DNA of 64,000 nucleotides from Bryum argenteum (taxonomy: Eukaryota; Streptophyta; Bryopsida; Bryales; Bryaceae), in the NCBI GenBank assembly GCA_037043015.1, contig CM073323.1, forward strand, positions 23,588,758 to 23,652,757, read 5' to 3'. The translations under genes were made by a program, and so were the position numbers. The notes beneath the pieces are model-generated. The model was not told the DNA's origin, made no database searches, and saw only the letters and a list, made by a program, of their open reading frames with translations. Shown piece after piece: positions 1 to 64,000 of this stretch (position 1 is the stretch's first letter; the number at the start of each line of letters is the position of its first letter).

Positions 1-3000
1 AAATCTCGTGTAGCAACCTTCAATTCGTGGTATGAGTAGATAGTAGGCTTCACGTCAAACTCTTCAAACACTGCACCACAAGTCCATGTGACCAAAGTGA
101 ATAACTTGGACGAGGTCACAAAGAAAAGAATAAGTAATAACAAACACAATTGTGGAACTTTGTAACTAATTCAAGATATTAAACTTACTTCGTTGAAATC
201 GTTGTTCCAACTCTTGCTTGTATTGTCTATTCTTAAAGAGAATAGCTCCCACCAATATCACCACCAATGCCACCAACGTTGTGCTCGTTGTTGTAGAGAT
301 TAAGATCATCTTGCGTCGATCGGCTCCATTGACTGCTTGCTCAACCACAAAAAATAGATTAATTCTAATTCTAATGAAGACCCTATTTCAGAAAAAAAGG
401 CCATATTGACACCATGTATATTCTTATATAGCCTCCTAACAATTCCTCTAACTCTTTTAATTGAACCCCAACAAAGATCCTGGACAATGGAGTCTCAAAC
501 TTCTGTAATTTTGACTACATGGGGGAAGATGTGATATGACCTGGTAAGGTGGAGCACTCTTGATTACAGAAGCATCTCTTGGCAGCATTTGATAGTTTTC
601 CATTACAAAAAGGGTTGCCTTGTAGCCTGCAAGTTTCATCCGTATTTGCAATGCCATTCACTAATATTATTTGATTAAGGCAAGCAAGTGCAATCAAACA
701 ATCACATGCTAATTGGCACCTCTTAAATCAACTCGCTCATGTAGGCATATGGGACTAGCTAACTCGCTCATGTATGCATATGGGACTAGCTAACTCGCTC
801 ATGTATGCATATGGGACTAGCTTACTTGATAATGAATGCCTTGTCGTTGATGTGTTCAGAGGAATAATTGACATCTGCAATCTGGTTGTACATCAAACTG
901 AGAACCCTAAGTTGCGGAGTTGAACTTTGATTAGCATCTTCAGTGAAAATTTGTCCCAAGTCTAGAGGTCCCATGATACTGTTGTTGTCGAAGTACCTGA
1001 TATTGTTCATAGCCAAACCTTGTATTTAAGGAAGAGTTATTTTGGTATATGGTTACACTTCAAGTTGTAGCAAATGCCATACTCCTTTCCTAATACATGA
1101 TCATTTTAGCACATCACCCAAGATCTAATGGATACAAGTGCGTCTTCAAATGTCAACACTAAACATATAACTTTTCAATGCAAAATAGGGGAGTAGTTGG
1201 GAATGAAGAAGCTTACAACTCTTGAATGGGTCCGATTTCATAGAGATTCCAGTTAGGTAGGAGAGTAGCTTGTTTTCCACTTAAATCCCTAGGTCATTCG
1301 TCATGCACATACAAAAGTAAAGCACAAGGCAAGAATTAGAGCAATGGAGGCACACATGAAACTAAGTAATATCTACATAAATTAAATATAATAATTAATT
1401 GTAGCTTACGGAATGCTTTGGTTGGTCAATGTTCCATTGAAGCGGTTCCCTCCTAAATTCCTATAAAGCCACAACAACAAGCATGTCAACATCTTATGAG
1501 AGCTTACAAGAATTAGCAAGCACTGCTAACCACTTCGTACAAGAACCACCACATCATGCACATAGAGCAAAGGGAAAATGAACAAGCTCATAGGAAAGTC
1601 ATCTATTTTCCACTCACACATATCGCAAGTTTGCAAACTCAATGAGATTTGGTAATGGCCCCTCAAATTGATTTCTAGAGACATCCCTGCACGGAATTCA
1701 AATTTTCCACTTGTTTTTAGCAACTCATTGATTAGGGTTAGCATATCATCAATAACTTTTGAAGAAGATAAGTGTGCTAATTTAGAGCCTAAAATTCCAC
1801 TGTAATACACAAGAACTTTGCATGATAGAACTTACAAATATTGCAACTCAGTGTTAGAAGTCAAATTAGGCAACGTCCCATTGAAGTTGTTGCTAGATAT
1901 GTCACTGCAAGCCACAAAATGAGGAATGCCACAATCAATAAGAGATTCCTAGTAGAGAACTTCCAACATGAGCCAATCCAAGGTGAAACACTTACAGCTT
2001 CTGAAGTCTAGTCTTGTTCTGAAATGCATTTTCTCGAATGGGCCCATAGAACCTGTTTCTACCAATACTGAGTGTTCGAATAGAATTTTTTATTTTTCTA
2101 AGCAGCCGCAATGGATACTCTCCAGTAAGCTGGTTGCCTCCAAGGTCTCTGTGCAACAAGCACAAGCATGGTCAGTTGATTCAATGTGCTCATAAATGTG
2201 ACACTTATGTTCTCATTCCTTCAGCTTGAAAGAGTAAACTTACAGATACTCAAGAGTCCGAAGAAACACCAAAGTACTGGGAATGGTCCCATTGAAAGCA
2301 TTGTCGTGCAGATCCCTGTGATGAGATAGAGGTCAAAAACCCTAGAACTTGCAACTGAACCGGTCAAAGCAATCAGTGGGTTTTCATATCTTTCTCCATC
2401 TTGAATTTCAAGTACACGTTATTAGGATCACACGAGATAATGCCATTCAATTATACCAATTAACACTTATTTCCTCACTTCTGATGATCTTCATGGCATT
2501 GAAGTGTACACAAAGTAGACGATGACTTACAGAACATAGAGCCAAGAATTATTCAATGTGACAGGAAGTGGACCGGAGAGGCCTGGATTTCCGGTAATCA
2601 CCCTGCGCGCATGAATGCCCATATTCCATCAAAAGGCAAGTCGAAGAAATTGTTCTCGAAAAGGACAAGTGGTCAGACTCCAATGTGACTTGCAATTAGG
2701 ATTTTGAAGGACTTACAAGGTGCTGAGACTTGGAAGATATGTGTCCTCACTGGTCCAAAATACGTCTGGTAACGTGCCAACAATTGAAGCATTGGAGATG
2801 GACCTGCACAACCGCCATTTTTCATTCCCCTCAAAAGCTCAATGGATGTGATCCCTTTACTGAGATGTAGGGATCATAGCTAGAGTCGGAAGAGAATGAT
2901 CCTTACACGCCGAGTATTTTGACTTGGAACCATGAGTTGTTGCACCATTCAGGAATGTTCTCACAGAACGGTCGAATGCACGTCACGCCTCGATAGTACC

Positions 3001-3808
3001 CTAGATCGCTCTCGCAAGGAAGTCTCTGCGCAGAGCTCCAGCCTGGCAAATTGCTGCTCAAATCCGGAGTACTGGCGTTCCATGCCGCCCACATCTTCTG
3101 AATCGCATTCACTAACAAGATGCCATACCAAGTTGAAAACAGAATCAGTAATCCTGCAGCCACGTTCTAATATCAAATAGCTCAAATTCAATGTGTCACT
3201 CTCAGAACTGTCCTCTTTCATAACATAACACCAGTCCTTGATGAATGAAACTGTCTACAAGATCCGGTACATGCGATAGATTCAAGTTCCTCGCTGTTTG
3301 TAAGATCATAAATGTGTGAAACTTTTAGAAAGTCTGAGCCTAAGGGGACAGATATTGGCCCTTCTTGACGTGAGGGGTTAAGCTGAAGAGTATCAGGTGA
3401 GCAGACCTCATCAGAATCCAAACACAGTGACGAAACCGAAAAGTGAAGCTCATTGTTGCTTTGAATGCAGAGAATCGACCAGATTCCTGTTAACAGACAA
3501 CCAACCGTGTTTCCTAATTCAAAAGAATCTCAACCTGTTTCGTACCTTTCTGTGACTTGAGTATTCTACCGACAATTAAGAGTTCGGCAAGAACTCCTGG
3601 TGTTAGCGCTCAGGGGGAAGCTGCAGTATACAACATCAAGTAGAGGAAACGTACATTCATAGTCATGATAGACCCAGACTTCCCCGTTGGTCTGATTGCG
3701 GTAGGATTGACATGAGACGAAGCCAGAGTTCGACAGAATCTGCAAGAGAACGGTCGCCATGAAGCTTAAGTTAGGCCATGATAGCATCGCAGCTCGAGTT
3801 GCAGCCAT
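1..3808 (-). CDS. LRR receptor-like kinase, LRR-VIII type (3' part outside window)
   Basis: Plasma-membrane receptor kinase; the kinase domain lies beyond the left edge. The ATG is at 3808, followed by a hydrophobic signal peptide. Phase-consistent exons on the minus strand are 3808-3655, 3111-2907, 2803-2717, 2602-2531, 2315-2244, 2148-1996, 1904-1836, 1686-1618, 1460-1410, 1288-1217, 996-826, 626-about 510, about 330-189 and 70-1, all with GT donors and AG acceptors. Most LRR exons are 69-72 nt and in phase 2, one repeat per exon, as usual in plant LRR-RLKs. The ectodomain has an N-terminal cap with WxxW and C...C residues, about nine LRRs (for example LDISSNNFNGTLP), then GNPFC and a CFC...C cluster. 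A transmembrane helix (about 300-245) is followed by YHELKVATRDF, the usual entry to the kinase. LRR order and the GNP-C motif resemble the LRR-VIII-1 group that includes Arabidopsis HPCA1. The exon boundaries between 510 and 330 are not resolved, and the stretch between the last LRR and the membrane helix looks short for that group. Confidence 0.88.
730..822. repeat. 31-bp tandem repeat, three copies, at an intron donor
   Basis: Three consecutive 31-bp units (730-760, 761-791, 792-822) that differ at one base lie in the receptor-kinase intron. The last unit runs into the GTAAGC donor of the 826-996 exon. Because the unit ends in CTAGC(T), the array places near-copies of donor-proximal sequence in the intron. 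Confidence 0.95.
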
Positions 3809-4703
3809 CGCAGCTTCAGACCGATTCCAAAGCTCTCATGAAGCCTCTCCGAGGTACTACAACATGATGAAATTTGATGAAAGAGTCGGTTTCTAGCTGA
3901 ATATTTTTGCACCCTTCAAATTAAACAAACTATATATTTCGCACGACTTGCACATTCCACAAGGACGTACCATATATTTCCCGCCAGCTGTGCGCCATGG
4001 ACCTCAGTCCACTGCAATTTCTTCTTTAAAGTAGCCTGACCCCACCTGAGAACCTACGTCAGCATGAATGCCGTGTGATGAACGTCATAATTGATGCTTC
4101 CCGACACTAGTCTATGAGGACTTTTTCAGTGATTTAGTTGTCCGACACATGTGGCCAACATAAGCGAGTATACCATATTGAACTAAATCTGGACTCTTTC
4201 ATGAATTTTGGACTGGAATGAATTTTGGACTGGAATGAATTTTGGACTATTCAAATTCGTGAAATGATTTTGAATTATTTTTTTTTAATTGGGATCCAAG
4301 TATCTTTGGATTCTCGTCATATCATTTTAATTTTCTCGAAGTGTCTCGGCACATGGCCAGCGAGGATCCCTGATCGGGAACTTCTGGACTCCCCTCAGTC
4401 CAGAATTGGTTAAATATGTCATGAATACGGTAAATAGACTACGAATGAAACTGAATTTCTCTATTGGACCCTGTATTCCAGATTATATAAACATCAAAAA
4501 CGAATTAAGTGAAGAGGAGATGAAGAGGATCTCAAGCACCCGCAAAAGCAGCCCCACATCGCTCGAATCGCCAAACTCCAGCCACTCATCTCGAAATTCA
4601 CTTCTACTTCACCTCGGTGGGCGCCCTCGTCACGCTCTCGTAGTAGCCTCCTCGGTTCCAAAGGTTGGCGGGGAAGCCTTAGCGTCCTTAACCAAGGCCT
4701 CTT
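3809..4703. other. Upstream region of the receptor kinase
   Basis: Presumed 5' leader and promoter of the minus-strand receptor kinase up to about 4100, then non-coding DNA. A 17-bp phrase, GAATTTTGGACTGGAAT with variation, is repeated three times at 4203-4250. I see no gene in it. Confidence 0.5.
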
Positions 4704-5045
4704 TCAGCTGGGCAGTCTTGGGAGCGCCATAGCATCGACTTGAACGTGCCAGTCTCGGAACGTGCTCTGCAAGTAGGCTCCCAAGATAACGTCAACATGT
4801 TTTTCGATGATTACGATCATGTCGTTCTTTAAGTTGATGCCTGTTTCCTGTTTTGAGGAGGAGCCGCGCAACTCGATGTAAGGACACTCATCGTCGGCTT
4901 CTACTTCCGTTACATGAATCTGGCGAAGGTTTCTCCGGTGAGGTATTCGGTACGAAACTGTGCAGAAAATGATTGTCGTCGTGACATCGGTTCTGTTCTT
5001 TCGGACTAGGGTGTCCGTCGGACCACGGTGTCCGCTGTCAATGGC
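4704..5045 (-). other. Unrecognised open frame without start codon
   Basis: About 113 codons stay open on the minus strand, from a TAA near 5045 to a TGA at 4704-4706. The composition is protein-like (Asp, Glu, Lys and Val rich, with DDECPYIELRGSSS and STFRDWHVQVDA), unlike the surrounding AT-rich DNA. There is no ATG at the upstream end, no clear splice partner, and I do not recognise the family. It may be an exon of a host gene remnant or a chance open frame. An adjacent stretch in another frame (GAPKTAQLKEALVKDAKA, about 4730-4650) also looks coding, which would fit a decayed host gene. Confidence 0.25.
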
Positions 5046-6517
5046 TTAGCTGTAGCGGGCGTGATCACGTGTATTCGAGTTAACGGCAAAAAAATTATAT
5101 AAATCGCAAAGCTTTCCAAAATTCAGATTCTTACGAGCACTGCATATTGCCCCACCAGGTGTAGCTGTATATGATCTTCGGCAAATTGGAGTTAAGACCT
5201 TGTTCAGTTGCTCAAATCCTATTTGACAGATGCATCTGAATACGGCAGTACGACATTGCAAGAGGTCACAGCCCCACTTCAGAAGGCCCTCGTTACATTT
5301 CCTCTTCAACAATCCCATCAGATCGAAATCAACGATGGCACCCCATCGAACTTCACAAATGTGAACCACAAGGCCCAGCCGCTTAACTATGAGACTTTTT
5401 ATTTGCCATTCATCCGGATTGGGTGTAGATAGATCCACATGTAGATATGCTCTACCCAACAGATTCTCGCACTGTTACAATTAGAATTAAGAAGACGAGT
5501 ACAGGGGAACACCCGCAGCAAAAATGTCACGTAGACAATACGTTCGCGTTTGTGATCTCAGATGCGCATACAAAATCCTCACAGTCACTGATACATCACT
5601 ATCTCCTGACAAGGGACACGCATTCAAGAAAACAATTCGTCAGAATAAGAATTCAAATTGTGTGTATATACAAATCTGTCCGCGAAACAACTCCACAATG
5701 CCTCGTTGCGTGAGTTAGTCCGGGCTTTGCCAGACCTGCCACGGGTTGGGATCCTCTAGCCTGCTTCGATAGCATATCTACCAAAGGAAAAGGTAGCCAA
5801 CATTGTTAGCATTCTTCACAAAACCTCTAGTGGTTAGGTGTGACTCAAAAATTACTTTTCTAGAGTGATCGGCTAAATATAAGTCTAGGCGAGGCTGGAT
5901 GCTGTCATCAGGCACAATGATTGAACTGAACTTCATGGTGTAATGCTTCAGAACAATCAAATGTTCTTACTTCTGAGTTGAAATTGATGACCGCCAGCAC
6001 ATCCAATAACAGTGAACGGACGTCCTTCTCAGCTCCCTTCCATTTGGAGTCCTGTCCACAGCTGTATTCGGACTTCTGCTGTACACAATTGAAGGTGAAG
6101 GACAAAATTCCTAGAGGAGATCTGGCTAGTCCGCGTGCACAGCATCCATGCATGAACCTTAACCCGATGCTTTAGTCAGAGTATAGAGGAGGTCCTCTGC
6201 TTTTAGTCCTGCACAGGTTAACAAACTGATCAAAAGTGAGTACGACTAGAAACACAGCAACGGTCTTACAAAATATTCACTATGACCATAATACAGCTCT
6301 GTCAGCAGACACCACAAACTACATTATGTAATTTACTAGTCAAGGCACCTGTGAAATAAAGGCGAAGCACAAACCAACTGAAGCCAGTTAACAATACGTA
6401 TCAAACGACGCTGAATAACCGACACAATGAGCAACAGCGGTAAGAGTGCAAGACTCGGAAAAAGATTCATCAAAAACAGCATTGGCATGGCTGCTATGTA
6501 GAGGATTTATGACATAC
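5046..6517. other. Downstream region of the ISWI gene
   Basis: Likely contains the 3' UTR and terminator of the minus-strand ISWI gene. The stop codon TAG at 6518-6520 is directly followed on the minus strand by GTATGTC, a good intron donor, so a 3'-UTR intron is possible. The 60-140 codon frames here start at non-ATG codons and match nothing I recognise. Confidence 0.45.
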
Positions 6518-9500
6518 CTATTTGCGTTTCTTGTTGTTACCCTGCACATCCTCCAAGCCTGGTGAAGTACCCCAGCCCCTCCTACCAGGAGAAGGACTAC
6601 CCTTGTTGATTTTCTTCTGGTCTTTCCTTGCCTGCCGCTCCCGCTGATCCAGCTCCTGATTTTCTCTCTCCACTAGACGTATAAGAGTGTCACACCTCCT
6701 GGCCAGTTCTGATGGTGTCCGAGACTTCACGAACCAATCGAAGCGGAACACCGGAGATGCATGTACCGCAGCCTTGAGTTCTTCCCAATTTCCATAACCC
6801 AACCTATGTACTGAGCAGAGTAGGAACCGATCACACTCCTCGCTGTAAAGCTTCCCCTTGTTCTGACCGTACTGAATCTTGAGCTCCAACCACGGATTCC
6901 GGTACCTGTCCAACTTCTTACTCACTGACTTCATGATCTCATCCTTCCGAGAAATACGAGCCTCTCCCCTTTCGATATTCTTTATGATTCTCTCATGGTC
7001 GTTGAGAGTGTTGTAACGGCTCCAGAACACTTTAGAATACTTGTCCACTTCTTCCTCTGTTTTGCCATCGACCTCACTAGCGATGCTTTTCAAGTCATCG
7101 CGTCCGTACTTCTCACATGCTCGCACAAATGCAACAAAATCACGTCGGGACCAGCTCTGGAAGCCCTCCGACAGCAGCTGCTCTTTCTCCTCCGCTTCCT
7201 TCTCTGTAAGACCCTCCTCTACATCCTCAATGACTCTCACATCCTCGCCAGTATTTGCTGCTTTGGCCTGCAGAAGCCCCTTCACTTCTTTCTCGAAAAT
7301 CTCCGTAAGACGTTGTGTGTTGAAAAACTGGAAGTCGTGGAGTTGGGGCATACGAGGAATGCGGGGCTCTCTGGGTTTAGGCACTGGTCCAGCTCGCATC
7401 GCCTGCTTAAAGTAATCAGACTCTGAGTAATTCCGCTTCCGTTCACGTTTTGGCGGTTCTATCCAGTTGTCCGCAATGATCTTCTTGAACTCGTTCTTAC
7501 CGTCTTCCTTGTCATCCTGATCATCAAAGTCATACAGCCCCGCAGTATCGTCCATCTTGAACTTGATGGCGTCATCTGTGAACTTCTTCATCTTCTGATC
7601 AAGTTCCGCTGTTGCTTCTTCTCCTTTCGCAATGATACGGTCAATGTCTTCATCAGTAATCGTGCTGTCCCCAGAACTGAACACCTTCTCGGCTCCATAA
7701 CGAACCATCTGCAACAACTCATCTTTGTTGACTGCTTTCTGCTCCGCCAAACGCCCCTGTTGAATGACAAGTGCATCTAGGGCCAGTTTCTTGTATGCTC
7801 TCTCTATCACTTTCTCCTCGATGGTAAATTCCGTGCAAAACCTGAAAACTTGTACTTCTTTCTTCTGACCGATTCGATGTGCACGATCCTGAGCCTGAAG
7901 ATCCACCTGAGGATTCCAATCGCTGTCGTACAAAATGACTATATCCGCAGTTGCCAAATTGATTCCCAAACCTCCTGCCCGAGTAGAAAGCAGGAAACAA
8001 AACTTCTCACTATTCGGAGCATTGAACTGATCTATCGCGCTCTCACGATCATCACCACTGGTATTACCGTCAATCCGGCAGTATTGATAGGTCCGAAACT
8101 GGCAATAGTCCTCAAGAATGTCCAAAAGTCGTGTCATCTGAGAGAAAATGAGCACACGCGACTGTCGCTGCTTCAATTTCGGCAGCAGTTTGTCCAAGAG
8201 CACCATCTTCCCTGCAGTCTCAACCAGATGCTCCCCAGTTGTGTAGGGTGGACCCGGCTCAGCTCCCTCGAAAAGATACGGATGGTTACAGCACTTCCGA
8301 AGCTGCATGGCAATATTGAGAAGCCTCTTTCTCTCACCTCCTGTGTTGATAGCATCCATGTCTTTCTGCAGTAGAGCCCGATAGTATTGCTTCTGAAGAG
8401 TAGACATACCAACCTTCAGGATTGTTTCCTTCTTTGGAGGCAAACCCCTTTCGACATCGGATTTAAGACGCCGCAGTAAAAATGGCCTCAACACCTTGTG
8501 CAATTGCTGGACGACTTCATGTTGGTCGTTGTCACCAGAAATCTGAAACCACTCGTCAAACGTCTCCGCTGAGCTAAAAATCTCAGGAAGAAGAAAATTC
8601 AAAAGTGCCCAAAGCTCATGTAGGTTATTCTGCAGCGGAGTTCCGGTGATCAATAGCCGGTAATTCGTGCTGAACAGGCGCATGGTCTTCGCAAGAATGG
8701 AGGATTCATTCTTAATACGATGCGCCTCATCAATGATGATGTACCGCCAACTGAATTTCCGTAAAGCAGTCCTCTCCTTAATCGCCATCTCAAAACTCGT
8801 CACGCAAATGTCAAATTTCCCAGCCACGAGCAGATTGTCCCGCTGATACGTCCTCTCATCCTGGTTGCCATGAAACTTAAAGGCTCGCAGTACAGGACAA
8901 AATCTGCGAATTTCGTTCATCCAGTTTCCCAATGTCGACTTCGGTGCAACCACCATATGTGGCCCGGAAATGCCACAGTACTCGTGCAGATACGCGAGCA
9001 AGGAGATTGTCTGTAGCGTCTTGCCAAGTCCCATCTCATCAGCCAGAATGCCATTCACACCATTCTCGTACAAACGAATCAGCCAATTCAACCCGGCGAG
9101 CTGATACTCGCGCATTTTGCCATTGATGCAAGCCGGCTGCACAAGCAACCTCGTCCCGCGTGCAGCGCCAGCATCCTCTGCCTCATCTTCCTTGAGGTAC
9201 TCCTTGTCTTCTTCCTCCTCCGTCAGCTTACTGCCGTGCCGTCCCTTACTCCCTTTCTTCGCGTCCTTCGCCGCCTGCGGACCGTTCGCGAAATGCGCAA
9301 AAATTTCCGTCTGCTGCAACAGAAACTTCAACCGCCCCTTAGCTTTCGTGTTCATGTCGCTGTCTACCAGCTTGTTCTGCTCCGCCAAGAATGCGTCGAC
9401 CTCCGCTTTCTTCCGCTTTTTCAAGTCGTGCAACCGCTGCCGCTCCCTCTTCGCAATGTCTTTCTTCGACCCGCCGTCCGCTTCATCGTCTTCGTCGTCG

Positions 9501-9655
9501 CTGTCCTCGCACTCCGCCATAGTCACATCTTCGTCGCCTACCTCCGCGGCAGCTTCCTCTATGGCCGCTATCTCCTCCGGGTCCTCTTCCTCGCCGGCCA
9601 TGGGCACATCCTCCTCCTCCTGTTTGGCCGCGGCTCCTCTCCTTCCACCCGCCAT
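6518..9655 (-). CDS. ISWI-type chromatin-remodelling ATPase (CHR11/CHR17 class), no coding introns
   Basis: Nuclear SNF2-family motor that slides and spaces nucleosomes using ATP. The ATG at 9655 (MAGGRRGAAAKQEEEDVPM) gives 1045 residues, close to the roughly 1060 of Arabidopsis CHR11; the open frame reaches 9760 only from a GTG. Order: an acidic N-terminus (residues 12-60); a basic AutoN-like stretch (65-115); the SNF2 DEXD lobe with DEMGLGKT (206-213), DEAH (309-312) and TGTPLQNN; the helicase C lobe with FSQMTRLLDILEDY, STRAGGLGINLATAD and QAQDRAHRIGQ; NegC; HAND; SANT (WSRRDFVAFVRACEKYGRDD); SLIDE (YGNWEELKAA...RFDWFVKSRTP); and a basic tail ending NNKKRK. All catalytic motifs are intact. 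Alignment by eye to the Arabidopsis protein shows no intron-sized gap. Plant ISWI genes normally have many introns, so this looks like a retained processed copy or an intron-loss allele. Upstream DNA (9656-10130) is GC-rich. Confidence 0.97.
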   Translation of the reverse strand: MAGGRRGAAAKQEEEDVPMAGEEEDPEEIAAIEEAAAEVGDEDVTMAECEDSDDEDDEADGGSKKDIAKRERQRLHDLKKRKKAEVDAFLAEQNKLVDSDMNTKAKGRLKFLLQQTEIFAHFANGPQAAKDAKKGSKGRHGSKLTEEEEDKEYLKEDEAEDAGAARGTRLLVQPACINGKMREYQLAGLNWLIRLYENGVNGILADEMGLGKTLQTISLLAYLHEYCGISGPHMVVAPKSTLGNWMNEIRRFCPVLRAFKFHGNQDERTYQRDNLLVAGKFDICVTSFEMAIKERTALRKFSWRYIIIDEAHRIKNESSILAKTMRLFSTNYRLLITGTPLQNNLHELWALLNFLLPEIFSSAETFDEWFQISGDNDQHEVVQQLHKVLRPFLLRRLKSDVERGLPPKKETILKVGMSTLQKQYYRALLQKDMDAINTGGERKRLLNIAMQLRKCCNHPYLFEGAEPGPPYTTGEHLVETAGKMVLLDKLLPKLKQRQSRVLIFSQMTRLLDILEDYCQFRTYQYCRIDGNTSGDDRESAIDQFNAPNSEKFCFLLSTRAGGLGINLATADIVILYDSDWNPQVDLQAQDRAHRIGQKKEVQVFRFCTEFTIEEKVIERAYKKLALDALVIQQGRLAEQKAVNKDELLQMVRYGAEKVFSSGDSTITDEDIDRIIAKGEEATAELDQKMKKFTDDAIKFKMDDTAGLYDFDDQDDKEDGKNEFKKIIADNWIEPPKRERKRNYSESDYFKQAMRAGPVPKPREPRIPRMPQLHDFQFFNTQRLTEIFEKEVKGLLQAKAANTGEDVRVIEDVEEGLTEKEAEEKEQLLSEGFQSWSRRDFVAFVRACEKYGRDDLKSIASEVDGKTEEEVDKYSKVFWSRYNTLNDHERIIKNIERGEARISRKDEIMKSVSKKLDRYRNPWLELKIQYGQNKGKLYSEECDRFLLCSVHRLGYGNWEELKAAVHASPVFRFDWFVKSRTPSELARRCDTLIRLVERENQELDQRERQARKDQKKINKGSPSPGRRGWGTSPGLEDVQGNNKKRK

Positions 9656-10556
9656 AGCAGACCACTCCCTCAACAAGCCAACAGAGCTCTTCTCTTCAAA
9701 CCCTAGCAATAGCAAAAGCGCACAAAATCGAGCCGGGAAAATGCAAATGCGCGAGCTCACGAGCCGATGCTCCCGAGAACATCAGCGGGCGCGCGACCGA
9801 TCGGGAGAGGGTTCTCTCTCGATTTGATCAACACAAAGTCATCAGGCGAAATGGAAAGGGTTCAGGGGAGCTTGGAGCCCTAACGATCCTCGTCCAACGG
9901 GAAGTGGACGAGAGGCGTCTTTCGTTGACGATAAAGTCGCTCCCGCGCTTCCGAGTGGCGGGAGTTCCGAGAGATGGGGGTTGGGGGAGCGGGAATTAGG
10001 AATAAGGCGGGGGCGGGGTCGACGTTGCTCTCGGAAGTTTGAAATCAGGGCCATGAAACCGAAATGCACGCCTCCTGGCCGTTGCCAATCAATTTTGCTC
10101 TTGATGAATTTCAAGGGTTCACCCATCCGTAATTAACCGGCCTCAACATTTGCCTGACGTGGAAACATCCGATTGGTGTTCGACAGACACATTACAGCCC
10201 GTAATGTCTAGTGTGCGGATGAAAGTTTGTAATATGGAGCTTTGTGTATGAAAACCTCTCGTCCGGTGAATTACGCCCGGTAATGTGAGCCTCTCGCAGC
10301 GCCGGATCATACTGTCGCAGCGCTCACGCGCTGCTCCATTACTCTCCGTAACGCTGCTCGAGGCCCCCATTACCTAGTCCGTAAACACCCGCCGCACAAA
10401 TCCCCGTTCATTTGGTGGGCGAGTTATGGCCCTTAATCACTGGTTACGCGGTATCTCCCTCCCAGCCGGAGGTGACAGGAAATTCATCTACGGAACCATT
10501 TCTCATTCAATTTCTGAATGATTTCTTGTTAATTTCTTGTTAGGCGGCGTTTCCAT
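9656..10556. promoter_or_regulatory. ISWI 5' leader and promoter region
   Basis: GC-rich DNA directly 5' of the minus-strand ISWI gene, consistent with a leader containing CCCTCTCCCGATCGG-type pyrimidine tracts. Between 10190 and 10390 the phrases CCGTAATG, CCGGTAATG and CCGTAAC recur several times on either strand. This is a possible motif cluster or transposon relic. No protein-coding evidence. Confidence 0.4.
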
Positions 10557-10653
10557 CGGACAATCACTGCTCCCTCGGATGATATGTAAATAAATCTCCC
10601 TCCTTGTCGAGAGATTTATTTGCATATAACCCTTGTCGTGGGTGATTGCCCTA
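10557..10653. repeat. Short inverted repeat (hairpin) about 97 bp
   Basis: The left arm begins GGACAATCAC and contains ATGTAAATAAATCTCCC. The right arm is its imperfect reverse complement (GAGAGATTTATTTGCATAT, ending GTGATTGCCC). Arms are about 45 bp with a loop of a few bases. It could be a tiny MITE or a foldback RNA source. Confidence 0.7.
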
Positions 10654-10924
10654 TATAAATATTTCATTATTAAGTTTGTTCAAAGCATTATATCTCATAC
10701 TTGTGTTGATTTTTGAAGAAAATATACAAGTTTGAGTTTGATTCACGAACTAAAATAAATGAGATAGTTGGTGAAATGGTATAAATGTTAAATTTAAATT
10801 ACCATATATTTCAATAATAGTGATAGATTTTTCAAGTAATGAGAAATTAGTTGACCTTCAAGGTCTCAACCTAATTATAACTGTAGAACACATATCTTAA
10901 AAAAATGTCATAGGTGAAAGTGAG

Positions 10925-11230
10925 GGTAAGTTATTAATATCTCACAATATTCTATCTTGTTTTAGACTTATTGTAGGTCATGTAGGTCAAACTCTGAGTC
11001 ACTAGGCCTCCTAAATTGTAATATTGTAACTTCTTGTTGTACTCTTAAGGACTACAAAAATACATCACTTTCACTTTCGACGTATCATCCACAATTTTGA
11101 TGGAAATCATCCACCTTCATCTCAATAACACCCTTGCACCGAGAAAAAATATTCAAAAAAAAATCTTGGCTTAGATAATAACCTTGCAATGGTGAAAAGT
11201 GGCCAAATATCTACAAAGAAGAAAATGAAA
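10925..11230 (+). repeat. Dispersed repeat family R1, copy a
   Basis: Shares an ordered series of phrases with three other places in the window: a CATGTAGGTCAAA-type opening, GAGTCACTAGGCCTCC, TTGTAATATTGTAA, then CACCTTCATCTCAATAACACCC and ACCTTGCAATGGTGAAAA. The order is kept, so it is a diverged interspersed repeat. Type not determined. Confidence 0.7.
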
Positions 11231-11429
11231 ATTATACTAAATCTCTTGCACTAGACTACATGCTATGTCTTCCACATATTGTAGTTGGAATTAAGGCTTT
11301 TAACACAATACTAGATTCAAAATTGTATTTTACCCCTAAATGGTTTGACTCATTTGTAGAAGAAAGAAGTCAACATGTTCTGAAAGAAAGTCTCAAAAAT
11401 GTAATGGAAGGTTAATTATCCGGATCCCA

Positions 11430-11720
11430 ACCGTACAATTTTGTAATACATACATTGTACATCATGTGGCTCAAATCTTGAGTCATGAGGCCTTATAGAT
11501 TGCAATACCATAAAGTATTAGTACTCAAGAAACATCACAAAATCTTAACGTTTTGAAGTAAAAATGATACCAATATACTTATTGCAATAAGAAATATCAC
11601 CTACTAAAAATAAAAATTACCTTCATCTCAATAGCATCCTTAAACAAAAAAACTCTTTTTTTGCACAAATAATAACCTTGCAATGGTGAAAAATAACCAA
11701 AATAAATTCAAAGAAAAACA
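11430..11720 (+). repeat. Dispersed repeat family R1, copy b
   Basis: Direct-orientation relative of copy a about 500 bp away: CATGTGGCTCAAATCTTGAG, CATGAGGCCTTATAGATTGC, then the same CTTCATCTCAATAGCATCC and ACCTTGCAATGGTGAAAA modules. Confidence 0.7.
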
Positions 11721-11819
11721 ATCCCAAAATCAAACCCTTTGCAATTAAATCTACGTCTTCTCTTCAATACATCTTTGAATTTTTCAAAATTTATACCACT
11801 AAAACTAGACTTCAATTGG

Positions 11820-12780
11820 AGTCCATCCCAAAAAATAAAGTCAAAATCCAATAGTGGATGAAGGAGATATAGCTCCTTCAAAATTATCCATTTATTGACT
11901 TTTTTTCAAGATAGAAACATTGTTGCAAATCCAATACCAAATATATTTGGATTTAAAACCTTTCAACTAAAAAAATTTAGCCTTCAACTTAAGATCATGA
12001 ATTTATAAAATTTCATTAATACTTAATTTTTTATTTCCCATAATTGCATCACAATGGTAAAACATGCCCCATGTTTGAAAAGTCTGAAACAAGAGTTGCC
12101 TTCACTTGAATGCATGCCATTTATTCATAGTTCATTGTATAAGTTTGCAAATCAGACTTATATATAGTAGAGATAAGGCTTGCTTTGGGACCCAACCCAA
12201 TTGAATTCATTTAAAACAAATTTCAGGTGAAGAAGTTATGGGTCTTCAAAGTTGTTGCTCTCATCTGGAATGTAGTTTTTTGACATTCAACCCTCTTAAG
12301 GGTTAAACTTGTACAAAACTTAAATTCAATTATAGATGAAGGAGATACATCTTCTAAAAACCCACAGAGTTTTTTAGTTTTTTTAGTATAGAAACATCAT
12401 TCAAATCCAACCTCCAAAAGTATTCAAATAAAAAATCTTCCAATTACAAAGTTGATGAATTTTACTTTATAATCATACTTAGGTAAAAAATTCATAATAA
12501 AGTTAATTGGATTTCACATAATTAGCTTGCAATTGTAAAACATGCCTTTTGTTTGAAAACTCAAAAACAATAGTTGCCTTCACTGAAATGCATGCCAAAA
12601 ATTCATACTTTCTTGATTGAATATGAAATTTTTACCACATAATCTAGTATGGATTTAAAACCTAATCTAATCTAAGTAAATTTGTTAGGATAAACTTTAA
12701 ATCAAGAAGTTTTTGGCTCTTCAAGGTTTCAGCTTGTTATCAAGATTGTTGTTTTTCTACATTCAACTTGTTTAGGTCAA
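11820..12780 (+). repeat. Diverged tandem duplication, unit about 475 bp
   Basis: Two units (about 11820-12300 and 12300-12780) share the same series of phrases: GATGAAGGAGATA, ATAGAAACAT, AGTTGCCTTCACT, ATGCATGCCA and TTTTTCTACATTCAAC or variants. They may be the downstream part of R1, since copy 56110 also ends with an ATTGTTGCCTC module. No coding capacity. Confidence 0.65.
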
Positions 12781-15700
12781 TGAAGGTGTTGACATATTAT
12801 TTACCAAATGAAAAGACATGGATGAAGGCGTTATCAATACAGTGGGAACAACAAAAAAAATTATCATGGAAATTCAAGAATAGTACTTAAATGTCATAGT
12901 CACCTTTTTAAAGACAAAATTTAAAAGATATTCTTTGATGTCATTTGATGGAGACATTTCTAGCAACATCCCCTCGGAGCAATCAATGGCTTCTAGCATA
13001 CAATTTTAAAACAATAATAAAATGCTAATGTAATTTTTCTATGTAATATATGTTAAGATTGATCATAACAAAATTTCAACGAACCAAAGACCATAAAAAC
13101 AATGAGATTTGCCCTCCACACAACAACAGAAATTAACAAGGAAAATTAATACAAGATTACAAACAAATTACCATCCAAAAAACCAAAAATATTAACAAAA
13201 TACAAAGAGCTATTACAATTTATTTTAATATCAAGAATCTAAATTTGAGTTTATTTCTTTGTTGAATTTCACTCCCTCTTGATTCCATATATGAACACAT
13301 GTTGCAATCATTAGAAATTCTATTACATTACATTTCATACACTTACTAGTAGAATAACTGTTCCTTGCAACAATAATTATTCAAACAATCATAAACTATT
13401 TGTCCTCTATGGCTTTTCAAGTTTTTTCAAATAAGGTCATAAATGGGTGTTCAATCTTTAGGTGTCATCAACTATATGCATGCTTTATTAAATTAAACGC
13501 ACTAACAACCTTTGGCTTGCTAGTGATGGGAATGTAAGGAGATTATTGCAAAATCATGTCGGCTATCAAGAAGGGTGCTCAGCCTGTTTAGAAGCACTAC
13601 TGAATTTTGAGCTTGCTATTTGTAAAGCGTGTACAATTTGTGGAGATAAGTATTGGAATGGGCTTAGAGGGCTAGATCTCTCAAGAAGAATACAATAAAT
13701 ACTCTTGGAAGCAAATCCAAGAGGGCAAATCCGAGAGCTTTCTGGAGCCTTGTGTAAATTCTCACATCTGCTTCTCTAGGATATTCTGACATCTTTTGCC
13801 TAAACTAGCTTGTACGAAGATTATTGCACACTTGTTTCTTCTACACTCCCACACACACGCATGCCTTTCTCACACAGTTCAACTAAAACCACAATACTAG
13901 TGTTCCTCGTTAGGCTCAAAGATTAGCAGTAAGGCCACTTAAACTAGAGCCAAGCATTATGGATTTCAAACCTAGAAGAAAATATCCAAATCCAATGCGT
14001 CTTGTAATTTTCTGATTTCAGCGTGTACGCAATCCATTTAGCAGCAATCATCAACTAACCTCTTAGGGGGCTTCAGAGGAGGCGAGTTTCAACGCAATCC
14101 ATGTAGGAGAGTGGTGAAAATATATCGACACAGTCTTTACAGTTGAATATCGATGCAGAAACCACAAATTCAACATCGATGTAGTAACGATTGCACATTT
14201 CCAAGGACTGCTAGTGACAAGGCAACTTGTATAAGCATTGCACGAAAGGTAGAAGAGCAGAGGAGGCACAAGGACGACGAGCAAGGCAAAAACTAAGATT
14301 AAAGAAGTAACACTCTTATGACATTTCAGCAAGGACTAGCAGGTTTTTGAGTATATGTCATTAGAATGTGTCGCGAAAAAGATACAAGCTCAACAATGAT
14401 AAAATTAACATCCTCCCTTGATATACATCAACATATGTAATAAGTTTTTTTTTTAATGTATTGTCGGTGACACAAAGAATCAAATCGCATCACTTCTATT
14501 TCACTCTACCAAGAAAATAACACGAATCATGATTTCTATGGATTGTGAAAATTAAAATAAATAATAGTGCTTTATTCTGAGAAAGGCTTCATTTAAAATT
14601 ATGGTTGTTAGATTTAGGAGTCTTTCATAATGTTGAAGAATTTATTCATCCCTACCCCCTATTTCTAAATGTCCAAGATTGCTTTTGATCAAATTTTATG
14701 TCAAGAAACAAATAAGATTAAAAAAATCTATGACATTCAATTTCTACAACAAATAAAAAAGAATATTCACCTTACTTCCTTTACCTAATTATTTTATAAT
14801 TGCAAAAACAAAGAACATATCTATTTTTGTTGTATTCTTTTTTTCTGATGGATAAGTTACTACACTAATTATTGAATTTAGTGTTGGACTTCCAATCACC
14901 CATTACAATTTATTTGCAAATCTAAGGACCATTAGTAATTGTACAATTGCCATATTATTTCTTTACAAATAGCCCTTAGGTTCGAAAGCAACATTAGGAG
15001 GGAGATTAAAATTTGCAAGGCTTCAAGTCATTTATGCACTAACTCAATGCGTATTTGTGTAAAAGAAGGGGACAATCTTGAGTAAAGGTGGCATGATTTG
15101 ATTTGAAATGCTAACAACTCCCAAAATAAATGCAACTTCACTGCTTTCTTTGGAAGTTTATGACCTCCTTAGATTTTCTTCTTTTTGCCTACGATTCATG
15201 GTAGCAACAAGAAAGCACTTTTTTTCAGAGTTTGCAATTCTATGTTTCCTCAATCCAAAGGTTTATGTTTTTAGGGCGATCAACAAATGTCGTCATGAAG
15301 TTTGAGGCTGCTACTTAACATTGTAATGCATTGTGATACTAATTGTGACCTTGTGAATATCCAAAAACAAGCAAAACATCTTTGATAATTTTTTGCATCT
15401 AATGTTGGAATTATTATATACTAGTGTAGTATAAGTATTGGAGTTGCCATATAGTATTCTGGTTTGTAAATAGTGTTTGAGACAACACCATATTATGTAA
15501 ATAGTGTAGTGGAAATACTGCTAAGAAATTGTTAAGAGTATATAGTTTCCAATCAAAATGCAATTATGCCTATTTAAATAGCGTCTCTGATGACATAAAT
15601 TTTGATCAATACAATTGTCGACTTTCCTCAAATTTCTACTAGTATAGTAAGCTAATACTTTTAGATAATAGGCATGCAAGATCATGATATTCCTAGCACA

Positions 15701-16789
15701 TAACATTTCACTTCAAATTCACGAAAGCAATTGTAATTGTTCCTTAATGGAACCAATTGGACACGCTTAGTGGAACCAATTGATCAACAAACCTATAACA
15801 CTTTATGCGGCCATGATTACACAAGAATAGCTTTTGTTGTTTCAAAAGTACTTGGCCATTAATGCTACTTTCTTACAAAAATTGGAATAGGGTGAAAGCA
15901 AACTTACGGCCATCAAATAGTTAGTACTTGAAAAGCACAAAACATCACTCATGAGATACTTGGAAACTTTAGAATGTAAAAAAATACTATTTACATATAT
16001 CTCCCTATATTTTTGGAGAAAAAGAAAAATTGGTCATCAAATCTTACCAAGTCCCTTATCATAAACTTCAAATTTATTTAGTGGTTTACCATTTTGAACC
16101 TCCTAACCGACCATTGAAGATATTATTTGTCACCAATTCAAATACTAACATACTAGGTCCACCCTAGTGTGCTTTGACAATTGACATCTCAACCAATGTA
16201 ATAATGTATTAATTAATGTGTACAATTCCCTCTTGACAATGTAAGAATTTTCCTCTCAAGTGGGGCACATTTTCAACCAATGAATTAACTTTAAAAATTT
16301 GTTATGCACTCATAAATGAAGGTGGAGTGCAATCACAATAGAATTCACAAAATTGTCAAAACAAATGTACATATTTATTGGAGAAAGAATAGTAAGAGAC
16401 TACAAACACTTCATACACTATTCAAAATTTAGTCTTTCCATCTATTTGTTTCATCTCCATCAATGTTCATTCTAGCATGCGAATTCGAAATAAGCACACA
16501 AAGCTGAAATACCAAGTCATACATGATAATGCTTTGCATCACTTCCTCTTGTGTTGTGGTCCAAATGAGACTAACAATCTTCGCCAATTTATTTATAGTC
16601 ATACTCCACTTTCTAACCACTTCAAAATTTTCTCACGTTCTAGAGCAATTTACAAACAAGTCAAGCTTAGAGAACCAATATATGGATATCAAATAGTAAT
16701 CACACCAAATTCGATAGTTGAGAGTTTTTCATCATTAGAAGAATCCTAGAAACAAATCCAAGCACAACTTTAATTGACAATAAAAATGT

Positions 16790-18560
16790 GTATGCATTAT
16801 AGATTGTAAGATTTGAAAATTTAAGTTTTCTTTCAAAATGTACAAACCATGAGGATTTCAGTTGAATTGACAAGCACTCCATGAGTGACACTAAAATTTC
16901 TTGTGAGTATGACATTTATTTCAATGCAATACTCCAGCTGAGTGTTTTGCATGTGTATGTTTTTTTCTATTTATGTCTTTACACACAACAAACATTCCAG
17001 TCATCTTCATACAATGTTTAGCAACAATGAGTTCAAAACATGAAACTATTATTTAAAACATGGTTAAGAAAAACTGACCATTATGACTTTAGGCACTAAA
17101 GACAATTACATGAATAAAGAAAGGAATTGGGACAGTAGAGTTCTCCGTAAAGAAGCTGCTTGTTTAAGGGACTATTTTTTGAGAAATCCCTTTGTACCAA
17201 GAAATGGAGTGTAAATGTAAAGACAAGAAATTTTGAGCTCTAGAAATGTGCAATTAAACTAAAGTAAGCATGACAACCACAGTACCACACCAATGGATTT
17301 TCTGTATTGGGAGCTTTAAAAGTAGGTAGAGTAAAAGACATGAAGTAAAAGAAAATAATATCCCATAGTTACTATTATTATTGCTTCAAGTACTAATGAA
17401 GTCCAAGAAAAACCGAAATTAAGTAAATGATTTGTAATTAATAACATCTTATACTACTAACTCTAACTAAGAATAGAATATATAAATAAGAATAGAAAGT
17501 AAAACATTTTAAATCCCGTAAATATTCAATGAAGTCAAATATATAATCATTTTTCATTTGAGGGTTATGCTAGCTAGGTCTGTGAAGTCTAGCTCACATT
17601 CTCTCCCGCTCGCTCTTGTTTGCTTTTTGTTTGCTTTTTGCTTGCTTTTTGCCACGAACGCCTTCTCAAGTTGTGATTCCAAGGTCAAGGTGTCCCTTAA
17701 GCTTCTCCGCCTTTGTTGATCTCCTTTCGGGTAGCTGCCAAGGTACAACTACACCGTCTGTGGTGCAACATGGATCATGATCAGGGGCCGGTCATCCCAC
17801 CTTCTGCTCGTGCGATTGGACCATACAGGGCACTGGGGCCCTTCGAAGAATCGTCGCTTGAGTTAGACCGTCTTCTACACCAGCACAATGCCTCGTGGCG
17901 TATGTGTCACGAAAAAAGATCTGAATACAGATGGATCATTGACATGCTATCCACTGATTCTCAATCTTACTATGCTTATGGCCCATTCGACTTCAAGCAC
18001 CATGAAACCTTTGAGATTCGAGAGTGGGTCACAGCTATTTCAGTGCCAGAGATTGGTCAGTTTGTGGGAACCGGTGGACATGGAATTATATGCCTTGACA
18101 GAAGTATCAGCAACGACGCCTTTTGGGTTGTTTGTATGCCCGACGATAGCCTCCGAGCTCCTGCGGATCCTCGTACTCTCACTATCAGGCCTGACATTGC
18201 AACCAGTCCAGTCAATGGTTGTGAACCTGGACAAGCTCATGACGAATGCATGTCCGCGGAGGTGGTGTCGGCCAAAGGAGGGGGGGATTCCTCCTCTAGC
18301 AGGGGAAGGTGACCGAAGGTCCCGGACGGATGGCTGTACACACCCGGAGAACGTCGATACAACCGGCGGCGATGGTGCCGAGGATATGATTCGGGGTTTG
18401 ATCGGAGGTTCTGCTGAAGGAGTGGCCGAAGGAAAACCGATTATTGCTCAGCTTGATGCATGTAAGCAATGATTCCAGAATGGTGGGTATGAGCAAGGAT
18501 TTGAGAACATCGTAGATGGACAGGGTCAGGGCCAGCCGACAGTTACAGAATTGTAGCACG
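16790..18560 (+). repeat. Segmental tandem duplication, unit 1
   Basis: Unit 1 matches 18930-20760 over non-coding upstream DNA (for example TCATCTTCATACAATGT, GACAATTACATGAATAA and AAAGGAATTGGGACA) and over the unknown gene. Divergence is greater upstream than in the coding part. The unit also carries a TTTGCTTTTTG repeat (17615-17651) expanded relative to unit 2. Confidence 0.85.
17770..18312 (+). pseudogene. Unknown protein family, copy 1, C-terminally frameshifted
   Basis: ATG at 17770 (MDHDQGPVIPPSARAIGPYR) gives 180 residues. The first about 165 are highly similar to the downstream copy, including GPYRALGPF, WRMC, RWIIDMLSTDS, YAYGPFDFKHHETFEI and VGTGGHGIICLDRSIS. After an SSSSRGR tail the frame stops at 18312. 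The related sequence (HPENVDTTGG) continues in the +1 frame to a stop near 18475, so relative to copy 2 there is one frameshift and loss of most of the C-terminal half. It could still make a short protein holding only the conserved N-terminal domain. I do not recognise the family: no enzyme motif, signal peptide or membrane segment is apparent. Confidence 0.6.
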
Positions 18561-18929
18561 TCAGACCTCTAAAGCTAAAATGACATTATGATGACACACC
18601 TCAACTTTCTGAGCTGTAGTTCAAAAACCATGTTATACTAGAGGTGATGTTAGGGAAAATCGGTGACAATATATGTAAAGGAGTGATATTATAAAACAAA
18701 TTGTGATTTCACAGAATTCGATGGAATCTATTCAAAGCTTAGTTACCTTTTAGTTCACTCAAGGATTTGCGTGAGAGTTGGATTGATTTAACCCCAAAAT
18801 GTCATATTTGTCAAGTCGGGACTTTTGCAAGTCTTCTTTTAGTTGAGAATTGCGGCAAGCACAAAGAAGTCAGGGCAAAGGTAAAAGACAAAGACAAAAG
18901 GCAAAGCACAACAAAGTGCACAAAGTAGC

Positions 18930-20760
18930 ATTATAAGTCCCAAAAATATCACTTTGTATCTATAGTAGCAAATATGGCCTTCCAAGCACTCTATTATACT
19001 AAATTGTTTCATAAATATGACATTTAAATTCTCTAAAATACTTGAGCTCCAACTTTTGCACAAATGTGTTGCTTGTTTATTTTAACTTAACGTGCTTGTG
19101 CACAGTACACATTCGAGTCATCTTCATACAATGTATAGCAATATTTAGCTCAGAACATGAATTATTCACCAACAAAAAAAGTTACCAACCATGGTTCGTA
19201 AAAACATGACCAAAATGACTCTAGGCATTAAGACAATTACATGAATAAGGAAAGGAATTGGGACACTATATCGATCAAATAGTGTTTTCTCACTAGTAAA
19301 TGATCGAGAAGTTACATCGCATCGATCTGCATGGTATCGGCAGTCGGGAAGATCAGACTCCATGATACCGGCAGTGGGGAAGCATGCATCGGTGGTGGGG
19401 AAAATCCATCTCCAATAAATTGCCGGCCGGCTCTGCGAAGTCTCACATTTGTCACATTCTCTCTCTCGCTTGCTTTTGCTTGCTTTTTGATAAGAACGTC
19501 TTTTCAAGTTGTCGTTCTCAAGGTCAACTGAAGGTGTGCGTCAATCATTCTAGCTTTTCAACCTTTATCGGGTAGCTGCCAAGCTACAACATCAGCGTTT
19601 GTGGTGCAACATGGATCATGATCAGGGGCCGGTTATCCCAACTTCTCCTCGTGCGATTGGACCATACAGGGCACTGGGACCCTTTGTAGAATCGTCGCTC
19701 GAGTTAGTCCGTCTTCTGCACCAGCAAAACGCCGACTGGCGTATGTGTTACGAACATAGATTTAAAAACAGATGGATCATTGACATGCTATCCACTGATT
19801 CTCATTCTTACTATTCTCAATCTTTCTATGCTTATGGCCCATTCGACTTCAAGCACCATGAAACCTTTGAGATTCAAGCGTGGGTCACAGCCATTTCAGT
19901 GCCAGAGATTGGTCAGATTGTGGGAACCGGTGGACATGGAATTATCTGCCTTGACAGAAGTATCAGCGACGACGCCTTTTGGGTTGTTTGCATGCCCGAC
20001 GATAGCCACCGAGCTCCTGCGGATCCTTTTACTCTCACTAGTACTCTCACTATCAGGCCTGACATTGCAACCAGTCCAGTCTATGGTTGTGGATTTGGAC
20101 AAGCTCATGACGATTCCACGTCCGTGGAGGTGGTGTCGGCCGAAGTAGGCCGGGATCCTTCAGCCTCTAGGGGGAAAAGGTACCGGACGAATGACTACAC
20201 ACAGCCGGAGAACGTCGACACAACGGGAGGCTGGATTGGAATACTGGACTTCTTTTTGAGCTCAATCGAAGATTCTGCCGTAGGAGCATCCAACGAGAAT
20301 ACAACTCTTGAAGGAGATCAAATTCCCGGTCCTCACTATGGCAGTGGTGTATCTGAGCAAGGTTCTCAGAACGGACAGGGTGAGCAAGCTAGGAAAGAAT
20401 CGTCGAGGAAGAGAGCACGTCAGACGCTTGGCCTCACCGCCGAAGACATTGCAACAGTTCCAATCAACGGTTATGAATCTCGACAAGCTCCTACACACGT
20501 TGACAGATACACGTCCATGCTCATGCTCGAGGGCTCGGAAGAAGAAAGCTTGGAAATGGCACGGTCCCGCACAGTTAACTTCGCACACCCAAGGAATCAG
20601 GCCGTGATCATACTGGAGGACTCGGATGAAGAAGGCTCTGAGATGGAAAGCTCCCAGACGGATGACAATATACAGCCATGGATTGTCGGCACAATCGGAG
20701 GAAATGGCGCAATTGGTGAATTTCAGAGCATGCTTTTGAGTGCAGTCGACTGAGAAGCAT
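18930..20760 (+). repeat. Segmental tandem duplication, unit 2
   Basis: Second unit of the duplication, in direct orientation. It contains the intact gene copy and matching upstream non-coding DNA (about 19095-19600). The two units are about 2.1 kb apart start to start. Confidence 0.85.
19611..20753 (+). CDS. Unknown protein with basic cluster and SUMO-interaction-like motifs (intact copy)
   Basis: Single-exon ORF of 380 residues from ATG 19611 (MDHDQGPVIPTSPRAIGPYR) to the TGA at 20753. The N-terminal domain (about 1-165) is shared with the upstream copy and keeps aromatic and His/Cys-rich motifs. The C-terminal half is acidic and low-complexity. It is built from repeated modules: IATSPVYG and IATVPING, then LEGSEEESLEM and LEDSDEEGSEM, then TQPENVDTTGG and IQPWIVGTIGG. 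A basic cluster (RKESSRKRAR, about residue 260) could be a nuclear localisation signal. AVIILEDSDEE (about 331-341) fits the SUMO-interaction motif pattern of a hydrophobic core followed by acids; SMLMLEGSEEES is a weaker second one. Two short in-frame duplications (adding YYSQS-like and TLTS residues) distinguish it from copy 1. Function unknown; a nuclear SUMO-reader role is inference only. Confidence 0.75.
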   Translation: MDHDQGPVIPTSPRAIGPYRALGPFVESSLELVRLLHQQNADWRMCYEHRFKNRWIIDMLSTDSHSYYSQSFYAYGPFDFKHHETFEIQAWVTAISVPEIGQIVGTGGHGIICLDRSISDDAFWVVCMPDDSHRAPADPFTLTSTLTIRPDIATSPVYGCGFGQAHDDSTSVEVVSAEVGRDPSASRGKRYRTNDYTQPENVDTTGGWIGILDFFLSSIEDSAVGASNENTTLEGDQIPGPHYGSGVSEQGSQNGQGEQARKESSRKRARQTLGLTAEDIATVPINGYESRQAPTHVDRYTSMLMLEGSEEESLEMARSRTVNFAHPRNQAVIILEDSDEEGSEMESSQTDDNIQPWIVGTIGGNGAIGEFQSMLLSAVD

Positions 20761-22680
20761 GTATTTCGCAATATATGGAATATTCAAATTATCAATTCAA
20801 TGATAGTTGAGATTGAGTTGAGCTAAACTGTATTTTGAGGAAATCAATGAATATTCTCAGTACAACGAATTACGTGTTGAGACGATAGTCTCGATCTGCA
20901 AACTGGAACTGGTGGATCGGAGCAAGGTTCGTCGACAGAAGTCAAGAACGTCCAAGATCAGCTGGCCGTTTGGATCCTGATAGGCAACTCAACTGCTCAT
21001 ATATCAATAGGAATATGAACTTACAACATGAAAGTAAACCTCAAAACAAAAGAAGTTAGGGCTATCAACTTACAATTTTAGTGTAGACGGCTTGCCTTCA
21101 TGCATAGCAAAAAACACATTGAATGCATACCATGCATCATCTTCACTTGCAAACTCTCCTGTTGATTTACTCCCTCATATTAGACTCATGTTAGCCTATT
21201 TCTATATGCTTAGTGAACTCCTTTTGAAATCTCATTTGAGAAGTTGTAACCAAATGGTTGATTTTTTTCATATTGGAATATACAACTCATAGTACAATTT
21301 GCCGAGGTGGAATGCTATTAAGCTTTTCACAACTATTCTTTCTTGACGAATGAACCATCCCCACAATGAATGGTCTCTCAATATAAGGTACAGACACCCA
21401 TACCAGTTAGCACCCCCATGACCGGTAAGTAGGTATTCTCACTGCCGCGCATGGCTGAACCAAAAAGAGATAATTTTATCCGTCAAGAGTGCGGTGCATG
21501 ATCTCATAGTGGAGGGGAGGTAGCCGAAACTGGTGCACTCAAATACGGAAATTGCTAATTACCAAATACGGAAATATGGCTATGGCTAGAATTGGGGGCT
21601 TCTAAATTAGCTTTGTGGTCCAGACTTGTCCGTTTAAGGTTCTCTCCATGCTCCATTTGCATGATGTCTGTTATGGTTTCTCAGCAATGGATTTTCCTTC
21701 ACTGCTTTTATTCCTATCCAAAATGGGTGAAGCTATATGGCGGTTGTGTGTCTGGGCTACTTTTTGACTCAAAAATTTGTAGTAATTTCAGATTTCCTTG
21801 AAAAAAAAATTAAAAATTTCCATTCTTCATGAACCTTATTTCCCTACAAAGGAAAAATAACTGCTCCTTCATAATCACAGCCACTCCATGCTCAAATGCT
21901 TAAGTTCTCCGTTATAGGTGCCTGTACCTTAGTCCTTTACTTTCACTACCTCCCCAAGCAGCCTTGGGAACACTTAGCAACTCCCACCTCGGCAAATCCT
22001 CGTGCCAAAACTCACATTCTGATAGCAGGACCATGGAAGCACCAAAATTCAACGACTCTTGAATCAATGCTCTCTGGCAGCGATATGGCAGAGTCCATTG
22101 ACAAGCTCCTCAGCGGACATCGGTCGGTGGTGTGGGAAGCACAAATAAGAAGAAGAACTTCATACCTATTTTGAAATCGATGTTAATAGAACGTTTGTTT
22201 GACCTATTCGATTACAGCCGAATTTCATAACACCAATAGAGATATGAAACCTACTGTAGATATCGGTAAACAATTGGGGAGTTTCTTCGGGCGATTGTGG
22301 GAAACAGTACGTACCTGTCAAATGGTGACATTCACAAAAATATGCATCAAACAATGTGTGATGATAAGTCGAGCGCCATGAGTATTGATCATCTCCACTG
22401 CAAAAGTGTAAAACTTGTTGAGTCAGCCGATGATGTTTCTTCACCAGTTTTGCAGTTCTTCAGGTGCATGATCGATCAGCTACCGATTGATCGGCGTCCG
22501 GTAATCACTCATCGCTACTGTGCTTCATTGGCGTTTCTTACTCTATTACTACATCACAAGGTACAGATCGAAACTTCCACTTGATCAATCGCCAGCATCG
22601 TCCACACACTCATCACTGTAGTTGATCGACAAATGATTCTAGTCATCGGTGAGTCTACATATACTTCTTGCAATCGGCAG
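20761..22680. other. Intergenic, with a short foldback relative at about 20765-20880
   Basis: 20765-20880 resembles the outer arms of the foldback element at 24568 (AATATTCAAATTAT, GTTGAG...GAGCTAAA, ATTACGTGTT). The rest, including about 20880-21000, which vaguely echoes the C-terminal modules of the unknown gene (GAGCAAGGTTC), shows no supported gene. Confidence 0.5.
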
Positions 22681-22932
22681 TAGCTAGTATCCCAGTAGCG
22701 TTTCTGGCCGGTTGTACTAGTTCGAATGGCGCATGTTCCATTTATGGCGATGGCACTGATCTTGGTGCCCCGCCCAGTGTGCAGTGCTGCTTGAAGGTGA
22801 AGGAGGTGTTACTCAGCGCCGAATGCCTGTGCTCCATCGCCAAAAGTCTCGGAGTCATGAAAGAGGAGGCGCTTAAGCTGCCTAGCAAGAAGCTCATTGG
22901 ACTTAAGTACAAACCGAGATACAAGTGCGATG
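22681..22932 (+). CDS. Lipid-transfer-protein-like (8-cysteine motif) exon, one cysteine missing
   Basis: The frame reads SVQCCLKVKEVLLSAECLCS, then an LPSK...PRYKCDG tail, preceded by GCTSSNGAC. The spacing C..C..CC..CxC..C is that of the plant LTP / LTPG 8-cysteine motif, small secreted or GPI-anchored lipid-binding proteins. The position normally held by Cys in LPxxC is Lys here (LPSKK), so one disulfide would be absent. The exon appears to end at GATG|GTACGT (22932). No ATG lies in frame at the 5' end, so a signal-peptide exon must lie upstream, or this is a remnant. The acceptor is one of two CAG sites at 22680 or 22696. Confidence 0.5.
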
Positions 22933-24567
22933 GTACGTTCGATTCATCTCCCACCTTTAGCTCGTCATTCCCTCCCTCGTTACATTTTAGAATCATAAAA
23001 AATCTCAGTTTTACTATGAGCAATAAATTAAGTGCCAGTTTGACATGTCAATTAGTCTCATGGTATCAATTCCGCCACATATTTGGTTAAGCTTCCAGAA
23101 TGGCACTTGTAATGCCAGAGCATGATGTTATACAGTATCCCTCTCTCTTTTCAGTGAATTCTAACCCCCTGCTAGTGTTCCTTGAAAATTGGATTCAAAG
23201 TCACGGAGAATGTTGGTCGAACGAACTCAGCAGCAGGGGTGATGAGAACACATGAGAATTATATGAAGCCCTTTCTGGTTTATTGTTCGGTTTCCGTTGT
23301 CGGTAGCATCATTCTGTCCGAAGTTGGATCACCCGAGTAACTAAGATGCTGCATTCAGAAACTCTCAATGTGGAATAAGGTGCTTCTATGATTCTGTTAT
23401 TTATCCGAGCTTTTTTTGAGGATATCTTTACATTGAAGAAAGTGAAGAAATGCATGGTATTCAAGAAGTTGCTTTTATCGTTGGATTTCAACTCTATTTA
23501 ACGGATTAGATTCTAACTTAAGTCTAGTTTTTGTGATAGAAAGCTTAGATTTATCCATTAGGTTTTCAAGACATGGAATGCATTTGAGTGCATGAGGTTT
23601 GACTTCGGACCCCTTTCCATTTACAAGGTTGTTCGATCCAATAACTTTTATACCGAATTTTTTTGGTAGAAGGGTGTTATTGAGATGGAGGTGAATAACT
23701 CTCTTGGAGGTGATTCTTTTTAGTTTAATTGGTTTGTTGGAAGTATTTTTATTCCGAAGTCAAAATAATGAAAAAATTGTGATTTTTTCCTAGTACTGAT
23801 GCATTATGATCTAGCAATTTATTAGGCCTCATGACACAAGATTTGACCCACGTGACTTAAAATAACTACACCACATAATTATATGGTTGAGATCTAAGTA
23901 ACTTAAGTTCATTTTCATTTTGAAAATGTGTTTTTTCTTGCTAAAAATAGGCTAGGACATTAAGAGATAAGTATCTTCTGTCAATTAAGTGGTCAATTAT
24001 GTGATGAATACTTTTCCACAAGTTTCCAAGTTGGTATATCTTAGATTCACTAAAATTGTCTGTTGGGAACAACTTCAAACACTAGTAGGAAGCGCTACAA
24101 AAAACTTTACAGAAGAGTTGTCCAGAATGACATATAATCTTCTTGACGTCCAAAATGACAGTTATGAATGTACGAAAGACTAGTTCAAAATTGGAAGGAA
24201 ATAACTTGTGGCCCGGATTAGGTGCAATGCACGGATTGGATATACGGAAAATAAGGAGAATGAGTATTACTTCTGTTGGTCTTTGCTAGTTTACTCCTTC
24301 AAATTTATGTACCTTGGGTGTAGATCGTCTAGCATCTTTGGGATGTGTTATTTTTTTCCCATTTGTCTTGTAGATTTATTTGTGAGTATGTACATTCCAT
24401 GTGTAGCTATGAAGCATGTAGCATGTAGCATGTATCCGTCTTGTTTCAAAATGTCTTGTTTCAAATTGTGAAATCGAAGACATCTAGGATTAAAATCAAC
24501 ATCTTCTTCAGTTTATTTTAAATTTAAATTTTTGCTTTTGCTTTACAGAATCATTGGAACACAAATA
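22933..24567. other. Intergenic region
   Basis: Possible 3' exon of the lipid-transfer-like gene after the acceptor near 23098, not provable. Contains R1 copy c. Otherwise AT-rich with no supported gene. Confidence 0.45.
23630..23900 (-). repeat. Dispersed repeat family R1, copy c
   Basis: Reverse-orientation member of R1: the minus strand reads CACCTCCATCTCAATAACAC. The plus strand at 23830 has GGCCTCATGACACAAGATTTG, the complement-ordered counterpart of the other copies. Confidence 0.55.
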
Positions 24568-24970
24568 ATTTACGTATTTTTTAATAATGAGAATATTCAA
24601 ATTATTAAGTAAATGACGGTTGAGCTTGAGTCAAGCTAAATGTACACATATATTGAGTACTTTACTGAAACTAGACAAAATAACCAATTGTCGACAATTC
24701 TAGAATGATCATAACTTACTCAAATTTTGTTCAAATTGAACACATGAGGTGTTTTTTGACATCTACTCTTTCAATAAATGTCCAAAAACACCTCATATGA
24801 TGAATTTGGATAAATTTTGAGTAAGATATGACGATTTGAAAATGGCAAAGATTGGTTGTTTTGTTCATTTCTAGTGAAGTACCCAATATGTGGGTACATT
24901 TAGCTCGACTCAAGCTAAGTTTTATTTTCCCAAAATCATTGAATTTTCCTACTATAACAAAATACGTGTT
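24568..24970. repeat. Foldback element with arms of about 195 bp
   Basis: Left arm 24568-24763 and right arm 24778-24970 are imperfect reverse complements over nearly their whole length. Matching pairs: TACGTATTTT with AAAATACGT, TTGAGTCAAGCTAAATGTAC with GTACATTTAGCTCGACTCAA, and ACACATGAGGTGTTTTTTG with CAAAAACACCTCATATG. The central spacer is about 14 bp. Non-coding foldback MITE; related short pieces lie at 20765 and 28060. Confidence 0.85.
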
Positions 24971-27079
24971 TTAGGCGTATATACTCACATAGACTTTTTT
25001 ACAAGTTCGTTTTATAGATGGACATTGGTTAAGGAAAACCGTTAGATTATGAATGTCTATTATTCCATTTATAGTCTGCAGACCTAGATGAAAGGAAGGC
25101 ATTCATAGATCTAATGGTAAGTTTTTATTCGCTACATCTATTAGAAGGGCTAACTCTAGGCATCTTCCGTGCTCAGCTTCTGACAGATGCATCTAAGGAA
25201 GATTGTGATGAATGCGGATGTCGTGACTTCACCAAAAAACTCACACGTTGTAGCGGAGGATTCCTTCAAGGCTCCGCAACAATCTAGTTGTACGACCAGG
25301 GGTGCACAAGTGCACAACGGCTTGGTATTGATGGTGACGCTGTCAAGCATGGCCTACTAGGTACATCCAAGAGTTAAGCGTTTAGGTTGCAACGACTTTG
25401 CTTTCACTTTCTCCTAAAAAATTTACGCGTTATATAGGTTTGGGCGTTGGTTATCCATTCAAAATTGGATGTGGTTTTGGAGGTAGGGTTGCCGTTCACC
25501 TTTTATCTCCTTTTATCTATTACATTCGACACTCTTTCTTTTGTGGCTCTATTTGACCTTTGGTACTATGTGTTTGTGTTTACATTGACTCACAATTTAT
25601 TATCGGTGTAGTGTATTCTTCATTTCTCTATCTTTGAGAATTCAAGAACAAAGAAGGCTACATCAAATGTAGACACTACATCAAAGGTAAAGTACAAATT
25701 ATCACTATCAAGAGATATATGTTGCATGTTTTGATTAGAAGTTCAGACTTATAGCAACTCAAAATTTAGAAATGTAAGATCAACACTAACTCCAACTTGT
25801 GCCTTCCATCATACATTACATGAAATCACCTGACAGTGATTTCCACTCACTCATACTTTGACTCCAATTTGGTGGCAAGTTTAGAAGACATAGTTGCTGG
25901 TATAATGTGGAGCGGAATCCGCAATCAATCTACTAAAACGCATCGAAAGTATTTATATACTGTTGGAAATACATACATTGGACGAGGTCCCATTCAACTG
26001 TCCTTGCAAGATATTATTCAGGTGATCATCGATACTTCTACTTAATAAATTTGCATAACTCAACAACACTCAATTTTGTTCAGGTGACCATTGAATCTGT
26101 TGTTGAGAGTCTCTACTTGATGCAAAAGGAGAGACTGTGTTTTAGCTGAAGAATAGACATTTCTAGAATAGGCTAATAGCGTTTCTATTTATATTCTTTC
26201 AATGTCTTGATCATTTCAACATGCATTGAGTAGTGGACATGCTCCAAGTAGGCAAAAAACTGTACATTAGTTATGTGATTTTTGTGATTAGGAAATCTTT
26301 TGTAATGCAAGCAACGATTATGCAATTATCTTGTAATATGTGTTTTTATATTTCTTCAAAATAAACACGTGTCGCCTTGGAGATAATCCTCTAATAAACA
26401 AAGTGAATTTTTTTCATGACATATGCAAACTAGTTCAAACTTGACCAGGGTAGGTATATATAGAAGCTTCCCAAGTTTTTTGCAAATGTACACAATCAGA
26501 ACATGTGAAAAATTGACACTACGTGAAAGTGAAAAATATGTTCATGTGCAAATTTACAAAAGAACATGTGCAAATTTACAACAGAACAAAGAAAAACCAA
26601 CTATATACGAAGCTACAGCAATTTATACAATGCTAACATGTAAGTTTTCAGGGTCCTCAAATAAACACAGTAACAAATGTGTCCATAATGACAACATGTC
26701 CGTAGTGAGTTGTCCCTTATGACAAGCCACAAGACTTGTCGTTGCGACCATAACTTCTCCAAAATGACTTCCTGGCCTGTCACTACAGTCGTCAAAATGA
26801 CTTCTTGGTCTCTCACTTCTTGGCCTCTCACGACATAATATTGTGTGGTACCATATTTGTTTATACCATATGTGACAAAAATTTGGAGTAACCCTCATTG
26901 GTACATGTAACACAATCACTTGAAAAAAACAAGATTCAAGTTATTTGAACTTCACAATTCAACTTCTACTAGTGAGTGAGAAACGGTGTTGATTATTTCA
27001 TAGGAGTATACTAGAGTTGGCCACTAGTGCACCTCTGAAAGTGGTATTTTTCCTATCCCTTCAATTATCTTATCTACTG

Positions 27080-27400
27080 ACCTCGAACTGGCCCCCAAAC
27101 TCAACCCCAAATTGGTCCCCAGACTCGACACCAAACTTCAAACTGGTCTTGAACTGAACCCAAAATTGTCCTAGACGTCAACACTAGTCCTACCTGGACT
27201 CCAAACTGTCCTAGACTCAAAACTAGTTCTACTCTAGATTCCAGATTTATCCTGAACTGGACCAGAAACTGGCTTCGACCTAGAACTGGTCATGCCTTGG
27301 ACTTCAAACTGGTCATGCCCTCGACTTCAAACTGGTCATGCCCTCGACTTCAAACTGGTCCTGAACTAACCCTGAAACTGACATGTATAAGCCCTTGACT
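27080..27400. repeat. CAAACTGGTC-rich simple block with 23-bp tandem repeat
   Basis: Degenerate decamer-like units (CTGGTCC, AACTGG, GACTC) run through 300 bp. At 27291-27313, 27314-27336 and 27337-27359 there are three 23-bp units (CATGCCCTCGACTTCAAACT followed by GGT), the first with two changes. Confidence 0.9.
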
Positions 27401-28059
27401 GTACCACAATAGTACTACAATTGCAACAATACTACTTATCAACATCATCTTCTAACACTATTCCCCCAATACTCCAGAGTGAAAAGCTTAGCATCACGTT
27501 CCAACATATTTACACACAAATCCTGACATACTTCATTGATTTCTCTTCACTATTCAACACATACACACACTCCTCCTAGCTCCAGCTCCAACTTCCTAAG
27601 CCCAGAGAGAGGATGAGAGCTCACTTCGAAACCCCCTCCAAACCCTAGCCGCCAATCTGGTCCCCCAACCCAAATTTATTTCATCCATCCACTAAATTTC
27701 ATTCATCCATAGGATTTCATCGAGCACCCTTAATCATGGCAATCCAAAAGTCTATGCTCACACTACGGTTCACACTACACAGCAAAAGTTCAATGATCAA
27801 GAGATTAAGGAGAGATTATCAAATTCGATTGGTTGTTAGTGAAACTTACAAAAATGTGATTGGTTGAAAATAAAACTCTTGACCTACACGTGGCCTTCTC
27901 CACCATTGTCTAAACCAATCCTGAACACCGCAGTATGCTCCATGGTATACTCATTTATTGAAGTGAAGGGGGCTCTGGGCTCTTAGTGGCGTATCATGCT
28001 TGTTATATATACGCATTTTTTAAGATTTTTTGACATTGGTTGCTATAACCCCATATATA

Positions 28060-28180
28060 TTCGATATTTCGGGAGATTTCCAACCTCCCAATTTGATGAC
28101 AATTTAGCTCAACTCGAGCTAAAATGTATTTTTTACAAAATCATGCAATTTTCTCATTATAATGAATATGGTGTTCTATT
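28060..28180. repeat. Short relative of the 24.6 kb foldback element
   Basis: Contains AATTTAGCTCAACTCGAGCT followed by ATGTATTTTTTACAAAATCA, the same motif order as the right arm of the 24568-24970 foldback. Confidence 0.5.
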
Positions 28181-29183
28181 ACTAGCACGATGACTCTTCA
28201 TGCACCCTGTAAGGCTATCGGGTGGTAACGAGGAGACCTAAGTTCAATCGTCCAACCACACACACATGCATCGTGTGCTCTCGCAATGCCACGTAGCTAT
28301 GGCGTCATGCCAATTTAAGGTTTCCGAGTACCATGTCAAGGCCTCTTTACATCAAAATTTATATTTCTCAAAACTTGACGAGTGACGCTTTCTTCATTAA
28401 TAATGCACACAGCACGGTGCACTAAGTACACCATGGTATATTCACCAATTTGCGTGTACCGAGCCGCGCAAAGCCTCCTCCCTTGAATCATGTTTTCACT
28501 AGCGTCGGCAACTTGGTTCTACACCCCGTTCTCTATAATGCTACTAGGATTGAGGGGGATCCTCACGGGCGGCAGCGGCAGGGGAGGAACTTCCTCCAAC
28601 GTGGCATTTTGCGTAATTTTTTTTTAAATTTTTATTATTTAATTTTTATTTTTATTTTTATTATTTTTTTAAAATTCCTTGATTTTCTCCTTACAATGTG
28701 GACTTCCAACCCACTCCCATGCACTAGTGCCGGTAGTGGAGTGGTAGCGTTTATTGTGCCAACTCATTGCCATGTAGATCCCAAAGCAACATCCAAAGCC
28801 AATTCCAAAGCTACGAGGTGATTCCATGTCATTCTTGCCACTCCCCCTACTTCCTCTTATGTGGCAACCACTTGCTAATTTGAACCAATGCTATTCATCC
28901 AACTCACTGCCTTTCCTCTCGTGTGGTTTGCCCCTGAGTTCCATAATTCTTATCTCTTTGAACAGCCTCATGTACATAAACATGTGAATCTGACAATTGT
29001 AAAATTCTAAAAGTACTAGTTCATATATGATCATAACCATATTAGATGTGGTTCACATCCTCTTTCACGTCCAAGTTGTCAAGTTGGACATAAATGCTTA
29101 GCACATGTTCAATTATCAGCTCAAAAACAAAGTCGGTAGCTAGCCATGTTTTCATGTCCATTTATCAGCTCATTAACCCTTAA

Positions 29184-29780
29184 CCCTTAATTGTCACCGA
29201 GGACCAAATTGGTCCTCGGTGTCATTGTTTTTGCTTTTGGGGTCCGACACAGTGGTAGGGTGCAAATCTTGTCCAAAGGCACCCCTATTCTTTTGTTTTT
29301 CCAAATCGAATGCTCCTTCCTGATTGCCTTCTTGAGGTTTGTGTGATCAGCGCAAAATTGTTGGGGCCACGTGATCCCATGGTCAATGCACTTTGACTTG
29401 GCCTTTCTTTTTATTTTTTTGACGATTTTTTTTTCAAAATAATAAAAAATCTTGATCTTTATCCCTATACCATGCTTTATGATGCCAATTTTCAGAAAAT
29501 ACAACCCAAGGGCGGAAAAACCAAAAAAGCAATATGATATTTCTCACTCATGATCAGCAACCAAAACATTTTTTTCTCAACGGTGCCATTTTTTGAGATT
29601 CTACCCGATGTGATCGATCTTTTTTGCATTGGTCACATCACCAAGTTACCTTGATAACCACCCTTTCCGATTCTCAAAATTGTTTTACCTTCAGTGGAGA
29701 AATAAGGCCAGAAGACAATGAGGTTGCAATGAGGTTGCATTTCTCTCCAATTTGTGGAAAACAAGGATGTCAATTAAGGG
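29184..29780. mobile_element. TTAA-flanked non-autonomous DNA element (597 bp)
   Basis: Begins CCCTTAATTGTCACC and ends TGTCAATTAAGGG, terminal inverted repeats of about 13 bp, with TTAA on both sides (29180-29183, 29781-29784). TTAA target sites and CCC...GGG ends are typical of piggyBac-type elements. There is no transposase ORF; the internal 29187-29504 minus frame is not a recognised protein. A 10-bp hairpin arm (GAGGACCAAATTGGTCCTC) lies at its left end. Confidence 0.7.
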
Positions 29781-29784
29781 TTAA

Positions 29785-30116
29785 CCCTTAAACGCGTGAG
29801 GTGACCCGAGGGGTCATATTCCAACAGAATCTCCTCTGTAGCTTTCAATGTACTCAACTTTTCACTTATATTTTCATGTCAAACTGGTTACCTTCTTCTG
29901 ATGCATTCAAAAAGTGAAATTTTAGAATTCAAAATCACAATTTGTATGAGTGATTTTGTGCTTTGAAAGGATTGTGGTAGGTAGGTTGGGGTTGTACAAA
30001 ACCTTGTAGGAGGTTGCAAGCTCATCATAGATATGTTCACTCATGATGCCCAAGTCCAGAAGATGCTGTGATTCAATTTTGGGCTGCCCATTTCAGACCC
30101 CATGGGCGTTTAAGGG
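29785..30116 (+). mobile_element. TTAA MITE family, copy A (332 bp)
   Basis: Starts CCCTTAAACGCG and ends GGGCGTTTAAGGG, with TTAA at the left (shared with the preceding element) and TTAC at the right. Interior phrases (GGTAGGTTGGGG, AACCTTGTAGGAGGTTGCAA and ATGATGCCCAAGTCC) are shared with copies B-E. Confidence 0.85.
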
Positions 30117-31388
30117 TTACCAAAGCAGGTAGCTAGTGGCATATCTTCATGTCAAAAACAAAGGCTTACATGCAAAGCCATGTTACTTTTTCATGTCCAT
30201 TTATCAGCTCAAAAACAAAGCGGCATGTTTTCATGTCCAACTAAACAACGGTTGCATGCGAGCCATGTTTTTAATGTCCATTTATCACCTCATAAACAGA
30301 GGCTGCATGCAAAGCCATCTTTTTATCGAGATGCTCAATAAGTGTGGACCATACCATTTGTCCTACAATTTCTATCACATGGTGCCTGCAAAGCCAGAAG
30401 CTCACATTAAAGCCAATAACGCCAACGATGAGAATTCAATCATCGAGCTCTCAAACAAGGATATGTGAGCACGATCGTGGCAGCTTAGTAGAATGACGGA
30501 TTTAAGTGTCCATATATTTTGTGGGTGTCAGTTATTATTGCTCTCGGGTGGAGTAGCCGATGATCAAAACAATCCAAATCGGTCAGAATCCTCCGGCCCA
30601 ATGATCCGAGGGATCCGACAATTAGTTGTAAATGAAAAGGTCTTTACGTGCACATGTCGAAACAAACGGAAAATGGTCAATATTTTGGTACCCGTTTAAA
30701 ATTGGATACATAATTGATACCTACACAATTATTTTACCAAACAATCTTCGAAGAAGAGGATAATAGGCGAATGATCATGGCTTGTTAAGTATAAAGGTCA
30801 TGTGTTGCTCGATCTCGCGTAGCTTTTGTTCATTGGAAAGCAATAATTGATTGTCCCGTGCATGGCATTGATGTGGGAAAACTTTCCGTTGATCATGAGT
30901 GAATGCGAGAACGTTGGAAAAGAAGTCATGCATTTGAATATTGTCATCCATACTCAAGTATTGTAAAGAGTCATCGTAGTGGTGGTGCAAAACATCGGGA
31001 TTCTTCAATCATAAGAATAAGAAGAAGAACTCTAATCCTATTTAAGGGTCGGGCGTGAATAGAGTGTCTGTTCGTTTTACCTATCCTTGAATGCATGCAT
31101 AGAGGTCATATAATCATCACATCATGTAAGAGCATTGTCCTAACTCATTGTCTCTAAAGTCGTGGGTATTTCTAGGACTTTGCTTCTCCGCGGTCTAGTT
31201 ATAGTTTTGAGGGTTACTTGTTGTGCCCATAACCAAGTTTGTTTTGACATTGGGATTGCGGGAAAGGTTGTGTGCATGCAAAGACACAAATTACAAGATG
31301 GAGAACAATGGCTCTTCCTTAGGACGTGCAGGTGGAGAAACTACATTAAAAAACCATATGTGTTGAACATGTTGAGGTGCTCTTAAGG
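30117..31388. other. Intergenic with short repeats of a CATGTCCATTTATCAGCTC phrase
   Basis: A phrase GCCATGT...TTCATGTCCATTTATC recurs at 29141, 30178 and 30262 with about 60-80 bp spacing. The TTAA elements above split this array. No supported gene. Confidence 0.5.
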
Positions 31389-31400
31389 TAATCTAAGCAC

Positions 31401-31755
31401 AAGGCACCACAAGCCTTGGCTTGGTGGTTACGGCTTAGGCTCCCAATGAGGAGGTCGTGGGTTCTATTCCCCATGCTGGCGTGGTGTCACCACTATAGTC
31501 CACCCAACTATTGTGGGAGGTCCTTGGACCTTGTTGTATGGGTACCTCAAAGCCCTTTGGGGGATACTATGTCAAGTATCTTCAAGGCGTTAGTAACTAG
31601 GCTAGAAACTAGCGTAGTTATAGTGTCCACCCTCGAGAGGGGGAAGTAGTATTGTTCTAATTTCCCCTTGTCCGGTGGCCATTGGGATATTAGCATTACG
31701 AACGGACACTTCATTCACGTCGGCCCCTTAGAAAGGACCGGAGTTTCTATCTATC
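31401..31755 (+). mobile_element. tRNA-derived SINE, full length (355 bp)
   Basis: Flanked by a perfect 12-bp duplication TAATCTAAGCAC (31389-31400 and 31756-31767). The head has a pol III A box-like TGGCTTGGTGGT (about 31418) and a B box-like GGGTTCTATTCC (about 31459), about 30 bp apart. The tail is a short TCTA repeat. Three other copies occur in the window. Confidence 0.95.
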
Positions 31756-31805
31756 TAATCTAAGCACTACCGAGAACCAAAGCACTAGGCCCCAGTTCCT
31801 CCATG

Positions 31806-32047
31806 AGGAAAATTCCAACCTTTAAGTCCATTCCCTATGTATCTTAAAGGAGAGTGCTCAATAATGGCTCAATCTCAGGCTTCCTAATGTGTAGTCAATT
31901 TCCATGCATGGAGAAAGTAAACGGAAGGAAAATTCTAACCTTCAAGTCCATTTCCCTATGTACCTTAAAGGAGAGTGCTCAATAATGGCTCAAATCTCAC
32001 GCTTCCTAATGTGTAGCCAATTTCCATGCATGGGGAAAGTAAACGGA
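31806..32047. repeat. Tandem duplication of about 121 bp
   Basis: Two direct copies (about 31806-31925 and 31926-32047) share AAAGGAGAGTGCTCAATAAT and CCATGCATGG with a few differences. Recent local duplication in non-coding DNA. Confidence 0.9.
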
Positions 32048-33250
32048 AGGATAGTCACAATTTTTAAACTCTTCTTCAATTTGCAATAAATTTTTAAAGG
32101 TGGTCTCATAGGTGTTTCTAAAATGTTGCTCTAATTTTGCACCCTATAATGTGTGTTGTGAGTACATGATACTGTTGAGTGAAGAAGCTATTATGTTCCT
32201 ATAAATGCTTCAGTCTAGTTTTGAGCACTCTCCCTTATAATGACATTCTAAGTTGATCCGTTTGAGGAACACAACGACATCACCTTCCAAACTTTTATAT
32301 AAATATATGACACTTTATCACCACTTCCTCCACAAACTTTACTCGATTTCCACTAAAGAATCTCACTTGATCACTTCACAAGAAACTTGCTTACATGAAA
32401 ATTGTACGATCGTTGAGCATGTTGCCTTCTCGATTCTTTACATTTGAAATGCTTTGTGGGCCATTTCGTGTGTTCACCGCTTGTGCCGACAATGTCAGAC
32501 CTCGGCAGAGATGCCCTGTCAACGTCCACTATACTCAAAGTACCATCTTGGTTGAGGTATTATTTTTTAAAAAAAAATATCAGAAACATTTCAGTTTTAA
32601 TATAAATGAATACTGAATAATTTGTTCAGTTATTTCGGTTTGAAATTTTCAAAGTTAGTGTTGATGTATGGTAGGCAGTCCTAAAAGCGCCAGGGGACCC
32701 AAAAGCGTCTGTACCTCATTTGTATATAACGCAATTGGGTCAAATCTTACTTAGCACTTTGGAATTTTGTATAAAATTCACAAATGCGAATTACATGTTG
32801 CAAATTTTTGCAATCCTCCCGAAAACCTATTTAGAATGTGGTTATAGTTTTATTTTGAATTTACCAGTGCTAAAAATAGGTCAGATCTCTTAAGTTGGTG
32901 CTTTTAGGACACTCTACCTTAGTAGGGTAAGTACACCTATTGTCGGACGCTGAAGCCATTCACTATACTTGGAGTAATTGACACGTGTGATTTATCATCT
33001 TTTGGTGATTAGAAAATATTAAAAACAAGGTTTTTCTAGTTTTGTGATTTTTATAAGCACTTACATATTTAATTACAAATTTTGGGAGTGACTAATGTAG
33101 GTACACCTATAGTCGCTCACTCTACTGCATGTACATATGAGGAACATACTATTTTAGGATGTTTTATTGTTCCGTCGCAGTAAATCTTCATTATGGGGTA
33201 TTTCATTATGGTGGGGCCATATAATTTAAATTCTCTTACCCTATAGTAAG
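32048..33250. other. Intergenic region
   Basis: AT-rich, no supported gene. The phrase TAGTAAGTACACCTATTGTCG and its relative near 33097 (GTAGGTACACCTATAGTCG) recur about 170 bp apart. Confidence 0.45.
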
Positions 33251-33752
33251 GTTTGCTTTACATGAGGAGCCAACCCATTGATAGGGCCAATTCATGATGA
33301 AATTTTCTCCTGTGATTGGTCTATTTCTTGATACCGGCCCCAAAGGCTTTACATGGTAGTCATGGTCAATTTTCTAGGATTATATTTTAATGGGTGGGGG
33401 ATATGTTATGACACAACTCGCGCTCCAAAAGTTGGGTGATACAAGTACGGAAGGCCAATTCATGGCCTAGAGGCCGTCTCTTGAATCTTGATTTCATTAC
33501 AAAATTATTATTTTGTTGCGAAGAATTCAAAAACATGGAATGTAGCTAATAATACAAATTGCCCCATGGGCTTGTTTTTCCTTCTACAAGTCGGCCCCAA
33601 AGGCTTTACTCATGGGGGAATTGGCCCGCACTTTATTAATGGTTTAATGTGTCCAAGTAGTCCATTGAGCCAATTAGGCTGACAATGTGAGTGTATTGGC
33701 TTGGAGATAAGTTGGCCTTGACTCCCCATGTATAACATCCCTAAGTGGCTAA
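33251..33752. mobile_element. Long MITE, family M2, older copy
   Basis: About 500 bp that aligns throughout with 59650-60164: GGGCCAATTCATG, CGCGCTCCAAAAGTTGGG, AAGGCCAATTCATGGCCTAG, then GGCTTTACTCATGGGGG. Ends resemble imperfect inverted repeats (GCTTTACATGAGGAG at the left, GACTCCCCATGTA at the right). No ORF. Confidence 0.7.
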
Positions 33753-36577
33753 GAAACAACTCGATTTTCAGATTGGCAGGCTCATTGGCAAGTGGCCAAG
33801 TGAATTAATTTTAGTATACGGCAAAGTATGTAAGAGATTGGACCAAGTGGAATCATTAATATTGGATTAAAATTGAAGTAGCTGTAAAATTTGGAAGTGG
33901 AGCGTGTAGTGTACCCAAAACCACCCAACCTATAATGTACACAATGAATACATTAAAATGTACAACTAGAAACTATAATGTACTCCTTGACTTGAATTGA
34001 CCTACGAGCAGTTCGGGGTGTTGTATGGCTTTTGAGCCACCCAAAAATACTTTTTGAGTGAGATATTTGTTAAAAATTTCCCAAAATTATTTATGTACAA
34101 TATTTTTATGACTCAATTGTCTATAAAGTATTTGTTCAATAATTTGTTAGAAGATTTCTAAGTGTACATCATATTAAGGTCATTTCTTAGGGAGGAAAAT
34201 GTATACTTTTTCTTAGCGAAGGTTTATTTTATAATATATTTGTTTATTCCATTTTGAGTGTACCGACATTCTGAAATGATTTGGAATGTATTCTTTTTCA
34301 GTCTTTTTGACCAAAAAAAACTAAAGTGTAGAATATGCAAAAGGCCATTTTTTAATTTTATTTTATATATAGTTTTTAATTTTTTAATTTTATTTTATAT
34401 ATAGTTTTTAATTTTTTAATTTTTTATGAATTATCTTGAATATTTATATTTTACAACATTCCAAGTTACTACAATCCAAAGTCATTCTTTGATGAAATAT
34501 GTTCATGTACATTCCAAATACATGTACAACATTCTAAAGACTTTTTTGAAAGATTTTTTCTCTAGAGCTTTTTGGAAAACAAGTTAAGTAAACAATATGC
34601 AAAGATTGTGTTTGTACGAGGTAATCCTTCTCTACTTTCTCATAAAGATTCTAATTGTATAACATTCTAATGCCATTCCGAAATGTATTATTTGTTCAAT
34701 ATTCTAAAATAAAAATAGAATTCCCACTATGCAATGTGCCAAGGTTATTTTCGTTGATTTTCATTCTAATACATTCTAAGTGTACAACATTCTAAGGTCA
34801 TTTTGAGTGAAGTATTTTTCAAGAAAGTTAAAGTCGTCATATTGAGACTTTTGACAATCTCTTCTTACTTCCGGGGACTCATGTCTCATGTATTCTTGAA
34901 GCAAAGAATTGATATTTTGCTTGTCTACGTACATCACATTGCGCCAAGTACACCTCATATGGCGAGACAACACCCTTGGAATCATTCTTGATTGGAGAAT
35001 GTATGACCCAATTACAACTTATTAGAGAAATAAAATTCCTCAAAGCTTTCTTCAACCGAGGATGTCTCATTGTAACATAAAAGTATCAATTTAACCCCTA
35101 AATTTGCTTGTGCTTTTAGGAGCTTGAAACCTCAAAACTCTTATTTTCTACCCTTATGTACTCCTTGGAATGAGGACCATATTTGTTTGCTTTTTTAAGA
35201 CATTCAACTAGAAGATCTCGTACCTAAGTCTATTTTGGGTGCCCATTGCAAACATTGACTGGTAGATGTTTATCATTCACAAGATCATAACATCCAAAGT
35301 TTGTGCAAAAGCTTTTATGGGCATTACTTGATAGGTATTGTCTCCATGGTGCAAAGGAAGATTTGAAAATTTTAATGCTAAATCATTGGTCATATTTTTT
35401 TCCATGCAAGTAATCAAGTTGGGTATGCTTATGCAAAATTTTAGGAATTCATTCTGCTTTTCGACCTTCATGCAAAATTATCTTTTAGAAGAAGGTCTAA
35501 AAACAACATCTAGAGAAATAGGCACCACATTAGATATAATCATTTTTTGAAAAAATTTGAACAACGAACAAGAGCCTTTATTTTGAGAACAATATGCGAA
35601 TTTGTGAATTTCGAAAAAAAAAAGAAAAAAAATCTAAATCTCAAATTTCAACAAATTCAGAAAGAAAAAACTGTAAAATTCTAAAATTGAGTACCTTCAC
35701 TCTAATTTGAGAACCTTCACTTTTCAGTATAAGGAGTACCAAAGAAAAATTTTAAGCAAAAATATCAAATTTAACCACTTCAAATGGCATGCACAAAATC
35801 CCAAAAACCCATTTTGGGTTTTAAGAATATTTAGGGGCTAATGTAATTCTCTTTTTTTTCCTGCCCACTTGAGCCTAACACCAATTTGTTCAATTTTTCC
35901 ACAACATAGCAAGTGCACTACATTCAAAGGTATCAAAATGTGTCCTTATCTGGAACAACAAAAGCAACCATCTTTTTCCGACAACACAAGCTCGCAAGGA
36001 AAAGGAAAGGTGTACCGAACGTTCAACCCTAGTGGAGATGGACATATCGTAGTCTTCAGGGGCAAGGATCGGGAAAAACCGACGGCTAGTGTATTATCAG
36101 CCGATGGATTTAGCTCATTGGCCGGTCCATTTTTGAAACCACCAGCTAAAAACCGATAAGAATTACAAATAAATTTCTATTCTCAATATAAAATGAGAAA
36201 ATTGCCGGAAGAAATCTCTGAAAAACCGATTAGGTGTGGGAAATACCGATTATTAGCTAGTAAAAGTCAAAAAAATCCCCGAACCCTACACGTTGCACGT
36301 CATCTACATGTATGTATGCATGATATGCTGAGTGTGTACGTTATGGGATTTGAAGTGATGTCAATCCAAGGTGAGAGTGGCTTTTTGTTGCCAGCAGCTT
36401 TTAATTGATGATGAGCGTAGAAATTTGTCAAGGTGACCGTTGACCAAGCAACACCGAAACCTTCCCACTGAAAAATGTGTTGAAATGTCAGGGACATTTG
36501 TTAGCTTTCTTTTCTCTCTTTGTTGTTGGCTCTCTTATTTGAACAAAGTCTTTGTAATGAGTGAATCATTGTTTGCG
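33753..36577. other. Intergenic, very AT-rich
   Basis: Contains a 32-bp tandem repeat (34348-34425) and several A/T homopolymer tracts. A 96-codon frame at 35869-36159 has no recognisable product. No supported gene. Confidence 0.5.
34348..34425. repeat. 32-bp AT-rich tandem repeat, about 2.4 copies
   Basis: Unit begins TTTTTTAATTTTATTTTATA and ends TATAGTTTTTAA; copies at 34348-34379 and 34380-34411, plus a partial third. Confidence 0.85.
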
Positions 36578-36658
36578 ACAATTGTGGAGATGCGGCAATC
36601 AAGTGTTTGAATATAGTCACAATTGTGGAGATGCGGCAATCAAGTGTTTGAATATGGA
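36578..36658. repeat. 41-bp tandem duplication
   Basis: ACAATTGTGGAGATGCGGCA starts each of two adjacent units (36578-36618, 36619-36658), nearly identical to the end (TTTGAATAT). Confidence 0.9.
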
Positions 36659-37075
36659 CACGGGTTGATTGAAGATAGTACGGAAAGCAACTATTGCAAC
36701 TCTGCCTTCAAGAAGAAGAGCTATCGTGCAAGCACAAAATGTTGTATGGGACTGCCTAACCTTGATGGTATCCTTTAAGGAGGGTAGTAAGGGATAGGTT
36801 AACCAACTCGATACGCACTCACAGCCTTGAAAAGGCTGCATATTCCGAGGATTATACGTCGGTATGTATGTGGCGAAGTAAGTGAGGAACCAATTCCAAT
36901 AAGGGCTCGTTCAAAACCGACTACGCACTCGCTCTCATGGCGTGCACGGAAACCTCTCCCCAATCTTTTTGAGAAGCTCTTTCCAACGTCACAACTTACG
37001 AGGTCATACTTTGGGTGTTATTCATACTTGGTGTGATGACCTCCGGACGTGCATCCAAATATAGGTCAAACAAAC

Positions 37076-37135
37076 ACTCTGTTCACACCAACCTCACTAA
37101 GTTTGACTCTGTTCACACCAACCTTACTAAGTTTG
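37076..37135. repeat. 30-bp tandem repeat, two copies
   Basis: ACTCTGTTCACACCAACC and TACTAAGTTTG-type units at 37076-37105 and 37106-37135, one to two differences. A second pair (TATCCCTCTCAA...AGACATT) follows at about 37239-37315. Confidence 0.85.
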
Positions 37136-37364
37136 GAGACGGTTCTCTTTCTTCTAATAAGAATAATAATGCCTACCTTATAGTTCGTAAAAACCATGAA
37201 TAAATTTTATCTCCGAAATATGCCGTGTCGTTTGAATCTATCCCTCTCAAAAAGAAAGACATTGGTGAGTCCAAAAGTATCCCTCTCAAGAAGAAGACAT
37301 TAGTGAGTCAAAAAGTAGTTAGAAATGTGACATATAGTCGGTGCTATTTGATTAATTCTTGAGG

Positions 37365-37655
37365 ATTCCCCATGCCGGCGTGGTGCTCACCACTATAGTC
37401 CACCCAACTATTGTGGGGGGTCTTTGGACCTTGTTGTATGGGTACCTCAAAGGCCTTTGGGGGGATACTATGTCAAGTATTTTCAAGGCATTAGTAACTA
37501 GGCTAGAAATTAGCGTAGTTATAGTGTCCACCCTTGAGAGGGGGAAGTAGTATTGTTCCAATTTCCCCTTGTCCGGTGGCCATGGGGATATTAGCATTAC
37601 GAACGGACACTTCATTCACGCCGGCCCCTTAGAAAGGGACTGGAGTTTCTATCTA
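37365..37655 (+). mobile_element. SINE, 5'-truncated (291 bp)
   Basis: Same sequence as the 31401 SINE but lacking the head with the A and B boxes. Bounded by a perfect 12-bp duplication TAATTCTTGAGG (37353-37364 and 37656-37667). Truncation with intact target-site duplications is the expected product of incomplete target-primed reverse transcription. Confidence 0.95.
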
Positions 37656-38005
37656 TAATTCTTGAGGCTATTTGCTTAATTTTCGAGGCTATCCAATTTC
37701 TTCGTAGATATTGAGTGAGAGAGCGATGTCAGAGACGGAGACGTCCGAAGACCCAAGTGTGAGTCATTTTCCTCCAGAAATCCATCAATCATGGATTGAT
37801 GGATTGCACACAATGTGAGAGTGACGTCCAAAATGACACCCATCAGTCCATCAGCTGCTCAATCAGTTCCAGTTGTTTATGCCTTTTTCTCATTAATGCA
37901 ATCCATCATGCAGCGAGAGCTGTCGTTTCTAGAACCCACACACACGCTCCTCTCTCTCCGACCGACCGGTTCATGCACGAGTTGATTTAATACATCAACC
38001 TTTAA

Positions 38006-38367
38006 CCCTTAAACGCCCGAGCAAGCCCGAGGGGCTTGATTCCAACAGAATCTTCCCTGTAGCTCTCATTGTACTCAACGTTTCACTTATATTTTGATGT
38101 CAAACTGGTCACCTTCTTCTGATGCATTCAAAAAGTGAATTTTCACAATTCAAATCACAATTTGTATGAATGATTTTGTGGTTTGAAAGGATTGTGGTAG
38201 GTAGGTTGGGGTGGTACATAACCTTGTAGGAGGTTGCAAGCTCATCATTGATTGGTCCATTCATGATGCCCAAGTTCAAAAAGTGCACTATTCATGATGC
38301 CCAAGTCCAAAAGATGCTGTGATCCAATTTTGGGCTGCCCGTTTTAGACCCCAAGGGCGTTTAAGGG
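38006..38367 (+). mobile_element. TTAA MITE family, copy B (362 bp)
   Basis: CCCTTAAACGCCC...GGGCGTTTAAGGG with TTAA on both sides (38002-38005, 38368-38371). Contains a local duplication of a CATGATGCCCAAGT phrase that copy A lacks. Confidence 0.9.
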
Positions 38368-38371
38368 TTAA

Positions 38372-38706
38372 CCGCCCTTGGGGTCTGAAACGGGCAGCCC
38401 AAAATTGGATCACACCATCTTTTGGAATTGGGCATCATGAATAGTGCACTTTTTGAACTTGGGCAGTACGAATGAACCAATCAACGATGAGCTTGCAGCC
38501 TCCTACAATGTTATGTACCTACCACAATCCTTTCAAAGCACAAAATCACTCGTACAAGTTGTGATTTGAATTGTAAAATTTCACCTTTTGAATGCATCAT
38601 ATGAAGGTGAGCAGTTTGACATCAAGATGTAATTGAAATTTTGAGTATAGTGAAAGCTACAGATGTTGGAGAAAAAACCCGTCGGGTTCCCTTGTGCGTT
38701 TAAGGG
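38372..38706 (-). mobile_element. TTAA MITE family, copy C, inverted and abutting copy B
   Basis: Reverse-orientation relative directly after the TTAA at 38368-38371; its own inner terminal repeat is reduced to CCGCCC. The outer end is GTGCGTTTAAGGG then TTAT. With copy B it makes a roughly 700-bp inverted repeat. Confidence 0.85.
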
Positions 38707-38810
38707 TTATTTGGATTAAAGAAATAAAGATAAAACTAAAATATAGAAAATAATATAAAAAAATCACACTCTCACAACCGAAGATTACCATAGTACAATT
38801 GCAAATTTAA

Positions 38811-39170
38811 ACCTTGAAGGTCCTTGGGGTCTAAAAGGGGCAGCCCAAGATTGGATCTCAACATCTTTTGGACTTGGGCATCATGAATTGTGCACTTTTA
38901 AAACTTAGGCATCATGAATGGACACATCAATGATGAGCTTGCAACCTTCTACAAGTTTATGTACAACCCAACCTAGCTACCACAATCCTTTCAAAGCACA
39001 AAATCAATCATACAAATTGTGATTTGAATCGTAAAATTTCACTTTTTGAATGCATCATAAGAAGGTGACCAGTTTGACATCAAGATATAAGTGAAGAGTT
39101 GAGTACAATGAGAGCTACAAGGCATATTTTGTTGGAAAATGCCCATCGGGCTTGCTTGAGTCTTTAAGAG
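38811..39170 (-). mobile_element. TTAA MITE family, copy D
   Basis: Reverse orientation. TTAA at 38807-38810 and 39171-39174; the terminal repeats are decayed (ACCTTGAAGG, CTTTAAGAG). The interior keeps GGTCACCTTCTTATGATGCA (minus strand) and the CCCAAGTCC module. Confidence 0.8.
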
Positions 39171-39227
39171 TTAACTCTTAGGGTCTGTTTACACTATAAT
39201 GGAGAGGTCTGCCAGTCAAGAAATTAA

Positions 39228-39589
39228 CCCTTAAACGTCAGGCTATATAGATTTGGGCAGCCTTGTATTGGATCACAACATCTTTTGGACTTGGGCATCA
39301 TGAATAGTGCACTTTTAAAACTTGGGCATCATGAATGATCCAATCAACGATGAGCTTGCAACCTCCTACAAGGTTATGTACAACCCCAACCTACCTACCA
39401 CATTCCTTTCAAAGCACAAAATCACTCATACAAATTGTGAATTGAATTGTAAAATTTCACTTTTTGAATGCATCAGAAGAAGGTGACGAGTTTGACACCA
39501 AAATATAAGTGAAAAGTTGAGTACATCGAGAGCTACACATGAGATTCTATTGGAATATGACTCCTCGGGTCACCTTCGGCATTCAAGGG
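39228..39589 (-). mobile_element. TTAA MITE family, copy E (362 bp)
   Basis: CCCTTAAACGTC at the left and GCATTCAAGGG at the right, TTAA on both sides (39224-39227, 39590-39593). Same length as copy B. Confidence 0.88.
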
Positions 39590-39825
39590 TTAAGGAGAAA
39601 TCTTGAATGTGATTGGTTGAAAGTGGGACTCTGATTGGGTAAAGCTGACATTCTTGACCAACTTGAGGCTTTTTCCAATGTAATGTAAATGAGGCCTTCT
39701 ACTACAAATGGTACTAAAATTCGTTTTTTGTACACCCAAAAAGGACCACACTATCTCCCAAAATCTCACTTGTGCTCCTGAAATGTGGACCGCATTTCAC
39801 GCCGGAAAATGCAAAGAAGAGGGTC

Positions 39826-39890
39826 CAAGGGCGGGGTCTTGGGAGCAGGGGTCTTGGGGCGGGGGTCTTGGGAGCAAGGGTCTCAGGGCT
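39826..39890 (+). repeat. G-rich minisatellite
   Basis: GGGTCTTGGGAGC-type units repeat four to five times with multiple runs of three to five G. It could form G-quadruplexes. Confidence 0.75.
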
Positions 39891-40072
39891 CTATAATTTA
39901 TCCCATATTCTTTGTAACTGCTTGCATTCATGAGAACATACAAGAGGGCTAGGGCTAGGGGCTCACTCATGGATCAAAATGAAAATATTATGTGATATCA
40001 CCCATGGGGTCCACGTGGCATCCCCTCAAGGGGGTCCATGCGGCAAAAAAAAGGCTTCAAACCAATTAATCA

Positions 40073-40109
40073 ATGTTGCTGCATAGTGAAGGTCACTATG
40101 CAGCAACAT
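40073..40109. repeat. Perfect 17-bp stem, 3-nt loop palindrome
   Basis: ATGTTGCTGCATAGTGA, then AGG, then its exact reverse complement TCACTATGCAGCAACAT. Confidence 0.97.
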
Positions 40110-41086
40110 CTCAACATATACCACACTCTGGTATCCATGGCTCAGAAGAACAAATCATTCACTGTTATCTCTAGAGATCTGTCAAAACTCTGGAAGCGAC
40201 CCAAGCCAGAGTTGTACAATCCCCCCGGACGGAGAATGTGGCAGATCTACTGAATGTGGTCAGTTTTTACAGTGGATGGATAAGTACTTGCTCCAAAGTG
40301 AAGTTTCAATATTGACTATCATTAGTTGACTACTCGGACGAGCATGCAAAGTTTTTCCTTTTTCATGTATGAACGTCGAATTGACGAAAGTGGGTTTCTA
40401 ATCAGCATTGTTAGTACATTTTTGTTGCTCCGACAGTGGCCTCGATGTTTATTGTCTGTTTTTGCGATTCGGTTTACGAGCTGTATTTGGAATTCAGGTG
40501 CAGCACTGCAGGAGTGCAGTTCGTGGAACCAGGCGCGCCGGCGCGCGGGCTGGCTGGCGGGCGGGCGGAGCGGGCCGCGGGTTGCATGCCGGCCAGTGCG
40601 CGCTCCCCTACGACTGACTGAACGAATGAACGCGCGCACCGCTACTACTGCACCTAGAACACACCACAGTACCCCCTTGGACACGTTTCGAATTTCTTGC
40701 TAACGAGCTTGCGTACCAGGAAATTCTTGGCTGATGCTGTGGGGTACATTTTCTACTAGCCTTGGAGAAGCTCTGGAAGCCTACTCTTGCACACAATTGT
40801 CACAAAAATCATTCTAAACCCCGGGATCTCGCCTCTCGAGCGGAATCCACGAGTTAGTCCACTGGGGTTGCAAGCGAACTGGAGTGCTCGGAGGGTCTAC
40901 TGGTAGTTCGCTGGATAAGGAATTGCGTAGCGGTGCGAGAGGGGTGCACGTTCTACTAATCTATTTTTAGCTTTAGCTCCGCGACGTCGAGGGGAGGGGA
41001 GGGGAGGGTTACCGAATTTCGACTTCGAGCTAGCTCACTGTTCTCTGTGTATCGCGTGATCGTTGTTGTCTACAGGCGCAAGTACC

Positions 41087-43123
41087 ATGGTGAGTGCGAT
41101 TCTGCAGGATTCTTCGGAAAAGTGGTTGTTTGCTTTTCGGAGAGGTGTGTTTACTCATGAATTCGTAGATTTTGTTTTTTTTGTTCTTCGGGAGATGATT
41201 TCCAGCAACAGCTAAGGAACTATGGTTTCGAGAGCAGACGATCGGGTTTCACGACTACGAATTCTTGATGCTTTTTCCTTTTGGTTCATGACAATTCCGC
41301 TTGAGTTGCCGCTTTCAGAGGATCATTTTTTAGTAATCGGCGTTCTCTTAATTGTATACAGGATTTACAGAAAGAACTCGCGGAGAAGAATGTCCACTAC
41401 GAAGAGGTTAGCACGATCTTCTTACCCAACTACCTTCTGCAAAGTTTGTCGAGTGATGATGCCAGTTCGAAGAAGAATTTGGCCGAAGCATCAAATTTTG
41501 TGGCTGAGATCGATTTTGTGTTGGCGGGATTTGCAGGGCACGTTCGAGCGGCGAAAGCTGACGTTTTTCACGTGCAAGTGGCTGCCCGTGCACCAAGACA
41601 TCAAGGCGCTCGTCTTCTTGTGCCACGGTACTCACTCATACTCCCTTGCATCATCCACATACTCACGAGCCCCTCCTGACTGTCCCCACTCACTCATTCA
41701 TCACTCAGTCTCACTCATCAGATGCGTGTTCGTCACCTTTTTTGGATCAAACTTCGTCGCTGGTTGTAATGAGGGAGTGTGTGTAAGCAGGGTATGGCAT
41801 GGAATGTAGCATATTCATGCGAGGCACGGGCATCCGCCTAGCGCAAGCAGGCTATGCCGTGTTCGGCATGGACTTAGAAGGCCACGGCAAATCTGAGGGA
41901 AAACGATGCTACATCAAGAACTTCCAGGATGTCGTAGACGACTTCATCGCATATTCCAAACACATCCGAGGTACCAAACGAACCGGTCACAATTGGTGGA
42001 AAGATTTAGGGTTTGGAGATGGAATGAGCACTGATATATTCGCCTTTGCAGAGCTGGAAGAGAATCGAAACAAGGCGCGCTTTTTGTATGGTGAATCCAT
42101 GGGTGGCGCCCTTGTGCTCCATATTCATCGCAAGGAACCTGGTGAGTGGAGCGGCGCCATCTTGCAAGCTCCCATGTGCAAGGCAAGCACCGTTCACACT
42201 TCCATTGCGAAAATTCTCAAGAATCCTTTCTCATTTACACTTCCGGTGCATTGGTTTTCAAGAATCCTCTCTCATTTACACTTCTATTGCAGTGGTTCCT
42301 AAGGAGCCTTTCTCATCGTTCTTCCTTCGTGTGCAGATTGCGGAGAAAGTGAAGCCGCCGGCCATCGTGTCCACCATCCTTACCAAGATGTCGGGATGGA
42401 TCCCAACGTGGAAGATTGTACCCACGGCAAATATCATTGACAACGCATTCAAGGACCCAATCAAGCGAGAGGAGGTCAGTGTTGCTACTCTCACGCCTTT
42501 TAGATCCATGATCCTTCGTTATGCTCATCCGTGATTCTTGAGCAGATCCGGAAGAATCCATATGCCTACCAAGACTGGCCGCGAGTGATGACCGCAGTGC
42601 AGATGATTCAAGCAAGCACGGAGCTTGAGAAGCGTTTAGATGAGGTATGCACTACTCTTCCTGCCTTTTGATGGTTGATGAATCCTTCGATGGTTGAAGG
42701 ACCTTTCGATGGTCGATGAATCTATTTGAGACGGTTGATGGATCTATTTTAGGTGGTTGATGGATCCTTCGATGGTTGAAGGACATTCGAGGCTTATATG
42801 GGTCGATTTTGCTGCAGGTGACGCTCCCATTTTTGCTGCTCCATGGTGAGGACGACAGAGTGACAGACCCCGAGATAAGCCGGGAACTCTTCGAAGCTTC
42901 CAAGAGCTTGGACAAGGAGTTCAAGCTGTACCCGGGCATGTGGCATAGTTTGACAGCCGGGGAGCCAGACGACAACATCGAGCTTGTGTTCAGCGACGTC
43001 ATCCACTGGTTGAACAACCACACCCCTGCCAGTGGTAGCAACACCGGTAGCCCTCTCCGACATGCTGATGTTTCCTCTCTGGAATCCAAGCAGGAGAACG
43101 CCAAAGTCACCGATGTTGTATGA
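41087..43123 (+). CDS. Alpha/beta hydrolase, monoacylglycerol lipase / caffeoylshikimate esterase-like
   Basis: Serine hydrolase (Hydrolase_4 type) acting on monoacylglycerols or related esters such as lysophospholipids or caffeoyl shikimate. Eight coding exons, all phase-consistent: 41087-41089 (ATG only), 41362-41406, 41537-41627, 41791-41970, 42052-42182, 42337-42474, 42546-42644, 42818-43123; 330 residues. Motifs in order: FFTCKWLPV, FLCHGYGMECS (oxyanion HG), GMDLEGHGKSEG, GESMGG (nucleophile Ser), APMCK, PTWKIVPT, FLLLHGEDDRVTD (acid Asp) and GMWHSL (His). The catalytic triad is intact. The fifth intron uses a GC donor (AAG|GCAAGC) with a CAG acceptor; all others are GT-AG. The substrate cannot be assigned. 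The short N-terminus argues for the cytosolic MAGL-like branch rather than a plastid form. Confidence 0.93.
42198..42320 (+). repeat. 41-bp tandem repeat inside the GC-AG intron (three copies)
   Basis: Units 42198-42238, 42239-42279 and 42280-42320 begin ACTTC(C/T).(T)TGC and contain CCTTTCTCAT or CCTCTCTCAT pyrimidine tracts. They fill most of the intron downstream of the GC donor. Confidence 0.9.
42668..42795 (+). repeat. GATGGTTGATGGATC repeats in the seventh hydrolase intron
   Basis: Imperfect direct repeats of GATGGTTGATGAATCCTTC and GATGGTTGAAGGAC alternate across the intron; the last unit ends just before the branch and acceptor region. Confidence 0.8.
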
Positions 43124-45070
43124 TCTTTTTACTCCTCCCAATTGTCGCATAGTCTAAAAGCACTATAGAATTCTCCATGTACAGTACTCACTAAGAGACC
43201 CCCTCTTTTTCCTCACGTTTTAATACAAAATTAGCTCCTCTGCTCAGAGTACACTTTCAAAATCTTCCGACCACTCCTTGTCCCAATCGGTCGTGTATGA
43301 ATTGATCCTCAACTGTAGAACCTTCAACCGTACCATTTTGACGGCAAAATTATATTTTCTTACTACTTTAGTGAAGATGAAAACTAGATAGGATTTTCGG
43401 GAGCTTGAACCTAAACTTCAGATTGAGCGGCAAGTGCGTTTATTGTCAACGAGGGTGAGGATCATGATTCGTGTACGAAGTTGTATGCAGCATTTGCGGC
43501 AACTGTTGACAGAAAAAGGGAGATAAGGATTCGAGAGTAGGTGTTTGGTGTGTATTGGTGATGAGGCTGGGGACGTGCCTTTGCGTTAAGAGCGTTGCGT
43601 CAGTGAAAGTCGTACAGTTGGTAGAAATGGAGGATCTCGTGAATGCTACAACGTGCAGATCTGCCGTTAACAGTTCCTGGAAAGCCGGCAAGTTGCCATT
43701 GTAGCTTCACCCTAGTCTCAAAAAGTACCAAATGTAAAGCTTTGTGGCAGACTTTTGGTATGTTTGCTGAAGGTTTAGTCAGTGTGGCTCTCCGTTTAGT
43801 GTTCAGCACAGTATGTATTATCATCAGTCCGATGCTTTACACCTGCTTCGCAATGAACCTACCGCACGTTTGTTCGGGTTCATAAATCGTGCATGTGCGT
43901 GTTTTCTCAAAACGTGCGAGTTCAGAACCTTTCAACTTCACATTATTGAATCTCGATAGCATTATGTAGACACACTCTGTACCAAGTGGCTCCCAAGTCT
44001 TGATCCTTGTACTTTGCACCATGGTCAATTGTTTCATTTCCATTATGAGCTTGACATTGGTAGAATCATCGGAAAGCACTGGCCAAAAGTTCCCTGCACA
44101 ATCTGCAACCATAATGTGGCGAGTTTAAGCGGCAGTACCAGAAAGTTTGGCAGGTCGCTTTACGATGAGTGCAGGATATCCACTTGGGTCTTGTTGGTTT
44201 CATGCACCTTCGCAATCGGGTAAAGGCTTCCCCTGACAAGCAAGGCTCCTTAATACCAAGAATGCCCTTGTGGGTGTCCTTTGCACTACAACAAAATTAT
44301 TTTAGTTTGATTTGTGATTGGAAATACTTTCCAAAAATGTAAAACTTATCGAGAGAGATTAGAACTTCATAATATGTCTATCTGGAGAATTGTGTGTGCA
44401 TCAATGAATGACTATTGTTGTACATTATTGAACTAAGGAAATTGCCTTAAATATAATGATAATCAATCTATTGGGCACTTTTGAAGGGAACTCCAAACCT
44501 ATCTCACAAAGTTGACTAGACTGGAAAGTTATTGCATGATGTCGATGATTCATAAGCCCTTAAAACTAGAGTGTGAATTGGTGAAATTGTAGGGATGGTT
44601 CTCAGAAAGCAAACATTTCGTGAAAGATGGGTAAAAAGAGGTGTACACCTTTGAGGTTTGAAATAAATGCTTTGTTGTACTCATTAAGATGGACATCAAC
44701 TTATGAATGATAAAGACTCATGTGAGAATGCATTTCCCAGACTTGTACACCACTTGATAAATAATGAGATACGGAAACCAATCACTGACATTACTCACAA
44801 CTCAAACAGAACCAGAAAACTAGATCACAAATTCTTAACTTCTCAATTCTAGTGTAAGTTGATCCTTCCAGGAGTATACACGAAGTGTTCCTTACAATGA
44901 AAGAAAATTAGTAAGATCAACGAAAAAGTGAAGTGTAACGTGAATTCATGATTTGGCAAGGTAGACACATTTGTAGTGTGCTGCCCAGGAGCTCCTGAAA
45001 TTATGATCATCTGCACAAGAAAGACTCCATGCTAGTCTTGATCCTAAAAAACGAAGAAACAGACCTCTCA
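43124..45070. other. 3' UTR and convergent intergenic region
   Basis: Lies between the 3' ends of the hydrolase (plus) and CGI121 (minus). Short frames at 43446-44223 show no recognisable product. No gene supported. Confidence 0.5.
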
Positions 45071-46180
45071 TCAAAGAATGTCACGAGCAGCAACTCGGCA
45101 TGTCACAGCCTCTTCTAAAGTTGACACCTCCAACTCTGCAGGTGTAATTTTGTAGTACTGCACAAACAAAAAAAGAAACATCACCAAGTGCACACAAATG
45201 AATAAAAAACTCAAACTAAGAATCATCAACGAGAGATGTGAATGAAATACTCCATAGAATCTAGTCATGGGCTGTACCTTGAGTATGAGAGACTGGACGG
45301 CTCTACTAGGCAACTCTTCCAACTTGATTTCAGTTCCTTTCACTAAAGCCCTTGCAGCCTCCAACTGTCCGACAGAACGAAAAGCTTAAAAATCATACAT
45401 CAGCTCACAAAGACTACACTTGAGAATATAAGTACCTCAGTAAACAGTTGATTAAATATCTCCATTAAGTACCGAAGGTTGCACAATTGTTCAATCGATG
45501 ATATATCATGAGCATCAAATGGAAGGGTTACGATCTGAGCAATGTTACCTCTTCCGCTGTTGCATCGAAGCGCCCAACTAATATGTAGTTACTTGTCTCG
45601 TTGATTCCAAATCTGCGAAGGGCTTCCGAGATCTGCATTCTAATTAAGGGTTTCACTTTCATTTAACATCGTACTCCACCTTATAAACGATGACACTCAA
45701 CTGAAAGACATGCTTGGATAGCAGGATACATGCTTGGAACCAGAGTAGTTGTAAATAAGCTCTGAGTGCAATGTTCTTGTGGAAAGGCTGTCTCTTGAAT
45801 GAGCTAACAGGGCTTTGTGAGCAGCAGCTAGCACCGGAAACGTTGCCGGAACCTGAAACTCGTACCCCAATTTCAATAAGCCCCAAAATCGTATCTTGAC
45901 GAAGTTAGCTAACATGAATGAAATCGTCAAGGATTGCTTACGAGAGTGGCCGTGAAGAAAGCCAATTCGGGATTCAGTGTTCCAGCCTTCATAGACTCTA
46001 CCAACTCTCTGTATAGTGAAAACCCTCATTAGTTAAAGCCAAACTTTTTATAAGGAAAAAGCAGCTACTTCTTGATTCATTCAGATGTTTGTAGGAACCT
46101 CACTTGCTATTTGTGACATCCGTGAACAGGAGGAGGTGGAGTGAGTGGCCTGGATGCGTGTCTATTTGAAATTCCACCAT
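45071..46180 (-). CDS. CGI121: KEOPS complex subunit CGI121 (TPRKB homologue)
   Basis: Small subunit of the KEOPS/EKC complex, which makes t6A37 on ANN-decoding tRNAs in the cytosol and nucleus. CGI121 binds tRNA and contacts the Bud32 kinase. Six phase-consistent exons on the minus strand: 46180-46104, 46008-45942, 45852-45730, 45632-45549, 45364-45278, 45157-45071; 174 residues. The ATG at 46180 gives MVEFQIDTHPGHSLHLLLFT. Family hallmarks: DVTNS, LVESMKAGTLNPELAFF, PATFPVLAAAHKAL, SRDSLSTRTLHSELIYNYSG, NYILVGRFDA and the C-terminal TCRVAARDIL. Length and exon content agree with the Arabidopsis protein. The gene is head-to-head with the ribophorin II gene; the shared upstream region holds a telo-box and a large inverted repeat. 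Confidence 0.95.
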
Positions 46181-46355
46181 CCTTGTCTATCGCATTAAAC
46201 TCTGAGCACTGCAGCCATTTTCGAAGGTACAGTAAGAAAAAGTCAATCGTCATATTTTTCATAAGATTAAGATTCTGGATCCAATTGGCAACTCATAGGC
46301 TCAAATTCTTTAGAAGAGAACAACCAATAAAGCTACAAATCTTAACAATGTCCTT

Positions 46356-46370
46356 AAACCCTAAACCCTA
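46356..46370. promoter_or_regulatory. Telo-box (AAACCCTAAACCCT)
   Basis: Two adjacent telomere-like repeats 5' of CGI121. In plants such telo-boxes are promoter elements common in genes of the translation machinery; here it fits a tRNA-modification gene. Confidence 0.7.
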
Positions 46371-46624
46371 CAAGCCACTCCAATATTTTGATATCGAACC
46401 AATTTTCCGACCTTAACGCAGAATCATGAGATCTTCTCTAAAACCCTAAAAACCAGGCATCTTTCTCAGGCATCACTTCATTTCAGAAGTGGTGCATAGA
46501 AGCACAAGGCAATGCTAAGGAGCAGTAGTACCCAACGACCGAGGTTGAAATTCGCTTCCTGCACCAACGGATGGTGCTCTTTCAAATCGACAAATGGCTG
46601 TAATCCTCAGTACCCAGTGAACAA

Positions 46625-46792
46625 TGATCGAAAGCTGCTCGTGAGCAGCAAGAATGGAAATGTTGGGTACAAGTACAGGATGTGCTACAGAAGATGTGAC
46701 TTACTTGTGAGTAAGCGAGCTGGCGAAGGCTGTCGGTAATCTCGCAGCGTTGCTGGGTTTCGTCACTTGCGAGCAGTGATTCGTCTTACAAC
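46625..46792 (+). repeat. Inverted repeat arm 1 in the divergent promoter
   Basis: TGATCGAAAG, GAGCAGCAAGAATGGA, GTGACTTACTTGT, GCGAGCTGGCG.AGGCTGTCGG and CGTCACTTGCGAG. The same series occurs in reverse complement at 47117-47274 at roughly three-quarters identity. Confidence 0.88.
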
Positions 46793-47116
46793 GCGAGAGA
46801 ACAGGGTTAGATACGATGCAGCATACAGGAGGGCTGGATTATCGAACATCTAACGCAGGTGTACATGTATCATATCTACACTATGTCGAGGAGTTTGGGG
46901 ACCCGAGGGTTCAGAAGGCATATACTACATTATAATATCAGGCAGCCTGCGTTGGTAAGTCCTCTTATCTACGAATTTTAAAATTTTCAGCTCCCAAACC
47001 CCCTCCGACACATGTACATTTAGGGTAGATGTTAGGTCCAGCATACATCGTGCATTGCTCTTGCCAAACCCTCGGAAGCTGGGGTTGCATTGCGGGAGGA
47101 CGATCTGGCGATGGTA

Positions 47117-47274
47117 GCTCGCAAGTGACGAACCCAGCAACTCTGCGACATTGCCGACAGCCTCCGCCAGCTCGCGCCCTGACAAGTAAGTCACTTTCCC
47201 GATGCGTATTTTGCCCTTCTACCTACTATCTCCATTCTTGCTGCTCACTCACACCTTTCGATCATCGAGCCTCG
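47117..47274 (-). repeat. Inverted repeat arm 2 in the divergent promoter
   Basis: Reverse complement of arm 1, lying within 70 bp of the ribophorin II start codon; about 325 bp separate the arms. In this arm the minus strand encodes SGRELAEAVGNVAELLGSSL without a stop; arm 1 has stops in the equivalent frame. Confidence 0.88.
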
Positions 47275-47343
47275 ATCATCTAGCGATCATTTGTTGATTT
47301 GAGGGGATAGCATCTGTTGGTGCAGAAAGAGGCAATTGCAGCG

Positions 47344-48528
47344 ATGGCGGTATCGACCTCAGCAGCAGTTGGGGTACTACTGCTCCTGACGTTCTCTTTA
47401 GGGTTTGCAAGCGCTGCTGAGAAAGGGTTAGGATTAGAGTTAGTGGACTACTCAATCTCTCTCGGATCGGACACCCAGAAGCTTCAAGTGATTGCGACTT
47501 CGTCCGATGGATCACCTGCAACCTCCGCTACAGTAACTCTCGTTTCCGCGCACTCCATCGCCACTGGCTCGTCAGTCTCGATTTCCGAGCAGGAGAGCTT
47601 CACGTCGCTTGGAGACGGCAACTACGAATTGGCTCTTCAATCAAGTGAACTCTCTTTGGGCAAATACGAAGTGAAAATTGATGCCGACAACGGGAAGGCG
47701 CAGCTCACCACAGTGGTTGCAGTCACCGCCCCTATCTCTGTCTCGAATGCCAAAGCTGCCATTCTGGAAAGTGATGGCGAACACGAATCCTCAGAATCGA
47801 ACACCGCATTGCACAAGACTGTGAGCTTGTTGGCAAGCCACACGCAGAGATTGAAGGTGTCCTTCGAGCTCCAAACTCCATCAGGTTCTCCTTTCAAAGC
47901 TCAACAGGTGATTCTGAGGCTAAAGCACGTCGAGAGTGGAGAGGAAGAAGTCTACCTTGTGAAGTCTTCAACAACAGGAACATACGAGCACACGTTAGAA
48001 TTCTCCAACATGGGCGAGAAGCTGAAGAATCGGTCGGGAAGTTATCACGTCGAGCTACTCGTGGGTGACGATGTGATGGAGAACAGCTTCCTGTGGAATG
48101 TGGCATCATTGGATTTGGATTTGCCGGAGGGAGGTGAAGAATCGAAAACCGAGGCACCTGTTTCCAGATTTGCGCCGAAGGCTGAGATCGTGCACATCTT
48201 TCGGCAACCTGAGAAGAGGCCTCCTGCGTACATTTCAATGACGTTCTTGGTGCTCACGTTGCTTCCGCTCGTGGGCTTCTTCCTCACGTATCAGCGACTC
48301 GGTGTGAATCTGAAGGCTCTTCCTTCCGGTGGACTGCCGCTTGCTGCCGCTGGTGGCTTTCATGGTGGAATTGCCTTGATTCTGGGCTTGTACTTCCTGT
48401 TCTGGTTGAAGCTCAACTTGTTCACCACGTTGAAGTGGCTTGGATTCCTCGGATTGTTCACCCTTGTGCCAGGGTTCCAAATTCTCTCCTACTTGGCTAA
48501 TCATTCAGTCAAGGCGAAATCCGCGTAG
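47344..48528 (+). CDS. Ribophorin II / Swp1-like subunit of oligosaccharyltransferase, short form, no introns
   Basis: Non-catalytic ER-membrane subunit of the N-glycosylation complex. The ATG at 47344 (MAVSTSAAVGVLLLLTFSLG) starts a clear signal peptide; the open frame upstream begins at TTG. 394 residues. A luminal beta-domain (25-270) includes LGLELVDYSISLGSDTQKLQ, TAPISVSNAKAAI and QRLKVSFELQTPSG. A linker with RFAPKAEIVHIFRQPEKRPP follows, then three or four membrane helices (about 297-390) with FFLTYQRLGVNLKALPSGG and LYFLFWLKLNLFTTLKWLGF, ending KAKSA. The C-terminal half aligns well with Arabidopsis HAP6 (about 690 residues), but the large N-terminal ribophorin domain is absent, giving a size nearer yeast Swp1 (286). 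Uninterrupted by introns. Divergent neighbour of CGI121. Confidence 0.93.
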   Translation: MAVSTSAAVGVLLLLTFSLGFASAAEKGLGLELVDYSISLGSDTQKLQVIATSSDGSPATSATVTLVSAHSIATGSSVSISEQESFTSLGDGNYELALQSSELSLGKYEVKIDADNGKAQLTTVVAVTAPISVSNAKAAILESDGEHESSESNTALHKTVSLLASHTQRLKVSFELQTPSGSPFKAQQVILRLKHVESGEEEVYLVKSSTTGTYEHTLEFSNMGEKLKNRSGSYHVELLVGDDVMENSFLWNVASLDLDLPEGGEESKTEAPVSRFAPKAEIVHIFRQPEKRPPAYISMTFLVLTLLPLVGFFLTYQRLGVNLKALPSGGLPLAAAGGFHGGIALILGLYFLFWLKLNLFTTLKWLGFLGLFTLVPGFQILSYLANHSVKAKSA

Positions 48529-49523
48529 GCCTGGGTTTAGATCACTTAAAATTTGAGCCGTTTAGATTAACAGTACTTGTAATTTGGTGATCAGGTACTC
48601 TTTTTGCTTGTAATCAGGTGCACAGCGAGAAATCTCTATTACTTGGTAATCAAATATCTGGGATCAGAGGCATTGCCATCACCATAGAATCAAAAGATCT
48701 AAACAAGACAGTCTAGGGTTTTGTAATGCCACGGGGTTTGACTGAGAGGCCATTAACATATCTTGATTTATGCGATGATGCAGGAGTGTGTGACGCTGAT
48801 ATTGTGTCTGTTATGAATGCCGTCGTTGGATGTTGATGCATTGTCCTGGAACTCGTTTGTTGCTGAGCTATGGGTTGGTCTCTTTTGAACGATGATTGTC
48901 TCTAGTAATGCAGCATTTCTTTCTTGCGGAGTAGGTTCCATACTGTTGTGCATCAATCACATGTTTTTTGATGTTTTAGGGTTTTTAAAGGCTCTCAAGG
49001 GTTCAGGCAAATCGTTGAAGAGTGTATCCTGCATGTTCAAGTTATTCGTTGCATGCATATCGGTGTTCCTCAATATTGATCGCACATGATATAGGTAAAT
49101 GTAATACATGCATGAATTTCAGGATTCTACACTCCCATTTGTTGAATCTTATTGATCAATGGGGTCAATTTGCATATGTTTCAAGCTATGTAGAATGTCA
49201 ATCTTCATTCAAATGAGAAAATCACTGTATCGTTGGAACCCTAATGCTATTCTTGAAATCTCACGATCTGGCATATGATGGGGTCAAAGCGAAGCACAGT
49301 ATGCCCAGCTGAATTTTAAGCAAAGAGGTATATTTACATGTTCGCTTGCATCATTGAAACATCTACTCAACTCTTTCGATGTGACGTTTCTTTGTAAAAG
49401 TATCTGGAGTTTGCTGGAGCTTTGTCCTAAGATCACACTAAACGAACAATTGCATGTTCTACACTTTCTACAGAGTGGTGGAATCCGACGACGTTGCTTC
49501 ATTGAATCCTGCTCGTCGATCGA
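48529..49523. other. 3' UTR and intergenic
   Basis: Convergent intergenic space between ribophorin II (plus) and the jacalin gene (minus). No supported gene. Confidence 0.5.
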
Positions 49524-50244
49524 TTATCGCTTCATGAGCACTCCCAGTCGATCAAGCAGGGCACCCGATCGGCCATAGAATCCAACAACTTCCTTACCAG
49601 GACTTTCAAACCTCGTCCCTCTCTGGTGACCGTAAGGCCCATAACTTCGCTTGTTGGTGATGAACGTGACCGACGTCACCACCTCGGTGCCGTAGATAGT
49701 CTGGTCCGGGGCTGTTGTGCCCACCACTTTCTTCAAAAACTCCACTGGGTATTGCAAAGACACCGTCGTGGACTCCCCGCCTGTACCACCGTGCGCGTCG
49801 CCTTGGAACCTGACACCGTTTTGCTCATATGTCACTTGCAACTTGACCACGGCGTTGTCGGTATAGTGTATATCGATGCCCACTATCTCCCCTCGCCCGT
49901 CGTAAAACTCGTAGCCTCCGTTTCCTCCCCATGGCCCTTCCGCCACCCCTGTCGCTTCCTGCCGACCGGCATTGATGAATACAACGTTAAACGACTGATG
50001 GAGGTGTTTGCCATCGATCCGTGAGAGTGGAGGGTTAGTGTGATGATACCTGCAAGATTGATATCTGCTTCTTCGCAGGTTGCTCGGGAGGGGCTTGCTC
50101 TTTCTTGCGAGCGAGAAACCAACATACCGCCTGTCCGATCCCCAACCCGATTAGTAACACAAACGCTGTCGGATCGACGCCTTTCGATGGCGAGTCCAAG
50201 CAGTATTTGTCGATTTCTTCATCGTCAGAGTAGCGCGTCACCAT
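49524..50244 (-). CDS. Membrane-anchored jacalin-like lectin
   Basis: Two exons, 50244-50050 and 49958-49524, joined in phase 0 (ATCTTGCAG|GTATCA donor; GGCAG acceptor); 209 residues. Residues 1-23 are acidic and polar with no signal peptide. A single membrane helix (about 25-45, DPTAFVLLIGLGIGQAVCWF) is followed by a basic stop-transfer segment (LARKKEQ). A proline-rich linker leads to one jacalin domain (about 70-209): GPWGGNGGYEFYDGRG, VTSVTFITNKRSYGPYG and GKEVVGFYGRSGALLDRLGV. Jacalin domains bind mannose or galactose sugars; the GG near the N-terminus and the GxxxD-type carbohydrate loop (GRSGALLD) are present. By the positive-inside rule the lectin domain would face the cytosol (signal-anchor or tail-side), which is unusual. 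A possible 5'-UTR intron acceptor (TTTTTCAG) lies just upstream of the ATG. Confidence 0.9.
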
Positions 50245-51247
50245 CGTTCGATCACAACCTGAAAAAGGTAACACCACTACACGACACAGACGTGCTCCGC
50301 AATTCTAGCCTGGGTACCGACAAAACTGTTCGATGGGTCTAACGGCCAACCACAGGGTGATTGCTTTACTGATCAAAACAAGTTGGTTGCGAGCGTGCGA
50401 TAAAGAGTGGCTGCCGTTAATAACTATGTGAGCACTCTGTGGTCGATCGCTTTCTGTGGTTATGGCGCCGGCCTCCCTCGGCTTGATGCCATTGAGGGTA
50501 CTGTTCCTAGAAGCAACAACGTCAATTGTTGAATGATTGAACCGATTTGTAGGAAGCTTGCATCAATCATATGCTTGGTTTAATTCGTCACAACATGGCG
50601 TATGAATGTTGACCATGTCGTGACAGGGCAGTAATGGTCTGGTGCATGCAAGATCGAGGGAGTAGGTAGTACGATCGGGAAACTTATTGCTTAACCCCTT
50701 CTCTACAGTGACCCTGCATATCTGAAAACCGTCAACGAAGTTCTTTCGATTTAGGTTTCGAAAAATCCAATCGTATGATCAAGTCCGTCCACCAATTCTT
50801 ATCAAATTTCACCGAGATATATTGAGTCAAAGTTTCGGTTACTGTAAAAACAGCATAAATAACCCGATCCGATTCTCGGGGTTCTCTATTTTCAGGAGCG
50901 AAGAGCAAGCCGTCGACAGCTTGGAGATTCGACACTCATGCCCTTGACTCACGTCGATAGACACGCACGCTTGACAACAAGGTCCCGGAAGTACAGACTG
51001 TAACCTGAGTCGAGAATCTTCCATTTGCGAGCGAGCGAGCGTGTTTGGATGTTTTTCTTTTTTGACGACTTCTGAGTGCAAGTGTTTGTGTACACGAAAA
51101 GGAATTTAACGTAGGTTTTGTGGTATCGGTACTCGTGAGATTGGAATTCGAAGTACAGTCAATGATCTCAATAGCATCTTCCACAACCGGTAGACGCTGA
51201 CCATGTCCTGAAAAATTCGGAGTATGATTGGATATGACCGAATATGA
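50245..51247. other. Intergenic region
   Basis: Upstream of the jacalin gene. Short frames here start at non-ATG codons or match nothing. No supported gene. Confidence 0.5.
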
Positions 51248-51559
51248 TTTGGTCGTGGGTTCTATTCCCCATGCCGGTGTGGTGCTCACCACTATAGTCC
51301 ACCCAACTATTGTGGGGTCCTTGTACCTTGTTGTATGGGTACCTCAAAGCCCTTTGGGGGGATACTATGTCAAGTATCTTCAAGGCACTAGTAACTAGGC
51401 TAGAAACTAGCATAGTTATAGTGTCCACCCTCGAGAGGGGGAAGTAGTATTGTTCCAATTTCCCCTTGTCCGGTGGCCATCGGGATATTAGCATTACGAA
51501 CGGACACTTCATTCACGTTGGCCCCCTTAGAAAGGGACCGGAGTTTCTATCTATCTATC
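51248..51559 (+). mobile_element. SINE, 5'-truncated (312 bp)
   Basis: Same family as 31401, starting just before the B box (GGTCGTGGGTTCTATTCCCC) and ending in (CTAT)n. Perfect 13-bp duplication TGACCGAATATGA at 51235-51247 and 51560-51572. Confidence 0.95.
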
Positions 51560-52334
51560 TGACCGAATATGAAGGTATTACTCTCGAAGTACTTTCATAC
51601 ATTGAACAGGATCTAAAATCTTCCAGATGAAGAAGCAAATGCCTCGTTGTCAAGGAACTTTTCAAGAACGTATGATTCGGACTATGAACAGTTATGGGTT
51701 TTCTATTTGCAGTAATCGTCTTGTTTTTCATTCAAGAAGATATTGATCACAAAAAGACCTTCGGTTGAATATGAAGGCTTACTTTGAGGTTGGGAATTTG
51801 TAATTCAACGTTATTTTTAACTTAGTAAGTAGGGAACATGTTTTTAAAAGAGAAAGTGTAACATGATTGTACATAGTAGCTAGGACATAGTAGATGGTGT
51901 AATGTGTGTGGTTAGACCTACAATAACTTCTTATACAAATAAAATTCAAATGACATGAGGTTTTTGTGACTTACAATGATACCTTCTGCATACAAACTCT
52001 AGTTGCTATAGCTTATCACATGGAGTATTTTTACACCCAACCTTTCTAAAACTGATAAGATATTAGAACCAACAGTAATAGTCATGATAACTAACAACAA
52101 TTTTGTGATTGATTAGACATCTCATTGAAGAAAGGATTCTTATTCCATCCTTTTCCTTCAAGCTTGAAAAGACTTCATCTTGCAAAAAGTCCCAAAGATT
52201 ACCAAATATAGGTCATCAAATTAATCGTCATACTAAGCTCATTTCTTCAACTTAGGGTTTCAACATTTTTCAACTCAAGCTCCTACAACTTTCTTCGTTA
52301 AGGCAGAATCTAGAGAAGCATTCATCAATGAAAG

Positions 52335-52485
52335 CTAGACACTCAACATGCTCACAAGTATTCCATCAATAATAGCTTGACACTCAACATGCTCACAAGT
52401 ATTCCATCAATAAAAGCTTGACACTCAACATGCTCACAAGTACTCCATCAATAAAAGCTAGACACTCAACAAGCTCACAAGTAGT
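52335..52485. repeat. 41-bp tandem repeat, nearly four copies
   Basis: Unit CTTGACACTCAACATGCTCA, then CAAGTATTCCATCAATAAAA and G. Copies start at 52335, 52376, 52417 and 52458, the last incomplete. Confidence 0.95.
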
Positions 52486-52486
52486 T

Positions 52487-52666
52487 GATACTTCTTTACA
52501 AACATATTTCGTTCAAGGTCTAAGTTATGTGTGAAATTCAACATACTTTGAACATTAAGAAAATTGAACAAGGAGAGATACTTCCTTCCAAACATATTTC
52601 GTTCAAGGTCTAAGGTATGTGTGAAATTCAGCATACTTGGAACATTTAGAGAATGGAACAAGGAGA
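52487..52666. repeat. 90-bp tandem repeat, two copies
   Basis: GATACTTC.TT.CAAACATATT opens each copy (52487-52576, 52577-52666). It directly abuts the 41-bp array. Confidence 0.95.
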
Positions 52667-52732
52667 TATTCAATATCCCAATACTACCTTAAGCATTAGG
52701 GTGATGCAAACGGTCTGCAATTTGTCATCTGA

Positions 52733-52810
52733 ACTCGCAATTTGATTCCCCTATTCTTCTATAGAAACCAGACTCGCAATTTGATTCCCCTATTCTTCTA
52801 TAGAAACCAC
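52733..52810. repeat. 39-bp tandem repeat, two copies
   Basis: ACTCGCAATTTGATTCCCCT and ATTCTTCTATAGAAACCA repeat exactly at 52733 and 52772; a partial third TATAGAAACCA follows at about 52826. Confidence 0.95.
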
Positions 52811-53496
52811 AAATGGCGTTCTTATATAGAAACCATAAATGATACAAGTCCCATACCCGCTGAAGCAATAGTCTCTGTTCATGCTTTGGCTCTTTGTAAT
52901 ATCACTTAAATCGTGAACCGCTTACGCACAGCGCCGAAACGAAAATCTTGAGTTCCTTACAGAATTCGAATATGAAACTCAGGGATCAGTCTTGATGCTT
53001 GGTTTTCTACACCTGTGCTTGTGCGCTGCGAAATTGCGCCTGTTCAAGCAGATCGTCAGACTGATTGTTTCATTATAGTTTCATGGTTCGAGAGATTCTA
53101 TGCACTTCATGAAGTCGAAGTTGAAAACCTTCGTTTCAAGGATGCCTAACAATTCTTTAACTCTAATCTAAAAAGTGACTTCCTGCTGTCAATAGGGTCT
53201 TACGAGTTCCCATATCACGTGACCCGTATTCGTTACTTCTTATACGTTACATGCTCTGTAGTTCGATTCTATCCATTCAAATTCAAACCACTCCACTACA
53301 CTCGCTTATTGAAGTTTCTGTACTGTACATTGCTATGGCCTTCGAAGATGTGCAATTCCTGTACGTAAATACTGTGTATAAAAATTTATACAGGAGTATG
53401 CCTACCCACATTTGCCTCAGTAAGAAACTCATCAGTAAGTACTGCTTATATCAAGTGACATACAAAAACTCTCACCTATTCTAAAGGACGGCGTTC

Positions 53497-54043
53497 TTAG
53501 ACATATCCCTTTCCCACGCAATTCAAGCATTTCTGCACCCTGCACATCAAATCCCAGCACGCATAAGGCAAGAAACAGCACATTCCAACCTACAGCGACA
53601 AATATAGAAGCGCACTTCAACCGGATAATCATATATCGAAATGTTCGAAGCAAGAGGTAACAGAGGACATTACTTGTTGCCATCGCAGGTTGGACAAACG
53701 CAAGGCCTTTGAATGACAGGGTCATACAATGGCGACCAGTAGATGGTAGACTCTCCTTTGCACAGCCGACATTCGGTGAAGCCGCGACCCTTACAGCATG
53801 CGCATTGCGGTGCAGTTTTCTTCTGCGAAATGGGGCAAAGAAAAAGAAAATCCTACATGAGGTGCGAACACATGCATTGAAATTAGTAATAGAGCAATGG
53901 GAGATTGCATTTACCCGTTGATTCTCAACGACAGTGGAGAGCACATTCAAAGATACCGAAGAAGCCATCGACAGCGTAAACATTCCTGCTGCCACTGCTG
54001 CCCCTGCTGTCGCCACCACCCGTAACGGCCCTCCTGTCGACAT
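53497..54043 (-). CDS. DnaJ-type cysteine-rich zinc-finger protein
   Basis: Three exons, 54043-53915, 53822-53674 and 53539-53497, phase-consistent; 106 residues. The N-terminus (MSTGGPLRVVATAGAAVAAG) is hydrophobic with a possible targeting or membrane role, then VVENQR. The C-terminal half is a DnaJ cysteine-rich domain with four CxxC pairs: CACC, CRLC, CPTC and CLNC, within CKGRGF, IYWSPLYDPV and the ending KCLNCVGKGYV. This matches the small plant DnaJ/Hsp40 cysteine-rich family that lacks a J domain. Presumed zinc-binding disulfide- or chaperone-related protein of organelles; exact role unknown. Telo-boxes lie upstream. Confidence 0.92.
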
Positions 54044-54099
54044 TGCCTAAATCCCCCAACCCAACCACATTCAATTTCATGAAGATACCCAAAAACCTT

Positions 54100-54113
54100 A
54101 AACCCTAAACCCT
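54100..54113. promoter_or_regulatory. Telo-box upstream of the DnaJ-type gene
   Basis: AAACCCTAAACCCT 57 bp upstream of the ATG (54043) of a minus-strand gene. Further ACCCTAAAC-type copies at about 54220 and 54353 make a cluster. Confidence 0.7.
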
Positions 54114-54960
54114 ACAACCGCGAGAACTCGAGTGCATACGCTACCTCAATCCTAAAGCCCCAAAACACGGTTCCCAACAAAGAAATTGCCTATGCTCCAA
54201 TCCTACTCTCTTGAACCCAAAACCCTAAACACCACGGTCCCCAACAAAATTTCGCTCACACAGGAGATTGCCTGCGGTACCTCAATCCCAAAACCAAACC
54301 ACAGACCCCGACAGTGAATTTTCCCATGCTTCAATCCTATTCACTTATATCCTAAACCCTAAACCACGGGTCGCAAAATGAGGAATATCTACGAATTTTT
54401 AACATGCATCGACAAATTTTTGGCAGTTTTGTAGCAAAGGAACGGATAAGGTGAAGCATGTTACCAGTCAGATTTGCTTAAAGGCGGAATGGTTGAATCT
54501 TACCTTGTACTGGTAGTGTAATGCCGAACGGATTGCACAATTGAGCGTGAGTTGTCTGATAGTACCAAGAAATCCCACTTCAGATTGAGGCGAGTAGAAG
54601 AAACTGAGTAAAAGCGCAATGACCTTTGATAAATGCGCACAACTAACTAACTTCAATTAGGTCAATGGCGAATTGAAGCTCATCTGCAGATGCCTGCTTG
54701 ATACGGTAGTTGGGCGATAATCACAAAATGCTAACAACCGAGGGCAGCTCCACCCATACTCAGGCCACTTCTATTGGCTCATTCGCACTTGGTGTTAGAG
54801 CATCACCACCCGTTTACAACAACATTGTCTTCGGAATGAGTTTTCCTGGATAAATAATGTTCCTTACAAACCTTTGAAGGCCATCCATGCATAAATATGA
54901 CAAGTCTTTAATATAAGACGAACATTGACGATAAACCAAAAGTTGATAAATTCATAAGCA

Positions 54961-55127
54961 TAAAGCATGTGTTTGTGCGCAAAAAGATCACATGGAGAAT
55001 CATGTGCTAGAGTTGTCATGTGGCTCTAAAGCATGTGTTTGTGCGCAAAAAGATCACAATGAAGAATCGTGTCGTAGAGCTCCTAGAGTTGTCCTATGGC
55101 TCTGTGTCCTAGAGCTGTCTTATGGCT
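54961..55127. repeat. 66-bp tandem duplication with third partial copy
   Basis: TAAAGCATGTGTTTGTGCGC opens copies at 54961 and 55027; the ends (CTAGAGTTGTC.T.TGGCTCT) recur a third time at about 55102-55127. Confidence 0.85.
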
Positions 55128-56938
55128 CTACATTCAGAGGATGCACAAGTGAAAGTTATGTTGTGGAAGTAATTGAGGGAGTTCGTGGGCGGTGCCCTTA
55201 TACAGCTTAGCACTTGATTGGTTGAGACTAACTTGTTTGTATTGAGATGGTTGGTGTCAAATGGTGAGAGGGATGGTTCCTACCTTCGTATACTTTATGT
55301 ATTGGTTGTTTACGTATGTAGGAGCTTGTAACTGCACTTTGTCATTGAACATGTTGCACACCTAATCTCCAAGCTAATGGTACAACTTATATACTTCATA
55401 ATTTCTTTTGTTTGAGTTTGAGAAGCCAAGACGCTTGTTTTAATTATATAATATTCATAAGTATGAATTTTTAATTTGAGAGTTGTGTAGATAGAAAGCC
55501 ACAATACTTGTTTTATTACTAAGTAGGTAAAATTAAACGCATAGACATTAATATGCCAAAGTTTTGATGTCTATAATCTACAAAAAATTTCAAGCAAAAT
55601 ATGTGTGAGAGAAAGATACTATATTTCAATTAAAGTTTATCCATAGTAATATCTCAAAGTTGGAATATTGCATATACAAGGTACCGTACCACCATAGTAG
55701 GTTCGGTCCTCAACGAACGAATATTTATTTATTTTTGGAAAAAATAAGGTTCGTTGGCCAGGAATAGATTTTTTTGAAATTCGTTTTCTGGAAAATCCTA
55801 TGCAAAGGAGAGAGATGAACTTGAGGCTCCAACTATTGCAGTAACTCATAATTCCCCAACTTTTTATTCCTCTTGGCTTGTAATTTCTAAATTTTCACGT
55901 TTTTTTGTAATAGAAGTATTTTTGAACGAACCTGCTATGGTGGAACGGTTTACCTTACATAAACCTCAAACTTGTATATGATTGACAATAAGACATGTCC
56001 AGGAAAATAAGAAACTATTGGGCTTAACCCCTAAATGTCCCAACCTACTTCTCGCGAAAAAATAAAAGTAATATAAATGAAAATGAAGGGAAGTTATTTA
56101 TATTTATTTCAACAATAAAATTTTGTGGTAGACCCATTGAAGGGCATGTGGATCAAGTTGTCCAGCCTCATAGATTGCAAGATTGTAGGGTGATATTACT
56201 AAAAATAGTTTGTAAAATTTAATCACTTTTCACTTTAGAGTGGAAATTTTACCAACAAAGCTACTACAATGGAGATTCTAGTTCCAACTAGAACATTGTT
56301 CACCTTATCTCAAAGACACCCTTATACGAAAGTAATTCATTAAAAAATTTCTTTTCCAGAATAAAAGTCTTATAATAGTCTTATAATGGTGAAAACTTGC
56401 TAGAATCTTTACAAACAAAAATTAGTCCAAAACTAGACCTTTTGCACTCAAATTCACACCTTATTTTTTTTTTTAAAAAGAAAAAAAGATCGAGTGAAGG
56501 TCTGCAACAATAAAATAGACATTGACTGAATTCATTCCATAAATTTGTGACACTATTTTTGAGAGCGTTTCTTTTTCTTTTTTTTCCCAATGAGTCAACC
56601 CATTTAGGGAATTAAACTCCTATATGTTTACTAGTGATGGGAAAATAAAATGAATATTTAATTTGTTCTCGTCTTTGCAATTGTTGCCTCGTTTAGAATT
56701 ATTTTATAGAAAATGGGGCACGTCCAAAGACTAATTGAATTATGTTGAGAGCACTTGACCTCAAAATCCAAATCATTTGACACACAAGGTGTTGAATCTC
56801 AAGTTGTTCAAGTAAGGTACATTTGTCTTGGGATGATTTCAGTTTTTTGAGTTTCTTTTATTTATTTTTTTGTCCACCAATTATACATCACATTCGATGG
56901 TCATGAATCCCTTACGAATTAGAAATTACGGTGCCTTA
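55128..56938. other. Intergenic region
   Basis: AT-rich, includes R1 copy d. No supported gene. Confidence 0.5.
56110..56455 (+). repeat. Dispersed repeat family R1, copy d
   Basis: GGCATGTGGATCAAGTTGTC, GCCTCATAGATTGCAAGATT, ACCTTATCTCAAAGACACCC and CTTATAATGGTGAAAA follow the same order as copies a-c. Confidence 0.65.
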
Positions 56939-57311
56939 GAGCATGCCCAGCCCGCACTGCGGAGCCTTGTTTGGAGTGTGAGGAACCCTAGCCCACACAC
57001 TATCCTTCTAACCCGGTCAAGAGGGTTGAGGTCTCCTAAATTCTAGAACACCATAGATCCAAGTTATCCCGTACCTTCATTCACATTTCAAGTCCTCATT
57101 AACCAATGGAAGAGTGCCACAATGTAAAGAAGTTATTGGCAGAAAATAAATTTTATTATAAATAAGTTGTCAGCAAATGTAATTGGTGAGCAGCCTTTTC
57201 CTCAACCATTTCTAGAGGCCTCGGTAGGGTTGCGATGGCAATCCGAGCGGCGCTTGCAAGATTTTCATGTAGCGGAGCGGCCCGGCCTGAAGCACAGGGC
57301 TGGGCATGCTC
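56939..57311 (+). mobile_element. Tourist-like MITE (PIF/Harbinger type), copy 1 (373 bp)
   Basis: Terminal inverted repeats GAGCATGCCCAGC...GCTGGGCATGCTC with TTA on both sides (56936-56938, 57312-57314), a three-base TWA target typical of PIF/Harbinger. The interior includes GCCTTGTTTGGAGTGTGAGG, TCAAGAGGGTTGAGG and GCGGCGCTTGCAAG. No transposase. Confidence 0.92.
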
Positions 57312-57314
57312 TTA

Positions 57315-58065
57315 GAGCATGCCCAGCTTTGCCCTCTAAGTCGGGCGGCTAGGCTGCGTCGCAAGCTTGCAAGCGGCGCTCGGGCAGGCGTCTATACCCC
57401 ACCCACGCCGGAAGGCATGCCATAGATAGATAGAAACTTCGATCCTTTCTAAGGGGCCGGCGTGAATGAAGTGTCCGTTCGTAATGCTAATATCCCGATG
57501 GCCACCGAACAAGGGGAAATTAGAACAATGCTACTTCCCCCTCTCGAGGGTGGACACTATTACTACGCTAGTTTCTAGCCTAGTTACTAGTGCATTGAAG
57601 ATACTTGACATAGTATCCCCCAAAGGGCTTTGAGGTACCCATACAACAAGGTCCAAGGACCTCCTACAATAGTTGGGTGGACTATAGTGGTGAGCACCAC
57701 GCCGGCATGGGGAATAGAACCCACGACCTCCTCATTGGGGGCCTAAGCCTTAACCACCAAGCCAAGGCTTGTGGTGCAAGGCATGCCACATAAAAAAGGC
57801 CGCTCACCAATCACCTTTCTGACAAGTGATTATAATAAAAAATATTTCTTACCAATAAAATTGTTGTTGCATGTCACTCTCCCATTAGTTAATGAGAACG
57901 CTAAGATGTAAATGGAGGTAAGAGATAACTTGGAGTTTTGGCGTCTTAGAATTTAGGAAACCTCAACCCTCTTGACCGGATTTCAGGGATAGTGTGTGGG
58001 CTCGGGTTCCTCACACTTCAAACAAGGCTCCATTCTCCAGCCCACACCGCGAGCTGGGCATGCTC
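57315..58065 (-). mobile_element. Tourist-like MITE copy 2, opposite orientation, holding a nested SINE
   Basis: Same element as copy 1 in reverse, sharing the TTA at 57312-57314 and ending before the TTA at 58066-58068. Removing the SINE and one target duplication (366 bp) leaves 385 bp, close to the 373 bp of copy 1. The pair forms a long inverted repeat. Confidence 0.92.
57423..57777 (-). mobile_element. SINE, full length (355 bp), nested in a MITE
   Basis: Exactly the same length as the 31401 copy, reverse orientation. Perfect 11-bp duplication AAGGCATGCCA at 57412-57422 and 57778-57788. Contains the complete A and B box head. Confidence 0.97.
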
Positions 58066-58068
58066 TTA

Positions 58069-59527
58069 GCAGCAAAGCAAGAACGCAAAAGCGTGAGTGG
58101 CTTGTGTGGTAATCCAGTTGAGCATATCAACAACCGAACAATGCCAGCTACTTTTCTGAAAGCAAAAGAAAATTTAACAAAAAATGACCCAATAGTGCTT
58201 TCAAGGGCTCAATCAACTTTCAGAAGCATTTTTGGCATGCCACTAGCTGGTCCTAATTCTTAGTTAATCTTTTAAGCAAGAAGACAAGGTAGACTGTAAA
58301 GCGAACATTTTCAAGTACCGGTTGCTCAAAACAATGTCCCAACCAAGAAATTTAATATTGGTTCAATTTAATTGGATGTCTGTTTTTAGTATTTTCCATT
58401 TACTTATCCAAACGTGTACTCGAACTTACGGTATATTCTAAACACAATAAGATGTTTGTCTTGTTTGTTGCTATTTCAGGCAATTGGAGAGAGCTTTCGA
58501 ATACCCGTAGGGGACAAATTAAAGTGACAAGTTTCACGGTACGGAAATTTAGGAACACTTTGGTATCTGGGGTTATCCATGCTATTTTTTTTGGGAAAGC
58601 TATGATTATTTAACCTTGTATTGAACTTTTTGAAACTAAAATTTATCTTGATGATATAAGCGTTGATAATGATGGAACCAATATGTTACTTGTTAGTACA
58701 TCATTCCACAACCATAAATTGCAATTTCTTGATGTAGTAGCACTCAATTTCCTTTGAGATAAATTGATATCTCTACTTTGGAGTAGAGATACTACTTATA
58801 AACTAATTGCAATCAAAAAGCCTACAACTAGAACTTTTAGTTAAAACTAGAGACTATAGCTTGGTCTAAGAGCAAACATAACAAGAATTATTCGCCTTGC
58901 TCTTAGAACATGATCTCTCGGGCCTCAAAAAGCCTTGCGATTGTGTTCTTTAGGGAAGCTTGCAAAATGAGTGTTCCACAACAAACAAAAAAAACTATAT
59001 TGCAACCCACCGTTGGAGAAAAGAGAAGTGTATTGCGGTCTTTGCTCCTACATTGAAAGGCAAATTGTGTATCATAGTTCATTCTCAATGACTTAGTGGG
59101 AATAACTTAGTCGGAAGGGATACTTTAGACTAGTTCATCATGTTTGATTCATTACAAGGAAGTTGTGATAGACAATCTCTCTACTAATGCTTCAGTAATA
59201 CAACCAAAAAGTGTCACAAAAGACTAACCATTTCACAAAGTGGCAAATGCTTCACGTAGAGCTACACAAAGTGCAACTACACAACTTTGGTAAATGCCAT
59301 GACTAATGATGAGACTAGACATGCGTGCAACTACAAAAATGTAGGAAGATCCTATATCCCTTTGCAACAAGATTCAATGAACAAAGTGGTACAATTTGAA
59401 ATGTCTTACTACCATGCCTCCTCGATCACCTCAATCACTTGTTCTAATTGATGTGAAGCTTCTAAGGGCATTATACCCTAATTATCGTGCACCGACAAGT
59501 ATTAAAAAATTGTTTTTCATTTTTATT

Positions 59528-59532
<5 letters not shown>
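58069..59532. other. Intergenic region
   Basis: No supported gene. The phrase CTTTCAAGGGCTCAATCAAC-type frame at 57994-58263 overlaps the MITE end and is not credible. Confidence 0.5.

Positions 59533-59596
<64 letters not shown>
59533..59596. repeat. (AT)n microsatellite, about 64 bp
   Basis: Uninterrupted alternating A/T, followed by a T10 tract. Confidence 0.98.
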
Positions 59597-59604
<8 letters not shown>

Positions 59605-59649
59605 TTGCAACACGGACCCTATGAGTTTAGCAGGCTTTTCGCCATGGCA

Positions 59650-60164
59650 ATAAGGGCCGCTTTACACGAGGGGGCAAGCCATTGATGGGGCCAATTCATG
59701 GCCAAATTCACTCTTGTGATTGGTCCAATTCTTGAAATTGGCCCGAGGGGCTTTACATGGGGAGTCAAGGCCAATTTTCTGAAATAATATTATAATAAGG
59801 TGGGGGGACAACTTATGACTCAACCCGCGCTCCAAAAGTTGGGAAATACAAGAATGGAAGGCCAATTCATGGCCTAGAGGTAGTCTCTCGATTTCAATAC
59901 AAAATCATTATTTCACTCAAACATCTCAATGTGAACAAATCAAAAGCATGGAATGCATCTAACAATACAAATTGGCCCTATGGCCTTGTTTTCCTTCTAC
60001 AAATCAGCCCCAAGAACTTTACACATGGGAAAATCAGCCCACACTTTGTTAACTATTTTATGTGTTCTCCAAGCAGCCCATGGAACCAATAGGACTCAAA
60101 ACATGAGTAAATCCGCTTGGAATATCGTTAGTCGTGACTCCCCATGTAGAGCGTCCCTGAAATG
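59650..60164. mobile_element. Long MITE, family M2, younger copy (about 515 bp)
   Basis: The left end AGGGCCGCTTTACACGAGGG and the reverse complement of the right end (AGGGACGCTCTACATGGGGA) form imperfect terminal inverted repeats of about 25 bp. The interior matches the 33251 copy from end to end. A further end fragment (AGTTGGCCTTGACTCTCCAT) is at 62043. Target duplication not clear. Confidence 0.75.
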
Positions 60165-60264
60165 TTAATATTTCTCACCTTGTTGCTGGAGATGCTCTTA
60201 CTACACACTACCACTTGTCAGTGCCGCACAAACTCCTGCAGCCAATCACGTCCAAAGTCACACC

Positions 60265-60858
60265 ATGCTGATAATGCTCGTCACACTAACGATGCAAAAC
60301 TACAGTAAAAACTCATCTCAATCCTGCAAGCATCAATTAATTTTAGAGAGAGCCTGCAACAATACAGAGACGTACACAGCATATGTCTCAACCAGAGAAA
60401 CAGTAAAACCTTTTTCACTGCACGCTGAATCACCAATCATGAACACCAAGGTGATGATTATCAGCAAACAGTTAAAGCAATCCCAATACTACTGTAGTAT
60501 TAAACTAACCCCCGCTTTCAAATGTCAGAAGTCCTGCAGGAACCAAATATGGAACCCTGCTGGTTACTTGTGTCTATGCATAGCAAGAATGGGGTGGCAC
60601 ACCGGCCCACTGCAGAGTCATTCGGATTGGTTGCGTCCCTCGATTCCCGGCTCCCTGCCAACAAGAAAATTTAATGTTTTGTTGCTATTTTTACGACTCG
60701 GAAAACAACTTCAGGTGCAATACTTGCATCTCGGATTAGCTAATACGGCTCGAAATTCAGCTTTATGGCACGTGGGTTCGATATATTTCAGATCAAAAAG
60801 TGTTAGATTCGCAAATTTGCGAAACCGCCATCTCTTGCTCTTCACAGGATTCGCGTAG
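60265..60858 (+). CDS. Hypothetical 197-codon ORF, unrecognised
   Basis: ATG 60265 to TAG 60858, no interruption. Ser-, Gln- and Leu-rich with scattered Cys; no signal peptide, domain or repeat visible. It starts 100 bp after a MITE end, in DNA that is less AT-rich than what follows. It could be a chance frame, so coding status is doubtful. Confidence 0.2.
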   Translation: MLIMLVTLTMQNYSKNSSQSCKHQLILERACNNTETYTAYVSTRETVKPFSLHAESPIMNTKVMIISKQLKQSQYYCSIKLTPAFKCQKSCRNQIWNPAGYLCLCIARMGWHTGPLQSHSDWLRPSIPGSLPTRKFNVLLLFLRLGKQLQVQYLHLGLANTARNSALWHVGSIYFRSKSVRFANLRNRHLLLFTGFA

Positions 60859-63368
60859 AAAACCACATTACCGGTTACTTTGATAAGCATTTTGCTGTTG
60901 CTTTGTTGGTTGTGTGAGGTTTTTGGTGTAAAATTTTTTGTTGGCAGTTGGTAGGATTCGTTTTTGGCAGGTCAGCGTTTGTACGAGTTGGAGGAGTTGA
61001 CCTTTTTTTAGGAATTTATTAATGAATTAATCCATTGAGAGAAGCTGTTGACTTTTTAGTTTTTTTTCTTGTTTACTGTGATCCTCCTGATGGGTAGGGT
61101 TACAAAAATATTCTCGTCGTACTGTCAAACTTTGAGTACGTATACCTGGAAAATTACATATATGAAGATCGTTCTTTGTTCGATCACACTTTTAGAAATG
61201 TTGTAGATATTGAGAAATATGTATGTATGTCAAATCTCATACATAAGTAATGGCTATCTTCTTGTTCTCATTTCTCCCTTTAGTTATTTTTTTACAGATC
61301 ATTAACATTTTTAATTTAATGGCCTTCCATTCTTGTAACTTTTAGGATTTAGAGCACAGAACATTGTACCTCTAACAACATTTGTATAGGGGTGATGGTA
61401 TGCTTGGCGTACCCAAAAAGGTTGTCTCATGAACAATTGCACTCTGTACTGGTGTGTCAAATATATCCATTTTTAAATTGTGATACATTAAGACTTCATT
61501 AGATGTGGTTTTAGTTGTCTATACTTATAATGTATTAAGGAAAAAAATTAGAAATTAAAATAAAAATAAAAATGAAGTAATTTTATTTGATTTTTTAGTT
61601 GAAAAAGTAAGTTGTGTCTCACTAACCTAAAATCCATAGAATCAAGCAAATGGAATATCAACCATTTTTATTTTAATTTGATTTTTGAATATGACCTACA
61701 TCTTCTTGTATAGAATGCAAAATAATTTATTCAATTTAAAAAATAATAATTCATTGTGCACTACAATGCCTGCAAATCCCAAAACTCAGCATTTTTTCTC
61801 ACATCTATGAATGGATCCAAAAAATAAAAATAAAAAAAATCTAAGAGAAACTCTATATGCATATATACTTTGATTTCACTGAGGTGCATGATATTTTATT
61901 TTCTATTTTAGGGTATTTTTACTTGATTAAAATGGACAAATTAGACAAACTTTGGAGGCTTTCAACAAAAATAACCTAATTAGTGTGTCCAAAAAGTGAT
62001 ACCCCAAGCTTACCATTGGTGTAGGATCTTATTTTTTTAAAAGTTGGCCTTGACTCTCCATGTAAGATGATTTCAACTTTAGCAGATTTCAAATTCGGTG
62101 GTAAAGGTGATCTTCCAGCATCAAAAGTTTAAGAGTTTCACATCATTTAGAACCAAGCATGTAGGATTTACATATATAAGGCAGCAGCATAGAATGAGAC
62201 AAAGGTCGGCCATGATAGAAGTGGATCCATGGGGATGAAAGAGCCATCGATACTCACTCATTGTCCATCGGAAGAAAAAATGAAATGATTCAGGTGAAGG
62301 GGGCAGTTGTTTGACAAATCCCACTAGCAATGCATGGGCATGCATATGTGGACAAACGAGATCAAGAGCCGAACTCCATTCAACAGGTACTATACTTTCA
62401 TTACAATCCTTGATCGAGATAGATAGACACTTGAGAACATGCTAAAAGCCTGAGCATGCATGGTGACGACATTCAAGACTATTTGGCAAGCATTAGAGTA
62501 ATGGTGGTGGTGGTAGTAAGGAGTAATTATAGAATCTGCTATAAGAAGATAAAATCATGTTATGTTGTCATTATTGTTATGACTTATGAGTATTAATGTG
62601 AAGAATAAGTCAAACACACACACACTGGATTAGCACCTAACTTTCATACCAAACATGCGGTTTATTCTTCTTCTATGCGCTTGTACAAGATGTCAGGTGT
62701 GTACAATGCTGGTAATAAGTCACAAGAGCACATAGATCCGTAGGTACTAGAGTACGTTGCATCCAATGTGTGCGTGAATGTACTCTTTGCATGTAGTAAA
62801 TGAAACATGAGTGCAATTTTACTATAACAAGGTGCAGATGCTCTTGATGGGTGCAGAGGTTTTGAGCACACACTGCTTTCCAGTGCCGTAGTTCTGGCCG
62901 TATTAAAAGCCCCGAAGACATACTGTAAAGGCAGAGCACATGAACGGGAAGTAGGGTGAGAAAATCTAAATCTGGACTGCCCCCCATAATCGGATAACCC
63001 AAAATGAAGATTTCCTTAGGATGGAATGAAGATAACCTTGGATAGTATGTTTCTTTTATGTCCATGCAGAAAGGTGAACGACTTCAGGTGTACCTAGATA
63101 AAGGCATGTTCCCACCTGGATATTGTGTCGCGGTCTTACCGGATTATTTGAAGTGTAAGCGGCGTTGCGTTCCCACCTGCGTTCATTCGTAACTGCCGAA
63201 CCTACGTGGCTTATGAGCAGGACAGGGGATAAGACCGCTATTATGGGTTTAATTGTGAACTTAAGTGAAGCCGAGAGAAAGTTAAGGTGGAGCGAACAAG
63301 TAGTTAAAAATCTTCATAATCCAAACATTTGAGAAAACTGTGGGCGCTCCTATCTATTTGAGCTTGAG
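60859..63368. other. Intergenic region, AT-rich
   Basis: No supported gene. Contains the M2 end fragment near 62043 and CA/GT-rich short tracts near 62500-62620. Confidence 0.5.
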
Positions 63369-64000
63369 ATGGCCCGTTACGTAAGAGCGGTCTCTAGTTT
63401 TAGGCCGAGCTTTTCGCAAAGCTGCAACATGGCCGGTACTCTCGCAGTTTGCAGCCACTGCATAGAAGATGCAGGGGGGCAAGATCTCGAACCTGCATTA
63501 AAAAAACAAGTCTCACCGAACAGGTACGATGCGTTCCTCGCTCACGGCTCGCCACTCTGGTCTTTTGATAGATCAACTGTGCAATTCTTGTCTACTGTTT
63601 GTTTGCTCCTCCATAGTTCTGTACTACTTGCAAACTTCCGGGTTCGTTTGTGTTCGTTGCAGCTCTAAAATCATGCCTACTACCTTTGCAGTACATTGTC
63701 ATGGAAACTTCAGCATTGGAATTCTGAATGCCTAGACTTTACAACTAACGTGGCCATTCATCGATGCTCATGACTGAGACGTCTCGGCGACTAAAGATTC
63801 ATACTTCATACTGTTCCTGTACATGTTTCAAATGTAGTAATGTTTAGGTTTACATTTATGTTTGGGAATTGAGTCATTGTAGGAATACCAATGGACAATC
63901 GTCAGCAGAATGGAGCGCCAGTCCGGCCCACAACACTACCCCTGGATAGTGAGATCCTTCTACCAAACCGGTAATCTTCATATTCTCATGAAATAGGCAT
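63369..64000 (+). CDS. Possible 5' end of a gene running off the right edge
   Basis: ATG at 63369 opens a GC-richer frame (MARYVRAVSSFRPSFSQSCN, then CSHCIEDAGGQDLEPALKK). A plausible donor (GAACAG|GTACGA) lies at 63522. A second open stretch with an ATG (MDNRQQNGAPVRPTTLPLDS) lies at about 63890-63970, ending at a possible donor (CCGGTAATC). The segment RYDAFLAH right after the first donor superficially resembles the start of a TIR domain, but this is too short to assign. Product unknown. Confidence 0.3.

Follow-up and report, generated by a model that had tools for sequence, protein, structure and literature searches.

The window, a 64,000-nucleotide stretch of Bryum argenteum DNA (GenBank assembly GCA_037043015.1, contig CM073323.1, positions 23,588,758 to 23,652,757), carries two related open reading frames (ORFs) at the coordinates given by a first-pass annotation: copy 1 at 17770..18312, encoding 180 amino acids, and copy 2 at 19611..20753, a single unbroken ORF of 380 amino acids. 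These genes, and all other features described for the window, lie on the forward strand. Both ORFs start with GTGGTGCAACATGGATCATGATCAG in an identical context. The predicted cores (copy 2 residues 1-166, copy 1 residues 1-162) are 87% identical, in agreement with the annotation, which had described a conserved domain of about 165 residues common to both copies. At the DNA level the two units (17631-18370 and 19470-20231) share 83.4% identity over 776 columns, far above chance, and their gene-centred parts are spaced 1.84 kb apart. The similarity includes the 5′ flank of copy 1 (17631..17769), which was duplicated along with the gene and is 75.6% identical to its counterpart at 19470-19610 over 131 aligned bases, and an outer part of the duplicated unit at 16871..17137, whose counterpart at 18983-19268 is 70.5% identical by blastn and, in a second alignment covering 262 bases, 74.4% identical. 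Judged by these alignments, copies 1 and 2 are the products of a tandem duplication of the whole gene together with its 5′ flank.

The core domain of copy 1 is intact, as seen from its ORF and its alignment to copy 2, and its tail has been lost. A frame-shifting indel near 18308-18314 ends this tail: the copies differ by a net 7 nt at the copy 1 stop codon (18310-18312), after which homology to the copy 2 tail is found in the +1 frame. The decayed tail was delimited at 18278..18529 by a tblastn piece in frame 2 and by DNA alignment, its frame stopping at 18472. Compared with the copy 2 tail it reached a local protein score of 80, a value attained by none of 200 shuffles (maximum 44). Identity over the eroded region at 18371-18560 is 48.6% (185 aligned bases). 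On this alignment evidence, the tail of copy 1 is lost through a frameshift and has eroded since. The unit alignment and the frameshift indel accord with the view of the annotation that this is a duplicated, fast-changing gene with C-terminal loss in copy 1. Because the 180-aa product of copy 1 has about the length of a 183-aa core-only paralogue, described below, copy 1 is not necessarily dead. Among 19 changes that we sorted by origin, 2 were derived in copy 1, 3 in copy 2 and 2 in both, with 12 ambiguous, so that copy 1 shows no excess.

Beginning 2 bp after the copy 2 stop is a 123-bp MITE-like dispersed repeat (20756..20878), which has imperfect inverted ends (21/31) and a GAGA target-site duplication. 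It recurs at no fewer than 38 other genomic places, counted from the 40 of 231 candidates that were scored, and 12 of these 38 were aligned. A transposase gene also lies near the locus. No long inverted repeats were found around the duplicated units in 16700-21200; the scan of this interval returned seven short inverted pairs of 14-20 nt, none of them at the unit ends, and it also misses the imperfect ends of the MITE. Continuation of the copy 2 tail past the MITE was considered. The following frame was the best of three, scoring 41 against the copy 2 tail (reached by 7 of 300 shuffles) and 38 against the tail of a 750-aa paralogue (23 of 300), but six comparisons were made (three frames, two tails) and the continuation is not convincing.

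Family members and database searches

The genome (258.8 Mb, 25 contigs), which an rbcL gene on a 114,600-base contig marks as that of a plant, was searched with four members as queries, supplemented by tblastn of fetched regions. The family core occurs at seven or more places on three contigs, comprising copies 1 and 2 and at least five others, a lower bound in that only the best candidates were scored. Two of the others lie within 90 kb of copy 2: a 750-aa gene on the reverse strand (C3:23670053-23667801), which joins the core to a 590-residue acidic repeat tail with a net charge of -75, and a 183-aa core-only gene on the forward strand (C3:23696779-23697330), which has no acidic tail. A family fragment is located behind the 183-aa gene. 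A doubtful copy without a clean ATG is found on contig C4, and a pseudogene interrupted by stops on contig C9. The varying copy number that the annotation had named as support for such a family is thus seen within the plant's own genome, and tail length varies too.

The N-terminal core of about 140-165 residues is common to at least five loci, and an alignment of five members over the core revealed 19 invariant columns, including GPF, RW.I and FWV.C. In copy 2 the core corresponds to residues 1-165 (19611..20105). The tail is absent from the 183-aa paralogue, 215 residues long in copy 2 and 590 residues long in the 750-aa paralogue, so that nothing else in the family varies as much as tail length. 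The C-terminal ends read SPIVLLDD in the 183-aa gene, EVVLLDE in the adjoining fragment and EVKLLN in the C4 copy.

Searches of Pfam, NCBIfam, PADLOC, PHROGs and PDB sequences returned no credible match to the core; part of these library searches, including that of PHROGs, used residues 1-719 of the 750-aa protein. In Pfam, copies 1 and 2 reached at best 13.3 bits against a cut-off of 30 and the whole 750-aa protein 12.3 bits against a cut-off of 27, and the best E value among the five cores was 0.029, with cut-offs shown for one member only, which was not the one that gave this value. These matches were listed to an E value of 10, the HMMER filters dropping most above about 0.1. No PDB sequence matched the core profile. 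Viral contigs and GTDB species contigs yielded no relative in two scans each, made with nearly identical short peptide patterns that distant relatives could escape. The best plasmid match to the 183-aa gene had an E value of 1, and copy 2 residues 1-180 matched nothing among phages. In these viral, GTDB, plasmid and phage collections a prokaryotic or viral origin thus finds no support. Structure prediction from a two-row alignment of copies 1 and 2 gave mean pLDDT values of 29.3 with copy 2 as the first row and 30.2 with copy 1 as the first row, and no usable fold. Among the titles and abstract openings of the literature searched, none concerned such a family. The statement of the annotation that the core could not be placed in any known family therefore held at the sensitivity available. 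We use the term orphan for absence from the profile, PDB-sequence, viral, GTDB, phage and plasmid collections searched, the present genome being the only plant genome included.

In SPOR-type repeats a GPF stretch leads into a helix. Similarly, the family core has GPF followed by a Glu/Leu-rich stretch, and GPF occurs twice within the core of three members. However, a SPOR domain was absent among the Pfam matches at E values up to 10 in all five members, and this assignment is not supported. An internal duplication of the core was looked for by setting GPF...C...YRWIID against GPF...C...FWVICM. For a two-fold repeat, hhalign gave an E value of 0.013 with a probability of 3.4, and the observed level was reached by 2 of 500 shuffles in one member and by 38-156 of 500 in each of the remaining four. 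These values are weakly suggestive of an internal duplication, and the weakness of this signal is a further difference from SPOR-type repeats.

The acidic tail of copy 2 and a candidate SUMO-interaction motif

Residues 166-380 of copy 2 (20106..20750) constitute an acidic low-complexity tail with a net charge of -21, compared with -8 for residues 1-165. This tail is homologous, in the coding frames of both genes, to that of the 750-aa paralogue, with which it shares modules (local score 79; shuffle maximum 66; 0/200 shuffles). Each of the two tailed proteins contains a basic cluster. In copy 2 this is RKESSRKRAR (20391..20420), labelled as NLS-like by eye, and in the 750-aa gene it is SKRKAKSAVTNSSEPKAKKPREP. 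The copy 2 tail also contains two adjacent 29-residue repeats, at residues 299-327 and 328-356 (20505..20678), whose score of 48 was reached by none of 200 shuffles (maximum 31). Accordingly, the acidic composition, the repeated modules and the basic cluster that the annotation had recorded for this tail are all recovered.

The sequence AVIILEDSDEE (20601..20633), in which VIIL-EDSDEE occupies residues 332-341, was picked out by pattern matching with shuffles and is located in the second 29-residue repeat; a weaker candidate, MLMLEGSEEE, is located in the first. As stated in PMC3443746, the consensus of a SUMO-interaction motif (SIM) is a hydrophobic core with three V/I/L in four positions and flanking acidic residues. 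AVIILEDSDEE satisfies this consensus, and copy 2 resembles the SIM proteins treated there in having VIIL-EDSDEE within an acidic tail. The strict SIM pattern arose in 4.2% of 2000 shuffles of the tail and in 4.9% of those of the whole protein, and a looser pattern in 11-17%. A strict match was present in none of the four other family members tested (copy 1, the C4 copy, and the 750-aa and 183-aa proteins), nor in four neighbouring open frames of 1045, 392, 718 and 469 residues. No SIM match, strict or loose, occurs in copy 1 or in the C4 copy, and the 750-aa and 183-aa paralogues have loose matches only, in a context differing from that of copy 2. Copy 2 differs from SIM proteins in that its candidate motif is not conserved among paralogues and in that the strict pattern also arises in 4-5% of shuffles. 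The first-pass annotation had described AVIILEDSDEE as a textbook-looking SIM accompanied by a weaker second one. Its fit to the consensus stands, but the description as textbook has to be qualified by the 4-5% of shuffles that match and by the absence of the motif from every paralogue tested. MLMLEGSEEE is present and matches neither of the SIM patterns used. A candidate SUMO-binding motif in copy 2 is plausible, and that the copy 2 protein might bind SUMO is a guess.

Coding signal and selection

Four open frames from neighbouring genes served as training set for the codon log-odds. Stops were disregarded, and a version that included them led to the same conclusions. In copy 2 the annotated frame scored highest over both the core (z = 3.1) and the tail (4.8). 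It also ranked first in the copy 1 core (2.6), in the C4 copy (2.0), in the 183-aa gene (2.8) and, with a z of 8.5, in the tail of the 750-aa gene, and was outscored by one reverse frame in the core of the 750-aa gene (z = 2.5). The annotated frame was therefore the best of six in 6/7 stretches, although in the cores of copies 1 and 2 it led the runner-up by little. At 399 codons, the open frame of copy 2 was longer than any in 500 Markov surrogates of this stretch, where the maximum was 229. A coding status for the family is supported by the codon use and by the homology of the tails.

The annotation had named a lack of purifying selection between the copies, combined with a lack of transcripts, as a ground for refutation. 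For copy 1 versus copy 2, omega was 0.80 (bootstrap 0.40-1.92; 171 codons), which is not significantly below 1, and over the first 130 codons it was 0.52 (0.23-1.37), so that this pair does not demonstrate purifying selection. Comparisons with the older paralogues gave omega values of 0.45-0.70 in the 6/10 pairs converted, which are high values obtained at dS of 1.1-1.9, near saturation. Substitutions between copies 1 and 2 did not avoid those columns that are conserved among the three remaining members (3/27 versus 13/102, p 1.0), and a looser conservation rule gave 10/74 versus 8/73 (p 0.80). The two indels between the cores, of 15 and 12 nt, are both in frame, against the shift of 7 nt in the copy 1 tail.

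Over codons 1-140 of the core, copies 1 and 2 are 92.9% identical, far more than over the 5′ flank and the outer block (75.6% and 74.4%). Similarly, their synonymous divergence, about 11/115 sites, is lower than the divergence of these flanks (32/131, p 0.002, and 67/262, p 0.0003). This pattern suggests that gene conversion may have kept the cores alike, or that the flanks are unevenly aligned. Possible gene conversion over the core weakens the pairwise omega test of the two copies.

Interpretation and alternatives

Our tentative preference is for a small, fast-evolving plant gene family, with no relatives detected in the searched libraries, in which a compact core is combined with a variable, probably nuclear tail. 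Under this reading the core would be a compact module for binding, whereas the tail, going by its composition, would form a disordered, probably nuclear adaptor arm. Short linear motifs in the tail could change quickly while leaving the core undisturbed, copy 2 having possibly gained a SUMO-binding one, and core-only products could compete with tailed ones. Such a family would resemble the orphan, or taxon-restricted, gene families of plants that include tandem copies in its lack of detected relatives, tandem duplication, rapid tail turnover and pseudogene copies, and differs from them in that its taxon range is known from one plant genome alone.

The strongest rival is that the family is decaying and consists mostly of pseudogene remnants, copy 2 being an ORF that is not yet broken. 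The frameshift in copy 1, the stops in the C9 copy, the lack of a clean ATG in the C4 copy and the fragment beside the 183-aa gene all fit this view, as do the omega of copies 1 and 2, not significantly below 1, and the MITE 2 bp past the copy 2 stop. Against it, three members have kept long ORFs (380, 750 and 183 aa) with coding-like codon use, the open frame of copy 2 exceeds every Markov surrogate, the indels in the core are in frame, and copy 1 has accumulated no more derived changes than copy 2 among the few that could be assigned. We regard general decay as possible but rather unlikely. Equally doubtful in our estimate is that the core is a divergent member of a known family, hidden from the libraries by its divergence and by a shallow alignment; this is compatible with the orphan-family reading, and the two estimates overlap. 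The alignment comprises only five divergent sequences and fold prediction from two rows was unusable, which leaves room for such a relationship, but no Pfam match came near its curated cut-off where one was shown, even at E values up to 10, and the profile matched no PDB sequence.

A special case of the orphan-family reading, overlapping with it in probability, is that copy 2 encodes a regulatory or conflict-related protein that binds SUMO and recruits SUMOylated partners through AVIILEDSDEE. The position of this motif in an acidic low-complexity tail, the lack of a strict match in the four neighbouring open frames, and the loosely similar ends of the core-only paralogue and of the fragment would favour it. 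The frequency of matches among the shuffles, the absence of a strict match from other members (and of any match from copy 1 and the C4 copy) and the placement of the motif within a local repeat that no member but copy 2 was seen to have speak against it, and we consider it improbable. The least probable reading is that the family was domesticated from a transposon or virus, or is carried by one as a passenger. Its fast evolution, the copies on three contigs, and the transposase gene and MITE nearby are in line with mobility, but copy number is low (seven or more places), the units were not seen to be enclosed by long inverted repeats, within the limited sensitivity of the scan, and relatives were found neither in viral contigs or phages nor, credibly, in PHROGs.

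Returning to the orphan-family reading, a bolder version of it may be sketched, to which we attach little probability. The core would be an undescribed plant domain, and the family would gain and shed a disordered, acidic, modular arm. Gene conversion would keep the tandem cores alike while the arms diverge, so that tailed adaptors and core-only competitors would arise from one cluster, and the arm of copy 2 would have gained a SUMO-binding site. If the genes are not expressed, the locus would represent ordinary gene birth and decay. If they are expressed and functional, they would constitute a new domain family and a natural experiment, in which the same core occurs within 90 kb in tailless, medium-tailed and very long-tailed forms, and the role of a fast-evolving tail would be directly testable in a plant.

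Surroundings of the tandem orphan-family genes

A MITE-like element of 123 bp, flanked by the target-site duplication GAGA, occupies window positions 20756-20878, next to copy 2 of the tandem orphan-family genes (19611-20753, + strand). At least 38 further places in the genome carry this element, and a stretch related to it was also observed in the window at 24574-24644. Between copy 2 and the 750-residue paralogue of the family lies an open frame of 462 residues with a DDE_Tnp_4 transposase domain (G000:C3:23655066-23656451, - strand; C3 is the contig of the window). The paralogue itself (G000:C3:23667801-23670053, - strand) ends C-terminally in a basic stretch followed by CVYI, a candidate prenylation signal that, judged by its sequence, we take to resemble a CaaX box.

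An ISWI-type reading frame and its partial copy

An uninterrupted ISWI-type open reading frame with SNF2, HAND and SLIDE domains was found at window positions 6518-9760 (- strand); if intronless, this gene would suggest a candidate retrocopy. Directly left of the window, at G000:C3:23583322-23585076, the 3' third of this reading frame and its 3' flank recur at 97% identity.

Other repeats

Four copies of a repeat of ~290-355 bp, sharing 93-96% identity, are located at window positions 31404-31757, 37365-37656, 51251-51557 and 57423-57777, and a cluster of ~315-370-bp repeats in both orientations occupies 38002-39593 and 29781-30119. Telomere-like (TTTAGGG)4 matches are common genome-wide, with 997 in forward and 224 in reverse orientation when overlapping matches are included, the reversed control giving 0 matches in the whole genome. 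Among the matches listed, all positions are on contig C1 and all are internal.
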